The notes under the pieces: generated by a model
Seen by the model: the letters and a program-made list of their open reading frames with translations, nothing else
Told to the model about the DNA's origin: nothing
Databases searched by the model: none
Origin: Candidatus Gastranaerophilales bacterium
GTDB taxonomy: Bacteria; Cyanobacteriota; Vampirovibrionia; Gastranaerophilales; Gastranaerophilaceae
Reading direction: 5' to 3'
Length of the DNA stretch: 64,000 bases
Assembly (NCBI GenBank): GCA_947589425.1
Contig: CANQAV010000001.1
Location: 248,001 to 312,000, forward strand
In this document: positions 1-64,000 of the stretch, in pieces
How positions within the stretch are numbered: position 1 is the first letter of the stretch
Layout: each line of letters opens with the position of its first letter
Translations under genes and position numbers: made by a program

Positions 1-396
1 TTCAATTACAGGATTGTCATTTGTTGCACAAACACGCCCTGTTTCAATTTTTTTAATTAAATCTGGCAGTTGATATATGTTTCTTGTTCCGAAAACCAAA
101 TCAACATATGGAAATTTTTTCAAAAGATTTTCTTTTTCCAGCTGCGCAACACATCCGCATATTGCAATTTTTACATTTTTATTTTTTTCTTTTTTAATTT
201 TTCCCCATGCCCCAAGGCGGGAATATGCCTTATCTGCTGATAATTGCCTTATTGCACAGGTATTTACGATAAATAAATCCGCTTCTTGTTCATTATCCGT
301 ATTTTCCCAGCCAAAATGAGATAACATGCCGATAATTCTTTCACTATCCGATTTATTCATTTGACAGCCGAGGGTATCTATAAAAAGCTTCTTCAT
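1..396 (-). CDS. miaB: MiaB, tRNA ms2i6A methylthiotransferase (3' part missing)
   Basis: The 132 visible residues are the N-terminal UPF0004 domain of MiaB, the radical SAM enzyme that converts i6A37 to ms2i6A37 in tRNA. They begin 'MKKLFIDTLGCQMNKSDSER' and contain 'NTCAIR' and 'CGC'. Cys11, Cys47 and Cys82 sit where the family places the ligands of its auxiliary [4Fe-4S] cluster. The radical SAM CxxxCxxC motif and TRAM domain lie outside the window. The ATG at 396 follows a strong AAGGAAGG ribosome site. The gene reads toward position 1 and follows the synthase-family gene on the same strand by 9 bases, so the two are probably cotranscribed. Confidence 0.93.
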   Translation of the reverse strand, partial: MKKLFIDTLGCQMNKSDSERIIGMLSHFGWENTDNEQEADLFIVNTCAIRQLSADKAYSRLGAWGKIKKEKNKNVKIAICGCVAQLEKENLLKKFPYVDLVFGTRNIYQLPDLIKKIETGRVCATNDNPVIE

Positions 397-405
397 TATC
401 CTTCC

Positions 406-1710
406 TTAAATTATTTTAGACCCCGCAACATGCTCTAAACGCTCCATTCTTTCTTTCAGAGCACCCGAAGGATTATAGAAAGGATCAACCGTCATAATTT
501 TTGCCGCAATATCGGGATAAAAGTAAATAAATCTTAATTCGCTGTCCGTTAAAGGTTTTTGAGTATGTACGTTTGCATAACGTGCAAGTTCAAGTATATT
601 CCTTGCTTCATCTTCATCATGGAATTCAAGCTCAAGATTATGATATACGTTTCTAAAACCTTTAATACCCGCATATTCACCCACGGTTATCATTCTGCCG
701 GTTTCAATAATTTCAGGCTCGCCCCTTCCCAATTCTTCAAAATCATAGAGTTCATAATTTCTTCTGTCTTTTAAAGCACCGTCTGCGTGGATGCCTGATT
801 CGTGGGCAAAAGCATTTGCTCCGACCGCAACCTGATTCATGGGTATCGGAACACCAAAAGCGTATGAAGTATATTTTGCCAATTTCCATGCTTTTGAAAC
901 ATCAATTTGAGGGTCGATTTTGTATTTGTCCTTAAACCCGCTTGACTTTGTTATTGCAAGTATACAGGAAACCAAATCCGCATTTCCCGCACGTTCTCCC
1001 ATGCCGTTTATTGCCGTATTAATCCAAGCATCAACTCCCGCATCAATTGCGGCTTTTGCGCCCATAACCGAACACGCCGTTGCCATTCCCAAATCATTAT
1101 GAAAATGAAGTTCTATATCCATTTGCGTTTCTTTTGCAATGGTATAAATTCGATTATATGCGCTCAAAGGGTCATCATAGCCTAAGGTATCGCAGTATCT
1201 GAATCTTTGAGCACCATATTTTTTGCATTGCTTTGCATATTCAATTAAATATTCCAAATCGGACCTTGAAGCATCTTCTGCATTAACACCGATTATTTTT
1301 GCGTTATTGCTGATTGCTTCGTTTAAGGCTTCAAGAGTATCATTTAAAACATCTTGCGGGGTTTTTTTACCCATGTATTTGCCGTTAATCATCTGCTCGG
1401 ATGTAGATTGCGACATGTTAAGATATTGAAGCTTAGGCACATTTTTAAACGAGTCTTGAACATCTTTTTTTATCGCCCTCATCCAGCCCGAAAGCTTTGT
1501 TTTTGCAATAACACCTCTTTCAACAAGCTCCAGATTGCCGTTTAGATAATTCAATTCATGCTTTGTTGTCGGGAAACCGAATTCCGATTGATTGATACCC
1601 ATTTCATTAAGCATTAAATTAATTATTGTTTTTTGCAGTTTTGCAAGCCCCAAACGAGAAGTTTGGACACCGTCCCTGTTTGTAACATCGACAAATTTAA
1701 TGTAGTTCAT
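406..1710 (-). CDS. 2-isopropylmalate / homocitrate synthase family enzyme
   Basis: A DRE-TIM metallolyase of 434 residues that condenses acetyl-CoA with a 2-oxo acid. Visible signatures are 'NRDGVQ' near the N-terminus (Arg12-Asp13 of the metal site), 'AEDASRSD', the metal-binding 'HFHND' (His202 and His204) and 'NGMGERAGNADL'. It is longer than a minimal homocitrate synthase (about 380) but shorter than a full LeuA with its regulatory domain (about 510), so leucine-regulated IPMS, homocitrate synthase or another acyl specificity cannot be separated here. The ATG at 1710 is chosen because AGGGGA precedes it; an in-frame ATG at 1758 lacks a ribosome site and adds 16 unconserved residues. No other leucine or lysine genes are in the window. 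Confidence 0.85.
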   Translation of the reverse strand: MNYIKFVDVTNRDGVQTSRLGLAKLQKTIINLMLNEMGINQSEFGFPTTKHELNYLNGNLELVERGVIAKTKLSGWMRAIKKDVQDSFKNVPKLQYLNMSQSTSEQMINGKYMGKKTPQDVLNDTLEALNEAISNNAKIIGVNAEDASRSDLEYLIEYAKQCKKYGAQRFRYCDTLGYDDPLSAYNRIYTIAKETQMDIELHFHNDLGMATACSVMGAKAAIDAGVDAWINTAINGMGERAGNADLVSCILAITKSSGFKDKYKIDPQIDVSKAWKLAKYTSYAFGVPIPMNQVAVGANAFAHESGIHADGALKDRRNYELYDFEELGRGEPEIIETGRMITVGEYAGIKGFRNVYHNLELEFHDEDEARNILELARYANVHTQKPLTDSELRFIYFYPDIAAKIMTVDPFYNPSGALKERMERLEHVAGSKII

Positions 1711-1795
1711 AATCCCCTGATATTTAGTAGCAGTAATAATTATATCATAATTAAACAAAACTAATATTAATATATGTAAATTTATTTTTGGGGGG

Positions 1796-1823
1796 TTGAA
1801 TTATTTTTTAAATGATATAGAAT
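1796..1823 (+). promoter_or_regulatory. Sigma70-type promoter for the 1872 gene
   Basis: TTGAAT at 1796-1801 and TAGAAT at 1818-1823 are separated by 16 bases. The predicted transcription start falls on or near 1830, which is itself the A of an in-frame ATG, so the message is either leaderless from 1830 or has a 42-base leader to the SD-preceded ATG at 1872. The call is a pattern match. Confidence 0.5.
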
Positions 1824-1871
1824 AGTTTTATGGATAACATCAAAATGGATGTTTATCTTCCGAGAGGTCGA

Positions 1872-2690
1872 ATGAAAATTACCAACAATTTTAATAAATG
1901 CTGTAAACCAAGGCGACTTAACAATTTTGCAGGGAACGAGCGATCGAACTCGCATTCGGACTCTTGCGGGAAAAAAGTGCGATACAAGCATTTTGAACAA
2001 ATCAGCGATGATGTTCTGACTATGCGAAGTGTAATTAAAGCGCATCAGGAAGTCGAAAAGAGCGGGAAAATGCAACTATTTAAAGCATTACCGGAAATTA
2101 CGATAGGAATGATAGGAACAAGTATAGCAATAGCCCAACCCGGGAAACTTGCGTCAAAGGCAGGAGCAGGGTTGGGTTTTTTAATGCTTGCAAAAGCGGT
2201 TGATATAATAAGCAGTTCAATTGCTCCAAAAGTTAATAATTTTGTTGAAGCAAAAAAGAACGACAATGAAAAAAGAAACGTTACGCAATTGAAAAAAGCG
2301 GCACTTTTAACTGCAACATCCGTTGCGGGCGCATTGGGCGCATTCGGTCTTGTTAAAGGAATAAGCAATGCAAAAGCATTTGAAGGCGTTGTTAATTTTG
2401 CAAAAAAAGAAATGGCTCAATTATCGGACGAACTGAACAAAACAAAATTAGGCAAATTTGTTGAAAATTCGGTTAAACCTTTTGCAAATAAACATCCGAA
2501 TTTGGTTAAAAATGCTGAGGTTATAGCTCCTTTAGGAATTATGGGCTTAAGCACATTGGCTCAGGTTAAATTGGCTGACAGTTTATCTAAAGACATAAAA
2601 ACAAAAGCTGATGAGAATTATATCAAAGGAAAGCTTATTCAACAGGAAGCAAAAGCTCACTTTGATTCAATCGAAGCCGAAGAAATATAA
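1872..2690 (+). CDS. Lineage-specific protein with hydrophobic segments
   Basis: Function not recognised. The product is about 272 residues: a basic, Cys-containing N-terminus ('MKITNNFNKCCKPRRLNN'), then two hydrophobic, Gly/Ala-rich stretches (around 'IGMIGTSIAIA' and 'TSVAGALGAFGLV') that could be membrane hairpins, a Lys-rich amphipathic region, another hydrophobic patch ('VIAPLGIMGLSTLA') and a charged C-terminus. The ATG at 1872 is preferred because GAGAGG lies six bases upstream and the resulting 'MKIT' start matches other unknown proteins in the window; a 14-codon extension to 1830 is possible if the mRNA is leaderless. Bases 1905-1970 are noticeably richer in G+C than the rest of the gene. 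A terminator follows the stop. Confidence 0.7.
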   Translation: MKITNNFNKCCKPRRLNNFAGNERSNSHSDSCGKKVRYKHFEQISDDVLTMRSVIKAHQEVEKSGKMQLFKALPEITIGMIGTSIAIAQPGKLASKAGAGLGFLMLAKAVDIISSSIAPKVNNFVEAKKNDNEKRNVTQLKKAALLTATSVAGALGAFGLVKGISNAKAFEGVVNFAKKEMAQLSDELNKTKLGKFVENSVKPFANKHPNLVKNAEVIAPLGIMGLSTLAQVKLADSLSKDIKTKADENYIKGKLIQQEAKAHFDSIEAEEI

Positions 2691-2715
2691 TCTGACAAAA
2701 AAAATCATTTACAAG

Positions 2716-2746
2716 AGTTGTACTCATAAAAAAGTACAACTTTTTT
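2716..2746 (+). terminator. Rho-independent terminator
   Basis: A nine-base stem (AGTTGTACT / AGTACAACT, 2716-2724 with 2733-2741), an eight-base loop, then a T run. It separates the preceding unknown gene from the repeat protein that starts at 2765. Confidence 0.85.
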
Positions 2747-2764
2747 GTATTAAAAGGATTATAT

Positions 2765-3865
2765 ATGGAAATTCAGCCGATAAACAATTTTGTGAGTACG
2801 TATTGCCGCAAAAAACCCGTGTATGCAATAAGCGGTGATGAACAATATAAAAGATTTGAAAGCGAAAAAGAAGCGAGCGAATTTTTCGGCATAAGCCCTC
2901 ATACAATTTCAGACAGCACAATAAAAAACAGGGTTGTATACGGAAAACAAATTTTTGTCAGTGCGGATAAAATTGAAAGAGAAAACCCTGTGACGGGTGC
3001 TATAGAAGCAGACCTTGATGCAATCAGAAAAAAAGCAGAAAAAATAAGACTTCAAGGCAGTACCTATGCAAGAAGGAAAAATAAAAAAAGCCTATATCTT
3101 ATTGACGGATACGGAAATTACACAAAGCATGACAGCTTATGCTCTGCGGCAAAAGAAACAGGCACTTGTATATATACGCTAAGCAAAGCCGTTTCAGGGG
3201 GAAGAAAAGAAATTCGGGGCTATATGATTGCACTTCCCGAAGAAATAGAAATTCAAAATCCCGACGGCTCAACGGATATTGATTTGGATAAAATACGTGA
3301 AATTTCAAAAAAACTTATGGTCTGCCCCGAAGAAGAAGAAATTGAAAACATTATAAATACAATACCGATATGCGCAATAAGCCCTACGGGCAGAGTAAAA
3401 ACGTATTCAAGCATACAAGAATTATGTGAAAATTCAGGTATTAAAGCCCAAAAAGAAATATATGAATGTGCTCAAAGCGACAATAATATTCTCAATAATA
3501 TGGGTTTTATGTGGAAAGACAAACTTTTTGACACTGATACGGGAGAAATAAACACAGCAAAATTAAGGGTTATGGTAAGGAAAATAAATTGCCAGGAAAA
3601 TTCAAACCCGATTTATATTTATGACAGTGAGTCAAATACCGTACGAAGATTTATAAATCCCCTTCAAGCATCAAAAAAATATCATATACCCGCTTCATTA
3701 ATTCAAGATGCGCTAAAACAAGAAGGTTTTATTGAAGACCAAGACACCTATTGCGTTTTAAAAGCAAGCAACTATGAAAAATATGATGAAAACGGAACAC
3801 TCGTTGCAGATACCGGTAAAATGCTAAAGCGCATTACAAAAATTAAACAAAAACTAAAGAGATAA
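2765..3865 (+). CDS. Protein of four NUMOD1-like repeats, no nuclease domain
   Basis: The 366 residues consist of four tandem units of about 80 residues (roughly 17-95, 108-185, 200-273, 282-361). Each begins with a beta-strand such as 'VYAISG', 'YLIDGYG', 'CAISPTG' or 'IYIYDSE', continues with an 'F.S..EAS..FGIS..TI' helix-turn-helix-like segment, and ends with a 'NP.TG.I..DLD.IR...EKI' tail. The first part resembles NUMOD1/IENR1 repeats, the DNA-recognition modules of some homing endonucleases, but no GIY-YIG, HNH or LAGLIDADG core is present. Cytoplasmic DNA binding is therefore an inference. The start is supported by AAAGGA ahead of the ATG, and the N-terminus 'MEIQPINN' resembles other unknowns here. 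The 3' end overlaps convergent yraN by 12 bases. Confidence 0.75.
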   Translation: MEIQPINNFVSTYCRKKPVYAISGDEQYKRFESEKEASEFFGISPHTISDSTIKNRVVYGKQIFVSADKIERENPVTGAIEADLDAIRKKAEKIRLQGSTYARRKNKKSLYLIDGYGNYTKHDSLCSAAKETGTCIYTLSKAVSGGRKEIRGYMIALPEEIEIQNPDGSTDIDLDKIREISKKLMVCPEEEEIENIINTIPICAISPTGRVKTYSSIQELCENSGIKAQKEIYECAQSDNNILNNMGFMWKDKLFDTDTGEINTAKLRVMVRKINCQENSNPIYIYDSESNTVRRFINPLQASKKYHIPASLIQDALKQEGFIEDQDTYCVLKASNYEKYDENGTLVADTGKMLKRITKIKQKLKR

Positions 3866-4213
3866 ATTTTCAATAAAATCAATCTTAATTGCCTTATCAC
3901 CCGATAAAACTATTCCTATTGCATCAATTTGAAATGATGAAATTTTCATATTTTTAACAGACAGATAATAATTAGCACATTTTATTATTGAAAGCATTTT
4001 CTTTTTATTAATTGCCTCAAAAGGCGTGCCGAAATTCTCTCCAGTTCTTGTTTTAACTTCAACAAAATGAATTGTTTTATCTTTTTTTGCAATAATATCA
4101 ATTTCAGCTAATCTTGAATATCGAAAATTTAGTTCAAGAATTTCATATCCTTTTTTTATTAAGAAATTTTTTGCTAAATCTTCCCCGTATTTACCAATTG
4201 TTTTATTTGTCAT
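3854..4213 (-). CDS. yraN: YraN family (UPF0102) nuclease-fold protein
   Basis: A 119-residue protein with the complete UPF0102 pattern: 'GKYGEDLAKNFLIKKGYEIL' at the start, then 'N.R....EIDIIAKKD..IHFVEVKTR', the E-x-D...VEVK arrangement of the restriction-endonuclease-like fold. YraN is widespread and its role is unsettled; DNA recombination or repair has been proposed. No Shine-Dalgarno is visible. Instead TAAAAT ends six bases before the ATG at 4213, so the mRNA is probably leaderless. It diverges from gatA and converges on the NUMOD1-repeat gene with a 12-base overlap. Confidence 0.93.
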   Translation of the reverse strand: MTNKTIGKYGEDLAKNFLIKKGYEILELNFRYSRLAEIDIIAKKDKTIHFVEVKTRTGENFGTPFEAINKKKMLSIIKCANYYLSVKNMKISSFQIDAIGIVLSGDKAIKIDFIENLSL

Positions 4214-4219
4214 ACAATA

Positions 4220-4225
4220 ATTTTA
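4220..4225 (-). promoter_or_regulatory. -10 element of yraN (leaderless arrangement)
   Basis: TAAAAT on the minus strand followed by TATTGT and then the ATG of yraN, which puts the predicted transcription start on the A of the start codon. Nearly the same string occurs before the gene at 36549. Confidence 0.55.
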
Positions 4226-4252
4226 AAGCAAATATTTATATGGAGCAAATCT

Positions 4253-5725
4253 ATGGAATTACTTGAAAAAACCGCTAAAGAACAGCACGAAGCACTAGTT
4301 AATAAAGAAATCAGCGCAGAAGAATTAACCAAAGCATCAATCGAAAAAATCGAAAAGCTTGATAAAACGCTTGGCGCTTTTAATTCAGTGACATTTGATA
4401 AAGCACTTGAAACAGCAAAAAAAGTTGACGAAAAAATCGCAAAAGGAGAAGAAATTCCATATTTAGCAGGAATTCCCTGTGCTCTTAAAGATAATATGAA
4501 TATGAAAGATACAAAAACCACCTGTTCATCAAAAATATTAGAAAATTTTGTATCGCCATACGATGCAACGGTTGCCGTTAAATTAAAAGAAAACCTTGTT
4601 CCTATACTCGGAAAAGCAAATCTGGATGAATTTGCAATGGGCTCAAGCAACGAAAACTCCGCTTTTAATATCGTAAGAAATCCTTATAACCTTAATAAAG
4701 TTCCCGGAGGCTCATCAGGAGGCTCTGCGGCAAGTGTATCTTCCTGTGAAGTTACTCTTTCATTGGGCTCTGACACGGGAGGCTCCATAAGACTTCCTGC
4801 TTCATTTTGCGGAATTACGGGCTTCAAACCCACATACGGCAGAGTATCACGCTACGGATTAGTGGCATTTGCTTCATCACTTGATCAAATAGGCCCTTTC
4901 GGAAGAAGCATAGAAGATGTTGCACACCTTTATGAAGCTATAGCGGGATATGATGAAAAAGATTCAACTTCCCTTAAAATGGAAGTCGGCAATATCTCAT
5001 CAAATTTAGATAAAGACATAAAAGGTTTAAAAATAGGCATCATTAAAGAATTAATGGCTGAAGGAATTGAAGACGACGTTAAAAGCGCCGTTGAAAATGC
5101 AGCTAAAACATACGAAAAATTAGGATGCACTGTTGAAGAAATATCCCTTCCCCTCTTAAAACACTCAATAGGAGTATACTATATCGTTGCAACCGCAGAA
5201 GCAAGTTCAAACCTTGCAAGGTTTGACGGGGTTAAATACGGCTATAGAGCCCAAAACTGCGAAAATCTTCTTGATATGTACTGTAAAACCCGCTCACAGG
5301 GCTTTGGAAGCGAAGTTAAAAGAAGAATAATGCTCGGAACGTATGCTCTATCAAGCGGTTATTACGATGCATATTATAAAAAAGCACAGCAATTAAGAAG
5401 ATTAATTGCAAACGACTATAATGAAGCCCTTAAAAAAGTTGATATATTAATCTGCCCGACTTGCCCCACAACGGCATTTGACCTTAATTCAAGAGCAGAT
5501 AACCCTCTTGCAATGTATTTAACGGATATTGCAACAATCTTTGCAAATTTAACAGGTGCTCCCGCTTTATCCATGCCTGTCGGATTTGATAAAGGCGGCA
5601 TGCCGATAGGGCTCCAAATAACGGCAGGAACACTCAATGAATTAACTTTGCTGCAATCAGCTTATGCACTTGAAAAAGTGCTTGGCGTTAACAATCAAAG
5701 ACCTGATATGTGCGCCGTAAAATAA
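4253..5725 (+). CDS. gatA: GatA, Glu-tRNA(Gln)/Asp-tRNA(Asn) amidotransferase subunit A
   Basis: The glutaminase subunit of GatCAB, which transamidates misacylated Glu-tRNA(Gln) (and often Asp-tRNA(Asn)) and so replaces a direct GlnRS route. It is a full-length 490-residue amidase-signature enzyme. The Ser-cisSer-Lys triad is visible and in family register: Lys79 in 'GIPCALKDN', Ser154 in 'PGGSSGGSAA' and Ser178 in 'SDTGGSIRLP'. The ATG at 4253 follows GGAGC. GatB and GatC are not in the window, so the complex is encoded at scattered loci. A short AT-rich gap separates it from the following unknown membrane gene. Confidence 0.97.
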   Translation: MELLEKTAKEQHEALVNKEISAEELTKASIEKIEKLDKTLGAFNSVTFDKALETAKKVDEKIAKGEEIPYLAGIPCALKDNMNMKDTKTTCSSKILENFVSPYDATVAVKLKENLVPILGKANLDEFAMGSSNENSAFNIVRNPYNLNKVPGGSSGGSAASVSSCEVTLSLGSDTGGSIRLPASFCGITGFKPTYGRVSRYGLVAFASSLDQIGPFGRSIEDVAHLYEAIAGYDEKDSTSLKMEVGNISSNLDKDIKGLKIGIIKELMAEGIEDDVKSAVENAAKTYEKLGCTVEEISLPLLKHSIGVYYIVATAEASSNLARFDGVKYGYRAQNCENLLDMYCKTRSQGFGSEVKRRIMLGTYALSSGYYDAYYKKAQQLRRLIANDYNEALKKVDILICPTCPTTAFDLNSRADNPLAMYLTDIATIFANLTGAPALSMPVGFDKGGMPIGLQITAGTLNELTLLQSAYALEKVLGVNNQRPDMCAVK

Positions 5726-5850
5726 CAATTTTTAAAAATTTCTTTAAAGTTTTGTAACAAAAAGCAATTTTTTTAAAGGAATTTTTTTTATTAATGTAGG
5801 AAAGTTGAATTTTTGGGGAATATAAAATAGTAAAGGGAGACTGAAGAGCA

Positions 5851-6783
5851 ATGAACATTACAAGTGCAAAAATAGCCGATGTTAAGAATTGGTTTAAATC
5901 CGCAAGGGGTTTTGTAGGTATGGTCCTCATGGGATTTGCCATTGTCGGATTATTATATTTATTTTACTGGGTATGTTTAATGTCTGATGACTTTATATAT
6001 GAATACACGGGCTCAATATTTTCACCGTTGGCATCGTTGTTGTTCCCAAATGATAATACGTATGATATATATAAAAATACCGGCATACTGGCACTTGTAA
6101 TAATCGCTCCGCTATCAACACTTTATTGGGTATGTGATAAATTAGAAGACACTATTTTAAATATTTTTAGAAAAATTAACGAAATGGATGAAGCAAGCCA
6201 AACTAAAAAGGCTATGCTTGAAGGTTTAAGACAATATGAAGAAATAAAAAGTTATTCTATCTGCATTTCAATTGATATAGAATCCAAAAAAACTTTAAAC
6301 AAAGCATCCATACAAGAGCTTGTTTATAAATCCATCAAATTAAACATATTAAAAATTTGTCCTTTATTAAAAGTAGCAAGCGACAGTGTTTTGATTATTA
6401 AGTCTGACGATTTCATAAAATATGACAGTGTATACGAAGAAATATTGAAATCTCTTGCAAAATCCAAAACGCTTTTAGAGAAAAAATATAATCTTGAAAT
6501 CATCCCGAGCATTACAACCGATGCTTATAAGCAAGAAGCTTCAAATGTTGATATAAAAAGACATCACTTTGACATTATGGGATTTAACTTCAAAAACAGA
6601 TCTTGCACAAGCGCACTGTTTGCAAAGAAATACAAATACCTTCAAAGAGAAAAATATGCCGGAGTTCCCGTAGGTGATTTTTCACACTTTGAAAAAGGCG
6701 GCAGTGAAACATACGAGCTTAACATAGTATATAAAAATTTATCCAGAGCCCTGACGGCATACGGTTTAAAAAATTTAGCATAA
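5851..6783 (+). CDS. Two-TM protein with a cytoplasmic alpha/beta domain
   Basis: Function not recognised. The 310-residue product has two strong N-terminal membrane segments (about residues 21-43, 'GMVLMGFAIVGLLYLFYWV', and 78-96, 'ILALVIIAPLSTLYWV') with a short external loop between them, then a helical linker and a domain of about 200 residues with alternating strands and helices ('SICISIDIES', 'SVLIIKSDDFIKY', 'LEIIPSITTDA', 'FDIMGFNF'). The strand order loosely recalls class III nucleotide cyclase or GGDEF folds, but no catalytic motif is present. The ATG is preceded by GGGAGA at a rather long distance. A bidirectional terminator lies just after the stop. Confidence 0.7.
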   Translation: MNITSAKIADVKNWFKSARGFVGMVLMGFAIVGLLYLFYWVCLMSDDFIYEYTGSIFSPLASLLFPNDNTYDIYKNTGILALVIIAPLSTLYWVCDKLEDTILNIFRKINEMDEASQTKKAMLEGLRQYEEIKSYSICISIDIESKKTLNKASIQELVYKSIKLNILKICPLLKVASDSVLIIKSDDFIKYDSVYEEILKSLAKSKTLLEKKYNLEIIPSITTDAYKQEASNVDIKRHHFDIMGFNFKNRSCTSALFAKKYKYLQREKYAGVPVGDFSHFEKGGSETYELNIVYKNLSRALTAYGLKNLA

Positions 6784-6786
6784 AAA

Positions 6787-6811
6787 AAGCGGTTTTAAAC
6801 CGCTTTTTTTA
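6787..6811. terminator. Bidirectional terminator
   Basis: The perfect inverted repeat AAGCGGTTT / AAACCGCTT is flanked by A and T runs. It lies between the convergent unknown membrane gene and the TPR gene and can serve both. Confidence 0.9.
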
Positions 6812-6816
6812 TGTGT

Positions 6817-7962
6817 TTATTTATTAAAAAACGACATTATTTTATCAATTAAGCCGGTATAATTTTCTTCTTTTTTCTCAACTTTTTTACCGTATTGTTC
6901 CGCTTTTTCAAAGTTACCCTGAGAATAATAAAATTCAGCTAAGACCTCTTTTGCCTGAGGGTCATTATCAATATCATAAACTTTCTGCCAATATTCCATT
7001 GCGACAAAGCGCTCTTTATTCTGTTCATAAAGCTTGGCAAGCTCGATTAAAACCGTCTTATCGGAAGAATTTTCCTGATATGCATGGTCAAATTCAACAA
7101 TTGCATCATCAAATTTACCTTGAATTTTATAACAAAATCCCCAGTTAAGATGCGCATTAAAATCATCTTTTAATTCTTCATAAATTAAAGCTCTCATCTG
7201 GAAAGATACGGCATCCGGTGCACTAAGCGCACAATATGCATCAATTTCGGATAATGCTTCTTGATATTGAGAAGTATTATATAAATATTGAGCCGATAAA
7301 ATAAAATAATTTCTTTTTTGTAATTCATTTAACCTATTAAAATCAATCTTTGATAAACTTTCTTTTGCTTTATCATTTTGAGAATCCTGAAGCAATATTT
7401 TTATTTTCAAAAGTTCATCTTCAACTACCTCAAGCGCAGCTTTGTAATCATTAGCTTTAAAATAAAGCTGGGCAAGCATATTTTTTAAATTTGCATCGGA
7501 AGGAAATACGTCAAGCCCTTTCTTTGCAATATCAATAGCGCTTTCAATGCTATCCTGCCTCATATATAAATCCGCAAGCTCAAAATAAACATCAAGCTCT
7601 TTATCACTAAGTTCAAGAATTCTTAAAAATTCATCAATCGCCTTAAGTGGCTTGTTATCAACTCTGTACAGTCTTGCAAGCTTTCTTCTTGTATCAATAT
7701 TTTCCATATCCAAATCAAGCGCTTTTTTTGTATCGTTGATTGCATATTCAAGCTTATTTTGAGCAATATTCACATTTGCTCTTGCAAGATAATAATTAAA
7801 TTTATCATCAAGTTCAAGGTAAATATCCATAACACAAGAAAGAGCGACCTCGTCGGCAGGATTTAACATTATAATTTCTTGATAAGTTTTAAGGGCATTT
7901 TCCAAATCTTTTTGTTCATATTGAGCAAGCGCTTTTTGGTGCATATTTTCTAAGTTTGACAT
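6817..7962 (-). CDS. Tetratricopeptide repeat protein
   Basis: A 381-residue protein made almost wholly of TPR helical hairpins, beginning with 'ALAQYEQKDLENALKTYQEI' and continuing through units such as 'AINDTKKALDLDMENIDTRR', 'AIDEFLRILELSDKELDVYF' and 'AIDIAKKGLDVFPSDANLKN'. About ten units can be traced, ending in a short basic tail ('IDKIMSFFNK'). There is no signal peptide, so it is a cytoplasmic scaffold or adaptor with unknown partners. AAGGAAG precedes the ATG at 7962. It is followed on the same strand by nothing before the terminator at 6787-6811, and the phosphoesterase gene lies 54 bases upstream. Confidence 0.9.
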   Translation of the reverse strand: MSNLENMHQKALAQYEQKDLENALKTYQEIIMLNPADEVALSCVMDIYLELDDKFNYYLARANVNIAQNKLEYAINDTKKALDLDMENIDTRRKLARLYRVDNKPLKAIDEFLRILELSDKELDVYFELADLYMRQDSIESAIDIAKKGLDVFPSDANLKNMLAQLYFKANDYKAALEVVEDELLKIKILLQDSQNDKAKESLSKIDFNRLNELQKRNYFILSAQYLYNTSQYQEALSEIDAYCALSAPDAVSFQMRALIYEELKDDFNAHLNWGFCYKIQGKFDDAIVEFDHAYQENSSDKTVLIELAKLYEQNKERFVAMEYWQKVYDIDNDPQAKEVLAEFYYSQGNFEKAEQYGKKVEKKEENYTGLIDKIMSFFNK

Positions 7963-8016
7963 TATTTCTTCCTTTTTTTGTTCATTTTATCAAAAATATA
8001 TATTAAAATCTAAAAC

Positions 8017-8751
8017 TTATGCAAGATACATTTTTGCTAAATCTTCACAGTGTTTGAAATTTCTTTCAAGAATTTTTTCAAACACCATTTTATTATCATA
8101 TTTAATTATTCTATGTTCAACATCAAAAGAGCCGTTTTCATCAATATTTAATTGAAGATAAACAGCATTTTTATCTTCCGTCATGGAACGCCCCACGGAG
8201 CCTGCGTTAATTACCGTTTTACCTGAATTTAGAGAATATCCGCAGGGTTTGTGTGTATGACCGCACAAAATAAGCTCGGCTTCAGAATTTTCAACCATTT
8301 TTTCAACAGTTTCGCACATTAATTCGGGATATATGTTTTCGCTTTGATTTCTCGGCGAGCCGTGTACAAGCTGAATTTTAAGGTTATTTATTTCAACATA
8401 TTTGTTTTCGGGAAGATTTTTTACAAATTCGATATATTTTTTATCCGTTATTTTAATATCCTGCTCCAGTGAATAGCCCATACAAGGAAACATTTCTTTT
8501 GCTTTTTCAATTGACTCAATTGTAGCGCAGGCGACCATTTTATCGGTATTTCCCTGAATAATTTCAAAGTTGTCTTTAAAATTATCCTTTAATTCAAATA
8601 TTTTTTGACAAACATAATTAGGGTCATAACCCGCTAAAATCAAATCCCCGAGGCAAAATATCTTATCGGGGTCATATTTATTAATATCTTCTAAGACTCT
8701 GTCAAGTGCATCTTTATTTGCATGTAAATCTGATATAACCGCTATTTTCAT
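8017..8751 (-). CDS. YfcE/MJ0936-like calcineurin-fold phosphoesterase
   Basis: A 244-residue metallophosphoesterase with the dinuclear metal site in order: 'ISDLHAN' (residues 6-12), 'GDLILAG', 'GNTDKM' in place of the usual GNHD, 'LVHGSP' and 'CGHTHKP'. The GN-x-D variant is usual in the small Metallophos_2 families that hydrolyse phosphodiesters or nucleotides; the substrate is not predictable. It has no export signal and so is cytoplasmic. AAGGAAT precedes the ATG at 8751. It sits 12 bases after the first GT-C gene on the same strand, so it may be cotranscribed with the glycosyltransferases. Confidence 0.9.
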   Translation of the reverse strand: MKIAVISDLHANKDALDRVLEDINKYDPDKIFCLGDLILAGYDPNYVCQKIFELKDNFKDNFEIIQGNTDKMVACATIESIEKAKEMFPCMGYSLEQDIKITDKKYIEFVKNLPENKYVEINNLKIQLVHGSPRNQSENIYPELMCETVEKMVENSEAELILCGHTHKPCGYSLNSGKTVINAGSVGRSMTEDKNAVYLQLNIDENGSFDVEHRIIKYDNKMVFEKILERNFKHCEDLAKMYLA

Positions 8752-8763
8752 AATTATTCCTTA

Positions 8764-10866
8764 TCAATATACCGCTTTTCCATAGGGTGTAAGGTTTGAA
8801 CCGTAAATATATATATGAGGGCTTATAAAATTCAAGGAACCCGTATCCACACCAATGGCATTAAAATATATTACGACATTTTTATCTTTACTTGTATAAT
8901 CCGATTTTTTAATTGAATTAAGATAGTTTCCGTTATTGGCATTAAAGAAATGCCATTTTATGTTATCAAGTTTTTTAACTTCCGGATAAATATCGATTGT
9001 CAGCTTATCATCCGTTGTCAGTGCGTGGAATTCATAATCGGAAGGGTAATTTTTTATATCGTTTTTTATAAAATTCATAAAATCATTTGTATTATATACT
9101 TCCCTTATTGCGGCAGGCTGTGCAATCAAAGCAAAAATTGCAAGCACGGCTATTGTATAAATATATTTTATTGATGTTAAAATCTTACTGCATTTTTGAA
9201 ATTCCGCAACTCCAACCACACACAGTCCTTCAAGAAGAAATAACAATCCGTAGATACTCAAAAGAACTCTTTTGTGAACGATTGGTTTTATAAATATTGA
9301 AATAAGACTTGCCAAAATCAAAACAAAAACTATGGTATAAATTAAATATATAAACAAATTTTCTTTATCGGGATTAATTTTTAAATTTAATTTTTGAAGA
9401 AGGTTTTTTGGCAGATAACACAAAATTAAAGATATAAGAAGAATAATGCACAAAAACAAGAAAATGTATTTATTAACAAAATAAAAATTTATTACATACA
9501 AAAATACTTCTTTGGATAATTTTGGTATCCATTCGTTAAATCCGCCCGACAGAGCATTGTGAGAAGAAATAATGTAATAGGGAACAAACGACAAAAATGC
9601 AATAAAATTAGTCAATACAAATTTTAAAATTTGATTTTTATTCTTATTTTGAATTAAATCAACTATTCCCCATATAAAATTAGAAAAAGCAAATAAAATT
9701 AAATAATAATTATTGTTTATCGCAAAAACGGCAATTACTCCGTATAATATTAAATTTTTGGTATCGGGTTTTTCAAGATATTTAAAAAGCAAATATATTG
9801 ATGACAAAATAAGAAGCATTGAAAGGCTGTATCCTCTTGCTTCCTGAGAATGATAAATGTTTATTATATTAATCGAAGCAAAAAAAGCCAGAAAAAGAGC
9901 ATTTTTTATATTAAATTTTTTAAACAATACAAAACTTAGAGGTATTGATAAAACACCGAAGATAAACGAGGGGAAACGAAGCGCAAAGTCGCTGTTTGGT
10001 GCAATTTTATTGAATATAAAATCAACAATAAAAAACAAAGGAGGATTTCCGGGGTCGCAAAAACATGATTTAAAATCAAAAAGCGCAACAGCTTTTGTAT
10101 ATACCTCATCCATCCACAAAGGATAATATGTAATTGCACAAAGTCTTAAATAAATACCGGATAGAATAATTAGGGTAAGTATAATATACGGATATTTCTC
10201 AATAAATTTAAAATCGGTTTTAAGCTTAAATTTATCTTTTTTAAAAATATAAAATAACCCTGCAATAAAAATCCATAAATAAGGGACAATAAAATATTGC
10301 CAATTATAAAAAAGAGATAAAAACAAAGTAAATAAGTGCGGGAAAATACCTGTATAGTTAGTTACTTCGGGCAGGGTCAAAACATTATATTTTTGTTTTT
10401 TTCCGTTATCGAGTTCGATTGTCATAACATGCTTTTGAAATTTTTTAATATCATCTTTTGTATAATAATAATTTTTATTTCCGATATGGATATCAAAATT
10501 TCTTATATTTTTTTCTAAATCCGTATTTTCTACAGGATATGCAAAAGATAATTCTTTGATTTTTTCTTTGTAGAATGCTTCGTTTGAAGAATCAAACTGT
10601 GTTCTGTAATATGTTAAAAAAGAATTTGGCGCCATTGAAGTACAGGTTGAATTAAAACAAAACATTAAATTTTGAACAACATTATTATTGTCCGACTCAA
10701 GGTTTACTTTAATTGTTTCAAGAGGCGGAGCAAAGCCTTTAATTTCAAAATTATATAGATTTGCCCTAAAAATCATTAGTGTCAATACAAAAGATGCAAT
10801 CAGCATAATCCAAACACTAATCTCAATAATAGGTAAACCCGATTCTTTAAAAAGATTTTTAAACAT
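8764..10866 (-). CDS. GT-C membrane glycosyltransferase (GT39/ArnT-like), copy 1
   Basis: A 700-residue polytopic protein. TM1 (about residues 13-33) is followed by an external domain of about 150 residues, then some ten more membrane segments. The GT-C acidic motif appears as 'PLWMDEVYTKA' in the first large loop, followed by 'CDPGNPPLFF', which matches the hPPLyy segment of the GT39/PMT/ArnT group. Such enzymes transfer sugars from polyprenyl-phosphate donors to lipid or protein acceptors on the outer face of the membrane; the acceptor is unknown. The inserted external domain carries a 'CFNSTC' pair also present in the neighbouring paralogue. The start at 10866 has only a weak ribosome site. 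Confidence 0.82.
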   Translation of the reverse strand: MFKNLFKESGLPIIEISVWIMLIASFVLTLMIFRANLYNFEIKGFAPPLETIKVNLESDNNNVVQNLMFCFNSTCTSMAPNSFLTYYRTQFDSSNEAFYKEKIKELSFAYPVENTDLEKNIRNFDIHIGNKNYYYTKDDIKKFQKHVMTIELDNGKKQKYNVLTLPEVTNYTGIFPHLFTLFLSLFYNWQYFIVPYLWIFIAGLFYIFKKDKFKLKTDFKFIEKYPYIILTLIILSGIYLRLCAITYYPLWMDEVYTKAVALFDFKSCFCDPGNPPLFFIVDFIFNKIAPNSDFALRFPSFIFGVLSIPLSFVLFKKFNIKNALFLAFFASINIINIYHSQEARGYSLSMLLILSSIYLLFKYLEKPDTKNLILYGVIAVFAINNNYYLILFAFSNFIWGIVDLIQNKNKNQILKFVLTNFIAFLSFVPYYIISSHNALSGGFNEWIPKLSKEVFLYVINFYFVNKYIFLFLCIILLISLILCYLPKNLLQKLNLKINPDKENLFIYLIYTIVFVLILASLISIFIKPIVHKRVLLSIYGLLFLLEGLCVVGVAEFQKCSKILTSIKYIYTIAVLAIFALIAQPAAIREVYNTNDFMNFIKNDIKNYPSDYEFHALTTDDKLTIDIYPEVKKLDNIKWHFFNANNGNYLNSIKKSDYTSKDKNVVIYFNAIGVDTGSLNFISPHIYIYGSNLTPYGKAVY

Positions 10867-10901
10867 TTTTTTCTTTCATCTGTATAGCCCTATAAATTCT
10901 A

Positions 10902-13001
10902 TCATAAACAAGTATTGATTTCGTCTTTTTGATTATCGTCTTCAAATTTTATTCTGTATATAAGAAGATAATTTGTCCAAAAACCTATCACACGTTTATC
11001 GCAAACGCCAATCTTTGAAACCGCCATTGCTGTTGCGGGAGTATAGATAACTGTCTTTTTTTTATTTGAATAATCGCTTTTTTTAAGGTTTGCAATCTCA
11101 TCTATAACACCCAAATTTGTATTTACAAAATGCCAGTTAATATATTTTTCTTTTTGAAGTTCCGAAAGAAAACTTGAATTTTTCATAATGCTAACCATAA
11201 TAATCGATATATCATAGTCTTTTTGATATCTTTTTGCATCTTGTTTAACAAAATATATAAATTCATCATACCTGAATAAATTTTCAAAAGGTACCGATTT
11301 TGTTGTCAAAAATATCAACAAAAGAAAAAGGAAAGACTTTAAATACAAAAAGATTTTTAATTTACTTTTCTCGTTTTTAACTTGATATACCCCGCAGATT
11401 AACAGTATTTGCGCAAATAACAAAAGAAAAGATATAGACATAAAAAGCCTTACCTGAAATATCGGTTTTATAAAAATTGATATCATACAGATAATAAAAA
11501 TAGTAAAGGTTATTGAATAAATCAAATAAACGAAAATGTATGCCTTTTTTTTATTGACTTCAAGGTTTATTTTATCTTTTAGATTTTTCGGCATAAATAT
11601 TATTATTAGATTTACAAATGCAGCTAAAACCAAAAAACAAAATATATATTTGTTATAAAAATAATGTTCTACCGTATATTTTACGGGCAAAATGCCGAAT
11701 TCTTTTATCCAGCTGTTAAAATTTGAATATATTGATATTTTATATGTCATTAAATAATACGGTAAAAACGTCAAAAACACGGCAATATTAGAGCATACAA
11801 ACTTAAAAATCCCGTTTTTCTTTCTTATTAAATCGCATATTCCCCAAATAAAATTCGATAACACATAAATCACAAGATAATAATGAGTGTTGACTGCACA
11901 AATTGAACTCAGCGCATAAAATATCAGATTTTTATTCGTCGGATTTTTAAGATAATTAAACAATGTATACATCGTTAATATACCCAAAAATATACATAAA
12001 CTGTAGCTTCTTGCATCAACCGAGTGAAAAACGAGATCCGCATTTATTGAAGCAAAAAACGAAGCAAAAAGCGCAATCGGTTTTCCGATTTTTTTAAAAA
12101 ACAAATAAAATAAAAGTATAACGCCAACAGATATGAGATATGGTAAAAGTCTCAAACCGACATTTGAAACTCCCCAGATTTTTGTAAACATTAATTCCAA
12201 AATATTAAACAAAGGCGGATTGCCGGGGTCTTGAAAACAAGATGCGAGGCTTTTTATTGCAAAATCAAGAGTATATACTTCATCAGTCCATAAAGGATTA
12301 TAGTTAATTATATTTAAACGAAGCAGCGCACCTATGAGGGTAATTAATATAAGCATAAATTTGGAGTTAATTTTAAAATTAAATTTTTCTTTGTTATATA
12401 CCCATAATAAAAAAGCGCAAAATAACCATATATAAGGCAAAATAAATGCTTCAGGCGCAAAGTTCCAACAGTAAAACAAAGATAAAAAAGAATTGCAAAT
12501 ATTATTATAAATTCCTTTATAGTTGCTTTTTGAAGATATTTGAAAAAGAGCATAATCAACATTTTCAATTTTTTTAATTTGCTCTTTTTCTTTTTGAAGC
12601 CCTTCTATTTGTTCCAAATCTAAATAATACGGTATGTTTCCGATACAAAAAAATACGTCATTAATATATTTAATATAATCTTTTCTTTCAAGAGGAAGGG
12701 CAATATATATATTTTTTACGGGTTTTTTAAAAAACATTTGATTAGGCGCCTGATATTTTACAAAATAATATTGAGAATAAATATCTGCATCTGCATTTTC
12801 GCAATTTTCATCAAAACAAATTTTTAAATCTTTTAAGGGTTTATTTGTTGTAACATTAACCGCAATCGGCTCAAGCGTATGCGACAGTCCGCCGAATTTT
12901 AATTTATAATTATATTTTATCAGCGAAAAAAGAGAAATTATAAGAGCAAATATAATCATAAACCAAAATGCAAAAATGATTATTTTATCTTCTTTTTTCA
13001 C
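10902..13001 (-). CDS. GT-C membrane glycosyltransferase (GT39/ArnT-like), copy 2
   Basis: A 699-residue paralogue of the next gene downstream with the same plan: TM1, an external domain with 'CFDENC', then a multi-TM core with 'PLWTDEVYTLDFA' and 'QDPGNPPLFN'. The two are arranged head to tail with a 35-base gap and are clearly a tandem duplication that has diverged widely, since identity concentrates in the motifs. The role is inferred to be cell-envelope glycosylation from a polyprenyl-phosphate sugar. The start codon is GTG at 13001, supported by AGAGG five bases upstream. It diverges from ispG with a 66-base gap. Confidence 0.82.
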   Translation of the reverse strand: MKKEDKIIIFAFWFMIIFALIISLFSLIKYNYKLKFGGLSHTLEPIAVNVTTNKPLKDLKICFDENCENADADIYSQYYFVKYQAPNQMFFKKPVKNIYIALPLERKDYIKYINDVFFCIGNIPYYLDLEQIEGLQKEKEQIKKIENVDYALFQISSKSNYKGIYNNICNSFLSLFYCWNFAPEAFILPYIWLFCAFLLWVYNKEKFNFKINSKFMLILITLIGALLRLNIINYNPLWTDEVYTLDFAIKSLASCFQDPGNPPLFNILELMFTKIWGVSNVGLRLLPYLISVGVILLFYLFFKKIGKPIALFASFFASINADLVFHSVDARSYSLCIFLGILTMYTLFNYLKNPTNKNLIFYALSSICAVNTHYYLVIYVLSNFIWGICDLIRKKNGIFKFVCSNIAVFLTFLPYYLMTYKISIYSNFNSWIKEFGILPVKYTVEHYFYNKYIFCFLVLAAFVNLIIIFMPKNLKDKINLEVNKKKAYIFVYLIYSITFTIFIICMISIFIKPIFQVRLFMSISFLLLFAQILLICGVYQVKNEKSKLKIFLYLKSFLFLLLIFLTTKSVPFENLFRYDEFIYFVKQDAKRYQKDYDISIIMVSIMKNSSFLSELQKEKYINWHFVNTNLGVIDEIANLKKSDYSNKKKTVIYTPATAMAVSKIGVCDKRVIGFWTNYLLIYRIKFEDDNQKDEINTCL

Positions 13002-13067
13002 TAAAACCTCTATTTTTTAATTTATGTTATGATTTTAGCATAATTGAAACCATAAGGTAAAAATAAA

Positions 13068-14117
13068 ATGAAAAAAATAAGAATAAAAATAGGTAATGTT
13101 GAAATCGGGAATAATGCTCCCATATCAATTCAATCCATGACAAATACAAATACTCTTGATACACTCTCTACCTTAAAACAAATTGAAGAACTTGCAAAAG
13201 AAGGGTGTGAAATTGTAAGACTTGCGGTTTTAAACAAAGATTGCGCTTATGCACTTAAAGAAATTGTTAAAAATTCACCCGTTCCAACTGTTGCAGATAT
13301 TCATTTCGACTACAGACTTGCTCTTATTGCAATGGATATGGGAATTAGCGCACTTAGAATTAACCCCGGAAATATAGGAAATATTGAACACACAAGAAAA
13401 GTTGTCGAAATGGCAAAAAAAACATCTACTCCGATAAGAATAGGGGTAAATGCGGGTTCTTTGGAGAGGGATTTATATGAAGATAAAACACTTTCACTTG
13501 TTGATAAAATGATAATTTCAGCAAACCGCCACATTAAAATTCTTGAAAACCTTGATTTTAAATTAATAAAAATTTCTCTTAAATCATCCGATGTCATGAC
13601 AACAATTAAAGCATATCGAAAAATGTATGAAATCACTCCGTATCCGCTTCATGTAGGAATAACGGAAGCGGGCACCTTACGAGGAGGAATTGTTAAATCC
13701 TCAATAGGAATAGGTACGCTATTAGCGGAAGGGATAGGCGATACCATAAGAGTATCCCTCACGGAAAATCCCGTTGAAGAAGTAAAACTTGCAAAACAAA
13801 TATTAAGCGCTCTTAACATAAGAAAAACGGGAGTTAATTTTATTTCATGCCCGACCTGCGGAAGAACAAAAATTGACCTCATTAGTCTAGCAAAACAAGT
13901 TGAAGAAAGGTTTTCAAACTTAAAATCCAATATAACGATTGCAACAATGGGCTGTCCCGTAAACGGCCCAAAAGAAGCAGCAGTCGCAGACTATGGAATT
14001 GCCGGCGCAATCGGCGAAGGATACATATTTAAAAAAGGACGGATGATAAAAAAAGTTCCGCAGGAAAAACTTCTTGATGAACTGGAAACCATCATTATGC
14101 AGGATAATTTATCTTAA
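13068..14117 (+). CDS. ispG: IspG (GcpE), HMBPP synthase of the MEP pathway
   Basis: Converts MEcPP to HMBPP in the penultimate step of MEP isoprenoid synthesis. The 349-residue protein has 'APISIQSMTNTNT' at the N-terminus of the TIM barrel and the iron-sulfur domain ligands Cys261, Cys264 ('SCPTCGRTKIDL') and Cys296 ('MGCPVNGPKEA'), followed by a conserved Glu. It has the compact bacterial form without the plant insertion. AAGG precedes the ATG. The gene is followed by a promoter and a small secreted protein, so it is probably monocistronic. Confidence 0.97.
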   Translation: MKKIRIKIGNVEIGNNAPISIQSMTNTNTLDTLSTLKQIEELAKEGCEIVRLAVLNKDCAYALKEIVKNSPVPTVADIHFDYRLALIAMDMGISALRINPGNIGNIEHTRKVVEMAKKTSTPIRIGVNAGSLERDLYEDKTLSLVDKMIISANRHIKILENLDFKLIKISLKSSDVMTTIKAYRKMYEITPYPLHVGITEAGTLRGGIVKSSIGIGTLLAEGIGDTIRVSLTENPVEEVKLAKQILSALNIRKTGVNFISCPTCGRTKIDLISLAKQVEERFSNLKSNITIATMGCPVNGPKEAAVADYGIAGAIGEGYIFKKGRMIKKVPQEKLLDELETIIMQDNLS

Positions 14118-14120
14118 CAT

Positions 14121-14149
14121 TTGGCATAATATAAAATATGGTATATAAT
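14121..14149 (+). promoter_or_regulatory. Sigma70 promoter of the small secreted protein gene
   Basis: TTGGCA (14121-14126) and TATAAT (14144-14149) are separated by 17 bases, the best consensus promoter in the window. It lies between the ispG stop and the ATG at 14188, giving a leader of about 30 bases that contains an AGAGG ribosome site. Confidence 0.8.
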
Positions 14150-14187
14150 CTTATAAGAATAGTTAAAAATATTATAGAGGTAAATAA

Positions 14188-14559
14188 ATGAAAAAAATAA
14201 CAGCACTACTTGGTTTTATAGCTTTATTATCAACGGTTTCATTTGCGGAAATCACCACTAAACAAACCGCTGATTTTGACTATTTAAAAACACAAGGCTT
14301 CAGCGAAAGCACACTCCATGTTGTTGACACGGCAAGAGCACACACCGAAGGTGTTGACGGTTATCAAAAAAAATATAGAGATGACGGTCGTGTAAGACCT
14401 TATAAAGCAATCAAATTATATTTTGATCCCGCACAGGAAGATGACAAATTCGGTGAACACCAAATAGAATTCAGCAACACTTGGGTTGGTGATAATACCT
14501 TCTATACAACAACAAAAGAAGATAGAGGAAGTTCAAAAAGAGCCGTTCCAAATCTGTAG
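14188..14559 (+). CDS. Small exported protein of unknown function
   Basis: A 123-residue protein with a clear Sec signal peptide ('MKKITALLGFIALLSTVSFA', cleavage after Ala20) and a mature part of about 100 polar residues with many charged and aromatic positions ('YQKKYRDDGRVRPYKAIKLY', 'IEFSNTWVGDNTFYTTT'). No family is recognised. It has its own consensus promoter, a good ribosome site and a strong terminator, which marks it as an independently and probably highly expressed periplasmic or secreted protein. Confidence 0.8.
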   Translation: MKKITALLGFIALLSTVSFAEITTKQTADFDYLKTQGFSESTLHVVDTARAHTEGVDGYQKKYRDDGRVRPYKAIKLYFDPAQEDDKFGEHQIEFSNTWVGDNTFYTTTKEDRGSSKRAVPNL

Positions 14560-14573
14560 AAAATAATACCAAA

Positions 14574-14608
14574 CAAAAAACAACAGCACTTTTGCGCTGT
14601 TGTTTTTT
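14574..14608 (+). terminator. Rho-independent terminator
   Basis: CAACAGC (14581-14587) pairs with GCTGTTG (14596-14602), flanked by an A run and followed by TTTTTTG. It ends the monocistronic secreted-protein transcript. Confidence 0.9.
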
Positions 14609-14688
14609 GTTGCAAGTAAAAGCCTGTTTATTTTCAACATTTTTTGACATAAAATTATAATATAAATTACATCGGAGAAAATAAAACT

Positions 14689-16392
14689 ATGAAAATGTCA
14701 AAACTTTTTGTGCAAACCCTTCGTGAATATCCAAATGATGCCGAAGCAATATCTCATAAACTGCTTGTAAGAGCGGGCTTTATAAAAAAACTTGCAAACG
14801 GAATATATACCTATATGCCTCTTGCTCAAAGAGTTTTAACCAAAATTTCAAATATAGTAAGAGAAGAAATGAATTCCTCGGGCGCTCAGGAATTGCTTAT
14901 GCCTTTTGTTCAGCCTGCCGAAATATGGCAAAAATCAAAAAGATGGCAGGTATACGGCAAAGAACTCTTAAGAGTAAAAGACAGGCACGATGTTGATATG
15001 TGCCTTGCTCCGACACATGAAGAAGTTATAACCACGGTTGTAGGAGAAGTTGTTAATTCATACAAGCAGCTCCCCGTTAATTTATATCAAATACAGACTA
15101 AATTTCGTGATGAAATACGCCCCCGTTTCGGACTTTTAAGGGGAAGGGAATTCATTATGAAAGATGCTTATTCTTTCCATACTTCTCAAGAAGATTTGGA
15201 ACGTGAATACAAAGTTATGGGCGATACTTATACAAGGATTTTTAACCGCTGCGGGCTTGAAACAAAAGCCGTTCAGTCGGATTCGGGCGCAATCGGAGGA
15301 AATGTATCACACGAATATATGGTTTTGGTTGATACTCCGACAGGCGAGAATGATGTATTTTATTGCGAAAATTGTAATTACAGCGCAAATTCAAACCATG
15401 CCCAATCAATTCTTTTAAACGAAACAACGGACGGCGGATTTGAAAAAGAAGAAATTGTTGATACTCCTAACACAAAAACAATTGAAGAACTTGCAAAATT
15501 TTTAAACACAAAACCCGAGTGCATATTAAAGGCTGTTGCATATATAGCAGATTCAAAGCCCGTTATTGCAATGATTAGAGGGGATAAAGAAATTGAAGAA
15601 ACAAAACTTTTAAACGCTCTTCAAGCTCTTGAGATAAGACCTATGGAAAATGATGAAATAGTTAAATATCTTAACTCTGCCCCCGGATTTATCTCATATT
15701 TGGGAGTTGACAAAAACAAAGTTAAAGTTCTTTTTGATAAAACAGCGTCCGGCATGAAAAACTTTGTAATCGGCGCAAATATTAAAGATAAACACATTGT
15801 AGGAAAAAACCTTGAAGAAGGTATTGAATTTGTTGATATTTCAACCGTGAAAGAAGGGGAATTATGCCCCTGTTGTAAAAAACCGCTAAAAGTTACAAAG
15901 GGTATAGAAGTCGGAAACATCTTCCAGCTCGGCACAAAATACTCTCAACCCATGCAGGCATGTTATACGGACCCCGAAGGACAATTAAAACCCTTTATTA
16001 TGGGTTGCTACGGAATAGGAGTTTCAAGAACAATGGCTGCCGCTATTGAAAAATACCATGATGACTTTGGAATTATCTGGCCTAAAGAAATCGCTCCGTT
16101 CCACGTTGATATAGTACCCGTTAACATAGATGATGCACAGCAAGCAAAAATTGCATATGACTTGTATAATAAATTATGCGAATTAAATATTGAAACCGTT
16201 ATAGATGACAGAGCGGACAGAGCCGGCGTTAAATTTAAAGATGCTGATTTAATCGGCTTCCCGATTAGAATTACAGTCGGAAAAACAATCAGCGAAGGTC
16301 TTGTCGAATTTAAAACAAGAAAAGACGGTGCTGTATCTAAATTAACATTCGAGGAAGCAGTAAAAGAATGTCAAAAAATCCTCTTAAATTAA
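14689..16392 (+). CDS. proS: Prolyl-tRNA synthetase (bacterial type with editing domain)
   Basis: A class II aminoacyl-tRNA synthetase of 567 residues, the usual length for the bacterial form. Motif 2 reads 'FRDEIRPRFGLLRGREFIMK' and motif 3 'GCYGIGVSRTMAAAIEKY'. An INS/YbaK-like editing domain that clears Ala-tRNA(Pro) fills about residues 220-380, and a C-terminal anticodon-binding domain ('FHVDIVPVNIDDA') ends the protein. Two Cys pairs ('CENC', 'CPCC') flank the insertion. A GGAGAA site precedes the ATG at 14689. The 3' end overlaps the next gene by 25 bases, suggesting translational coupling. Confidence 0.97.
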   Translation: MKMSKLFVQTLREYPNDAEAISHKLLVRAGFIKKLANGIYTYMPLAQRVLTKISNIVREEMNSSGAQELLMPFVQPAEIWQKSKRWQVYGKELLRVKDRHDVDMCLAPTHEEVITTVVGEVVNSYKQLPVNLYQIQTKFRDEIRPRFGLLRGREFIMKDAYSFHTSQEDLEREYKVMGDTYTRIFNRCGLETKAVQSDSGAIGGNVSHEYMVLVDTPTGENDVFYCENCNYSANSNHAQSILLNETTDGGFEKEEIVDTPNTKTIEELAKFLNTKPECILKAVAYIADSKPVIAMIRGDKEIEETKLLNALQALEIRPMENDEIVKYLNSAPGFISYLGVDKNKVKVLFDKTASGMKNFVIGANIKDKHIVGKNLEEGIEFVDISTVKEGELCPCCKKPLKVTKGIEVGNIFQLGTKYSQPMQACYTDPEGQLKPFIMGCYGIGVSRTMAAAIEKYHDDFGIIWPKEIAPFHVDIVPVNIDDAQQAKIAYDLYNKLCELNIETVIDDRADRAGVKFKDADLIGFPIRITVGKTISEGLVEFKTRKDGAVSKLTFEEAVKECQKILLN

Positions 16393-17105
16393 AAATTGCA
16401 TATCTTTATCCGGAAATTTTGCAGGGTTTTTGCGACAAAGCAAATGTTGATGCATTTTGCCTCAGGGCAAAATGGCGAAACATTGAAACATCAATTCAAA
16501 CAATAGGAATAAACGACAAAATAACATCGTCAAAATATGATTTCTTTTACATAGGCGGCAGTGATATATCGCTGATGCCGCATATAATTAAATATTTAAA
16601 ACAAAATGAAAAAGAATTAAAAAACGGTGCAGAATCAGGTATACCTATGCTTGCGGTAGGATGCGGGTATATAATGTTCGGAAACTATTGGCAATTGCAT
16701 AACTCAAAGAAAATAAGCGGTATTAAAATCCTTGACACATATTCGATTGCAGGTAAAAAATTATGGGCAAACAAGGTTTTCGGCACATGCCATATTTTGA
16801 ATAATAAAGTTGTGGCGGGATATACAAACCACTCTATGGTGACATATCTTAACAAAAATGTCAGTCCTTTTATCAAACTTCAATACGGCATGGGTAATAA
16901 TGAAAAATCAAAATACGAAGGAGCAAGATTTAACAATGTCATAGGTACATACATAACAAGCGCTCTTCTGCCCCAAAATCCGCATTTGTCGGATTATCTC
17001 CTTAACAGCGCACTTAATATAAAATACAGATGCAAAATTCCTCTTGCACCGCTGTGCGACGATTTAGAGCAGTTTTCTCACAAATATATTACGGATAGCA
17101 AATAA
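16368..17105 (+). CDS. GatD/CobQ-like glutamine amidotransferase with altered active site
   Basis: A 245-residue class I amidotransferase-fold protein most like GatD, the glutaminase partner of MurT that amidates lipid II. Family landmarks are 'IAYLYPEILQGFCDKANVDA', 'YDFFYIGGSDISLM', 'GIPMLAVGCGYIMFGNYW' and 'GTYITSALLPQNPHLSDYLL'. Two key positions differ: the nucleophile elbow, normally 'ICGGYQ', reads 'VGCGYI' so the Cys is shifted by one (Cys99), and the catalytic His of 'TYLHGPLLPKNP' is Thr197. It may be catalytically dead or altered. No murT is in the window. It overlaps proS by 25 bases and precedes coaX. Confidence 0.75.
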   Translation: MSKNPLKLKIAYLYPEILQGFCDKANVDAFCLRAKWRNIETSIQTIGINDKITSSKYDFFYIGGSDISLMPHIIKYLKQNEKELKNGAESGIPMLAVGCGYIMFGNYWQLHNSKKISGIKILDTYSIAGKKLWANKVFGTCHILNNKVVAGYTNHSMVTYLNKNVSPFIKLQYGMGNNEKSKYEGARFNNVIGTYITSALLPQNPHLSDYLLNSALNIKYRCKIPLAPLCDDLEQFSHKYITDSK

Positions 17106-17117
17106 ATATTTATGTAA

Positions 17118-17123
17118 TAAAAT
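17118..17123 (+). promoter_or_regulatory. -10 element of coaX (leaderless arrangement)
   Basis: TAAAAT followed by AGATTT and then the coaX ATG at 17130. The spacing puts the transcription start on the start codon, and no Shine-Dalgarno is present. Confidence 0.5.
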
Positions 17124-17129
17124 AGATTT

Positions 17130-17897
17130 ATGCTTTTAGTTATAGATATCGGCAATACTAATACTTCAATAGGAATTTTTGATAAAGACAAATTAATCAA
17201 TAAATTTAGTCTTTCATCAGACATTAAAAAAACGGAAGATGAATACGGCATATCTCTTCTTGCAATTCTAAACCACAATAAACTTGCATCAAAAATAAAA
17301 GGAGCAATGGTTTCATCGGTTGTACCGCAATTATGTGAAGTTTACAAAAATGCGATTTCAAAATATTTAAACATTAAAGCGCAAAGCCTTTCATATAAAT
17401 CAAAGATGCCTGTTTCGCTTTCCCTTGAAAACAACAAAGAACTAGGTGCAGACAGAATTGCAAACGCTTGCGCCGTATGTAAAAAATATAAACTTCCCGC
17501 AATCGTTATTGATTTTGGAACGGCAACAACTTTTGATATTGTTGATGAAGATGCAAATTTTCTTGGGGGCATAATTGCTCCGGGACTTAAAATACAGGCA
17601 AATTCGCTCTCTCAGTTTACTTCAAAACTTCCAAAATTAAAAATAGAAGCGCCAAAATCCGCAATAGGAAAAAATACAATATCTGCAATGCTCTCGGGTA
17701 TTGTTTTGGGACACAAATGCATGATTGAAGGGATGATTAAAAACTGTGAAAAAGAATTGGGGCAGAAAGCAACAGTAGTTGCAACAGGGGGATATTCTTC
17801 AATATTATTTGACAATTGCAACAAAACCTTTGATTATATTGATAAAGAACTCACTCTGTACGGTCTAAAGGAATTATATTATTTAAATAAGGATTAA
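17130..17897 (+). CDS. coaX: CoaX, type III pantothenate kinase
   Basis: Phosphorylates pantothenate in the first step of CoA synthesis, with the acetate-kinase/Hsp70 fold. The 255-residue protein starts 'MLLVIDIGNTNTSIGIF', where Asp6 belongs to the P-loop-like PHOSPHATE motif. It then has 'LGADRIANACA' (catalytic Asp and Arg), 'IDFGTATTFDIV' and 'GGIIAPGLKIQ'. There is no ribosome site before the ATG; a TAAAAT hexamer ends six bases upstream. dut follows after three bases. Confidence 0.95.
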   Translation: MLLVIDIGNTNTSIGIFDKDKLINKFSLSSDIKKTEDEYGISLLAILNHNKLASKIKGAMVSSVVPQLCEVYKNAISKYLNIKAQSLSYKSKMPVSLSLENNKELGADRIANACAVCKKYKLPAIVIDFGTATTFDIVDEDANFLGGIIAPGLKIQANSLSQFTSKLPKLKIEAPKSAIGKNTISAMLSGIVLGHKCMIEGMIKNCEKELGQKATVVATGGYSSILFDNCNKTFDYIDKELTLYGLKELYYLNKD

Positions 17898-17900
17898 GAT

Positions 17901-18359
17901 ATGGTTGAAACTACGGAAAAATTGACTTTAAAAATCAAAAAACTCGAAAATTTTGTCTCTGTGCCCGAATACAAAACTCAAGGGGCATCTGCTATGGATT
18001 TAGTTGCCGCAATTAGAGATGACGTTGTTATCCCTTCGGGCGAAATCAGAATAATTCCTACGGGAATTGCAATTGAACTTCCTCACAATACCGAAGCTCA
18101 AGTCCGCTCACGCTCGGGAATGGCAATTAAAAACGGAATTGCCGTAGTTAACGGAATTGGAACAATTGATGAAGATTACAGAGGCGAAATCTGTGTCGGG
18201 CTGATTAACCACTCTAAAAAAGATTTTACAATCTCAAGAGGGGACAGAATAGCTCAAATGGCAATTATGGAAGTTTTAAAACCCGAAATTCAAATTGCGG
18301 ACGAATTAACCGACACAAAAAGAGCTTCGGGCGGTTTTGGCTCAACAGGCGTAAAATAA
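17901..18359 (+). CDS. dut: dUTPase
   Basis: Hydrolyses dUTP to dUMP, keeping uracil out of DNA and feeding thymidylate synthesis. The 152-residue trimeric dUTPase shows all five motifs: 'GASAMDLVA', 'QVRSRSGMAI', 'VVNGIGTIDEDYRGEI' (catalytic Asp), 'RGDRIAQMAI' and the C-terminal 'RASGGFGSTG' that closes over the active site. The gene lies three bases after coaX and ten before the helicase gene, consistent with a coaX-dut-helicase operon. Confidence 0.96.
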   Translation: MVETTEKLTLKIKKLENFVSVPEYKTQGASAMDLVAAIRDDVVIPSGEIRIIPTGIAIELPHNTEAQVRSRSGMAIKNGIAVVNGIGTIDEDYRGEICVGLINHSKKDFTISRGDRIAQMAIMEVLKPEIQIADELTDTKRASGGFGSTGVK

Positions 18360-18369
18360 GGAATTAAAA

Positions 18370-20700
18370 ATGTACGGCTTTAATTTTGCGCTGGATGACT
18401 TTCAAAAAGAAGCAATAGAACATATTGAAAACGGGAAAAGTGTTGTTGTCTGCGCTCCAACAGGCGCAGGTAAAACCTGTATTGCGCAAAGCGCCATACA
18501 TTTGGCAATCGAGAGGGGAGAAAGAATTTTTTACACCACCCCGCTCAAAGCTTTATCAAATCAAAAATATAATGACTTTTCGGCATTATACGGTGCTGAG
18601 TTTACGGGACTTTTGACGGGTGATACAACAATCAACAGAAATGCTCAAATTGTTGTTATGACAACCGAAGTATTCAGAAATATGCTCTACGGAACAACTT
18701 TCGGAAGTGTTAAAGATAATCTCAAAAACGTAAAATATGTTGTTTTGGATGAAGTTCACTACATGAACGATGAATCAAGAGGAACCGTTTGGGAAGAAAG
18801 TATCATATATTGCCCCGTAAACATTCAAATAATCGCACTCAGCGCAACCGTTAAAAATTCAAAACAATTGACGGATTGGATTAACACGGTACATTCCAAA
18901 ACAGAACTTGTTTACACTGATTTTCGCCCCGTGCCGTTAAGATTTTTCTATTATGACAGCTCAAAGCCGTTTACAATTCTCCCTCTTTTAACTCCTGAAG
19001 GTAAATTAAACAAAAAAATCAAGCCTGAGAGCAAATACAAATATTTTAACAAAAAAGAAAAGCTCAAAAATCCCACAACAAATGTGATTGAGGTATTACA
19101 TCAAAAAAATATGCTCCCCTGCATTTATTTTACGTTTTCAAGAAAAAAATGCGATGAAAATGCGAAAAAATGCCTCAAACTCGAACTTTTAAACAAAGAG
19201 GAATTAAGCGAATTAAACAGGCTTGTTGATGAATACATTAAAGAAAACCCATACCTTGAAAACAATCCCCAGCTTGAACTTATAAAATCAGGTATAGCTT
19301 CTCATCATGCAGGACTTTTACCGGGCTGGAAGGCGCTTGTTGAAAAACTTTTTCAAAAAGGGCTTATTAAAGTTGTTTTTGCAACCGAAACCCTTGCGGC
19401 GGGAATTAACATGCCCGCACGCACAACAATCATAAGCTCGATTTCAAAAAGAACGGAAGAAGGTCACAGAGAATTAAGCGCAAACGAATTTCTTCAAATG
19501 TCGGGAAGAGCAGGCAGGCGTGGTATGGATGAAGTCGGATATGTTGTTGTAATCGGAACTCCTTTCCAAACGCCCGAAGAAGTTGCCGCCTTGGTTAAAA
19601 GCGATGCAAACCCGCTTGAGAGCAAATTTTCCCCCGGATATTCAATGGTATTAAATCTTCTTCAAAGATTTTCTCTTGAAGAAGCAAAGGAATTAATATT
19701 TAAAACTTTCGGATATTTTTCATCTACGGACAGATTAACTCCCCTGATTGAAAAACAAAAAGCAATCGAAGAAAAAATTACAATGGCGCATGATTTTTCC
19801 TGCAGATTTAAATTATCAGATAAAGATTTTGAAGAATATAACAAATTAAAAAATATGTTTGTTGAAACAAGGACTTTGTATAAAACCTTGAAACGCCAGG
19901 CAAAAGGTAAATATAAAGACCCCAATCTTGCGCCTGAAGTGATTGAATTTTATAAAAAATCAAAGGAATTGGGTAAAAAAATTGAAAGTTTCGGCTGTAA
20001 CAACTGTAAGATTTATAAAAAGCACAAAAAATATATTGAGCTTACTCAAAGATATCAAAAAGAACTAAAAAAACTCGATAAAGAAATTGAATTTCAAAAA
20101 GATGTTTACTGGCAAAAATTTTTATCCCACAAGAAAATCCTTGAAATCAAAGAAAATTTAATAGACAACTACCCGACTTCAAAAGGCAAAATCACAATGA
20201 GCTTAAGGACGGAAAACGAGCTTTATTTATCGGAAATTATTCAATCCGGTTTGTTGGATAACCTTGATATTGTTGAATTGGCTTCCGTTATTTGCGCCAT
20301 TATAAGCGAAGACACAAGAAAAAGCGACGAAGAATTGTCAAAACCCTGCTCTAAAAATGTAAGAAAAACCTTAAATCAAATAAAAGACATAAGAAGAAAT
20401 ATTTTTCTCCTTGAAAGAGAAAACAATATTGAAAATCCGATGTATATAAACCCTCATTTTTGCTGGTTTATTGAGTATTGGATAGGGGCAAATTTAAATC
20501 CCGATAACAATCCGATTGAAACATGGGAAAATATGTTTTGCGATACTCAATATTCTCAAGGTGATGTTGTAAGGACGTTTAAACGCACAATCGATGTTTT
20601 AAGACAAATTGCAATTTTAGACAGCGTAAATGAAGAACTTAAGCAAAAAGCGCTTGATGCAATAAAATTAATTAATATAGAGCCCGTTAATGCGGACTAA
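18370..20700 (+). CDS. Ski2-like DExH-box RNA helicase
   Basis: A 776-residue superfamily 2 helicase. The Walker A motif is 'APTGAGKT' (residues 29-36), motif II is 'LDEVHYMND', motif III 'SATVKN', and motif VI 'QMSGRAGRRGMD', the Ski2/Mtr4 signature. A Cys pair ('CNNC') sits in a central charged coiled region, and the C-terminal part resembles the DSHCT domain. Cyanobacteria and plastids carry similar proteins, presumably for RNA unwinding before degradation. AAGGA precedes the ATG. The stop overlaps the convergent yqeK stop by four bases (CTAA). Confidence 0.92.
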   Translation: MYGFNFALDDFQKEAIEHIENGKSVVVCAPTGAGKTCIAQSAIHLAIERGERIFYTTPLKALSNQKYNDFSALYGAEFTGLLTGDTTINRNAQIVVMTTEVFRNMLYGTTFGSVKDNLKNVKYVVLDEVHYMNDESRGTVWEESIIYCPVNIQIIALSATVKNSKQLTDWINTVHSKTELVYTDFRPVPLRFFYYDSSKPFTILPLLTPEGKLNKKIKPESKYKYFNKKEKLKNPTTNVIEVLHQKNMLPCIYFTFSRKKCDENAKKCLKLELLNKEELSELNRLVDEYIKENPYLENNPQLELIKSGIASHHAGLLPGWKALVEKLFQKGLIKVVFATETLAAGINMPARTTIISSISKRTEEGHRELSANEFLQMSGRAGRRGMDEVGYVVVIGTPFQTPEEVAALVKSDANPLESKFSPGYSMVLNLLQRFSLEEAKELIFKTFGYFSSTDRLTPLIEKQKAIEEKITMAHDFSCRFKLSDKDFEEYNKLKNMFVETRTLYKTLKRQAKGKYKDPNLAPEVIEFYKKSKELGKKIESFGCNNCKIYKKHKKYIELTQRYQKELKKLDKEIEFQKDVYWQKFLSHKKILEIKENLIDNYPTSKGKITMSLRTENELYLSEIIQSGLLDNLDIVELASVICAIISEDTRKSDEELSKPCSKNVRKTLNQIKDIRRNIFLLERENNIENPMYINPHFCWFIEYWIGANLNPDNNPIETWENMFCDTQYSQGDVVRTFKRTIDVLRQIAILDSVNEELKQKALDAIKLINIEPVNAD

Positions 20701-21305
20701 TCTTCATCCAAAAGTTCTCCGACACTTTCTTGAAGCGCATTATAAACGTCAATTGTAGCGGGACAGATAAAAAGTTTTCTTTTTATCAAACTTTTTATTG
20801 TTTCACACGAGCATTTTAACAAAGCCAAATCAAGCCCTATAATACCTTTGTTTTTTTCAAGCAGTTTTCTTATTTTTTTTGAATATTTTTCATCTCTTGT
20901 ATTGGGCTCAATTTTATCTGCAAGAAAAATTATTTTATCCAATGTTGTCATATCAGGTGAGCCTGTAGTATGGTTTCTTATTGCGTTTAAAATTTCATCA
21001 TCATCTATTTCAAACTCATTTTTTGCAATATAAACACCGGCTATTGCATGATATACTTTCGGATTTTTTAATTCGCATTCCAAATAGCCCGATTGAATTT
21101 TTGTTTTAATGATTTTCAAAAGTTCATTATCATCAAAATTTTTTGCGCAATCGTGAATTAAGCCCGCAATATATGCTTTATTCTCATCCTGATTGTACAT
21201 CTTTGCAAGTTCAAGGGATGTTTTTGCAACCCCTAAAGAATGAGAATATCTTTTAGCTGACAGGTTTTTTTCCAGCCAGTTTATTATATAGTCCGTATTT
21301 TTCAA
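20697..21305 (-). CDS. yqeK: YqeK, symmetrical Ap4A hydrolase (HD domain)
   Basis: A 202-residue HD-domain protein of the YqeK family, which cleaves diadenosine tetraphosphate to two ADP. The metal-binding residues are visible as 'RYSHSLGVAKTS', 'GLIHDCAKNF', 'HAIAGVYIA' and 'IRNHTTGSPDMTTLDKIIFL.DKIEP'. The start is a TTG at 21305 with AGAGG about a dozen bases upstream. It lies inside the 3' end of nadD, giving a 53-base overlap, and the conserved N-terminal helix supports it. The nadD-yqeK pairing is common in bacteria. Confidence 0.93.
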   Translation of the reverse strand: MKNTDYIINWLEKNLSAKRYSHSLGVAKTSLELAKMYNQDENKAYIAGLIHDCAKNFDDNELLKIIKTKIQSGYLECELKNPKVYHAIAGVYIAKNEFEIDDDEILNAIRNHTTGSPDMTTLDKIIFLADKIEPNTRDEKYSKKIRKLLEKNKGIIGLDLALLKCSCETIKSLIKRKLFICPATIDVYNALQESVGELLDED

Positions 21306-21864
21306 TATATTCTTTAACCTCTTTTGTCGTAAGTCCTGCTATATCTTGATTATGCGAAACATAATATCTTATCATACTTGAAGAAACATCAAGAAAATCC
21401 GTATTAAAAACTTGGAAAGAGTATCCCTTATTTTTTAAATATTCAAATGCTTTTTCGCCCATTACCTGTCCGTTTAAAAATTTTCTCGGTATAACGATAA
21501 AATGGGTTTTATCCCTCATAATTAAAGGTTCTTTCCAGCTTTCAAGCTTGAAGAATTGGTCATAGCCGATAATAAAGTTAACTCTTTTTGAGCCGTTATT
21601 TGAATAAAGATATTCAATTGCTCTGTATGTATAGCTTGGAACTCTTAATTTAAATTCTAAATCCGAAACATTTTCACAACCCAGTGCAAGACGTGCCATA
21701 TTTAATCTGTGCTCATAACTTGCTAAATCTTCAACCTTATGAGGGGGCATAAAAGAAGGAACAAATATGACACTATCAAAACCGTAATATTCTTTAACTC
21801 TTTTTGCGATTTCAACGTGTCCTAAATGAATTGGATTAAATGTGCCGAAAAAATAACATTTCAT
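21253..21864 (-). CDS. nadD: NadD, nicotinate-nucleotide adenylyltransferase
   Basis: Adenylates nicotinate mononucleotide in NAD synthesis. The 203-residue protein begins 'MKCYFFGTFNPIHLGHVEIA', giving the GxFNPxHxGH nucleotidyltransferase motif (HxGH at 18-21), has 'FVPSFMPPHK', and ends with the 'VSSSMIRYYV' form of the ISSTxIR motif. The promoter region is only 32 bases long and is shared with the divergent NFACT gene: TATAAT on the minus strand ends 11 bases before the ATG. yqeK overlaps its 3' end by 53 bases. Confidence 0.95.
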   Translation of the reverse strand: MKCYFFGTFNPIHLGHVEIAKRVKEYYGFDSVIFVPSFMPPHKVEDLASYEHRLNMARLALGCENVSDLEFKLRVPSYTYRAIEYLYSNNGSKRVNFIIGYDQFFKLESWKEPLIMRDKTHFIVIPRKFLNGQVMGEKAFEYLKNKGYSFQVFNTDFLDVSSSMIRYYVSHNQDIAGLTTKEVKEYIEKYGLYNKLAGKKPVS

Positions 21865-21875
21865 AATTAATAATT

Positions 21876-21888
21876 ATTATATTACAAT
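21876..21888. promoter_or_regulatory. Abutting divergent -10 elements of nadD and the NFACT gene
   Basis: TATAAT on the minus strand (21881 to 21876) and TACAAT on the plus strand (21883-21888) lie side by side in a 32-base gap, each within 6-12 bases of its ATG. Both messages would have almost no leader. The two promoters cannot be occupied at once, so expression of the two genes may be mutually exclusive at a given moment. Confidence 0.45.
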
Positions 21889-21896
21889 AGTTATAA

Positions 21897-23462
21897 ATGT
21901 ATAGTCTTGATTCACTAAGCTTAAAATATTTTTATGAAGAAAACAAGGACTTCATCAAAGGTGCAATTGTCCAAAAAATTCAACTGCCCTCAAGATATGA
22001 AGTCATTTTAAATATAAGAAATTTAAACCTGACAAAAAATAAAAAATTATACATCAACATAAACCCGAAATATCCTCATATTTGTTTTATTGACGAAAAA
22101 ACACAAAATATGAGAGATATCACAATCCCGAAAAATCCGCCGATGTTTTGCATGCAGTTAAGAAAATATTTAAACGGCTCAAAAATACAAGATTTCAGGG
22201 TTATTGAATATGAAAGAATAGTTGAATTATATTTTGATTATTTTGATGAAATAGGCTCGCTTACAAGGCTTTGTCTTGCGCTTGAGTTTATGGGCAAACA
22301 TTCAAACATAATTTTGTATAATGCAAATACAAAAATAATAACCGGCTCAATTCATAACATATCTCCTGACAAAAGCTCTGTTCGTGAAGTTTGGGGCGGA
22401 GTTAAATATATTCTGCCTCCCCAAAAACAAAAAGAAGACATTCTGAAAATTTCATACAATACTTTTGCGCAAAGAACTGATAACCTTGATTATAAAGCTA
22501 TTTCGGAACAATTTTATTATTTTTCAATCCCTCTTTTAGAGAAAATATTTTTAAAATATAAAACAAAAGACAAGATTTTTAACTTTATGCAAAGTGCGCA
22601 AAATTTAAATGAAAAAGAATTTATGTGTTCTTTTTGGGGGGATAAAAATACAATCAACGAAGCGCTTGATGATTATTTTTCAAAATTAATGTTTGATGAA
22701 ATATTGAAAAACAAAAAATCTTCCCTTAAAAAATATTTTAAAAATGAAATTAAAAAGCTTCAAAACACGGTTGAAAATAAACCGGATGACAAAAAATACC
22801 AAAATTACAAAAATATTGCCGATTTGATTTCGACAAACTTGTACCAAAATGACGATTATTTTAAAAATGTTTTAAATATCGAGCTTGATAACAATCTTTC
22901 AAAAAGCGAAAATGCCCAAAAATATTATTCATTATATAAAAAATCAAAAAGCACTTATGAACACAATCTAAAGCGCACACAAGATGCCCTTAATAAGCTT
23001 GAATATTATGAAGGAATTGTTTTTAACATTGATAATTCAACAAACTTCGGGGAGCTTAATGAAATAAAAGATGAAATGATTGATTTGGGTCTTATTAACG
23101 ACAAAAAAGAAAAAAAAGAATTGAAAGTAACAAAACTTGAATACAAAGACTATGACATATTTGTAGGCAAAAACAACAAACAAAACGACTATTTAATCTC
23201 AAAAATTGCACAAGATGAAGATTTATGGTTTCACGGACTTAATTTCCCTTCATCTCACGTTATTTTAAAAGTTCCGAACAACAAAAAAGCGCCCTCAAAA
23301 GAAGTGCTTGAATTTTGTGCAAAATTGACAAAAGAAAACTCAAAAGCAAAATCCTCGGGCAAAACTTCTATCATTATGACAAAAAGAAAAAACTTAAGAA
23401 AACCCCCGAATACATATTTAGGCTATGTTACATATAAAAACGAAACGGAAATCGTGATTTAG
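21897..23462 (+). CDS. NFACT family protein (RqcH/FbpA-like)
   Basis: A 521-residue protein with an N-terminal NFACT-N domain, a central coiled coil and a C-terminal NFACT-R domain with the 'DEDLWFHGLNFPSSHVIL' signature. In bacteria RqcH binds stalled 50S subunits and recruits Ala-tRNA to add C-terminal Ala tails for degradation; older names call it fibronectin-binding protein. The segment 'LALEFMGKHSNIILYN' is typical of NFACT-N. The Asp-Arg pair needed for tRNA recruitment appears as Glu-Arg ('EYERIVEL'). The ATG at 21897 lacks a ribosome site. Confidence 0.92.
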   Translation: MYSLDSLSLKYFYEENKDFIKGAIVQKIQLPSRYEVILNIRNLNLTKNKKLYININPKYPHICFIDEKTQNMRDITIPKNPPMFCMQLRKYLNGSKIQDFRVIEYERIVELYFDYFDEIGSLTRLCLALEFMGKHSNIILYNANTKIITGSIHNISPDKSSVREVWGGVKYILPPQKQKEDILKISYNTFAQRTDNLDYKAISEQFYYFSIPLLEKIFLKYKTKDKIFNFMQSAQNLNEKEFMCSFWGDKNTINEALDDYFSKLMFDEILKNKKSSLKKYFKNEIKKLQNTVENKPDDKKYQNYKNIADLISTNLYQNDDYFKNVLNIELDNNLSKSENAQKYYSLYKKSKSTYEHNLKRTQDALNKLEYYEGIVFNIDNSTNFGELNEIKDEMIDLGLINDKKEKKELKVTKLEYKDYDIFVGKNNKQNDYLISKIAQDEDLWFHGLNFPSSHVILKVPNNKKAPSKEVLEFCAKLTKENSKAKSSGKTSIIMTKRKNLRKPPNTYLGYVTYKNETEIVI

Positions 23463-23483
23463 AAAGATTTTTAAAACATAAAA

Positions 23484-23501
23484 TTTTTGTAATATAATAA
23501 A
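23484..23501 (+). promoter_or_regulatory. Probable pheT promoter (-10 region)
   Basis: TTTTTGTAATATAATAAA contains a perfect TATAAT at 23493-23498, 34 bases before the pheT ATG. The same context with one base changed precedes ssrA at 54808. The -35 region is weak. Confidence 0.5.
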
Positions 23502-23531
23502 TTTGAACAAAGATTAATAAGGAAATAAAAA

Positions 23532-25997
23532 ATGCAGGTTTCATACGAATGGTTAAATGAATTTGTTGATTTGGAAGGCATCACACCAGAAGAAATAGCG
23601 CACTCGCTTACAATGTCGGGGCTTGAAGTAGAAGATGTCGAATATAAAAAACCTTCATTTACCAATATAAAAACCGCAAAAATAATAAAAATCGAAAACC
23701 ACCCGAATGCTGATAAATTACATCTTGTAACTCTTGATTTGGGCGGAGTTGAAAAAAAAGTTGTCTGCGGAGCGCAAAATATTGAAGCAGGGCAAATTGT
23801 TCCCTATGCATCTGTTGGCTCACTTGTGTTCAACAGAAAAACGGGCGAACAGTTTGAACTTACTCCCGCAGTTATAAGAGGGGTGGAATCTCAAGGAATG
23901 TTGTGTTCTCAGGATGAATTGGGCTTATCAAACTTACAGGAAGAAGACGGCATTCTCATCTTAAACCGCTTATACGATAATGTTGAATTAAATCAGCCTC
24001 TTGAAAAATTAATGAATTTAGAAGATGAAATTATCTTCCACACCGCACCTACAGCCAACAGAGGCGACCAGATGAGCGTTATCGGAATTGCAAGAGAATT
24101 AAGCGCACTTTTTAACAGAAAATTAAAATTAAATAAAACTGAAGGAGATTTTGATAAAAAAGCGGATTTTGAAGTTGAAATAATTGATGAAGAAACTTCA
24201 AAATATTACAGTGTAGCCCTTTTGAAAAATATTACGATAAAACCTTCTCCGGAATTTATCCAAAGAAGGGTAACAGCAGGCGGAATGCGCCCGATTAATA
24301 ATATTGTTGATATCACTAACTATGTTATGCTTGAATACGGTACACCCCAGCATGCTTTTGATTTTGACAAATTAAACGGATATCTGTGCGTAAGATATGC
24401 AAAAGAAAACGAAACATTAATTACAATTGATACTCAAGAGCGCAAATTAACACCTCAAAAAAGCGTTGTAATCGCAACAAAAGAAGAGCCCGTTTGCGCT
24501 GCGGGAGTATTCGGGGGGCTAAATTCGGAAATTGACAACAATACAAAAAATATTGCTCTTGAAGCGGCATATTTTACTCCCCATACAAACAGAAAATCAG
24601 CTCATTCAATCGGCTATCGCTCGGATGCATCTTCAAGATATGAAAGAGGAATAGATATCGAAATGATATCAAGCGCAATGAAGCGCTCTATTGAACTTAT
24701 GATTAAATATGCCGATGCGGAATTTGAAGGAATTGTGAAAACAGGATGCGATAAACTTGAAAACATTGAAATTACCTTAAGAAATTCTCAAATTAAGAGA
24801 GTTTTGGGAATTGAAATACCGCAGGAAAGATGTATTGAAATACTTGATAATCTTGGTTTTGAACTTTTGGGAAAAAATGAAATTGCAGCAAAATTTAAAG
24901 TTCCCAGCTACAGAATAGGCGACGTTGAAAGAGAAATTGACCTAATTGAAGAAATTTCAAGAATTGAAGGCTTTGATAAAGTAACCCCTCAAATTCCCTC
25001 TATTTCACAGGGGGCTCAAATAAGCTTTGACACAAGAACAATTAAAACCGTAAATGAAGTAATGCTTGCATATGGTTTTGATGAAATAATTACAAGCTCT
25101 CTTGTGGGAGATGAAATGTGCAACAATTTCTTAGAGCCTCTTGATAATTCGGTTGCAATCAAAGTTAAAAATCCGACGTCGGAAGAATATACAACCCTAA
25201 GGCAGGCATTATCTCCCAGCATATTAAACGTTGCAAAATATAACTTTGATAACGGAAACAAAAATTTCAGATTTTATGAAATAGGAAAAACATATATCCA
25301 AAAACAAAAAGCAACCGAAGATGAGTCGGGCGCTGTTGAAACAAGAAAATTGGCGGGATGTATATTCGGCTCTGTTCAAAATGACCTTTACAACAAAAAA
25401 CAAGACAATTTTTACACTCTTAAAGGAGTATTGGAAGCACTTTTTGAAAAATTAAACCTCTCAAAAAGAATAATTTACAGCGAATTTAGCGAGGCTGACA
25501 GAAAAAACTGCGCTTTCATTCATCCGGCACAGGGAGCGCTTATTTCAATTTTAGGCAAAAACAAAGAGCCTATAGGATACATAGGAAAACTTCATCCCGT
25601 TTTATCCGATAAATTAAAATTCAATCAGGCGCTCTACATTTTTGAAATCAATCTTGAAGAAGTTATAAATTCGCTTTCTTTATCCGTTGCAAAATTCAAA
25701 AAACTTCCCGTATATGGTGCGGTACAGCGTGATATTGCCTTTGTTACGGATAAAAATACAACAATTGATGAAATCAACAAAGTGATTAAGAAAAATGCGG
25801 ATAAAAACATCTTCAAATCTTCAAAAGTATTTGATATATATGAAGATAAGTCAATCGGTGAAAATAAAAAATCACTTGCCTTTAGAATTACTCTGCAAGA
25901 TGAAAATAAAACATTGACGGATGACACTATTCAGGCTGAAATAAATAAAATTAAACTCGGGCTTGAAAAAAATATTCAAGGGCTTGTATTAAGATAA
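23532..25997 (+). CDS. pheT: Phenylalanyl-tRNA synthetase beta subunit
   Basis: The beta subunit of the (alpha beta)2 enzyme that charges tRNA(Phe), 821 residues and full length. Visible domains are the N-terminal EMAP/tRNA-binding fold ('IENHPNADKLHLVTLDLG', 'VVCGAQNI'), the B3/B4 editing domain with 'AFDFDKLNG' and 'SSRYERGID', the B5 domain, and the C-terminal ferredoxin-like anticodon domain ('PVYGAVQRDIAFV', 'KSLAFRITLQ'). An AAGGA site precedes the ATG. The pheS partner is not adjacent, unlike the common pheST arrangement. The 3' end overlaps the convergent metallopeptidase by nine bases. Confidence 0.97.
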   Translation: MQVSYEWLNEFVDLEGITPEEIAHSLTMSGLEVEDVEYKKPSFTNIKTAKIIKIENHPNADKLHLVTLDLGGVEKKVVCGAQNIEAGQIVPYASVGSLVFNRKTGEQFELTPAVIRGVESQGMLCSQDELGLSNLQEEDGILILNRLYDNVELNQPLEKLMNLEDEIIFHTAPTANRGDQMSVIGIARELSALFNRKLKLNKTEGDFDKKADFEVEIIDEETSKYYSVALLKNITIKPSPEFIQRRVTAGGMRPINNIVDITNYVMLEYGTPQHAFDFDKLNGYLCVRYAKENETLITIDTQERKLTPQKSVVIATKEEPVCAAGVFGGLNSEIDNNTKNIALEAAYFTPHTNRKSAHSIGYRSDASSRYERGIDIEMISSAMKRSIELMIKYADAEFEGIVKTGCDKLENIEITLRNSQIKRVLGIEIPQERCIEILDNLGFELLGKNEIAAKFKVPSYRIGDVEREIDLIEEISRIEGFDKVTPQIPSISQGAQISFDTRTIKTVNEVMLAYGFDEIITSSLVGDEMCNNFLEPLDNSVAIKVKNPTSEEYTTLRQALSPSILNVAKYNFDNGNKNFRFYEIGKTYIQKQKATEDESGAVETRKLAGCIFGSVQNDLYNKKQDNFYTLKGVLEALFEKLNLSKRIIYSEFSEADRKNCAFIHPAQGALISILGKNKEPIGYIGKLHPVLSDKLKFNQALYIFEINLEEVINSLSLSVAKFKKLPVYGAVQRDIAFVTDKNTTIDEINKVIKKNADKNIFKSSKVFDIYEDKSIGENKKSLAFRITLQDENKTLTDDTIQAEINKIKLGLEKNIQGLVLR

Positions 25998-26678
25998 CTC
26001 GGAAACAGAGCCATATTTAAGCATTTTTCTTAAAATACGATAGTTTAAACAATTTTTTTCAACTTCCTTCCAGAACTTTTCGGAATGATTTTTAACCTTT
26101 GTATGCGCTAACTCATGGAGCAATACATAATCAATGACATCAAAATCATATTTCATCAAATTAATATTTAAACTTATGTTATTGTTAAAAGAACAGCTTC
26201 CAAAACGTGTCCTCTGGTTTCTTAATGAAACTTTGTTATAGTTATAACCGTATTTTTCCGCCAAAAAACGCAGCCTTTGAGGAAGATAATTCTTTGCTTC
26301 AATTTTAAGCGCAGATAAATATGCGCAATTCAGCGCTTTTTGAATAGCTTTGGAATTAAAATCGCAATCTTTCGGATAATAAAAATAAACAATTGAATTT
26401 TTTATTATTGTTTTAAGTTCGCAATCTTCCATTATTTCAAGAGTATCAAATTTTGTTTTTAAATCTTTAGTTAATTTTGTTCTTTTTGAAGTATGGGATT
26501 TAATTTTTTCAAAATTATTGATTAAAAAATCTCTTGCCGTATTAAAAGGGCATGAATATGGCATTGTAACCAAAATCAAATCATCTTTCTTAAGAGTGAT
26601 TTTTATTGATTTTGAAAAAACATGCTTTTTATAATTTATTTTATATTCTTCTATTGTTTCGGTTTTGGTTTTATTCAT
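25989..26678 (-). CDS. YgjP/WSS-type M48-like zinc metallopeptidase
   Basis: About 230 residues with the DUF45/YgjP-like metallopeptidase core: 'RTRFGSCSFNNNISLNINLM' followed by the zinc motif 'LLHELAHTKVKNHSEKFWKEV' (HELAH plus a downstream His). It is cytoplasmic and the substrate is unknown. An in-frame start at 26798 would lie 120 bases inside the preceding gene. The ATG at 26678 is preferred because it overlaps the upstream stop by eight bases (ATGAATAA), the coupling style seen elsewhere here. Confidence 0.88.
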   Translation of the reverse strand: MNKTKTETIEEYKINYKKHVFSKSIKITLKKDDLILVTMPYSCPFNTARDFLINNFEKIKSHTSKRTKLTKDLKTKFDTLEIMEDCELKTIIKNSIVYFYYPKDCDFNSKAIQKALNCAYLSALKIEAKNYLPQRLRFLAEKYGYNYNKVSLRNQRTRFGSCSFNNNISLNINLMKYDFDVIDYVLLHELAHTKVKNHSEKFWKEVEKNCLNYRILRKMLKYGSVSELS

Positions 26679-28269
26679 CTTTGAAAATTTTAAGGTGGCG
26701 CTGTTTTCCTTCTCCGATACTAACTGATTTATATCCGTATGCTTCAACAAGCTCATGCTGTAATTTTCTGACCTGTTGTTCTTGAGGCTCAAGCTCAATC
26801 ACTTCGGCGCCTTCCGAAAGTTTTGCAATTGCCGCATTAGCCTCATCAAGCGCAAGCTCGGTTGAATCTTTATAATTTTTATAGCTTTTAATTTCCTGGT
26901 TTTCCTGTGTCATATTAAGCGCCTCTTTGATAACACGCTGAATTTGACTCATTGAATTTGTTCTGACAAAAAATACCGGAATATGATATTCATTAGCGCT
27001 TGATAAAATTTTTGTTCCGCCTTTTGCAAAGTTTTTATGGGCAATTACAAAATCGGCTTCTTCGATATTTCTTACAATTTGAGCATCTATATCAAGCCTT
27101 TCTATTATTTTATCGACAATAGAGCGGGATACTGCATAGATATAGATTTTTTTGTGTTTTTTATTTTCTTTTATGTATTGATTTCTGTCGAAATTAAAAC
27201 TCAGGGGTGATTGATTTCCTTGCTGTACTTTACTTTCAAGCTCTTCAACTTTTTGCATTATATTAATAGACGGTTTTTTAGGCTCAATATAATTTCCGTC
27301 AACTTTTCTAATCTCGGGGCTGATTGGCCAGGAGCGAAGGATGTAATCAACCGCAGTAGCGGAATCTTTATAAATTGCAAGAGTGTTTCTGTCTATAATT
27401 TCGATTACAATTTCAAAAGTCGGCTGTTTTTGACGTTCTAAAACCGTTTTTTGGCATCCTCTGTGCTTAGCTTCATCATCCCCCAAAGTAACGGTATCAA
27501 TTCCGCCGATTAAATCTGACAATGTGGGATTTTTAATCAAATTATCAAGAGTGTTTCCGTGGGCTGTTGCAATAAGCATTACACCACGCTCTGCAATTGT
27601 TCTGGCAGCTGCCGCTTCAAGCTCTGTTCCTATTTCATCAACAACAATAACTTCCGGAGTATGATTTTCGACTGCTTCTATCATTATATCTTTTTGAAAT
27701 TCAGGCTGAGATACCTGCATTCTTCTTGCTTTTCCGATTGCGGGATGTGCGACGTCGCCGTCGCCTGCTATTTCATTTGATGTATCGACAACTACGACAC
27801 GTTTACCCATTTCATCCGCCATAAGACGGGTAATTTCTCTTAATTTTGTAGTTTTTCCGACTCCCGGACGACCTAAGAATAAAATGGATTTATTTTGTAC
27901 AACAAAATCTTTAATACATTCTATCGTGCCTGTTATGACCCTGCCAATTCTACAGGTTAAACCTACAATTTTACCTTGTCTGTTTCTTATAGCGCTGATT
28001 CTGTGAAGTGTTCCCGCAATTCCCGAGCGATTATCCGAAGTAAATTCGGGAAGTTTTTCCACAATAAAATCAAGGTCTTCTCTTGTAATATTATCATTTC
28101 CCAAAGAAAGAATTTTGCCGTTGCCATAGCGAATTTCAGGAATTCTTCCTATATCAAGTACAATTTCAATAGCGTCATCCAAAAGCCCCTCTTGAATGTT
28201 GCGCTTTATCTTGAGGGGCAAAATCTCGATTAATTTTTCTATATCATTTTCAAATTGCACTTCACTCAT
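26671..28269 (-). CDS. Ycf45-like AAA ATPase with C-terminal R3H motif
   Basis: A 532-residue ATPase. Walker A is 'GRPGVGKTTKLREI' and Walker B 'EVIVVDEIGTE', followed by 'AERGVMLIATAHGNTL', the SpoIIIAA/Ycf45 pattern. The C-terminal part is a separate nucleotide-fold region ('KIYIYAVSRSIVDKII') and ends with an R3H-like single-strand nucleic-acid-binding tail ('LQHELVEAYGYKSVSIGEGK', then QRHLKIF). The family is characteristic of cyanobacteria and red-algal plastids. Its function is unknown, presumably nucleic-acid related. The ATG has only a distant AAGG; TATAAA lies seven bases upstream, so it may be leaderless. Confidence 0.92.
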   Translation of the reverse strand: MSEVQFENDIEKLIEILPLKIKRNIQEGLLDDAIEIVLDIGRIPEIRYGNGKILSLGNDNITREDLDFIVEKLPEFTSDNRSGIAGTLHRISAIRNRQGKIVGLTCRIGRVITGTIECIKDFVVQNKSILFLGRPGVGKTTKLREITRLMADEMGKRVVVVDTSNEIAGDGDVAHPAIGKARRMQVSQPEFQKDIMIEAVENHTPEVIVVDEIGTELEAAAARTIAERGVMLIATAHGNTLDNLIKNPTLSDLIGGIDTVTLGDDEAKHRGCQKTVLERQKQPTFEIVIEIIDRNTLAIYKDSATAVDYILRSWPISPEIRKVDGNYIEPKKPSINIMQKVEELESKVQQGNQSPLSFNFDRNQYIKENKKHKKIYIYAVSRSIVDKIIERLDIDAQIVRNIEEADFVIAHKNFAKGGTKILSSANEYHIPVFFVRTNSMSQIQRVIKEALNMTQENQEIKSYKNYKDSTELALDEANAAIAKLSEGAEVIELEPQEQQVRKLQHELVEAYGYKSVSIGEGKQRHLKIFKDE

Positions 28270-28395
28270 TTTTCGCTTTATACCTTACTTATCTGATTAT
28301 ATAATTCCCTTTTTTTAATTATAAGAAACATTTTTTAACAAAAATTGCAACATCTCGAAATAATGTATTTACAACACTTTTAACCTGTTTTTTAA

Positions 28396-29487
28396 TTAAT
28401 TGTTAAACCGAAATATCATAATATCGCCGTCTTGAACGATATAGTCCTTGCCTTCAAGTCTTACAGCCCCTTTTTCACGGGCATTTGCCCAAGAGCCCGA
28501 AGAAACAAAATCATTATATGAAACAACTTCCGCTTTAATAAAGCCTTTTTCAAAATCGCTATGTATAACGCCCGCAGCAGCAGGAGCTTTTGTTCCTTTT
28601 GTTATTGTCCATGCTCTGACTTCTTTTTCGCCCGCCGTGATATAAGTTCTTAAATTTAAGATATCGTAAGCGCATTTAATCATCTTTTCAATACCCGAAT
28701 TTTCAATTCCCAATTCCTTCAGGTAGTTTTTTGCTTCTTCTTCGCCTAAATCAATAAGCTCTTCTTCAAGATTTGCGCAAATGCGAACAATTTGGGCAGT
28801 TTTACCCACAAATTCGTCAACTTTTTTTGTATAATCATTTCCGTTTAACAAATCTGTTTCAGATACATTAAGACAGTATATTACAGGTTTTGCCATTAAA
28901 AGGTGAAAGAAATGAAGCGCTTTTTTCTCATCTTCACTAAAATCGCTCGTATCTATAAATTTACCTTCTTCAAGATAGGGAAGGCATTTTTGAATAACGC
29001 TGTCTTGAATTTTAGCTTCTTTATCGTTACCTTTAACCTGTTTTGCTATTCTTTTTGAAATATTATCCAAAGTCGAAATATCGGCAAGAGCAAGCTCCAT
29101 ATTTATTGTTGTTATATCATCAATCGGATCAATTTTACCGTTTACGTGGATTGTATTAACATCGTCAAAGCATCTTACAACCTGTACAATCGCATCAACT
29201 TCTCTAATGTTGTGCAAAAACTGATTGCCTAAGCCTTCGCCCTTGCTTGCACCTTTTACAAGACCCGCAATATCAACAAATTCAATTGCCGTCGGAATTA
29301 TATTTGTCGTATTAACCATTGGAGCAAGCGTTTCAAGCCTTTCATCAGGCACGTTTACAACTCCGACATTAGGTTCAATTGTACAAAACGGATAATTAGC
29401 GCTTTGAGCGTTTTTAGCACTCGTTAAAGCATTAAATAATGTTGACTTTCCGACATTTGGTAAACCTACTATTCCGACTTTGAGCAT
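28396..29487 (-). CDS. ychF: YchF/Ola1 family ribosome-associated ATPase
   Basis: A 363-residue Obg-family P-loop protein. G1 is 'GLPNVGKSTLFNALT' (residues 7-21) and G3 'DIAGLVKGASKGEGLGNQFL'. The base-specificity motif is 'NVSE' instead of NKxD, which is why the family prefers ATP. A TGS domain ('RAWTITKGTKAPAAAGVIHS') lies at the C-terminus. It binds ribosomes and is linked to stress responses. AAAGGAA precedes the ATG. An AT-rich gap of 126 bases follows it. Confidence 0.97.
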   Translation of the reverse strand: MLKVGIVGLPNVGKSTLFNALTSAKNAQSANYPFCTIEPNVGVVNVPDERLETLAPMVNTTNIIPTAIEFVDIAGLVKGASKGEGLGNQFLHNIREVDAIVQVVRCFDDVNTIHVNGKIDPIDDITTINMELALADISTLDNISKRIAKQVKGNDKEAKIQDSVIQKCLPYLEEGKFIDTSDFSEDEKKALHFFHLLMAKPVIYCLNVSETDLLNGNDYTKKVDEFVGKTAQIVRICANLEEELIDLGEEEAKNYLKELGIENSGIEKMIKCAYDILNLRTYITAGEKEVRAWTITKGTKAPAAAGVIHSDFEKGFIKAEVVSYNDFVSSGSWANAREKGAVRLEGKDYIVQDGDIMIFRFNN

Positions 29488-29706
29488 ATTATTTTCCTTT
29501 TTTCGTATATGGTTATTTTAACATAAAGAAAAAACAGACAAAATTTGTAATGTTTACAACTTTACGAAGTAATATTTCACTAAGCACGCCTTAAAATATG
29601 CACGGATTAAAATAACATTTATTTTTAAATTTTAAAAAAATAGCAATTTTTTAATTAAAAAATACTTTATTATTCTATATAGATTAATTTCAGGAAAGGA
29701 AAGTTT

Positions 29707-30549
29707 ATGGAAGGTTTACAAAGCGTAAAACAAACAGAAGGAGCGGGCATTTATCCCTCAACAAGCCCTGTAAAACCATCTGCTCCCGCTGCACCCGAGC
29801 AGAAAAAAGACGGAGATAAAAAACTTATTGGTGCGCTTGTTGGTCTTGGTGCAGCAGCTATAGCAGGTGTTGCTTTATATAAAACAGGAAAATTAGATAA
29901 AATTAAAAATGCAATTACAAAAAATGCAAATAAAACAACAACGGAATTAAATAATTTCACAACAAAAACAGTACAAGCACTCACTAAAGAAACAGCGAGT
30001 GATACTGCAAAAGCAGTAGATAACGCAAAAAAATTAGTAAACGATACAATACAAAATAATAAAATGCTTCAAGATGCTCAAAACACATTAAGTGAAGCAC
30101 AGAATAAGATTAATATTTACAATGAAGCTCTGCAGGGAAAACTGGATAAAAATGGTCAACTGATAAAAGAGTTTGCTGAATCAACAGTTAATATCAACGG
30201 AAAACCAATGAAGGCATCACATGTAGCAGGAAATTTGGGAAATGCAAAAGGTGATTTGAATAAAGCAAATGAAACTATTAAGAAATTGAGCAATGCAGAA
30301 TCCGTACAACATGCCGGTCAGAAAGCATCCGAAATTATCAATTCGGATATAAGAAATATCGCTCGAAATAAGGCATTAAGAAGTGCAAAAGGAAGAAACA
30401 TGAGTGAAGAAGCAATTGAAAAATTGACATCATGGAATTTAGGCGAAATTTTACGAGAAGAATATTCAAAATATGCCGAAAAAGCAAAACAAGTAGGCAA
30501 AAAATGCCTGTCATTTGAAGAATTTGCAAAAAAAAGATTATCAGCATAA
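29707..30549 (+). CDS. Lineage-specific protein: Pro/Ala-rich N-terminus, one TM, coiled coil
   Basis: Function not recognised. The 280 residues comprise a Pro/Ala/Ser-rich N-terminus ('STSPVKPSAPAAPEQKKDGD'), one hydrophobic Gly/Ala-rich segment (about residues 42-60, 'IGALVGLGAAAIAGVALY'), and a long Lys/Asn/Ala/Thr-rich helical region with heptad character to the end. The architecture (a membrane anchor with a coiled coil) resembles the proteins at 1872 and 51245, though no sequence match is evident. AGGAAAGG precedes the ATG, and the gene is a single transcription unit closed by a strong terminator. Confidence 0.72.
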   Translation: MEGLQSVKQTEGAGIYPSTSPVKPSAPAAPEQKKDGDKKLIGALVGLGAAAIAGVALYKTGKLDKIKNAITKNANKTTTELNNFTTKTVQALTKETASDTAKAVDNAKKLVNDTIQNNKMLQDAQNTLSEAQNKINIYNEALQGKLDKNGQLIKEFAESTVNINGKPMKASHVAGNLGNAKGDLNKANETIKKLSNAESVQHAGQKASEIINSDIRNIARNKALRSAKGRNMSEEAIEKLTSWNLGEILREEYSKYAEKAKQVGKKCLSFEEFAKKRLSA

Positions 30550-30551
30550 AA

Positions 30552-30594
30552 ATATTAAAAAAACCCTTCTTAAAAAGAAGGGCTTTTTTAATAT
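30552..30594. terminator. Strong bidirectional terminator
   Basis: An almost perfect inverted repeat (ATATTAAAAAA-CCCTTCTT / AAGAAGGG-TTTTTTAATAT) with a short loop. It fills the gap between the coiled-coil gene and convergent mscL. Confidence 0.92.
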
Positions 30595-31071
30595 CTATAT
30601 TTCAGACGTACAATAAGGGCATCTTGTTGCCTGTATATTAATTTCGCTAAAACATTTGGGGCAGATTTTTGTTTGGGGCTGAGCTTCTTCACATTCCTTT
30701 TGAGCCGCCGCTCTTAATTTATTTATAAATTTAATCAAAAGAAATACCGCAAACGCAACGAATACAAAACTGATTAAAGTATTTATAAAAAGTCCGTAGT
30801 TAATTGTAACCGCCCCTGCCGATTGCGCCGCTTCCAAAGAAGGATAGTGAATAATTTTGCCTTCATAATCAGGCAGGGTTAAATACAAATTTGTAAAATC
30901 AACCTTACCCATAAGCCAGCCCATAGGAGGCATTATTATATCTTTCACCATTGAATCGACAATTTTTCCGAATGCCGCCCCGATTATAATACCTACCGCC
31001 ATATCGATAACATTTCCTTTTATGGCAAATGTTTTAAATTCATCGGCATATCTTTTAAATCTTGCTAACAT
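30595..31071 (-). CDS. mscL: MscL, large-conductance mechanosensitive channel with zinc ribbon
   Basis: The 158-residue pentameric inner-membrane channel that releases solutes on hypo-osmotic shock. The N-terminal helix and TM1 read '[20 protein letters not shown]' followed by [18 protein letters not shown], then a periplasmic loop and TM2 (about residues 95-115). Beyond the core it carries a C-terminal CxxC-x10-CxxC zinc ribbon (Cys137, Cys140, Cys151, Cys154), an extension found in some MscL proteins. AGGAG precedes the ATG, and the flavoprotein gene lies ten bases upstream. Confidence 0.96.
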
Positions 31072-31080
31072 AATTTACTC

Positions 31081-32454
31081 CTATCTTTTAGCAATTACTC
31101 TTGCGGCATATACCCCTGATGCGCTTGCCTGCATTAAACCTCTGGTAACGCCTGCGCCATCGCCTATTGCAAAGAGGTTTTTCACGCCCATGGTTTCAAG
31201 TTCATTTGAGATTAAAACCCTTGCAGAATAAAATTTCACTTCAACACCATACAAAAGAGTATAGCGTGATGCAACCCCCGGAGCTATCTTATCAAGAGCA
31301 TAAAGCATTTCGATTATGCTTAGAAGCTGACGATATGGTAATACAAGGCTTAAATCCCCCGGTGTTGCACACTCGAGTGTCGGTTTTATTATTGATTCTT
31401 TAATTCTTTGAGGAGTTGAGCGTCTTCCTTCCAATAAATCGCCAAATCTTTGAACTAAAATACCTCCGGATAACATATTAGCCAAAGAAGCAATATGCTG
31501 ACCGTATTTAATAGGCTCATGGAAAGGCTCTGTAAACTTTTTGGATACAAGAAGGGCAAAGTTTGTATTAGGTGTTTTTTTGTCGGCATAAGAATGTCCG
31601 TTTACGGTTGAAATTCCGTTATAATTTTCGTTTACAACTTCGCCGTTGGGATTCATGCAAAATGTTCTTACTTCGTCTCCGAAAGTCGGCGAATGGTATA
31701 TTAATTTTGATTCATATAATCTTGAAGTAATAGGCTCCATAACCGCAGCGGGCAGTTCCACTCTGACGCCGACATCAACCGCATTATTCACCATTTCAAT
31801 TTTATTTGCCAAAAATTGCTGTGAAAGCCAATCCGCACCTTCCCTTCCCGGAGCAACAATTACATAATCGGCAAAATATTCTTTTCCCGAAGAAGTTGTA
31901 AAACCCTTAATTACATTATCTTTTATTATAAGGTCGCAAACTTTTTCGTTGTTTATTATATCAATTCTTGAACTCAAATAATCCTGCATTGATTTTAAAA
32001 CTGATAGGGATTTTTCCGTACCCAAATGGCGGACGGGCGAATGTACGAGTTTTAATTCCGCCAATGTAGCAGCATGCTCAATATCGGCAAAATCGGCTTT
32101 GTTTGTACCGAAAACCGTTTGTGTTGCACCGTGGTTTAAATAGATATTATCGCAATATTCAATTAAATTTTCGACATCATTATAAGGCATATAATCAACA
32201 AGATGTCCGCCAACTTCGGGTGTCAGGGTCAATTTGCCGTCAGAAAATGCTCCGGCACCGCCCCAACCGCACAAAAGCCCGCATGTTTTACAGCTTAAGC
32301 ATTGCTTAACACCTTCTCTTAAGGGACATTTTCTTTTTTCTATGCGTGAGCCTTTTTCAATTAAAAGCACTTTCCAATCCGGCTTTAACTTAACAATTTC
32401 AAGTGCACTGAATATACCCGCAGGTCCGCCCCCAACTATAGCTACATTGTACAT
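31081..32454 (-). CDS. FAD-dependent oxidoreductase (COG2509 type)
   Basis: A 457-residue flavoprotein. The N-terminal dinucleotide motif is 'VAIVGGGPAGIFSALEI' with 'LLIEKGSRIEKRKCP', followed by a Cys-rich stretch (about residues 43-62, containing 'CLSCKTCGLLCG') and 'GWGGAGAFSDGKLTL', which together define the COG2509 NAD(FAD)-utilizing dehydrogenases. The C-terminus has the second FAD contact 'NLFAIGDGAGVTRGLMQAS'. The physiological substrate is unknown. AAAGGAA precedes the ATG. It probably forms a two-gene unit with mscL, ten bases apart. Confidence 0.9.
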   Translation of the reverse strand: MYNVAIVGGGPAGIFSALEIVKLKPDWKVLLIEKGSRIEKRKCPLREGVKQCLSCKTCGLLCGWGGAGAFSDGKLTLTPEVGGHLVDYMPYNDVENLIEYCDNIYLNHGATQTVFGTNKADFADIEHAATLAELKLVHSPVRHLGTEKSLSVLKSMQDYLSSRIDIINNEKVCDLIIKDNVIKGFTTSSGKEYFADYVIVAPGREGADWLSQQFLANKIEMVNNAVDVGVRVELPAAVMEPITSRLYESKLIYHSPTFGDEVRTFCMNPNGEVVNENYNGISTVNGHSYADKKTPNTNFALLVSKKFTEPFHEPIKYGQHIASLANMLSGGILVQRFGDLLEGRRSTPQRIKESIIKPTLECATPGDLSLVLPYRQLLSIIEMLYALDKIAPGVASRYTLLYGVEVKFYSARVLISNELETMGVKNLFAIGDGAGVTRGLMQASASGVYAARVIAKR

Positions 32455-32536
32455 CTTATTTCCTTTATAATATTATTAACACGAGGGAAAATCCTATTTT
32501 ATATTACTACAAACAAATTAATTAAAAAATTTTTCC

Positions 32537-32565
32537 TTGAATTTTTAACATTCGTTTAATATTAT
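32537..32565 (+). promoter_or_regulatory. Candidate clpP promoter
   Basis: TTGAAT (32537-32542), a 17-base spacer and TATTAT (32560-32565), with the clpP ATG 27 bases further on. Confidence 0.5.
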
Positions 32566-32591
32566 AAATGTGTAGATAATAGGGCAAAAAT

Positions 32592-33203
32592 ATGAACGGA
32601 ATAAACGAATTTAAAATAACGGATTATGTACCTACCGTAATTGAAGCAAGCAGCAGAGGGGAAAGGTCATTTGACATATTTTCAAGACTTTTAAGAGAAA
32701 GAATAGTTTTTTTGGGCTCGGAAATTGATGATGATGTTGCAAATTCAATTGTTGCTCAGCTTTTACTTTTAGACAGCGAAAATTCCGAAAAAGATATTAT
32801 GCTCTATATAAATTCCCCCGGCGGAGTCATAACCGCAGGAATGGCGATTTATGACACAATGAAGCTCATAAAAGCTCCTGTTTCAACAATCTGCCTCGGA
32901 GATGCGGCATCTATGGGCGCATTTTTGCTTTCAGGAGGAGAAAAAGGCAAACGTCTTGCTCTCCCGAATTCAAGAATTATGATTCACCAGCCTTTAGGCG
33001 GTGCAAAAGGTCAGGCAACCGATATTGAAATTGAAGCCAAAGAAATCTTAAGAATGAAAGCGATGTTAAACGGTCTTTTAGCCGAACACACCGGTCAAGA
33101 TATTGAAACAATCAAAAAAGATACCGAGCGTGATAACTTCATGAGTGCTCAGGAAGCCCTTGAATACGGACTTATAGACAAAATTATCGAAAAAAATGCA
33201 TAA
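32592..33203 (+). CDS. clpP: ClpP, ATP-dependent protease proteolytic subunit
   Basis: A 203-residue ClpP serine peptidase that works with ClpX or a Hsp100 ATPase. The catalytic triad is in register: Ser107 ('[14 protein letters not shown]'), His132 ('[12 protein letters not shown]') and Asp181 ('ERDNFMS'). The oxyanion segment '[17 protein letters not shown]' is intact. Start and length are standard. No clpX lies next to it; the next gene is bioA, whose start overlaps the clpP stop by eight bases. Confidence 0.97.
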
Positions 33204-34569
33204 TCTTATGAACGGAATTGACTGGCAAAAAGAAGACCTCAACTATATTTGGCATCCCTGTTCACAGATGAAAGATTATATTGACCTTCCTCCGATTATA
33301 ATTGAAAGAGGGGAAGGAATTAATCTCTATGACATTGAAGGCAAATGCTATAAAGATGTTGTAAGTTCGTGGTGGTGTAATTTATTGGGTCACTGCAACC
33401 CTAAAATTTCCGCCCGTCTTAAAAAACAGGCAGATACTCTTGAACATGTCATCTTTGCAAATTTCTCCCACAAAGGAATTATAGAGCTCTGTATGAGGTT
33501 ATCTAAAGTCATGCCTCATGGACTTAAAAAATTTAACTTTTCGGATAACGGCTCATCTTCCGTTGAAATGGCAATGAAAATGAGTTTTCAATATTTTCAA
33601 CAGACGGGTCAAACGCAAAAAACACGTTTTATGGCGCTAAGCGACGCTTATCACGGAGAAACAATTGCGGCATTATCCGCAGGAGATTGCGACCTTTACA
33701 CAAAGATATATAAACCGATATTAATGGATATTATAAGAATAAAAGCTCCCGACTGTTACAGGTGCCCCTATAACAAAACAAGAGATAACTGCGATTGCGA
33801 ATGTTTCTCGGACTGTATCAAGCAATTTGAAAAATACGGAAATGTAACGGCAGGATTTTTAATTGAGCCTCTGCTTCAAGGAAGTGCGGGAATGAAAATA
33901 TATCCGCCTTTATATTTAAAAAAATTGAGGCAGATATGCGATAAATATAACGTTCATATCATAGCCGATGAAATTGCAACAGGATTTTATCGAACGGGAA
34001 AATTCTTTGCATTTGACCATGCAAAAACAAGCCCCGACATAATGTGTATTTCAAAAGGATTAACGGGCGGTTATATGCCAATGGCGGCAGTTGTTACAAA
34101 CGATAAAATATATGATGCTTTTTTTGATGAATATAAAACAAAAAAAGCCTTTATGCACTCTCATACATATGCCGGAAATCCTCTGGGAGCTTCTTGTGCG
34201 CTTGCTGTACTGGATATTTTGGATGAAGGCAAAATTCAAAAACATCTTGAAGCTGTTACACCTTATTTTAACGCTTTAATAAAAGAAAAGTTTCTCAATT
34301 TAAAAAACACGGGCGAAGTTCGCTCAATCGGGCTTATTAATGCAATTGAAATCGTACTTGATAAAAATAAAAAACAAAGCTTTGACCCTTCCTTAAGGCT
34401 TGGTTATCAAATTTATAAAAAAGCACTTAAAAAAGGTGTTCTTCTTCGTCCTTTGGGAGATGTAATATATTTTAACCCTCCTTTGATAATTGAGAAGAAA
34501 GACATGGATTTTGTCGTTAAAACGGCATACGATTGCACAATTGAAACACTTAAGGAAAACGGTTTTTAA
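33196..34569 (+). CDS. bioA: BioA, adenosylmethionine-8-amino-7-oxononanoate aminotransferase
   Basis: A PLP-dependent class III aminotransferase of biotin synthesis, 457 residues. The N-terminus '[12 protein letters not shown]' is typical of BioA and contacts substrate. '[14 protein letters not shown]' binds the PLP phosphate, '[13 protein letters not shown]' holds the ring-binding Asp, and Lys287 in '[15 protein letters not shown]' forms the Schiff base. A Cys-rich loop (six Cys between residues 187 and 207) stands out. No other bio genes are near. It overlaps clpP by eight bases and the convergent GNAT-like gene by four. Confidence 0.93.
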
Positions 34570-35168
34570 ATTGTTTCATCAACCAAAACAATGTCTGAAT
34601 TTGTATGAATTTTGTTCTGTTCAATCAAATTATCAAATTTATTTTTGTTTAAAAATGCCTTTCTTTTACCTAAATTTTTAAAATGACATTGATTGTAATA
34701 AAAATTTTCCGTGTTTTCATTGAACCTTACAAATCTGACTTCAATGTTTTTATTTGCCCTTTTTGCACATTTTGCAAGAAAAGCAAGCATTGTTTCACCT
34801 ATATATTTAAGCCTTAAATTTGTTTGAAATTGAGATGAAAAAATCGGAGCAGTTTCAATATGTTCAAGCGACAATATGTTTTTATCGTCTGCGGTTTCGC
34901 AAAAACAGATTGCTTGACCGTCTTTATCTTCCATGGAATAAAAATTTGCATCGTCATAATACACTTCATAGCCGCACATCATAGGATTTACATATAAATT
35001 TCCATACCAAATCGGGTTTTTTTCCGCTTTTTCAAATTCAACACTGTCACTTTCATCATCAAGAAGATAAATATTAACTTCCTGTCTGTTATGTTCATCG
35101 CCGACATAAGCTTTTGCTTTAAGAGTTTTTTGAAAGCAGAGATTATTTTTCAAAGGGGTTATTTTCAT
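34566..35168 (-). CDS. GNAT-like acetyltransferase fold protein, lineage-specific
   Basis: A 200-residue protein with an N-terminus ('MKITPLKNNLCFQKTLK') resembling other unknown proteins in this window. The C-terminal half fits a GNAT core: 'YIGETMLAFLAKCAKRANK' corresponds to the acetyl-CoA-binding motif A helix, and 'EVRFVRFNENTENFYYNQCH' to motif B (n..a..fY...GF). The canonical Q/RxxGxG/A pyrophosphate loop is degenerate ('RLKYIGET'), so catalysis is uncertain. There is no signal peptide. The start is uncertain because no clear ribosome site precedes 35168. Its stop shares TTAA with bioA. Confidence 0.65.
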   Translation of the reverse strand: MKITPLKNNLCFQKTLKAKAYVGDEHNRQEVNIYLLDDESDSVEFEKAEKNPIWYGNLYVNPMMCGYEVYYDDANFYSMEDKDGQAICFCETADDKNILSLEHIETAPIFSSQFQTNLRLKYIGETMLAFLAKCAKRANKNIEVRFVRFNENTENFYYNQCHFKNLGKRKAFLNKNKFDNLIEQNKIHTNSDIVLVDETI

Positions 35169-35203
35169 ATCATATTAAAACCCCAAAAAAACATATTTTG
35201 CCG

Positions 35204-36454
35204 TTAAAATTCGATTAATTCACTATATGTTTTAATTGCATAATTATCGCTCATTCCTGAAATATAGTCAATTATAGCCTGTTTATAGTCAACTTCATTT
35301 TCAATATCATAAATTATTTGATTTTTATATTTTCTTAAATTATGCAAATCTATATCTATGTTTGAATATTTTATGAGCCAATCCGAAAAATCAACAGTCA
35401 AGGTAGGATAAAATTTAGTATATTTCATAAGACGTTTAATAGTATTTTTGCCGTCGTAATAGTCATAAAGAAAATCAAATATTGCTTCAAGCACAAGCTG
35501 AGCGTATTTCATAAAAGGTTTAAATCTTTTGTTTGAATATATTTTCTGATAGTTAAATTTTTTGATTTTATTCATCATATCGTAATATTCGCTTGAAAAA
35601 GCAAGCCCTTTATCGGGATTTGAATTGATACATAAATTTGTTATAAATTCATGTATCAAAGAGGATGTATTTACGTCTTTAAATCTTATTTTCTTCTTCA
35701 TTACTTCTTGTGCCAATTGTTTTAGAGTAATCATATCAACTTTTTCAAAAAATCTATAGTTATAAGCATCTTCAATATCACGTCCCAGATAAGCAATTTT
35801 ATCCGAAATTTTCACCACGCAGCCCTCATAGGTATAGGGCATCTGATGCCCTTTTTCAATATTTTCAAGGTCAATGAAGTCGTTTCTTGGTTTAATAAAA
35901 TTTTCGTTAACTTCCCCGCAGTGGCATACTATTCCGTCACGCACCGCATAGGTTAAATTCATATTTTCCTTAAAACCGCTGTAATTAGGAAGGGTTTCAA
36001 TATAATCAACAAATCGAAGGGAATTTTTTTCATGCCAGAATTTCTTTTGAAAACCGTGTTTATCCATTATTTTTTCAATTATTCGCTCTCCGTGATGCCC
36101 GAAAGGGCTATGACCCAAATCGTGACCCAGTGCAATTGCTTCAGCCAAAGAAACATTAAGCCCCAGAGCTTTTGCAATTGTTTTTGATATGCTTGCAACA
36201 TGGTTAACATGCTCAATTCTTGTACAGATATGATCATTATTGGTTGCAAAAAAAACCTGAGTTTTATGTTTAAGACGCCTGTATGCACTTGAGTGCAAAA
36301 TTCTTGTAGCATCTCTGTCAAAAGGAGTTCTGATATCAAAAGGTTTGTTTGCAAGAGGATGAAGTCTTGTAATTGCATTTTCCCATTTGGGATTATTTTC
36401 ATCCGTTGAATATTCGCAAAATAAATTTTTATTTAATTCAATTGTTTTTTCCAT
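35204..36454 (-). CDS. dgt: dGTPase-family deoxynucleotide triphosphohydrolase
   Basis: An HD-domain dNTP triphosphohydrolase of 416 residues. It has the family N-terminus 'RDATRILHSSAYRRLKHKTQ', 'CTRIEHVNHVASI' (first metal His), 'ALGHDLGHSPFGHHGE' (HD pair and following His) and 'YEGCVVKISDKIAYLGRDIE' (the later metal Asp). It controls dNTP pools, with a likely antiviral or replication-fidelity effect in some bacteria. GGGGAA lies seven bases before the ATG. It diverges from the phosphoesterase gene at 36549. Confidence 0.94.
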   Translation of the reverse strand: MEKTIELNKNLFCEYSTDENNPKWENAITRLHPLANKPFDIRTPFDRDATRILHSSAYRRLKHKTQVFFATNNDHICTRIEHVNHVASISKTIAKALGLNVSLAEAIALGHDLGHSPFGHHGERIIEKIMDKHGFQKKFWHEKNSLRFVDYIETLPNYSGFKENMNLTYAVRDGIVCHCGEVNENFIKPRNDFIDLENIEKGHQMPYTYEGCVVKISDKIAYLGRDIEDAYNYRFFEKVDMITLKQLAQEVMKKKIRFKDVNTSSLIHEFITNLCINSNPDKGLAFSSEYYDMMNKIKKFNYQKIYSNKRFKPFMKYAQLVLEAIFDFLYDYYDGKNTIKRLMKYTKFYPTLTVDFSDWLIKYSNIDIDLHNLRKYKNQIIYDIENEVDYKQAIIDYISGMSDNYAIKTYSELIEF

Positions 36455-36533
36455 TTTAAATTCCCCGTTTATATGTATATTATACGTAATTTTGTTGATT
36501 TTTGTATCATTTATGTATTTTATTTTGGGAAAG

Positions 36534-36542
36534 TGTTAAAAT
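36534..36542 (+). promoter_or_regulatory. Extended -10 for the 36549 gene (leaderless arrangement)
   Basis: TGT-TAAAAT matches the TGn extended -10 form. It is followed by TATTTT and then the ATG at 36549, which puts the predicted start of transcription on the start codon. Confidence 0.55.
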
Positions 36543-36548
36543 TATTTT

Positions 36549-37370
36549 ATGAACAAACAATTATTAATATTATTGGTGATAATATTATATTTTTTTGGAG
36601 TTAGTTATTTTTACGAGCCTAATTCGCTAAAAGTTACAAAATATGAAATAGAGGACAACTACCTCCAAGGTATAAGAATTGCTTTTTTGAGCGATTTGCA
36701 TCTTAAAAGAAATGATTACAGAAGATTAAATAAAATAGTAAAAGTCACAAACGAACAAAGACCCGATATTGTTTTTTTAGGCGGAGATTACGCAAACGGT
36801 CATGATTATAAAAAAACAATGGATATGGATTTGGTTGGAGCTAAATTAAGCCTCATATCAGCCCCAAAATATTCTGTTTTAGGAAATCACGATTGGTGGG
36901 CAGACGGTACAAAAATAAGTTCCGCACTTAGAAGAAACGGGGTTATAGTTCTTGAAAACAGTCATATGAGAACGGTTATAAAAAGGCGTTTTATTGATAT
37001 AATAGGTCTTGCCGATTTGGATACAAGAAAAGTTAATGTTATACAGGCAATGAACGGCACGCACAATCCGAGAATTGTTCTTATGCACAATCCCGACAGT
37101 TATTATGACATTATGGGCAAAGTTAATCTCATACTTGCCGGACACACCCATGGCGGACAATTCGTACTCCCTTTTTGCCCGCCGATATTTGTTCCTTCTA
37201 AGTACGGTACAAAATTTGCACGAGGTCTTATAAAAGAAACAGCAAACAAAATGATAGTGTCAAAAGGGCTCGGAACAAGCATTGTGCCCTTAAGATTTAA
37301 TTGTAAGCCTGAAATAATCATAGTTGATTTTGTAAGGGTGGGCGAGGCAAAAAAAACAAGAAAAAGATAA
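36549..37370 (+). CDS. YkuE-like membrane-anchored metallophosphoesterase
   Basis: A 273-residue calcineurin-fold enzyme with an N-terminal membrane anchor ('QLLILLVIILYFFGVSYFY'). Metal-site motifs are 'IAFLSDLHL', 'FLGGDYANG', 'VLGNHDWW' and 'LAGHTHGGQFVLPF'. This YkuE/COG1408 layout is associated with phospholipid or UDP-diacylglucosamine-type substrates at the membrane face; the substrate here is unknown. It has no ribosome site and probably a leaderless message. The response regulator starts nine bases after its stop, so it heads a likely five-gene operon through tadA and the DUF2400 gene. Confidence 0.92.
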   Translation: MNKQLLILLVIILYFFGVSYFYEPNSLKVTKYEIEDNYLQGIRIAFLSDLHLKRNDYRRLNKIVKVTNEQRPDIVFLGGDYANGHDYKKTMDMDLVGAKLSLISAPKYSVLGNHDWWADGTKISSALRRNGVIVLENSHMRTVIKRRFIDIIGLADLDTRKVNVIQAMNGTHNPRIVLMHNPDSYYDIMGKVNLILAGHTHGGQFVLPFCPPIFVPSKYGTKFARGLIKETANKMIVSKGLGTSIVPLRFNCKPEIIIVDFVRVGEAKKTRKR

Positions 37371-37379
37371 GGGGATAAA

Positions 37380-38093
37380 ATGCAGGCAAACAAAAGACTC
37401 CTGGTTGTTGATGACGATAAACAAATAAGAGAACTTCTTGCTTTTGATATAGCTTCAAGCGGATATACGGTAGATACTGCGCTTGACGGACAGGAAGGAT
37501 TAAAAAAAGCCCTTGAAAACAACTATGATTTAATTTTGCTTGATGTTATGATGCCAAAAATGAACGGGTATGACGTTTGTAAAAATATCAGAATTGCAAA
37601 ACCCGATATTCCGATATTGATGCTTACCGCAAAAGGCGCAATTGAAGATAAAACCGAAGGCTTTGACTGCGGAGCGGATGATTATCTTATCAAGCCCTTT
37701 GAAATACAGGAAGTTTTATTAAGAATAAGAGCCCTCTTAAGGCGCACGAACACAAACACAAAACAAAACACAAAAGAAGTTTTAAGAGCGGGCGATATTG
37801 AAATTCTTCCGGACAGCCTGGAAGCTTTAATTGTAGATAAAAAAGTAAAATTAACTCCAACAGAGTTTGAAATATTATACTGTTTAATGCAGCACATCAA
37901 TTCACCTGTTACTCTTGCCACGCTTTTAGATGAAGTCTGGGGATATGGAAGTGATGAAGATGTAAGAATGGTAAGAGTACATGTTGGAGGTTTAAGGCAA
38001 AAAATTGAAACAAACACAAGAGAGCCAAAATACCTTCATACCGTTGTAAATGTCGGGTATAAGCTAACACCTTTCGGGTCATTGGATGAATAA
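37380..38093 (+). CDS. OmpR/PhoB-family response regulator
   Basis: A 237-residue two-component regulator. The receiver domain has the acidic pocket 'VVDDDKQ' (residues 9-15), phosphoacceptor Asp55 ('LILLDVMMPKMNG'), the conserved Thr in 'MLTAKG' and Lys in 'YLIKPFE'. The C-terminal winged helix ('LTPTEFEILYCLMQH', 'DVRMVRVHVGGLRQKIE', 'VNVGYKL') is a PhoB-type DNA-binding domain. GGGGAT precedes the ATG. Its TAA overlaps the kinase ATG by one base, so the two are translated together. Confidence 0.96.
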   Translation: MQANKRLLVVDDDKQIRELLAFDIASSGYTVDTALDGQEGLKKALENNYDLILLDVMMPKMNGYDVCKNIRIAKPDIPILMLTAKGAIEDKTEGFDCGADDYLIKPFEIQEVLLRIRALLRRTNTNTKQNTKEVLRAGDIEILPDSLEALIVDKKVKLTPTEFEILYCLMQHINSPVTLATLLDEVWGYGSDEDVRMVRVHVGGLRQKIETNTREPKYLHTVVNVGYKLTPFGSLDE

Positions 38094-39733
38094 TGAAGCG
38101 TCTTAAAATAGTTGAACAAATTATAGCAGTCCTTATATTTGCGGTAATTATTCCTTTTGTAACAATAGGAATAATCATCTCAAACATTTCTCAGCAGAGC
38201 GTGAGAAACGAGCTTGCAATCAGCACTTCTTTAATGGCGGAATTTGTCGGGGATGCTCTTCAAAACTATATTAAATACTCACAAGCCCAGCTTGAACAAA
38301 TGGCTTCGGGATTTAACTATATCCCTAATACAATGGCAAAAATTCAATATTTTGATGATATTGAAGCAAAAACCAAAATATTTAAAAATCTTGATATATT
38401 AGAAAAAAACAAAATCTCAAAGGGAAAATATGAAGTAGAAAGCGGGCTTATCACTCTTCTTGCTCCGATTGAAAAAGATGAAAAATATTATTTAACGGCA
38501 CAGATTGAAGCAAATATAATTGATGTTCTGTTGGGAAAAGAAAATATAAAAGGAAGAAATATTTTCATATTTGACAGGGACACAAAAAAACTTATCGCAT
38601 CAAACACACCCGAGAATTTTACAAAAGAAGTATTCAACGGACTGGAAAAAGTTGAAAACCAAAAAAAAGCGCTCTATGGCGACAAAAACACCCCTAAAGC
38701 ATATTTCAGGCTCGATAGTCCGAATTGGGCGATAATTGTTGATACAACAACAAAAGTTACCGCAAAAACAATCAACAAAGCAAGAAATCGAATTATACTT
38801 TCTCTTTGTATTGCGGCGCTTTCAATATTGATTATTGTGGGGCTTTACACATTTTACCTGTATATCAACGTAAGACAGCTTTTTAAGGGTATTAAAGCGG
38901 TTTCGCAAGGTAATTACGATAAAAAAATCCACCTTATTAAATCCGTCTTTACTCCTTATGAAATAGTTTTTCTTGCGAACGAATTTAACTATATGGCAAA
39001 CAAAATCAACATTTCTTATCAGGATTTAAAAGAAAAAAATTACGAACTTGAAAAATTAAATAAATTCAGAGAAAACCTTGTCAGCTCAACAAGCCATGAA
39101 TTCAGAACTCCTCTTACAAGTATAATAGGATATACTTCAAGGCTTTTAAGGCATGATATCGCACTTGACGAGAAAACAAAAACCCATTCGCTTCAAATCA
39201 TCAAAGAACAAGCACAAAGGCTTTCAAGAATGGTGGAAGATTTGCTTGTTATTCCCGAACTCGACAGTTTAAGTTTAAAATTTAATATCGAAGAAACGGA
39301 TTTATCGGAAAAAATAAACAGGGCGCTTGATTATTTAAAATCAGATGAAATTGATTTCATTGTCGATATAAAACCCGATTTAAAATTTGTATATGCCGAT
39401 GAATACAGGCTTGAACAAATTATTATAAATCTTGTTGATAATGCGATGAAATATTCAAAAGATAACTCTCCGGTTAAAATTGAAGCTTTCAATCAAGATG
39501 AATTTCCCGTTCTTAAAATAAGCAATAAATGCGAAAAAATTTCAGATGAAATTAAAGAAAAATTATTTGATAAATTTATAAGAGCCGATTCAAATCTTAC
39601 AAGAACAACAAGGGGTACGGGTTTGGGATTATATATTGTTAAAGGATTATGCGAAGCTATGAAAATAGATATATCCTTGGAAGCTGATGAAGAATTTATT
39701 ATGACTCTGAAATTTGAGGATTATGTACGATAA
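38093..39733 (+). CDS. Sensor histidine kinase
   Basis: A 546-residue membrane kinase partnered with the preceding regulator. TM1 (about 11-30) and TM2 (about 235-258) flank a periplasmic sensor region of about 200 residues of dCache-like length, followed by HAMP ('RQLFKGIKAVSQGNYDKKI'). HisKA carries His335 in 'SSTSHEFRTPLTSIIGYTSR', and HATPase_c has 'NLVDNAMKYSKD' (N box), 'FDKFIRADSN' and 'GTGLGLYIVKGL' (G2 box). The signal is unknown. The start ATG overlaps the regulator stop (TAATG). Its 3' end overlaps tadA by 11 bases. Confidence 0.95.
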   Translation: MKRLKIVEQIIAVLIFAVIIPFVTIGIIISNISQQSVRNELAISTSLMAEFVGDALQNYIKYSQAQLEQMASGFNYIPNTMAKIQYFDDIEAKTKIFKNLDILEKNKISKGKYEVESGLITLLAPIEKDEKYYLTAQIEANIIDVLLGKENIKGRNIFIFDRDTKKLIASNTPENFTKEVFNGLEKVENQKKALYGDKNTPKAYFRLDSPNWAIIVDTTTKVTAKTINKARNRIILSLCIAALSILIIVGLYTFYLYINVRQLFKGIKAVSQGNYDKKIHLIKSVFTPYEIVFLANEFNYMANKINISYQDLKEKNYELEKLNKFRENLVSSTSHEFRTPLTSIIGYTSRLLRHDIALDEKTKTHSLQIIKEQAQRLSRMVEDLLVIPELDSLSLKFNIEETDLSEKINRALDYLKSDEIDFIVDIKPDLKFVYADEYRLEQIIINLVDNAMKYSKDNSPVKIEAFNQDEFPVLKISNKCEKISDEIKEKLFDKFIRADSNLTRTTRGTGLGLYIVKGLCEAMKIDISLEADEEFIMTLKFEDYVR

Positions 39734-40169
39734 TTTTTTTAAACTTGCGCTTGAAGAAGCAAAAAAAGTAAAAAACGATATACCTGTTTGTGCAGTAATT
39801 ACAAAAGATAACGAGCTTATCTCGATTGCGGTAAATAAAAAAGAAGAAACAAACAAAACAACGGCACACGCTGAAATTCTGGCGATTGAAGAGGCAAACA
39901 AAAAACTAAATTCCTGGAGACTTGAAGGGTGCGAAATGTTTGTGACACTTGAGCCTTGCCCGATGTGCGCCTGGGCTGTGATTAACTCAAGAATTGAACA
40001 GCTTTATTTTGGCTCATACGATGTAAAATATGGCGCAATTGAAAGCGCAATCAACCTTGTAAAGCTGGCAAATTCCAAGCTTAAAGTAAAAGGGGGGATT
40101 TATGAAAAGGAATGTGATAAACTGTTAAAAGATTACTTTGAGAATTTAAGAAATGAAAGAAAAGCTTGA
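39723..40169 (+). CDS. tadA: TadA, tRNA-specific adenosine deaminase
   Basis: Makes inosine at the wobble position of tRNA(Arg ACG). The 148-residue protein carries the zinc site and proton shuttle: His49 and Glu51 in 'TTAHAEILAIEEA', Cys79 and Cys82 in 'TLEPCPMCAWAVINSRI'. The ATG at 39723 is chosen over a TTG at 39714 because GAGG sits just upstream and the TTG would need to be internal to the kinase. It overlaps the kinase by 11 bases and the following DUF2400 gene by 17. Confidence 0.94.
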   Translation: MYDNFFKLALEEAKKVKNDIPVCAVITKDNELISIAVNKKEETNKTTAHAEILAIEEANKKLNSWRLEGCEMFVTLEPCPMCAWAVINSRIEQLYFGSYDVKYGAIESAINLVKLANSKLKVKGGIYEKECDKLLKDYFENLRNERKA

Positions 40170-40878
40170 TTATCTTGTTAAAAAATATGAAACCAAAGAT
40201 TTTATAAAAAACGACCCTATTCAATTTCCGCACAGATATAAAGACAAAAAAGACATTGAAATTTCGGCTTTTATATCCTCTCTTTTTGCGTTCGGGAAAA
40301 GAGAAGTATTCATAAAAAAGCTTGATGAACTGTTTTCAAAGTGTTTCACTCCTTATGAATTAATTTGTGATTATAAAAAATTTAATCTTGATAACTTTTT
40401 ATACCGTTTTATTAAAAGCGAAGATTTGTGTGCGCTTTTAGCACTTTTGAACAAGTTATACCTGTGCGACAAATCAAGTCTTGAAGAATTATTTTTTGAA
40501 AAAAAAGACAGATTCAAAAGGGCGGTAAATTATTTTTATAAATACTCACCATGCCCGAACAATTGCGGATTTTGCTTTATGTTTGCAAAGCCCGAAAATA
40601 AATCCGCACTCAAGAGAATTAATATGTTTTTAAGGTGGATGGTAAGAGAAGGATGTGTTGATTTCGGTATATGGAAAGGAATTAAAAAAAGCGAGCTTTT
40701 TATTCCTCTTGATACACATGTTGCAAGAGTTTCAAGAAAATTAGGATTATTAAAGCGAAAACAGAATGATTTTAAAGCGGTTATTGAATTAAGCGAAAAA
40801 CTTAAAGAATTTGACCCAATTGACCCCGTTAAATATGACTTTGCGCTCTTCGGAGCGGGAATTGAAGGGGATATATAA
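40153..40878 (+). CDS. TIGR02757 / DUF2400 family protein
   Basis: A 241-residue member of the DUF2400 family, recognised from 'DPIQFPHRYKDKKDIEISAF' followed by ISSLFAFGKRE, then 'RRAVNYFY'-like and 'NMFLRWMVREGCVDFGIWKG' with 'LFIPLDTHVARVSRKLGLL' at the C-terminus. The last segments resemble the helix-hairpin-helix DNA glycosylase fold, so a role in nucleic-acid repair has been inferred for the family but is unproven. It is cytoplasmic. It overlaps tadA by 17 bases and ends five bases before the convergent typA stop. Confidence 0.85.
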   Translation: MKEKLDYLVKKYETKDFIKNDPIQFPHRYKDKKDIEISAFISSLFAFGKREVFIKKLDELFSKCFTPYELICDYKKFNLDNFLYRFIKSEDLCALLALLNKLYLCDKSSLEELFFEKKDRFKRAVNYFYKYSPCPNNCGFCFMFAKPENKSALKRINMFLRWMVREGCVDFGIWKGIKKSELFIPLDTHVARVSRKLGLLKRKQNDFKAVIELSEKLKEFDPIDPVKYDFALFGAGIEGDI

Positions 40879-40883
40879 AACAT

Positions 40884-42671
40884 TTATCTTAATTTTACGA
40901 GGTCAGCTTTTCTTATTCTTACGCTTTTTGGTGTTACTTCAACAAGTTCATCATCCTGAATATATTCAAGAGCATCTTCAAGCCCCATAATTTTGGGAGC
41001 TTGCAGGGTGACCATAACATCAGCTGTCGCTGAGCGCATGTTTGTCATTTTCTTTGTTTTGCAAACGTTAACCGGAATATCCTGAGGTCTGTTGCATTCT
41101 CCTACAATCATGCCTCTATATACTTTTGTTTTGGGAGTTATAAAAAATACTCCCCTGTCTTCAAACTGATGAAGAGCATATGCAACAGCTTCGCCTTCTT
41201 CATGCGCAACCAAAGAGCCTGTTCTTTGGCGGGGAATGTCGCCTGCGTATTCATCATATTGCGCAAAAGTATGATACATAATGCCTTCGCCTTTAGTCAT
41301 TCTGATAAATTCGCTTCTAAATCCGATAAGACCTCTTGCGGGAATAATAAAATCTATGTTTGTTCTTTTTAATCCCGCTTCCATGTTAAGCATTCTTGCT
41401 TTTCTTGAGGATAATTTTTCAATAACGGAGCCGACATATGCTTCGGGTACGTCAACAATCAAGTTTTCAAAAGGCTCGCAATTAACACCGTCAATTTCTT
41501 TATAGATAACTTCGGGCTTTGAAACCTGAAATTCGTAGCCTTCTCTTCTCATTGTTTCGATTAAAATACCCAGATGAAGCTCACCTCTTCCCGAAACACG
41601 AAATACATCCGTAGAATCCGTATCTTCAACTCTTAAAGATACATTTTTTTCAAGCTCATAATAAAGTCTTTTTCTTAGCTGTCTTGATGTAACGTATTTT
41701 CCTTCCGTGCCCGCAAAAGGAGAGTCATTAATCGAAAAATTCATTCTTAGCGTTGGCTCGTCTATTTTAATTAAAGGCAGGGCAACGGGGTTTACAAGGC
41801 AGGAAATTGTTTCGCCGATATGAATATCGCTAAAGCCTGCAACACCTACAATGTCGCCTGCGAAAGCTTCTTCTATTTCAACCCTTCCCAAATCTTTAAA
41901 ACCGAACAATTTTACGATTTTACCTTTTTGAGCAGTTCCGTCCGCTTTTAAAAGGGTAACCGTTTCTTGAGATTTAACAGAGCCGTTTTTAATTCTTCCT
42001 ATGGCAATTCTTCCGACATAATCATTGTAATCAAGAGTTGTAATCTGAAGCTGCAGGGGAAGGTCAACATCGGCTTCGGGGCCTTCTATATTTTCTAATA
42101 TGCAGTCAAGAAGGGGAAGAATGTTTTTGTTTTCATCTTCCAAGTTAACTTTTGCATATTTATTTAAAGAACTTGCATAGATTACGGGAAAATCTATTAA
42201 ATCTTCTCTGTCCGTTAATTCGGTAAATAAATCAAATACCTTGTTTAATGTTCCGTCGGGGTCTGCACCTTGTTTATCAATTTTATTTATAACAACAATT
42301 ATTTTAATACCGAGCTCAAGCGCTTTTGACAATACAAAACGGGTTTGAGGCATCGGGCCTTCCTGAGCATCAACAATCAATAATGCACCGTCTACCATGC
42401 CCAAAACACGCTCGACTTCACCGCCGAAATCAGCGTGCCCCGGGGTATCAACAACGTTAATTTTAACTCCTTTATATTCAACGGCAACATTTTTGGATAA
42501 TATTGTAATACCTCTTTCACGTTCAATATCATTATTATCAAGAACACAAGCCGTTACTTCCTGATGTTCTTTAAATACGCCTGTTTGAGCTAAAATACAA
42601 TCTACAAGCGTAGTTTTACCATGGTCAACATGAGCTATGATAGCAATATTTCTTAATTTTTTATTTTTCAT
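40884..42671 (-). CDS. typA: TypA/BipA translational GTPase
   Basis: A ribosome-binding GTPase related to EF-G that acts in 50S assembly and stress or cold adaptation. The product is about 595 residues. G1 is '[12 protein letters not shown]' (near residue 14), the switch I motif 'ERERGITI', G3 '[12 protein letters not shown]', G4 '[10 protein letters not shown]', then domain II, an EF-G-like domain V ('[18 protein letters not shown]') and the BipA-specific C-terminus ('[20 protein letters not shown]'). The ATG at 42671 is preferred to the GTG at 42689 because the GTG overlaps the GGGAAG ribosome site. Confidence 0.96.
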
Positions 42672-42775
42672 TGTTGTTAATCTTCCCACTTTTTAAGATA
42701 TTTATAATATAATAATACAATAAAAATATTTTTTAGAGTAAAATTATTATATCAAATGGTTTGTGAGGAGATTAA

Positions 42776-44011
42776 ATGGAACTGGAAATAATTAAAAAAA
42801 CCGACCCTGAGGTTGCAAAATATATTGAGCTTGAATTAAAAAGACAAAGAGAAACCATTGAATTAATTGCCTCGGAAAACTTTACATCCTGCGCCGTTAT
42901 GGCTGCTGCGGGAAGCGTTTTGACAAATAAATATGCTGAAGGCAAACCTTATAAAAGATTTTATAACGGCTGTGAAAATATAGACAAAATCGAAGAATTA
43001 GCACAAAAAAGATGCTGTGAGCTTTTTAAATGCGACCATGCCAATGTACAGCCTCACTCGGGAGCACAAGCAAATATGGCGGTATTTTTATATGCTCTTA
43101 AAACCGGCGATACCGTTATGGGTATGGATTTATCAAACGGAGGACACCTCACGCACGGCTCAAGCGTTAATTTCTCGGGAATTAACTACAATATAATCTC
43201 TTACGGAGTAAATGAAGAAGGGGTTATTGATTATGATGACGTTGAAAAGAAAGCTCTTGAACACAAACCGAAGTTAATTATAGCCGGCGCATCAAATTAT
43301 TCAAGAATAATTGATTTTAAAAGATTTTCCGATATTGCAAAATCAATCGGCGCTTATTTAATGGTTGATATTGCGCACATTGCGGCGCTTGTTGCAACGG
43401 GTGTTCACCCGAGCCCCGTTCCTTATGCCGATTTTGTTACCACAACAACCCACAAAACCTTAAGAGGTCCCAGAGGCGGTATAATAATGTGCAAAGAAGA
43501 ACACGCACAAGGAATAGACAAAGCCGTTTTCCCCGGAATTCAAGGCGGGCCTTTAGAACACATTATCGCAGCCAAAGCGGTAGCTTTAAAAGAAGCTCAA
43601 AGTGAAGAATTTAAGGAATATGCAAAACAGGTTGTTGAAAATTCAAAATATTTAGCTCAAGAATTAATTAATCAAGGAATTGATATTGTCGGAGGAAAAT
43701 CCGAAAACCACGTTATGACAATAGATTTAAGAAAATTAAACAAAACGGGAAAAGATGTTGCAAACACCCTTGAAAGTGTAGGTATTACGGCAAACAAAAA
43801 CACTGTTCCGAACGACCCTCAATCTCCCTTTATAACATCGGGTGTAAGAATAGGAACGGCGGCAACCACAACAAGAGGAATGAAACTGCCCGAGATGAAA
43901 ATAATAGCATCTGTCATTGCAGACGCAATTTTAGAGCGTGACAGCATTGAAAATTTAAGGAAAAAAAGTTTGGAATTGTGTAAAAAATTTCCGCTTTATT
44001 CGGATATGTAA
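42776..44011 (+). CDS. glyA: Serine hydroxymethyltransferase
   Basis: Interconverts serine and glycine and supplies one-carbon units to folate. The 411-residue PLP enzyme has '[16 protein letters not shown]' at the N-terminus, '[18 protein letters not shown]', '[13 protein letters not shown]', the PLP Lys in '[14 protein letters not shown]' and '[15 protein letters not shown]' near the end. All family landmarks are present at normal length. GAGGAG precedes the ATG. The WecA-like gene starts nine bases after the stop. Confidence 0.98.
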
Positions 44012-44020
44012 GGATATAAT

Positions 44021-45079
44021 ATGATAAAACTGTCTCAAGCGCATATATTAGGTACAATAATCGCATATTTACTGGGAATTTTTATAGTTCCTCTGGTAAT
44101 TTATTTCAGTGAAAAAAATCATCTTATAGATGTCCCGAACGAAAGAAAAATCCACCACGGACAAATATCCCGCCTTGGCGGAATTGCTATTTGGGTATCA
44201 GTAATGCTTACATTTTTATTTTTAGTGCTTCTGAGTTATTACCCGAAAGGTCAGGGACTCTCCGCTATTATCGTAGGCGGGTCTTTGATGTTTTTAATGG
44301 GGCTGGTTGATGATGTGTATTGCCTCGGGGCAAAGTTTAAACTTTTTATACAGATTGCAATAGCAACGATTGTAATTCTTCTTGGCGTTCATATACAGAC
44401 AATATATAACCCCATAACAAATACTCTTGTTGATTTGGGAGTGTTTTCCTATCCCGTTACGCTTTTATGGATAGTCGGAATTACAAATGCAATTAACTTT
44501 ATTGACGGAATTGACGGGCTTGCCGGCTCAATCGTAAGCATATCCGCTCTTGCAATAGGGTTAATTTCTCTTGTCTTTGCACCCGCATGCCCGATTAACG
44601 CACTTATTGCATTTATTTTAATGGGGGCAATGTGTGCATTTTTAACCTTTAACTATAACCCCGCAAAAATCTTCATGGGGGATTCGGGAGCTTTATATGC
44701 GGGATTTTTGCTTGCAACTCTTTCAATTACGGGCATTATCAAAATAAGCACGGGAATTGCAATGTATCTTCCGATTTTAATTTTGGCGGTGCCTTTAATG
44801 GATGTTGCATATTCTTCCCTGAGAAGAATAATGAAAGGCTCAAGTCCTTTTATTGCGGATTCCGAACACATACATCACAAATTACTCCACGCAGGCTATT
44901 CTCAAGACAAACTTGTGCTTTTACTTGCAAGCTTTTCAATGGTTTGTGCACTTTTAGCAATAATTGTCATAAGTTCAAAAAGCAAATTTATAATTATAAC
45001 TCTGAGCCTTATAGGCGTTTTAATATTATTAAACGTTGTTTCTAAGTTAATCAAAAAGAAAGAAGAAAATCAAAATTAA
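44021..45079 (+). CDS. WecA/TagO-like polyprenyl-phosphate GlcNAc-1-phosphate transferase
   Basis: A 352-residue polytopic membrane enzyme that starts synthesis of cell-surface glycans by moving a HexNAc-1-phosphate from UDP onto undecaprenyl phosphate. Signatures are 'DVPNERKIHHGQISRLGGIA', 'GLVDDVYCLG', 'NAINFIDGIDGLAGS', 'FMGDSGALYAGF' and 'SEHIHHKLLHAG'. The N-terminal pattern is that of WecA/TagO rather than MraY. About eleven membrane segments are visible. It lies directly after glyA and ends tail to tail with the 57-residue gene, sharing TTAA. Confidence 0.92.
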   Translation: MIKLSQAHILGTIIAYLLGIFIVPLVIYFSEKNHLIDVPNERKIHHGQISRLGGIAIWVSVMLTFLFLVLLSYYPKGQGLSAIIVGGSLMFLMGLVDDVYCLGAKFKLFIQIAIATIVILLGVHIQTIYNPITNTLVDLGVFSYPVTLLWIVGITNAINFIDGIDGLAGSIVSISALAIGLISLVFAPACPINALIAFILMGAMCAFLTFNYNPAKIFMGDSGALYAGFLLATLSITGIIKISTGIAMYLPILILAVPLMDVAYSSLRRIMKGSSPFIADSEHIHHKLLHAGYSQDKLVLLLASFSMVCALLAIIVISSKSKFIIITLSLIGVLILLNVVSKLIKKKEENQN

Positions 45080-45249
45080 TCAATTTTTCTTCCCGAAACG
45101 GATAGAGTAAGCTTATTTCCTTCAACTTCTACAATTGCCCATCTCAGAGGCTCGATTTTATTTTCAAGAATTTTTTGTTCAATAAATTCGGCTTCAACGG
45201 GAAGCGTTTTTGATTTTATTTTTATTATTTTTGTTGCAATTTCACTCAT
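45076..45249 (-). CDS. 57-residue conserved-looking small protein
   Basis: A small cytoplasmic protein starting 'MSEIATKIIKIKSKTLPVEA' and ending 'VEVEGNKLTLSVSGRKID'. Its ATG overlaps the nupC stop (TAATG), and its own stop overlaps the wecA-like stop on the other strand by four bases. A longer frame to 45411 would run through nupC and is rejected. Translation is probably coupled to nupC. No family is recognised; the predicted fold is a helix followed by a beta hairpin. Confidence 0.7.
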   Translation of the reverse strand: MSEIATKIIKIKSKTLPVEAEFIEQKILENKIEPLRWAIVEVEGNKLTLSVSGRKID

Positions 45250-46535
45250 TACATCAAAATTCCCGCCATTGCAGCCGAAATATAACTTGCGAGCGTTCCG
45301 CAGATAAGCGCTCTTATACCGAGTTTTGCAAGGTCTTTTCTTCTTGTCGGGGCAAGCTCTCCAATTCCGCCTATTTGAATTGCTATCGAGCCGAAGTTTG
45401 CAAAACCGCAAAGAGCAAAGCTTGCAATAACGACAGCCTTGTGGGATAAAACATCTTTAAGCGCAATTAAATCGGTATATGCAATAAATTCGTTTAACAC
45501 CAATTTTTCACCCATTAAAGCGCCCACATTCATAACATCATGCAAAGGAGTACCCACAATAAGTGCAAAAAACGAAAATATAACTCCTAAAACAGATTTT
45601 ATTGAAAGAGTTGTTAAATCAATAAAACTCAAATGAATGTGGCAGACATTATGCAAAAACAGCCCTATTTTTAAAAGTATAAAATCTCCGAGTGCAATTA
45701 AAGACAAAAGGGCAATTAACATGGCAATAACATTTAAAGATACTTTCATACCGTCTGAAGCCGCATGGGCTATTGCATCAATTAAATTAACATGACTTCT
45801 TTCAATATTAACTTTTACGCTTTCCTTTGTTTGAGATTGTTCAACTTCGGGAAAGACAATCTTAGACACAACAAGCGCACCCGGAGCCGCCATAATTGAT
45901 GCCGCAAGCAAAAATTCGGCTTTAACACCCATTGCAATATATAAAGCCATAACACCGCCCGCAATACAAGCCATAGAGCCCGTCATTGAAGCAAGAAGCT
46001 CTGATTTTGTAGCGGAAGCCAAATAAGGTCTTATCATAATTTGAGCTTCAACCTGTCCCACAAAAGCGCTTGCAACATTGGATAATGCTTCGGCGCCTGA
46101 AACATCCATTATTTTATACATAATACGGGCAAAAAATGCCACAATTTTCTGCATAATTCCGAAATAGTAAAGTATATTTACAATTGCAAGAATGAAAATT
46201 ATAGTTCCGATTAATTTAATGCAAAAGAGAAAACTTGCCCCCTGATAGAATAAACTGTCAAGTTTTTCGGGCGAATTTGATAAAAAGCCGAATACAAAAT
46301 CACATCCGCTGTCGGAAAAAGTTAAAACTTTCCTGATGCATCCGCCCAAAAATTCGATTATGTTTTTGCCTAAAGGCACTTTTAATACAAAAACGGCAAG
46401 AGCAAATTGCAGCAATAACCCCACACCAACGGTTTTATAATTTATTCTTTTTTTATTGTTGGACATTAAATAGCAAATGCCCAATATTATTATTATACCT
46501 GCAATTCCGCTTAATCTTGAAAATAATTCAGCCAT
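45249..46535 (-). CDS. nupC: NupC-type concentrative nucleoside transporter
   Basis: A 428-residue CNT-family symporter importing nucleosides with H+ or Na+. The three Pfam sections are visible: an N-terminal membrane region, 'FFARIMYKIMDVSGAEALSN' with VASAFVGQVEAQIMIRPYL (the gate region), and the C-terminal 'IASFALCGFANFGSIAIQIG' with GGIGELAPTRRKDLAKLG. There are about ten membrane segments. AAGGG precedes the ATG at 46535. Together with dgt and dut this window has several nucleotide-pool functions, but they are not in one operon. Confidence 0.95.
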   Translation of the reverse strand: MAELFSRLSGIAGIIIILGICYLMSNNKKRINYKTVGVGLLLQFALAVFVLKVPLGKNIIEFLGGCIRKVLTFSDSGCDFVFGFLSNSPEKLDSLFYQGASFLFCIKLIGTIIFILAIVNILYYFGIMQKIVAFFARIMYKIMDVSGAEALSNVASAFVGQVEAQIMIRPYLASATKSELLASMTGSMACIAGGVMALYIAMGVKAEFLLAASIMAAPGALVVSKIVFPEVEQSQTKESVKVNIERSHVNLIDAIAHAASDGMKVSLNVIAMLIALLSLIALGDFILLKIGLFLHNVCHIHLSFIDLTTLSIKSVLGVIFSFFALIVGTPLHDVMNVGALMGEKLVLNEFIAYTDLIALKDVLSHKAVVIASFALCGFANFGSIAIQIGGIGELAPTRRKDLAKLGIRALICGTLASYISAAMAGILM

Positions 46536-46600
46536 TTTTAACCCTTATATTTTTCTTAATTATAGTTTAAAAACCCAAAATTTAAAATAATCAAAACCAA

Positions 46601-46639
46601 AAGTCCCAAAAAAGACGAACGGTCTGCGTTTCGGGACTT
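46601..46639. other. Two-tier hairpin in the nupC upstream region
   Basis: AAGTCCC (46601-46607) pairs with GGGACTT (46633-46639). Inside it AGAC (46613-46616) pairs with GTCT (46622-46625) around a GAACG loop. It lies 66 bases upstream of nupC and 100 upstream of the HlyD-like gene. It is not followed by a plain T run on either strand. It could be a leader structure of nupC or an orphan RNA; no known riboswitch consensus is matched. Confidence 0.4.
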
Positions 46640-46742
46640 GTTACAGCGAATTGAGATATTAGTTTATTGTGTTAAAATGTGATGGAATTATTTTGGGAAA
46701 ATCATGGTATCATGAAGTATATAAAAAATCAAAGGAATTTTT

Positions 46743-47519
46743 ATGAAAAAACTTTTAATTATAATATCGGTTTTAATTATATTCGTTTTGGGTATTGTTC
46801 TTGCCCTGAATACAAATTTCAACAAAAATCAAACAATTGAGCTCAAATCAAATGTTGAAGGGAAGATAGTTGAGCTTTTAATCAGCGAAAACTCACCCGT
46901 AAAAAAAGGAGAAATAGTCGCAAAAACAAATACCGAAGAATATGAAAAAGAGCTTGATGAAGCCCAAAAAAAGCTTGATGAAGCACAAAAGGAATTAAAA
47001 ATTTCATCGGAAGATTCAAAAAAAATCAATGATGCGCTAAAAAAAGCAAAAGATGAACTTGATTACGCCCAATCAAATCTTGAAAATGCAAACAATGATT
47101 ATGTAAGATATAAAAACGATTTTTCAGACGGTGTTGTTACTCAAAAAGATTTAAACAATGCGCTAAAAAATCTTGAAATTGCAAAAGAACAATACAATAA
47201 AGCTCAAGAAAATTTGAATAATGTTAAAAATTCTTATCAAAATATATCCAAAAATAATCCCGATAAAAACGAAATTGATGAGCTTTTAAAACAAGTTGAA
47301 AATGCTAAAATCAAACTTTCCGACACAACGATAGTATCTCCTTATGACGGCACGGTTTTAAAATTAAATGTTAAAATCGAAGATAATATTAAAGAAGGGG
47401 ATACAATCGCCGTTATTGCTTTAGACGGGAAAGAAACTCTTTTTAAAATTTTTAAATTTGAAGTTGTAAAAGTTAAAAAAGGTCAAAAAAGCACTTTTGA
47501 AATCAACCCTCAAAAGTAG
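46743..47519 (+). CDS. HlyD-like membrane fusion protein
   Basis: A 258-residue inner-membrane-anchored adaptor. It has one N-terminal TM ('KKLLIIISVLIIFVLGIVLA'), a first lipoyl half ('SNVEGKIVELLISENSPVKK' followed by GEIVAKTN), a long coiled coil (about residues 75-185, with 'LDEAQKKLDEAQKELK' heptads), then the second lipoyl half ('TTIVSPYDGTVLKLNVKIED'). It is short: beta-barrel and membrane-proximal domains are minimal. No ABC transporter, RND pump or TolC is adjacent; the next gene is the autotransporter. AAAGGAA precedes the ATG. Confidence 0.85.
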   Translation: MKKLLIIISVLIIFVLGIVLALNTNFNKNQTIELKSNVEGKIVELLISENSPVKKGEIVAKTNTEEYEKELDEAQKKLDEAQKELKISSEDSKKINDALKKAKDELDYAQSNLENANNDYVRYKNDFSDGVVTQKDLNNALKNLEIAKEQYNKAQENLNNVKNSYQNISKNNPDKNEIDELLKQVENAKIKLSDTTIVSPYDGTVLKLNVKIEDNIKEGDTIAVIALDGKETLFKIFKFEVVKVKKGQKSTFEINPQK

Positions 47520-47582
47520 AATAAGGATATAGCTTTTTGTACAATTGATAACCCCGAAAATAGGATTTATACCTATTTTATT

Positions 47583-50195
47583 ATGGTGTTACGGGGTATT
47601 AAGCATAACAACTTTTTTCTTATATTGCTCTTTTTTATATTCACAACATTGCGCACAAGTGCAAATGAAGCATTTGAAGAATTTATGGAACAGTTTCAAA
47701 ACTCCGACAATTCAAAAATCGAAATAAAAGAAAATCTTGAAGCGGAAAAATCTTTAGACAGCCCGAAAAGTAACGACATAACAATTTTTTCAACAAATGA
47801 AAATCCCCCCGCAATCGAAGGGAAAAACAACTATAGCGGAATAATACTCAAAAGAGGGCAGAATTTTAATGCTGAAAATGTTGAAATAAATGGTTTTTCA
47901 TCCCAAACGGGAGGGGCAATAAAAGTTGAAAGCGGAGCAAATATTGATAATTTAAATGCAAACTTTTCAAACAATTCTTCATTGGATGAAGGCGGGGCAA
48001 TTTATAACGATTCAACAATAAATAATATAGAAGGTATTTATAAAAACAATTTTTCACGTGCGGGCGGAGGGGCAATATACAATCATAACGAAGCAAGTAT
48101 CAAAAATATAAAAGGAAGTTTTGAAGGCAACTCCTCAACGGAATCTATGGGAGGAGCAATATCCAATTTCGGAAAAATTGAAAATGTTGAAGGTAATTTT
48201 ACAAATAATACCGCTGAAATGGGCGGAGGGGCATTTTCTAACGCAGGAGAGGTTAAAAATCTTAAAGGAAATTACGGCTCTAATAGCGCAGGATTAATGG
48301 GAGGCGGGATTTTGAACACGGGGATTATTGATAATATTGAAGGAAATTTTGAAAATAATAAAACATTCTATGACGGAAGTATCTACGCAGGAGGCGGGGC
48401 AATAGGAAATTTTTTGCCGGGGGAAATAAAATCGCTTTCCGGCAGATTTGTAAATAATTATTCGCAAAGCAGAGGCGGGGCAATATATAACAGCGGAAAA
48501 ATGACTTTAGATTCTCAAAATAATGAAATCTATTTCAGCAAAAACAAAGATTCCACGGGAAATAACGCAATATATAATTTTGACGGGCAAATAGATATGA
48601 ATGTCGGAGAAAATAACATTACAATAAACGACAAAATAGACGGCAACGGTAAAAATTCAATAATTAACATAAAATCCCCGAATGAAGAAACCGAAGGCAA
48701 AATTATAATAAATAATACCGTATCAAATAACACAATAAATATGTATTCGGGCACAATAAAATTTTCAATAAACGAACAGGAAGGCGAAAAATTTGAAGGA
48801 AATTTTGACCATAATGTCGATTTTAACTATTGGGGCGGGAACATTGATTTAGAAGACGATATTATCAAAAACACAAACCTCGGAAATTTAACCCTTTATA
48901 ACGATATGAATTTAAAAATAGACGGAAATTTAATGGAGCGCACAAGCGATACCCTAAGCGTTGATTCTTTTACCTCTAATGACCATAAGATTAATATTGA
49001 AGAAATTCATCCTCTTAACTCCTGCAGGGAAATGCATTTTAACATTTGTCCTTTTGATAAAAATATGCCTCTTGAATTAAGACAGGAATTGGCAAATTCG
49101 CTTGAATATACAGGCTCTGATATAGTAGAAACGCCATTATATAATTACCATACAAGATATATTCCGGAAGCGGGAGTCTTTAATTTTTGGCGGGACGGAA
49201 CAAATGATTTCAGCCCTTCGGTATTAGACGGGGCGGTTGCAAGCCAGCTTGGCGGTTATTTAGTTCAGCTTAATTCTTATGAAGAAGCTTTCAGGAATAT
49301 GAATATGTATATGCTTCTTCCGAAAAAAATCAGGCTGTCAATGAAATTTGGCGCTAAACTTGCCTCAAACAATTCAGATAAATATCCGATATATCAAAAT
49401 TTTCCTTATCAAAACGAAAACATCTGGTTAAGACCATATTCGATATTTGAAAAAGTGCCCTTAAAAAGAGGTCCTGAAGTTTCAAATACCATATACGGCT
49501 CATTTTTTGGAAACGAGTCCGAAATGAAAAATTTAAGAAAAGGATGGCATTATATATGGAGCCCGTATGCGGGATATAACGGCTCGCACCAATCATACCA
49601 AAACATTAATATACATCAAAACGGAGGAACTTTGGGTGCTGTTGTTATGACATATAAAAACAACTATTTTTTGGGCGCAACATTAAATATAAGCTCAAGC
49701 AGCGTTAAAGCGCATAATACCTTTGGCAAAGATAATTTTAATATGCTTATGGGAGGGGGAGCCGTAAAAACAGGATATAATTTTGAATTCAAGGAAGGAA
49801 GATATATAATTCAACCTAACTATTTAATGTCGTATACCTTTGTAGATACTTTTTCATATACAAATTCAAGCGGGCTTAAAATTAAATCATCACCCTTAAA
49901 CGCTATACAGATTGCTCCGGGAGTGCAATTTATAGGCAATTTTGAAAACGGTTTTGAGCCGTATTTGTTTGTTTATATGGTATGGAACGTAATTGACAAA
50001 ACAAAATTCAGGGCAAATGACACAATGCTTACCAATCTTGCAATAAAACCTTTTATAGTATATGGAGTGGGAATAAGAAAAATAGTAAATTCCCGCCTAA
50101 ACCTTTATGCTCAAACAAATATCACAAACGGGGGAAGAAACGGGATTGGTCTTTTTGTCGGGGCAAGCTGGGAATTAGGGAAAAAGATGCAATAA
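47583..50195 (+). CDS. Autotransporter with Pmp-like GGA[ILV]/FxxN repeat passenger
   Basis: An 870-residue outer-membrane protein. It has a signal peptide (about 1-27, hydrophobic 'FFLILLFFIF'), a linker, and a passenger at about residues 110-332 built of eight or nine units of about 25 residues with 'GGAIYN', 'GGAISN' or 'GGAFSN' and 'FSNN', 'YKNN', 'FEGN', 'FTNN' or 'FENN'. These are the GGA[ILV] and FxxN motifs of chlamydial polymorphic membrane proteins and imply a beta-helix. The last 300 residues alternate aromatic and polar positions as in an autotransporter beta-domain, ending 'GIGLFVGASWELGKKMQ'. The start lacks a clear ribosome site. Adhesion is the inferred role. Confidence 0.82.
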   Translation: MVLRGIKHNNFFLILLFFIFTTLRTSANEAFEEFMEQFQNSDNSKIEIKENLEAEKSLDSPKSNDITIFSTNENPPAIEGKNNYSGIILKRGQNFNAENVEINGFSSQTGGAIKVESGANIDNLNANFSNNSSLDEGGAIYNDSTINNIEGIYKNNFSRAGGGAIYNHNEASIKNIKGSFEGNSSTESMGGAISNFGKIENVEGNFTNNTAEMGGGAFSNAGEVKNLKGNYGSNSAGLMGGGILNTGIIDNIEGNFENNKTFYDGSIYAGGGAIGNFLPGEIKSLSGRFVNNYSQSRGGAIYNSGKMTLDSQNNEIYFSKNKDSTGNNAIYNFDGQIDMNVGENNITINDKIDGNGKNSIINIKSPNEETEGKIIINNTVSNNTINMYSGTIKFSINEQEGEKFEGNFDHNVDFNYWGGNIDLEDDIIKNTNLGNLTLYNDMNLKIDGNLMERTSDTLSVDSFTSNDHKINIEEIHPLNSCREMHFNICPFDKNMPLELRQELANSLEYTGSDIVETPLYNYHTRYIPEAGVFNFWRDGTNDFSPSVLDGAVASQLGGYLVQLNSYEEAFRNMNMYMLLPKKIRLSMKFGAKLASNNSDKYPIYQNFPYQNENIWLRPYSIFEKVPLKRGPEVSNTIYGSFFGNESEMKNLRKGWHYIWSPYAGYNGSHQSYQNINIHQNGGTLGAVVMTYKNNYFLGATLNISSSSVKAHNTFGKDNFNMLMGGGAVKTGYNFEFKEGRYIIQPNYLMSYTFVDTFSYTNSSGLKIKSSPLNAIQIAPGVQFIGNFENGFEPYLFVYMVWNVIDKTKFRANDTMLTNLAIKPFIVYGVGIRKIVNSRLNLYAQTNITNGGRNGIGLFVGASWELGKKMQ

Positions 50196-50228
50196 GCAAC
50201 AAAAATTTTTCAGAAGTTTTTTAAGATT

Positions 50229-51221
50229 ATGAAAATCAATTTCAATCCTAATATATATAACTTTAATCCGGTTAGAAAAAATAAAAACAGTTATTACCGT
50301 TCATATTTAACTCATCCTAATGACACCTTTGAAAAAAATATTACCAATATTACTTTTAAAGGCAAAGATGAACATCCTTTTAAACCGATAACTTACGAGC
50401 AGGCACATGAATTGTTAACGGATGACAACATTAAAAAAGTTCAACAATATCTGCTTAAAAATTGCCAAAAAATGGATGATTACACACCGGCAGGAAAAAA
50501 TCCCGTATTAAAAAATTTTATTGAAATAGAAGGAAAAAGGTTTGATGCGAAATATAATGGCGGAGGGGGAACAAAAAACACATTTTTAATTGAACATCAG
50601 GGGAAAAAATATATAGCTGCCCTTTGTTCATATACGGCAAGTGTTTCTCTGACAAAAAAAATGTGGGATAATATGCTTAAATATGAGCCCAATAATACAA
50701 AATTATTAAGAGAAAACGGTTTTAAAACCAATGATATTTCGGATATTGTTCCCGTTAAAATTGAAGGAGCAGCCTTCCCCGCAATCATAATGAAACCATA
50801 TTCGGAACACAAATTTGAAGTAGCTGATGCAAAAAACTATTCTTTTGTTAATTTGTTTGATGCAAACACAATTAACCGCGACAGAGCGCTTAAAATACTC
50901 AGCACTCCCGCAAAAGATATTGCAAAAGCGGTTAAATTCGGAATAAAACCTTCGATAGATATTGTAAATCTTTGCAAAGACAAAAAAACAGGCGAATTTC
51001 ATATCTATTTTAATGATTTGGGAGAAGATATATTTTGCGATAAAACAAAAGAAAATCCCGATAAATTAATTGAATTATATGTTTATTTAATTATTAATGC
51101 TCTTAATATGGGGGTTGAGCCGACAATGGCACAATGGAGCGATTATTTAAGCATAATACAGGCTGATACAAGGCTTAAAGATGGGCTTATTGAAATCGCT
51201 CAGAAAAAATATAAAAAATAA
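50229..51221 (+). CDS. Lineage-specific protein with weak kinase-like features
   Basis: A 330-residue protein with an 'MKINFNPNIYNF...ITFKG' N-terminus and no signal peptide or TM. A Gly-rich turn between strands ('DAKYNGGGGTKNTFLIEHQG' followed by KKYIAAL), a hinge-like 'FPAIIMKPYSEHKF' and a later 'IDIVNL...FHIYFNDLGEDI' recall the order of a protein-kinase-like fold (P-loop, hinge, catalytic loop Asn, D-x-G). The spacing is not canonical and the VAIK Lys is not obvious, so this is only a structural suggestion. The gene lies 33 bases after the autotransporter on the same strand. Confidence 0.65.
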   Translation: MKINFNPNIYNFNPVRKNKNSYYRSYLTHPNDTFEKNITNITFKGKDEHPFKPITYEQAHELLTDDNIKKVQQYLLKNCQKMDDYTPAGKNPVLKNFIEIEGKRFDAKYNGGGGTKNTFLIEHQGKKYIAALCSYTASVSLTKKMWDNMLKYEPNNTKLLRENGFKTNDISDIVPVKIEGAAFPAIIMKPYSEHKFEVADAKNYSFVNLFDANTINRDRALKILSTPAKDIAKAVKFGIKPSIDIVNLCKDKKTGEFHIYFNDLGEDIFCDKTKENPDKLIELYVYLIINALNMGVEPTMAQWSDYLSIIQADTRLKDGLIEIAQKKYKK

Positions 51222-51244
51222 ATTAAAAATTTGAGAAAAGAAAA

Positions 51245-52522
51245 ATGACAAGAATACAAAAAATTTTAAACACGGGAAGAATAACACCAAAACCAATAAA
51301 AAGAAAAAAAGAAACTTTAAATACGCATTCCAAAAAAACAAAAAAAATACTTGTACCCGCACTTTGCTGTCTTGCAATAACAGGTATTGCAGCGATAGGA
51401 TTAGCGTATAAAAAAAGAAAAATCAATATTTTTGATTTGAAAAAAACTCCGAATTTAAACGATAAAATTGCTTCGAATAAAATAAATCAAACCGACAGTA
51501 AAATTATAAATCAAGCATACGATAAAACGAATGATGCCATAGCTCAAACAACAACATTATTGACTTCTCAACAAACGGCTGATAAAGCGATTTTACCTGT
51601 TGTTTCGGATAAAAATAGCGAAATTACGGCAAAACCGAAAAAAGATATTGAAGTAAAAGATTTTAGCGAAAGCGAAGAAAAGGTAAAATTAAAAACAACA
51701 ATATTACCCGACGGACAAAAATGCACTACCTGTTCTAAAGAAAGAATAAAAACCATACAAACAATTGATTTACCAAGAGCTTGCAGTTCAAAAACATATA
51801 TAGAACAAAAAGGAAAATATGTGCCCCTGAGAAGAGATTTTCATAAAGTATTTCAAAATAAACACAAAATTATTGAACATTTTCCCGACGGCACTACAAA
51901 AATAACATTAACCGATAACGAAGGGTCAAAAATTATATTTAAAGACAGAAAAGGAAATACGATAACCCCTGATATTGCGAAATTTAAAGCACACATCGAA
52001 AAAGATGCCGATTTGATTAATAATGATACGGAAAGCTTATCTTCGGGGTGGTATAAAGAATATCAAAATTTGTGTAAAAAATATAATGAATTTCAAAGAC
52101 CTTTGGGCGTTCCATGCGGAGCTAACGACCACTATTTTGAACTTTTACAGCGTGATATGGAATCTGAAGTTTGGGCTGAATATTTAAAAATCGAACAATT
52201 CAGAACAAGCTACGATGATAATTCAAGATTGATGAAATATTTAAGAGAAAAAGACAACTCCAAAATATTTGATAATCAAAAATTAACGGCCGAAGATACT
52301 CAAACGCTCATAAATTCGGATGCAAAATCTTTTCTGAATGCAATAAGAACGGCATATACCCGCCCCGAAAGCCGATTGGAAAATCAGGATGCATTGCATA
52401 ACATTGCCGTTATAATAAAAGCCGATAAGGATGAAGCGGATTTATATAAAAAAGCAAGGCGTTTTAGACTTTTTTCAAAAATCAGGGATTATTTTCATAA
52501 AAAAACGATATATTTAGATTAA
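51245..52522 (+). CDS. Single-TM lineage-specific protein
   Basis: A 425-residue protein of unknown function. A basic N-terminus (about 33 residues with many Lys/Arg) is followed by one TM ('ILVPALCCLAITGIAAIGLAY', near residues 35-55), a Lys/Asp/Ser-rich linker of about 100 residues, and a C-terminal soluble domain of about 250 residues with a Cys pair ('KCTTCSKER'), 'HFPDGTTKITLTDNEGSKII', and a helical end. The positive-inside rule puts the C-terminal domain outside the cytoplasm. It starts 23 bases after the kinase-like gene, so the two are probably cotranscribed with the autotransporter. Confidence 0.68.
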   Translation: MTRIQKILNTGRITPKPIKRKKETLNTHSKKTKKILVPALCCLAITGIAAIGLAYKKRKINIFDLKKTPNLNDKIASNKINQTDSKIINQAYDKTNDAIAQTTTLLTSQQTADKAILPVVSDKNSEITAKPKKDIEVKDFSESEEKVKLKTTILPDGQKCTTCSKERIKTIQTIDLPRACSSKTYIEQKGKYVPLRRDFHKVFQNKHKIIEHFPDGTTKITLTDNEGSKIIFKDRKGNTITPDIAKFKAHIEKDADLINNDTESLSSGWYKEYQNLCKKYNEFQRPLGVPCGANDHYFELLQRDMESEVWAEYLKIEQFRTSYDDNSRLMKYLREKDNSKIFDNQKLTAEDTQTLINSDAKSFLNAIRTAYTRPESRLENQDALHNIAVIIKADKDEADLYKKARRFRLFSKIRDYFHKKTIYLD

Positions 52523-52821
52523 TTTTATACTCTTGATAACAAAAAGCTTCGCCTACGGATACAGTCTAACAAGGCTCACTCCTCGCCTGTTTGCTTTATA
52601 AAGTTCAGGGTGACATTAAATTTTTTAGCAAAAGAAAGAGATATAAAAATCCCAAAAGAATTCTTAAAGACAGTCATAGAGAGTATTTTAGACAAGTGCA
52701 ATGGCAGTTAAGAGGGCTGAACTTTCTAAACTATTACAACATAAGCGTTTTGGCGATTTTAAAATTTTTACTTTAAAATTCAAACAAGTTTAAAACGCTT
52801 GCTCGATCTCTAAAGGGCACT
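52523..52821. other. Non-coding stretch with a GC-richer patch
   Basis: About 300 bases without a convincing gene. Bases 52545-52612 are richer in G+C than the surroundings and read 'CTTCGCCTACGGATAC', then 'AAGGCTCACTCCTCGCC' and 'TTCAGGGTGACATT'. The words CGCCTAC, GGCTCA and a GGA/TAC pair recur inverted at 55251-55278 beyond ssrA, suggesting a decayed dispersed repeat. A 61-codon TTG-start frame (52591-52776) has no ribosome site and unusual composition and is not called. Confidence 0.35.
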
Positions 52822-52847
52822 AAAAAAGAGCCAAAAGGCTCTTTTTA
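52822..52847 (-). terminator. Terminator of the tRNA-Ala gene
   Basis: AAAAAGAGCC-AAAA-GGCTCTTTTT is a ten-base perfect stem flanked by A and T runs. It lies immediately downstream of the minus-strand tRNA and can work in both directions. Confidence 0.88.
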
Positions 52848-52851
52848 TATA

Positions 52852-52927
52852 TGGTGGAGAATAGGAGACTCGAACTCCTAACCCCCTGCGTGCAAAGCAG
52901 GTGCTCTACCAATTGAGCTAATTCCCC
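52852..52927 (-). tRNA. tRNA-Ala (anticodon TGC)
   Basis: Reading the minus strand, acceptor GGGGAAT pairs with ATTCTCC and includes the G3:U70 pair that AlaRS recognises. D arm GCTC...GAGC, anticodon stem CCTGC/GCAGG around TTTGCAC (anticodon TGC), and T arm AGGAG-TTCGAGT-CTCCT all fold. CCA is encoded in the gene. Length is 76 bases. It is a stand-alone tRNA gene, not part of an rRNA operon here. Confidence 0.97.
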
Positions 52928-53070
52928 AAAAAATATTTAATTTTCAAATATTAATAATCAGCAATGTTTATGTCGAAACACAATTAAAATCCTAAAATAA
53001 ACAAAAAAAATAATCAAGCATTTTTTATAATTCTAAATTATAAAAAAATAACACTTGATAAATCAACAAC

Positions 53071-53265
53071 TTAAGCAATCACGTTTAATTTTTTACCGTT
53101 TTCACATGTTGAAGAATTGCCGTCATCAGCCGGAGATAAGGCAAGCTCGGTTTGTTTTTTTGCAATTGAATTATTTTTATCAATCCGTTCATTATAAGCA
53201 TCTCTTGCTGATTTTACATCATTTCCCTTAAAAGATAATGAACAACTGCCGAGTCTTTGTATCAT
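53071..53265 (-). CDS. Small FKG-motif protein
   Basis: A 64-residue protein starting 'MIQRLGSCSLSFKGNDVKSA', then a charged helical segment ('YNERIDKNNSIAKKQTEL') and a polar tail with one more Cys. It has no signal peptide. The 'LSFKGND' near the N-terminus matches 'ITFKGKD' of the protein at 50229. The gene is supported by an AGGAG ribosome site before the ATG. Its function is unknown. Confidence 0.65.
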   Translation of the reverse strand: MIQRLGSCSLSFKGNDVKSARDAYNERIDKNNSIAKKQTELALSPADDGNSSTCENGKKLNVIA

Positions 53266-53356
53266 ATATTATTCTCCTAACAACACACATATACAAAACA
53301 CGTGAATTGCAAAAATTGCTTTTTCGTAAATGATTTTACCATATATTTTTAAATTT

Positions 53357-53659
53357 TTAAATATATTGAGTTAATTTGTTTAAGAGTTGTTCTTTACTGT
53401 GATACCCCGCAAACTGTGCCGCAATTTTACCGTTTTTAAAAAGTATAAAACTTGGAAAACCGCTAATGCCATATTTTTCAGCAACTTTAGGATGCTTGTC
53501 GCAATCCAATTTGCCTATCCAAAAGCCTTTTGTGTTTAATTCCTCAAGCACTGACTGCTGATTAATGCAAAATTTACACCATGTTGTATAAAAATCAACA
53601 AGTTTTAAACCCGTATTTGTTTCTTCATTGAAATTATTTTCATCTAATTCTTTAAACAT
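53357..53659 (-). CDS. Thioredoxin-like protein
   Basis: A 100-residue thioredoxin fold with the redox site 'TTWCKFCINQ' (Cys28 and Cys31; the usual WCGPC is WCKFC here) and the cis-Pro loop 'YGISGFPSFILFKNGK'. Cytoplasmic, with no signal peptide. The CKFC dipeptide differs from classic thioredoxin, so its redox potential and partners may differ. AAAGGAA precedes the ATG at 53659. It stands alone between two unknown genes. Confidence 0.92.
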   Translation of the reverse strand: MFKELDENNFNEETNTGLKLVDFYTTWCKFCINQQSVLEELNTKGFWIGKLDCDKHPKVAEKYGISGFPSFILFKNGKIAAQFAGYHSKEQLLNKLTQYI

Positions 53660-53831
53660 TCATTTATTCCTTTCGGTATTATTGTATAATTTATGTTCAT
53701 TTTTTTTAATCACTCGTTTGAGTTAATAAAGAATTATTTCAAAATTTTGTAACAATTCTTAAAGAAAAAGCAATTTTTTTTCAAATAAAAACTTAATAAA
53801 TACAGGTATCTTAATTTTGAAAGAGAGTAAA

Positions 53832-54791
53832 ATGACTACATGTTACACAATCCAAAGAGGCGATTGCCTTTGGAATATTGCAAAAAGAACCTACGGTGAT
53901 AATTTAAAATCAAACGGTGATATTGCAAAAGCCGTTCAATATATAGCGGAAAGCAACAATATATCAAATCCTGATTTGATATATTCGGGAATTAATCTTG
54001 CACTTCCTGACTATAATTCAATTTTTTGTCCGGAGCAAGAAGGAACACAAGAAAATCAAAATACGCAGGAAGAAAATGCATCTCAAAATTTATCTCAAAG
54101 CGGACCGGACCAAGGAAACAGCGCTAGCCAAACTTCAAGTGCAGCTGCTAACAACGCAAATACAACAAATATTTATGAAGAATATGATAAATGGCTTGAT
54201 GACTCAGAATTGGTAATGCAAGAGTTTGAAGATTATAATGAATATTTAGAAAACAGAGAATCATATAATGTTCCCCTGACATTTGACTTTATGGAAGGTA
54301 AAGACGTAAGTGACGATGATATGTACAACGAACAAACTTTAAAAATGGGACAAGGGGAAATTGAAGCAAAAGACTATAATAAAGACGGGGAAGTTGCTTT
54401 TGAAGAATACATTACCCAAGAGCTTGACGGTGGAATTATAGATGAATATAAATCAGCAATTGCCGCAAACCCTGAACTTCAAGACGGAATTGTAGAAAAT
54501 CTTGTTGATGCATATAAAACCGCTTATAAATTATTTAAAATTATTGACAATCAAATGGGCGGAGATAATAACGGAACATTAAATGCACAAGAATTTCAAA
54601 ATTATTATGAACATTTGGATGAATATACCGGAGGCAGCGGCAATTCAGTAAGAGACGGCAAATTTGATATTGATTATGTAACCGAATATCCCGAATTTTT
54701 AACGGGACAAATTAGCTTATCCGAAGAAGATGAAGAAAAATTGAGCCAATCCGCACGCAATATTGTAAAAATACTTTTAAATATAGCGTAA
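53832..54791 (+). CDS. LysM and EF-hand protein without signal peptide
   Basis: A 319-residue acidic protein. The N-terminal LysM ('YTIQRGDCLWNIAKRTYGDN', to about residue 60) is a peptidoglycan or chitin-type glycan binder. A Gln/Ser/Asn-rich linker (about 70-110) leads to a helical region and calcium-binding loops: 'DYNKDGEVAFEEY' (about 181-193) is a full EF-hand, while 'DNNGTLNAQEF' and 'DGKFDIDYVTEY' look like further, less perfect loops. No Sec signal is present. The ATG at 53832 follows a GAGAG site; a TTG 15 bases upstream is less likely. Confidence 0.82.
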   Translation: MTTCYTIQRGDCLWNIAKRTYGDNLKSNGDIAKAVQYIAESNNISNPDLIYSGINLALPDYNSIFCPEQEGTQENQNTQEENASQNLSQSGPDQGNSASQTSSAAANNANTTNIYEEYDKWLDDSELVMQEFEDYNEYLENRESYNVPLTFDFMEGKDVSDDDMYNEQTLKMGQGEIEAKDYNKDGEVAFEEYITQELDGGIIDEYKSAIAANPELQDGIVENLVDAYKTAYKLFKIIDNQMGGDNNGTLNAQEFQNYYEHLDEYTGGSGNSVRDGKFDIDYVTEYPEFLTGQISLSEEDEEKLSQSARNIVKILLNIA

Positions 54792-54807
54792 TAAATTAAA
54801 ATGATAA

Positions 54808-54825
54808 TTTTTGTGATATAATAAA
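54808..54825 (+). promoter_or_regulatory. ssrA promoter (-10 region)
   Basis: TTTTTGTGATATAATAAA contains TATAAT at 54817-54822, which predicts a start about 20 bases before the mature tmRNA 5' end. The context matches the pheT promoter region almost base for base. Confidence 0.5.
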
Positions 54826-54849
54826 AAAAGCACATTGAAAATTTATCAT

Positions 54850-55237
54850 GGGGATGTAACGGTTTCGACGGGGTGAAGTTTATCGTCAGGGTTGCATTTC
54901 AAGCCGAATAACTTGTTAAACTTTTCAAAAAAATAAACGCTAATAACGTTGTAAAAGCTGATTTTGCTCCCAGAGCAATCGCTGCCTAAGTGCGCGTCAG
55001 CCACTTTATAGGCCCAGCTTGCCGGTCTGTAAGGTAAATTATGCAGGCACAACGCATATTTTCATTTAGCGGTATGCGCCAAGTTATAGTTAGATGAAGT
55101 TGGCAATCTTTAAAATTGTCTTTGGGTTTAGTTTTTGGTTGCGGTAATTTTCCAATAAATCCGAGAAGAAAGTGCCTATGAATGTAGATGCTCTTTCGGT
55201 ATCATTTCGGACGCGAGTTCGACTCTCGCCATCTCCA
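54850..55237 (+). ncRNA. ssrA: tmRNA (one-piece)
   Basis: The 388-base transfer-messenger RNA rescues stalled ribosomes. The 5' end GGGGATG(TAACGGTTTCGAC) pairs with the 3' CATCTCC, and the T arm GCGAG-TTCGACT-CTCGC closes the tRNA-like domain. The tag frame starts at the GCT at 54939 and reads ANNVVKADFAPRAIAA, then TAA at 54987-54989. The tag starts with the common AN and ends in AA for ClpXP/ClpAP recognition. CCA is not encoded after A55237. It is not permuted, unlike the two-piece form of some marine cyanobacteria. Confidence 0.96.
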
Positions 55238-55253
55238 ATCTTTTGAAGTTTGA

Positions 55254-55275
55254 GCCGTACTCCGATGGAGTAGGC
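55254..55275 (+). repeat. Hairpin downstream of ssrA, possible dispersed repeat
   Basis: GCC-g-TACTCC-gat-GGAGTA-GGC is a nine-pair stem with one bulge. It lies 17 bases after the tmRNA and is not followed by a T run, so it is not a standard terminator. Words from it recur inverted at 52545-52580. Confidence 0.4.
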
Positions 55276-55405
55276 GAAAAGAAGAAGCAAAAGGATGTGA
55301 GAGCATGGATGGCGTTGCGTTGAGCAACGGCAGACAACTCAACTCTCTGCAAGGACGACGTAGAAATTTACGAAGCCCCCGACTCGGACAAAAGAATGCA
55401 AAAAT

Positions 55406-56077
55406 CTATTTTACCTCATTAACGGAAGGTACAATTAAAGTATCTTTTGAAGGCTCTAAAGGCATTGTGCTTATCGGGTTATCCGTTTGCTCTTTAATTT
55501 CGGTATTTTGTTCAATATCAGGTTCTTCAACCTGTTTTTCATCAATCGTTTGAGTTGGTTCGCTTATCTCTTCTTTTGGTTGTTCAACTGTTTCTTTTTT
55601 AACTTCTTTTTTGTGTTTTGAAAAAAGATTTTTTATTGATGATTCTTTAGCCGTTTCTTTTTTTGGAAGCATATTGGTGTCGCTTTTCAAATCTACGGCA
55701 GGAATTTCAGATGTTTCGGGGGATTGATTGGTATTATTTTCAACATTTAGCTCAACGGGCGCAAAGATACTTTCAACATTTTCCTGAGCTTTTTGAATTT
55801 CTTCTTGAGTTTCTTCGCTGTTTTGAGGAACTTCAACGTTTAAATTTTGACTATTCAAATCATTTGTTTGCACGGCATCTTCTGTTTGTTCAGAGGGAGC
55901 AGCAGGGGTTTGAGTTTGTTGCGCAGCCCGGGGAGTTTCAACATTTTGAGGCATTTGAATGGGAGCTAATCTTAATCTATCCAATGCGGGGAGTGTTTTT
56001 TGAACTTGTTCATCCGCAAAAACATTCACGCTTAAAACTAAAGATAATAAAAAACCCGTCGTCAAAAGTTTTTTCAT
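55406..56077 (-). CDS. Exported low-complexity protein
   Basis: A 223-residue protein with a Sec signal peptide ('MKKLLTTGFLLSLVLSVNVF', Ala-Asp next) and a mature region that is almost entirely Glu/Gln/Thr/Pro/Asn-rich and presumably disordered ('SEQTEDAVQTNDLNSQNLNV', 'EPTQTIDEKQVEEPDIEQN'), with a short basic patch ('FSKHKKEVKKE'). No globular domain is seen. AAAGGAGG precedes the ATG. It may be a periplasmic spacer or a binding protein; no function is assigned. Confidence 0.78.
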   Translation of the reverse strand: MKKLLTTGFLLSLVLSVNVFADEQVQKTLPALDRLRLAPIQMPQNVETPRAAQQTQTPAAPSEQTEDAVQTNDLNSQNLNVEVPQNSEETQEEIQKAQENVESIFAPVELNVENNTNQSPETSEIPAVDLKSDTNMLPKKETAKESSIKNLFSKHKKEVKKETVEQPKEEISEPTQTIDEKQVEEPDIEQNTEIKEQTDNPISTMPLEPSKDTLIVPSVNEVK

Positions 56078-56163
56078 AAATCCTCCTTTAGCAAAATTAA
56101 TTTTAAGTTACAGATACATTTTAAACAATTTTTTGTTTTATTGTCCAATTTGTAAAGTTTTTC

Positions 56164-56457
56164 TTAAAAAGTCGGAAGCATCATGGTGTCCGTAAATCTT
56201 GTTGTATAATCAAGCGCTCTTTGATGATTAATTTCACGTGAATCAAGCTTAATTTTTCTTGACTGATATTTTGCCGCTTCTTTTTCCGCTTCTTTAATTT
56301 TATCTGATTTTTTCATATTCTCTACATCAATAAGCGAAGTATTATCTTCAATTACATCAATTCTGACTCCCGAATCTTGAGGCATAATCGGAATTTGTTC
56401 TTTTGCTAAAACAGGACTTAGCGCAAAGAATACAAGCAAAAACAACACTTTTTTCAT
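56164..56457 (-). CDS. Small exported protein
   Basis: A 97-residue protein with a signal peptide ('MKKVLFLLVFFALSPVLAKE', cleavage after Ala18) and a charged mature part rich in Lys, Glu and Asp, including a short coiled segment ('DKIKEAEKEAAKYQSRKIKL'). No family is recognised. The start ATG overlaps the tsaC stop by four bases (ATGA), so it is the last gene of the spoIID-murJ-tsaC cluster and probably coexpressed with it. Confidence 0.75.
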   Translation of the reverse strand: MKKVLFLLVFFALSPVLAKEQIPIMPQDSGVRIDVIEDNTSLIDVENMKKSDKIKEAEKEAAKYQSRKIKLDSREINHQRALDYTTRFTDTMMLPTF

Positions 56458-57002
56458 AACTTTATTACACCCTTTCTTATAACTTTATAATCATCATTTT
56501 TACATAATATTACGGTCGAAGGCAAATTTGAATTTTCATCAACCGATATTGGTTTTACTATTGTAGCACAAAAAGAAAATTTTTCGAGTGCTTCTTTATA
56601 ATTTTTAACGGGATCATCCCCTGAAACATTACAGGATGTTGTTGCTAAGACTCTATTTTTTGTGTAGTTAAGGGCATGGAAAAAATCGGGGCTGTTTGGT
56701 ATTCTGATACCTACTGTATTTTGGTTTGATGTAATATAAAAAGGACACAAATCCGATTTTTCAAAAATCAAAGTAAGTGCACCGGGAAGATATTTTTCAA
56801 TAAGTTTTTGAGCATAATCAGGTATTTTTTTAATATATTTTTTAAGATTGTTTATATCATCGCTCATTAAAATTAAAGGTTTTTTTTCATCTCTTTTTTT
56901 TATTTCATATATTTTAAAAACAGCATCCTTATCTTCCGGGTTTGCCCCGAAACCCCAAACGGTGTCTGTTTTAAATGCTAAAATTTCCCCTTTTTTAAGC
57001 AT
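56454..57002 (-). CDS. tsaC: TsaC/YrdC, threonylcarbamoyl-AMP synthase
   Basis: Makes threonylcarbamoyl-AMP from Thr, bicarbonate and ATP for t6A37 tRNA modification. The 182-residue single YrdC domain has 'ILAFKTDTVWGFGANPEDKD', 'KIYEIKKRDEKKPLILM' (KxR...KxxP), 'TVGIRIPNSP' and 'ATTSCNVSGDDPVKNYKEAL'. It lacks the Sua5 C-terminal domain. It overlaps murJ by eight bases at its start and the small exported gene by four at its end. Confidence 0.93.
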   Translation of the reverse strand: MLKKGEILAFKTDTVWGFGANPEDKDAVFKIYEIKKRDEKKPLILMSDDINNLKKYIKKIPDYAQKLIEKYLPGALTLIFEKSDLCPFYITSNQNTVGIRIPNSPDFFHALNYTKNRVLATTSCNVSGDDPVKNYKEALEKFSFCATIVKPISVDENSNLPSTVILCKNDDYKVIRKGVIKL

Positions 57003-58605
57003 TATTTTCGCCTTTTTTGAATTTTGCCGTAATCTTATCTTTTAAATCTTCCAGATATTCAACTTTTAAAATATGAGCAAAGCAAATATAACAAACAAGA
57101 GCAATAAGATTAACAATTAAAACTTTTACGATTTTTAAAACAAAACCATCCGCCAAAATTGAACTTAATCCTAAGTTTATAAAGTAGCCGATAACAAATG
57201 TTAAAAATGCGCACAATAATATTTTTGAAACCTGATATAAAAACGCTCTGTATCCGATTGAAATTTTCTTTCTTATCAAAAATGCCAGAAGCGACCCGTT
57301 TATTATAGTAATAAATGTCGTTGAAAGGGCAATACCGTTTATTCCTAAGGGTCCTGTTAGAATTGAGTTGAATATGAATTTTAATAAAATTGAGCCGATT
57401 GCAATAAAAAACGGAGTTTTTGAATCATTAAAAGAATAATATAATCTTGTAATTGAGTCCCTAAACATATAAGGAATTATTGATAAAGATATGAAAAACA
57501 ATACATCCGCCACCATAAGAGTTGCTTGATGAGAAAAAGCCCCCCTTTCAAGAGCAATCGAAATTAAATCCACTCTTGATACAAATATAACCACCATCAT
57601 AAAAGTACCCGCCAAAATCAAAGAGCCGACCCCTTTGTTAAAATAATGGCGGACTTCATCATATTTTTTCTGGGCTACAAGCCTTGAAAACAAAGGAAAT
57701 AATGGTACTAAAAGAGCCGAGAGCATTAACCCTACGGGAAATTGAAAAATTCTGTTTGCATAGCCGTATGCAGTCCATTGCCCTTCCAGTAAACCTGAAG
57801 CAAAGAAAATATCAACATATATTCCGATTTGCCCGATTGTAGAAGATAAAAATGCGGGCATTAAAAGCTCGAGTATTTCGTTGAAATTTTTATTATGAAA
57901 AAAATCAAAAGCGGGTTTAAAAGTATATCCTAATTTCATCACAACGGGAGTTTGTATAAGAAGCTGAAGAAAAGCACCTATTGTTGTACCAAGCGCAAGA
58001 TAAAAACCCGTTTTATCTCCGTTTGAAAAAATTAAAGTAAGAATTATACCGATTGACATCATTGAAGGAGCAATGTTAGGAAGCAAAAACTTGTTATATG
58101 TTACCAAAATTCCGTAATATAGCCCTAAAAGCGCACCTATAACGATAACCAGACACATATTCTTAAGATGATATGCCGCCAGATGAGATAATTCGGGGGA
58201 AGCTTGAGATATGATGACATTCATAACCTGCTGAGGGAAAAAGAAGCAAACAAGAGCAATCAGACCGAATATTAAAATTGAAAACGTTTCATAAGTATTG
58301 AAAAGTTTTTTAACTTCTTTTGGCGGTTTTATCGTAAAATCTTTTATTAATTTTGAAAAAACACTGACTGTGGCGCTGTGAAAAGGACCGCCCATACCGC
58401 CCAATATAACAATCGCAAGTGCGGGAATTTGATAAGCATAAAAATATGCATCCGATACAAGACTTGCGCCGTAGTATTTTGCAACAAAAATATCCCGAAG
58501 AAAACCCGCAATTTTAGACAGCAGGATAACTATAACAATAAGCCCTGCGCTCCTTAAGAGTCCTTGACCTTTTGTGTTATTAATTTCTTTGCTTTCTTCG
58601 GACAT
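56995..58605 (-). CDS. murJ: MurJ (MviN), lipid II flippase
   Basis: A 536-residue MOP-superfamily transporter that moves lipid II across the inner membrane. About fourteen membrane segments are visible. The N-terminal pattern 'LLSKIAGFLRDIFVAKYYGA' is the MurJ signature, and a charged cavity residue set follows ('GGMGGPFHSATVSVFSK', 'SRLVAQKKYDEVRHYFNKG'). The ATG at 58605 directly abuts the spoIID stop with no gap, and the stop overlaps tsaC by eight bases. Confidence 0.95.
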   Translation of the reverse strand: MSEESKEINNTKGQGLLRSAGLIVIVILLSKIAGFLRDIFVAKYYGASLVSDAYFYAYQIPALAIVILGGMGGPFHSATVSVFSKLIKDFTIKPPKEVKKLFNTYETFSILIFGLIALVCFFFPQQVMNVIISQASPELSHLAAYHLKNMCLVIVIGALLGLYYGILVTYNKFLLPNIAPSMMSIGIILTLIFSNGDKTGFYLALGTTIGAFLQLLIQTPVVMKLGYTFKPAFDFFHNKNFNEILELLMPAFLSSTIGQIGIYVDIFFASGLLEGQWTAYGYANRIFQFPVGLMLSALLVPLFPLFSRLVAQKKYDEVRHYFNKGVGSLILAGTFMMVVIFVSRVDLISIALERGAFSHQATLMVADVLFFISLSIIPYMFRDSITRLYYSFNDSKTPFFIAIGSILLKFIFNSILTGPLGINGIALSTTFITIINGSLLAFLIRKKISIGYRAFLYQVSKILLCAFLTFVIGYFINLGLSSILADGFVLKIVKVLIVNLIALVCYICFAHILKVEYLEDLKDKITAKFKKGENNA

Positions 58606-60297
58606 TTAATTAAATTCCACCCTGTAGATTAAATATTTACCTTTATTTTCACGTTTTAAAGGAGCAAAATTTATAGTATTCAAACCCTCTTTTAAATATT
58701 GCGTAATATTTATTTTGATTACTTTATTGCCTGATGTTAAACTTTTTGTGTCTTGAAACTGATATTCATTAATTGAAAAAGGAAAGTCGTTTACCCCTCT
58801 TTTGTTATTAATTAGCAGATATACCGTGTTAAACGTTTTTGGGGCATAATAAAATTCATATTTATAAGGAATGTTATATTCATTATATAAAACCGTGACG
58901 GGAAGTGTGGAAAGTTTAATATTTGTATAATAATGTTTTAAAATTTCGGGATATTTTTTCCCGTTTCGAGCCATATTATATGCGCCGAATTGGCTCATTC
59001 CGACACCGTGTCCGAAGCCTCCGCCGATTAATTTAAACTCTGAAGGGTATTTTTCGTCATCCCCGAAGTCAAAAAACTTAAACCCTTCTTTTTCTTCATT
59101 TTCACTTTTTTCTTCAAGAGCTTCGCTTCCTTTTGTTTCAACAAAAAAGTTTGCGCTCGGAAGCATTGCATTGTTTTTCTTTAATACTCTTCTGATGCCG
59201 AGCTCTTTTTTTATTCTGTATGTACCTGTTTTAGATACTATTTCAAGTTCGGTGATTTTGCCCGATTGAGTTCTTTTAACGGGTTTTATTTCTTTTAAAC
59301 CTTCAAGTTTAATATCTCCGTCATATTTTGGAATGACAAGCTGGGCTTTTGATTGCTCCTGAAGCGTATTATGGAGAATTTCTTCCAATTCTTTTCTTGT
59401 AAATTCAAACTCCCATCTGAATTTTGGAGAGTTTGTATCAAAACCGCCCGTTTTTGACGTATAAAAATCTTTAACATCTTTCTCGGTTTTTAGGGGAGCT
59501 TGTTTTTCGCTGTCATATCTTGCTTTAAGATAAGGATGCATATCGGATTGCACTCCGTTTCCGAAAACATCATCCCAATCATCCGTAATTCCGGGGCTTG
59601 TGGAAAAATAAAGAGCGCTTATTGGTTTTTCGTTATAAATTGCATAAATTCCTTTTGTTTCATCAACCGCCTTATCGGATATTTCTCTGTATGAATTTAC
59701 TCCGTAATAAACTTGAGATGCCGTTGAATCAACAACATCATAATCAGGTGAAATTTTTGCGCTATATGCATAATTTCTTGCGGCAACAGCCTGTGCTTTA
59801 AGAGCTTCAAGCCCGAAAGATACAGGCATTTCATTAGGTACAACCCCTTTTAAATAGCTTTGTATATCTAAAACATTTATAATATTAAATCCGTTAGGGT
59901 TTTTTGAACTTATTCTAAGCTCAATCATACCGTCATATTTTGCACCGTCGCCTTTTCTGTTAAGTCCGGGAATTTCAATCGGAGAATTAGAGCTCAATAA
60001 AACCGGACCTTTAAGTCTTTCATATTTTAATTCATCGTCTGTATAAACGCTAAAAAAGCCCTCGTCAAGTTTAACTTCAATAAGTTTATTTTCTTCAACG
60101 GGCTCAATTTGGATGTTTTGTGACATATCAACAATTGAAATTTTGGATGTTGATTTTAATTTTACGCTCGTGTGCACCCAGTTAGAAAAACTTTGATTTG
60201 AAATACCGACTCTTATTACATCCTTCCTCTCAAGCGCAAATGTAAAATCAGAAACAAATAAAAAAATAATTAATGCAAATAAAATTTTAATTTTCAT
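58606..60297 (-). CDS. SpoIID/LytB-domain protein
   Basis: A 563-residue exported protein with a signal peptide or N-anchor ('KIKILFALIIFLFVSDFTFA') and a SpoIID domain: 'IQSYLKGVVPNEMPVSFGLE' followed by ALKAQAVAARNYAYS, 'ALYFSTSPGITDDWDDVFG', and 'GGFGHGVGMSQFGAYNMARN'. In sporulating firmicutes SpoIID is a lytic transglycosylase; LytB relatives occur in non-spore formers including cyanobacteria. A C-terminal extension of about 110 residues looks like a separate beta domain. TAAAAT ends seven bases before the ATG, so the mRNA may be leaderless. It heads a cluster with murJ and tsaC. Confidence 0.93.
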   Translation of the reverse strand: MKIKILFALIIFLFVSDFTFALERKDVIRVGISNQSFSNWVHTSVKLKSTSKISIVDMSQNIQIEPVEENKLIEVKLDEGFFSVYTDDELKYERLKGPVLLSSNSPIEIPGLNRKGDGAKYDGMIELRISSKNPNGFNIINVLDIQSYLKGVVPNEMPVSFGLEALKAQAVAARNYAYSAKISPDYDVVDSTASQVYYGVNSYREISDKAVDETKGIYAIYNEKPISALYFSTSPGITDDWDDVFGNGVQSDMHPYLKARYDSEKQAPLKTEKDVKDFYTSKTGGFDTNSPKFRWEFEFTRKELEEILHNTLQEQSKAQLVIPKYDGDIKLEGLKEIKPVKRTQSGKITELEIVSKTGTYRIKKELGIRRVLKKNNAMLPSANFFVETKGSEALEEKSENEEKEGFKFFDFGDDEKYPSEFKLIGGGFGHGVGMSQFGAYNMARNGKKYPEILKHYYTNIKLSTLPVTVLYNEYNIPYKYEFYYAPKTFNTVYLLINNKRGVNDFPFSINEYQFQDTKSLTSGNKVIKINITQYLKEGLNTINFAPLKRENKGKYLIYRVEFN

Positions 60298-60370
60298 ACA
60301 GCTAATTTTACAATTAAAAATTATTAATGTAAAATTAGTTTATCAAATTTATTATTTACAGGGAGAAAAA

Positions 60371-61750
60371 ATGTCCGGCGAAGAAAATCTTAAAAAATTA
60401 AGCTATGCACAGCTTTTAAATTTCTGCATAGGGTTTTTTGGTCTGCAGTTTGCATGGCAGATGAGAATTATACTATCGGGGCCTCTAACCGAATCTTTAG
60501 GCGCAAGTCCTCTTTTATACGGTCTTATATGGCTTGCGGGACCTGTTACGGGGATTGTGGTACAGCCTATAATAGGAGCTCTTTCCGATAATACCTTTAC
60601 GAGATTTGGAAGAAGAATACCTTATCTTTTCTTTGGAGCGTTATTTGGTGCAATTGGCTTAATTTTATTACCGAAAAGCCAATTTATAAGCACTTTGTTC
60701 GGCGAAAATCATCCCGTTTGGCTTGCTCTTTTTATATCCGCAATATTTATATGGATAATCGATGCTTGTGTTAATGCGGCACAAGGTCCATACAGAGCGC
60801 TTATTCCCGACAACATCCAAAAAAATCAGCATGCTATTGCAAATTCTTTTTTAAGTTTCGCAATCGGTCTGGGCTCTGTTGTTGCGGCAGGAGCAGCACC
60901 GTTATTGAAATCAGTATTTAATTATCAGATGAGCGTTGATCAGCAGTTCAGCATGGCAGGTATCGCCTTTATTTTAGGCATGCTTTGGACTTGTATTACA
61001 TTCAAAGAAAATATTCCGACAAAAGAACAATTGGCGGAAAAAAAGCTTGAAGCAAAGAAAACAGCTTCAAAACCTTTTATAGAAAACGTTAAAGACTTTT
61101 TAAGCTCATCCGGCGAAGTCGGAAAAATATGCACAATCCAATTTTTCACCTGGATTGGTTTAATGTCTTTGTTGATATTTTTTACTCAATATGTCGTTCA
61201 TATTCTCTATCAAGTGCCAAATACGGTAGGACTTGAAGATAACGTAATTTCAATATTTGAAAAAACTCAAATTGAAGCTCAAAACTTTGCACAAATATGT
61301 TTTGCATTTTTTAATTTAATCTGCTTTGTTGTGGCAATTCCGATAGCCAAAATGGCTGAAATCAAAGGAAATAAAAGAGTTCATGCAACATCCCTTGCGA
61401 TTATGGCTTTTGCATATCTTCTTATGGCATGCCTTCCAAACAAAGTAAGCGTATTTATGGCAATGGGTTTGGCGGGCATCGGCTGGGCTTCAACTTTATC
61501 TTTGCCTTTTGCAATGCTTTCAAAATATATAAAAGAAGGCACGGAAGGCTCTGCTATGGGTATTTTTAACATATTCATTTCAGCGCCTCAGGTATTGGTA
61601 TGCACGCTGTTAGCTTGGTTTATCAATATCTCGGTATACAAAATGGGTGAATATACAAACAATCACTGGGATTATGCCTTTTTATTCGGCGCTTTAATGC
61701 TTATAATTTCAGCATTTATTACAATGAGCATTAAAGAAAATGACAAATAA
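60371..61750 (+). CDS. MFS transporter (SLC45/GPH-like sugar transporter)
   Basis: A 459-residue twelve-TM transporter. The 'GALSDNTFTRFGRRIPYLFF' motif after TM2 and the N-terminal 'GFFGLQFAWQMRIILSGPLT' match the SLC45/GPH sugar transporters (sucrose, maltose and related). A central cytoplasmic loop (about residues 215-240, Lys/Glu-rich) divides the halves. The substrate is not determinable from sequence. GGGAG precedes the ATG. Confidence 0.88.
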   Translation: MSGEENLKKLSYAQLLNFCIGFFGLQFAWQMRIILSGPLTESLGASPLLYGLIWLAGPVTGIVVQPIIGALSDNTFTRFGRRIPYLFFGALFGAIGLILLPKSQFISTLFGENHPVWLALFISAIFIWIIDACVNAAQGPYRALIPDNIQKNQHAIANSFLSFAIGLGSVVAAGAAPLLKSVFNYQMSVDQQFSMAGIAFILGMLWTCITFKENIPTKEQLAEKKLEAKKTASKPFIENVKDFLSSSGEVGKICTIQFFTWIGLMSLLIFFTQYVVHILYQVPNTVGLEDNVISIFEKTQIEAQNFAQICFAFFNLICFVVAIPIAKMAEIKGNKRVHATSLAIMAFAYLLMACLPNKVSVFMAMGLAGIGWASTLSLPFAMLSKYIKEGTEGSAMGIFNIFISAPQVLVCTLLAWFINISVYKMGEYTNNHWDYAFLFGALMLIISAFITMSIKENDK

Positions 61751-61762
61751 TTATTAAATTTG

Positions 61763-61790
61763 TTGTCTTAGAATATTATTGGGATACAAT
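61763..61790 (+). promoter_or_regulatory. Promoter of the radical SAM gene (leaderless arrangement)
   Basis: TTGTCT (61763-61768), 16 bases, then TACAAT (61785-61790), followed by TATAAT and the ATG at 61797. The predicted transcription start coincides with the start codon. Confidence 0.5.
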
Positions 61791-61796
61791 TATAAT

Positions 61797-62432
61797 ATGG
61801 ATGAAAATAAAGAAAATCTGCTATATTTTTTAGACAATAAACCATATATCAATATAACAAACGCATGCACAAATGCATGTGTTTTTTGCGTTAGAAATCA
61901 AAAAGAAGATGTTCAGGGAGCAAAGCTTTGGCTTGATAAGGACAATATAACCGCAGATGATGTTATAAAACAGCTTGAAATCAATAAAGAAAAACTTAAA
62001 AATTCCAATGAAATTGTTTTTTGCGGATACGGAGAGCCTCTAATCAAATTAAATGAAGTAATCGAGATATCAAAATATATAAAAGAAAATTTTCCTGATT
62101 TAAAAATTAGAATTAATACAAACGGGCATGCAAACGCAATTCACAAGAAAAATACTCTGCCTCTGCTGGCTCCTTATATTGATTCAATATCAATAAGCCT
62201 TAATGCTCAAAATGAAGAAATGTACAACAAAATCTCAAATCCCAAAATCAATAATGCTTATGAAGAAGTAAAAAGGTTTATAAGAGCATGTGTTGAAGAA
62301 AAAATTCCAACAACGGCGACAATCGTATCAAAAGTCGAAAATTATCCCGTTGACGAGTCAAGATGTGAAATAATTGCAAAATCCCTCGGCGCAAAATTCC
62401 GCTCAAGAGAATGGATTAAAAACGGTTATTAA
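61797..62432 (+). CDS. TatD-associated-type radical SAM protein
   Basis: A 211-residue radical SAM enzyme of the short, TatD-linked class (TIGR04038-like). The cluster motif is 'NACTNACVFCVRNQK' (CxxxCxxC), followed by 'VFCGYGEPLIKLNEV' (the GGE-type SAM motif), 'RINTNGHAN' and 'ISISLNAQNEEMYNKISNP'. There is no SPASM or other extra cluster domain. The reaction is unknown. The ATG at 61797 is chosen over an in-frame TTG at 61779 because the TTG lies within the likely promoter. No tatD gene is in the window. Confidence 0.85.
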   Translation: MDENKENLLYFLDNKPYINITNACTNACVFCVRNQKEDVQGAKLWLDKDNITADDVIKQLEINKEKLKNSNEIVFCGYGEPLIKLNEVIEISKYIKENFPDLKIRINTNGHANAIHKKNTLPLLAPYIDSISISLNAQNEEMYNKISNPKINNAYEEVKRFIRACVEEKIPTTATIVSKVENYPVDESRCEIIAKSLGAKFRSREWIKNGY

Positions 62433-62465
62433 TAAAAAAATAATAAAAAGAAAGGTAGATAAATT

Positions 62466-64000
62466 ATGAACAATTTGGACAAAATCATGAAGCCAAAATC
62501 CGTAGCGGTAATCGGTGCTTCCACAAAGCCGAAAACAATAGGCTCTGAAATCATGCAAAGATTAAGAGATTATAAATTTAACGGAAACATTTATCCGGTT
62601 AACCCAAAAGGCGGAATAATAGAAGGTTTTCAAGCTTATACATCAATAAATGAAGTCCCTGGCGAAGTTGATTTAGCACTTATTGTTGTAAATGCTAAAT
62701 TCGTTCTTGATACAATTGATCAATGCCACCAAAAAGGCATCAAAGGTCTTTGCATAATTACTGCAGGCTTTAAAGAAACAGGAGCGCAGGGTGCGCAAAT
62801 GGAAAAAGAGCTTTTAGCAAAAGTTAAAGAATATGGTATGAGATGCGTTGGTCCTAACTGCCTCGGCGTATTAAATACACATCCTAATATTTCAATGGAT
62901 GCAACGTTTGCGGAATCTCTCCCCGTTAGAGGCGATATAGGTTTCGTATCTCAATCTGGCGCTTTGGGCGGCGGCATTTTAAATATATTAAAAGACTTAA
63001 ATGTAGGTTTTGCTCAATTTATCTCAATCGGCAATCAAGCTGATGTTAACGCTGAAACAGCTTTGGAATATTGGGAAAACGATGATGACGTTAAACAAAT
63101 TCTTTTATATATGGAATCAATTCAAAACCCTGCTAATTTCAGAAAATTAGCTACAAGAATTTCAAAGAAAAAACCGATTGTTGCTCTAAAAGCCGGTCGC
63201 AGCGCAGCAGGAGCTTCGGCAGCTTCTTCTCACACGGGCTCATTAGCCGGTGCCGATAAAGCGGCAAATGCCCTTTTAGCTCAATCAGGAGTTATAAGAG
63301 AATATTCATTAAAAAATCTTTTTGCAACGGCAAAAGTATTTTCAAACTGCCCGATTCCAAAAGGCGACAGAGTTGCAATAATCACAAATTCAGGCGGTCC
63401 CGGAATTATGGCAACGGATGCAATTTGTGAATACGGACTGCAAATGGCAAAAATTACGGATGCTACAAAAGACAAATTGAGAAGCTTCCTGCCATCTGCA
63501 GCAAGTGTTAAAAACCCGATTGATATGATAGCTTCAGCTCCGATTGAACACTATCAACAAACATTGGAAACGGTAATTGCCGATGAAAATGTTGATATGA
63601 TTGTGGTAATTTATTTACCGTTCTTGGGCTTAAAAGACATTGACGTTGCACGTGCCGTTATGGAAATTAAGGCTAAAAATCCTCAAAAACCTGTTTTAGG
63701 CGTATTTATGACAACATCCGGCTTCTTTAGCGAATTATCAAATATGGAAGTTAACATGCCGTTCTTTATGTATGCCGAAGAAGCAGCAGAAGGACTTCAC
63801 AGATTAAATCAACAAAGATTATGGCAAAACCGCCCCGAAGGCAAAATTCCTTCATACAATGTAAACAAAGCTCGTGCCGAAGAAATTATGAAACAATCAT
63901 TAAAAGAAGGCAGAGCTCAATTAACAACCCGTGAATCAATTGATGTATTGGATGCTTACGGCATAAGAGTTTGCAAATCGGGTTTTGCGGTAAATGTTGA
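62466..64000 (+). CDS. ADP-forming acyl-CoA (acetate-CoA) ligase, 3' part missing
   Basis: The first 511 residues of an NDP-forming acyl-CoA synthetase. The CoA-binding domain begins 'KIMKPKSVAVIGASTKPKTI', then 'GPNCLGVLNT', a ligase-CoA domain with 'FVSQSGALGGGILNILKD', and the phospho-His loop 'AASSHTGSLAGADKAANALL'. The last visible residues ('REIMKQSLKEGRAQ'-like stretch and 'ESIDVLDAYGIRVCKS') start the ATP-grasp beta domain, so it is the fused alpha-beta form. It makes ATP from acetyl-CoA or related acyl-CoAs, a fermentative step fitting an anaerobe. AAAGGTAG precedes the ATG. Confidence 0.92.
   Translation, partial: MNNLDKIMKPKSVAVIGASTKPKTIGSEIMQRLRDYKFNGNIYPVNPKGGIIEGFQAYTSINEVPGEVDLALIVVNAKFVLDTIDQCHQKGIKGLCIITAGFKETGAQGAQMEKELLAKVKEYGMRCVGPNCLGVLNTHPNISMDATFAESLPVRGDIGFVSQSGALGGGILNILKDLNVGFAQFISIGNQADVNAETALEYWENDDDVKQILLYMESIQNPANFRKLATRISKKKPIVALKAGRSAAGASAASSHTGSLAGADKAANALLAQSGVIREYSLKNLFATAKVFSNCPIPKGDRVAIITNSGGPGIMATDAICEYGLQMAKITDATKDKLRSFLPSAASVKNPIDMIASAPIEHYQQTLETVIADENVDMIVVIYLPFLGLKDIDVARAVMEIKAKNPQKPVLGVFMTTSGFFSELSNMEVNMPFFMYAEEAAEGLHRLNQQRLWQNRPEGKIPSYNVNKARAEEIMKQSLKEGRAQLTTRESIDVLDAYGIRVCKSGFAVNV

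What the first reader, a model, noticed from the sequence alone, without database searches (positions are those of the whole stretch)
47583..50195. Chlamydia-Pmp-like GGA[ILV]/FxxN autotransporter in a cyanobacterial relative
The passenger has eight or nine units in which GGAI/GGAF and FxxN alternate at about 25-residue spacing, followed by a barrel-like C-terminus. This pair of motifs is the hallmark of chlamydial polymorphic membrane proteins, which are adhesins. Finding it here points to a surface adhesin in a presumed gut commensal lineage. Seen: the repeats and the overall plan. Inferred: adhesion and beta-helix fold.
Basis: partly seen in the sequence, partly recalled or inferred. Interest (0 to 1): 0.62.

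Follow-up and report, generated by a model that had tools for sequence, protein, structure and literature searches.

The report
Pmp-type autotransporter in gut Gastranaerophilales
The gene encodes a surface protein that threads its own repeat-built stalk through a barrel in the outer membrane; its repeats resemble those of chlamydial adhesins, but it belongs to a large family of its own in gut relatives of cyanobacteria.

Summary
The ORF at 47583-50195 (870 aa) has eight GG[AG][IF] sites at 25-31-residue spacing, seven of them following an [FY]xxN; a shuffled passenger gives 0.16 canonical GGA motifs on average (7 observed). It passes TIGR01376 (18.4 bits, cut-off 15) and TIGR01414 (42.2, cut-off 16), misses the PF02415 cut-off (16.1 against 20.6) and has no PF03797 match. 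AlphaFold2 (mean pLDDT 89) gives a beta-helix, a helical plug and a 12-strand barrel. The barrel superposes on NalP, EspP and AIDA-I translocators (Z about 30, 1.8-2.2 A), the helix on pertactin. It is a type Va autotransporter with a Pmp-type repeat, but not a chlamydial Pmp: no Pmp middle domain and no cysteine in the repeats. Pmp-type repeats outside Chlamydia, including a full autotransporter in Akkermansia, were already published, so the kind is known. What looks unreported is its family: one barrel subtype in 115 of 146 sampled genomes of its taxonomic family, joined to very different passengers, and nearly absent elsewhere in the phylum. Adhesion is inferred, not shown.

The parts
47583..50195 (+). 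CDS of the autotransporter, 870 aa plus stop
   Evidence: Open frame; NCBIfam hits; 47% full-length relative G077/L009
47583..47663 (+). Probable Sec signal peptide, residues 1-27 (RGIKHNN, then FFLILLFFIFTTL, then TSA)
   Evidence: Sequence inspection only; low-confidence segment 1-25 of the model; no signal-peptide predictor was available
47862..48578 (+). Pmp-type repeat region of the passenger, residues 94-332, FxxN/GGA rungs of a right-handed beta-helix
   Evidence: Motif positions; TIGR01376 over cut-off; AF2 strands, block pLDDT 87-98; superposition on pertactin and beta-helical lyases
48588..49202 (+). Membrane-proximal passenger without GGA motifs, residues 336-540, irregular beta-helix; possibly autochaperone-like
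   Evidence: AF2 model; alignment with pertactin reaches residue 540; autochaperone role is inference
49215..49292 (+). Linker helix, residues 545-570, expected inside the barrel pore
   Evidence: AF2 helix 545-570; conserved QLGGYL.QLNSY..AFRNMDMY; aligned with NalP/EspP/AIDA-I from residue 536-544 on
49419..50174 (+). Twelve-strand outer-membrane barrel, residues 613-864
   Evidence: 12 long strands; TIGR01414 675-852; NalP Z 31.9, rmsd 1.8 over 268 residues; EspP and AIDA-I Z 30
50178..50192 (+). Short C-terminal end GKKMQ after the last strand; many relatives carry a lysine-rich tail of 22-36 residues here instead
   Evidence: Comparison of C-termini

Best explanation
The gene encodes a cell-anchored type Va autotransporter. 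Sec exports it, the BAM complex inserts a 12-strand barrel, and a beta-helical passenger passes through the barrel and folds on the cell surface, leaving helix 545-570 in the pore. In each repeat rung the [FY]xxN and GGA[IF] motifs are buried and stack to hold the helix together, while variable loops between them face outward. Shown here: the sequence family, the repeat and a confident predicted fold that matches solved autotransporters. Inferred: secretion, surface display, and a role in contact with host mucosa, mucin or other cells (adhesin). It is one member of a family, largely confined to Gastranaerophilales, that joins one conserved barrel to many different passengers.
For: TIGR01414 42.2 bits and TIGR01376 18.4 bits, both over cut-off. 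AF2 mean pLDDT 89 with beta-helix, linker helix and 12 strands. Structural matches: NalP Z 31.9, EspP, AIDA-I and EstA about 30 over 536-865; pertactin 19.8 over 28-540; AIDA-I and BrkA top in Foldseek. Omp85/BamA-type protein in the same genome, 159 bits. LPS-bearing Gram-negative envelope reported for the group (PMC3787301). Of 34 relatives, 20 match PF02415 at E<=0.1 (best 1.6e-36) and 17 match TIGR01376. Four prediction methods agree on a beta-solenoid for PF02415 (PMC11795689). Buried motifs with outward loops are described for Pmps (PMC10715098). Pmps and the YfaL group are adhesin clusters in the autotransporter classification (PMC9289746).
Against: No experiment on any member is known to me. 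The window protein alone misses the PF02415 cut-off and has no PF03797 match. No hit among PDB sequences even with profiles, so the assignment rests on NCBIfam and on the fold. AF2 over-predicts beta-solenoids for perfect repeats (PMC11795689), though these repeats are diverged. Adhesion has no direct support: no ligand-binding domain was recognised and no conserved gene neighbourhood was found.
Confidence: 0.75

Rival explanations
1. Same secretion architecture, but the passenger works by binding itself (cell-cell aggregation or biofilm) and not host surfaces.
For: Beta-helical autotransporters such as antigen 43 aggregate cells (general knowledge); an Ag43 chain appears in the structural list, weakly (Z 13.6, rmsd 13.8). 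Chlamydial Pmps also oligomerise (PMC9289746).
Against: Nothing in the sequence favours it over host adhesion; nothing excludes it.
Confidence: 0.3
2. The passenger is a surface carbohydrate-active enzyme: a beta-helical polysaccharide lyase carried by an autotransporter.
For: PL6 alginate lyases align with residues 24-402 at Z 21-22.6.
Against: No lyase family in Pfam or NCBIfam. Identity is 11-14%, and beta-helices in general align this way. Passengers in the family vary freely in length and repeat type, unlike an enzyme domain.
Confidence: 0.05
3. It is a true chlamydial-type Pmp obtained by transfer from Chlamydiae.
For: Same repeat motif and same overall plan.
Against: No Pmp middle domain hit, no cysteine in residues 28-345, a barrel subtype spread through Gastranaerophilales and joined to unrelated passengers, and a motif that is widespread outside Chlamydia (PMC10715098, PMC11166332).
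Confidence: 0.03

Closest known systems
Chlamydial polymorphic membrane proteins (Pmp; PF02415/TIGR01376 repeats)
   Same: FxxN and GGA(I,L,V) repeats forming a beta-helix; C-terminal autotransporter barrel; multi-copy family
   Different: No Pmp middle domain, no cysteines in the repeats, barrel not matched by PF03797 in this protein, different phylum, own barrel subtype
Akkermansia glycaniphila Pmp-like autotransporter (A0A1C7PBX1, PMC11166332)
   Same: Non-chlamydial gut bacterium, full autotransporter with Pmp-type coils
   Different: 43 coils there against eight Pmp-type rungs here; the sequences were not compared here
AIDA-I and YfaL/EhaC type Va autotransporters of E. coli
   Same: Same barrel fold (AIDA-I Z 30, 14% identity); two of 34 relatives match the YfaL/EhaC model
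   Different: Low sequence identity; the window protein itself does not match NF007285
NalP and EspP translocator domains
   Same: Best barrel superposition, Z 30-32, with linker helix in the pore
   Different: Those passengers are proteases released from the cell (general knowledge); no protease domain was found here

Membership tests
Type Va autotransporter | C-terminal 12-strand barrel of the autotransporter type | tested here: met
   12 strands; TIGR01414 42.2 bits over cut-off 16; NalP Z 31.9, rmsd 1.8 over 268 residues
Type Va autotransporter | Helical linker joining passenger to barrel, in the pore | tested here: met
   Helix 545-570, aligned with the linker helices of NalP/EspP/AIDA-I; prediction only
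Type Va autotransporter | N-terminal passenger, usually a beta-helix | tested here: met
   Predicted beta-helix about 45-510; pertactin match 28-540, Z 19.8
Type Va autotransporter | Sec signal peptide | tested here: inconclusive
   Basic start, hydrophobic core and TSA site seen by eye only; no predictor available
Type Va autotransporter | BAM machinery in the host | tested here: met
   PF01103 at 159 bits in own genome
Type Va autotransporter | Surface display of the passenger | not testable with these tools
   Needs expression and a protease-accessibility assay
Chlamydial Pmp | Repeated FxxN / GGA(I,L,V) pairs | tested here: met
   Eight sites; TIGR01376 over cut-off
Chlamydial Pmp | PF02415 match at gathering score | tested here: not met
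   16.1 bits against 20.6; relatives score far higher, best E 1.6e-36
Chlamydial Pmp | Pmp middle domain | tested here: not met
   No hit at E<=1 in the window protein, nor among the families listed for 34 relatives at E<=0.1
Chlamydial Pmp | PF03797 barrel match | tested here: not met
   None at E<=1; 1 of 34 relatives
Chlamydial Pmp | Cysteine-rich passenger (from general knowledge of Pmps) | tested here: not met
   No cysteine in residues 28-345, two in 346-545
YfaL/EhaC autotransporters (NF007285) | Match to the model | tested here: inconclusive
   Not listed for the window protein at E<=1; 2 of 34 relatives, best 9.6e-5

The most novel reading that the evidence does not exclude
Gastranaerophilales independently run a Pmp-like system: a lineage-specific repertoire of surface autotransporters made by joining one conserved barrel to interchangeable passengers, some members switched on and off by poly-G tracts, and about half carrying a conserved periplasmic C-terminal tail (PELPKTxVTLNNIK-like) that I do not know from other autotransporters.
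Probability: 0.3. Interest if true: 0.58.

Novelty: new member of a known kind. Interest (0 to 1): 0.38.

Why it matters
Gut Gastranaerophilales are largely uncultured and how they hold on to a host is unknown. A recent classification of autotransporters names Proteobacteria, Fusobacteria and Chlamydiales as carriers (PMC9289746), so a large family in the cyanobacterial sister group extends the range and names concrete candidates for host contact. It also bears on why the FxxN/GGA rung recurs in unrelated surface proteins: as a structural solution, not an adhesion code.

Tried and rejected
Operon or partner genes: neither the HlyD-like gene upstream nor the gene downstream recurs beside relatives in 79 named loci. 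Promoter scan: no more sites than in shuffles (24 against 22.8); terminators 5 against 3.1. Poly-G phase variation of the window gene: only a C6 run at 47805, so not supported. Poly-G tracts as a special feature of the autotransporter family: rejected as an enrichment claim, 9 tracts in 291 kb of autotransporter DNA against 14 in 561 kb of neighbouring DNA, p = 0.66. The C-terminal tail as a general sorting signal: no non-autotransporter ORF in the fetched loci carries it. Solved-structure search by sequence: nothing. Literature on autotransporters or adhesins of Melainabacteria/Gastranaerophilales: nothing relevant in the held library, which is only part of the literature.

Full report
What is there. 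The ORF at 47583-50195 on the + strand reads 870 residues without interruption. It starts with a basic stretch, a hydrophobic core and a TSA site (residues 1-27), as a signal peptide would; this was judged by eye only. Residues 94-332 hold the repeats. GGA[IF] occurs at 110, 137, 162, 190, 215, 271 and 298, with GGGI at 240, at spacings of 25-31 residues, and all but the first follow an [FY]xxN. Shuffling the first 344 residues gives 0.16 GGA motifs on average and never the observed 7 in 20,000 tries; FxxN alone is a weak signal.

Family tests. TIGR01376 (POMP repeat) matches at 18.4 bits, over its cut-off of 15. PF02415 reaches only 16.1 against 20.6, and PF03797 does not match. TIGR01414, the NCBIfam autotransporter barrel, matches residues 675-852 at 42.2 bits, E 5.4e-11. 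Relatives are stronger: of 34 scanned (the window protein included), 20 match PF02415 (best 1.6e-36), 17 match TIGR01376, 11 match TIGR01414, and one matches PF03797.

Structure. With 34 sequences from the window and from named genome contigs, AlphaFold2 gives mean pLDDT 89: beta-helix from about 45 to 510, a helix at 545-570, and 12 long strands between 613 and 864. pTM is 0.68, so the relative placing of passenger and barrel is less certain than each part. Foldseek puts AIDA-I, BrkA and EspP first. The second alignment gives NalP Z 31.9 (1.8 A over 268 residues), EspP, AIDA-I and EstA about 30 for residues 536-865, and pertactin 19.8 for 28-540. AF2 can invent beta-solenoids for perfect repeats, but the same paper found four methods in agreement for PF02415 and suggests that the problem concerns near-perfect repeats (PMC11795689); the repeats here are diverged. 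The host has an Omp85/BamA-type protein and its group is described as having an LPS-bearing Gram-negative envelope (PMC3787301).

Who carries it. Named relatives are nearly all Candidatus Gastranaerophilales metagenome-assembled genomes, many apparently from animal guts judging by the isolate names; a few records labelled Clostridia or Acinetobacter are probably misnamed bins. In the window's taxonomic family, 115 of 146 genomes and 34 of 41 genera have a match at 1e-10. A barrel-only profile finds 107 genomes of that family and one more of the same order among 292 genomes of the phylum; with the whole-protein profile three genomes from other families of the class also match. Other cyanobacterial families have a few autotransporter barrels of other sorts and a few POMP repeats. 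The window's genome has four barrels: this gene, one on contig 17 whose passenger has no GGA[ILVF], and two identical tandem copies on contig 5.

One barrel, many passengers. In a tree of 85 barrels, GGA-rich passengers (up to 36 motifs) and GGA-free passengers are interspersed, and open frames carrying the barrel run from about 430 to over 5,000 residues, some of them cut by contig ends. The window protein sits in a fully supported group of 16, mostly compact members without the long tail, but on a long branch, so its exact place is unsure. Same-genus genomes listed show only 37-39% identity to it, while the closest full-length relative (47%) is in another genus, so the gene is patchily distributed.

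How it probably works. Sec export, BAM insertion of the barrel, passage of the passenger through it and folding outside, as for other type Va autotransporters: inferred from architecture. In Pmps the two motifs are buried and pair within each rung, and loops between them face outward (PMC10715098; PMC11166332); the same order of motifs and strands is seen here. Adhesion to host or to other cells is the most likely use because the classified autotransporters with this plan are mostly adhesins (PMC9289746), but nothing here shows it.

Compared with what is known. This is a type Va autotransporter by every feature that could be tested. It is Pmp-like, not a Pmp: no middle domain, no cysteines in the repeats, no PF03797 match. 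Non-chlamydial Pmp-type repeats were published for Phycisphaerae, Methanobrevibacter, Trichomonas and Akkermansia. No paper in the held library connects Melainabacteria or Gastranaerophilales with autotransporters in a relevant way, which suggests that the family expansion is unreported but does not prove it.

Side leads. About half of the relatives continue after the last strand with a lysine-rich tail of 22-36 residues ending like PELPKTxVTLNNIK. Autotransporter barrels normally end at or close to the last strand, so a conserved tail on the periplasmic side is unusual and unexplained. Both contig-5 paralogs have a G11 tract directly before the start codon, after a short leader frame that would read into the gene with 10 G instead of 11 (sequence; the frame reading is mine). 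The genome has 23 distinct G or C tracts of 9 or more, many at genes that look like glycan-synthesis genes from their sequence (not tested by family search). In the loci of relatives 23 such tracts were seen where composition predicts 0.2, but autotransporter genes are not enriched over their neighbours.

Noticed in passing
G000 contig 5, L039:6865-10290 and L039:10639-14064: Two autotransporter paralogs (1142 aa) in tandem, identical over a 3,645-bp block, each with a G11 tract just before the ATG and a short leader frame that would fuse in frame at G10. Recent duplication and assembly artefact were not separated.
   Followed up: partly
Whole genome G000 (23 sites, e.g. L154:2772, L154:3003, L159:3167, L162:2984): Unusual number of poly-G/C tracts of 9 or more for a genome of about 34% GC, many within or at the ends of ORFs that look like glycan-synthesis genes; possible phase-variable surface glycans.
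   Followed up: partly
L014, L021, L052, L056, L065 and others (C-termini); absent from the window protein: Conserved lysine-rich C-terminal tail (PELPKTxVTLNNIK-like) after the last barrel strand in about half of the family, not found on other ORFs in the fetched loci.
   Followed up: partly
46743-47519: HlyD-type periplasmic adaptor of only 258 aa (TIGR00998 covered to position 247 of 334), ending 63 bases before the autotransporter; not conserved next to relatives.
   Followed up: partly
50229-51221: 330-aa protein of no known family downstream, with an N-terminal ITFKG; an unrelated 341-aa ORF in L082 has a similar start (LTFRG). Possible shared N-terminal element.
   Followed up: partly
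53817-54791: Protein with an N-terminal LysM domain (over cut-off) and a weak EF-hand match near residue 250.
   Followed up: no
G100 contig 7, about 327305-347968: Open frame of 8,459 residues with several stretches matching the passenger profile: a giant relative.
   Followed up: no
L098:1649 and L101:5453: Two homologous long autotransporters with G9 and G10 at the same place in the 5' region; the reading frame leading into the gene differs. Suggestive of a frame switch, but the true start codons are uncertain.
   Followed up: partly
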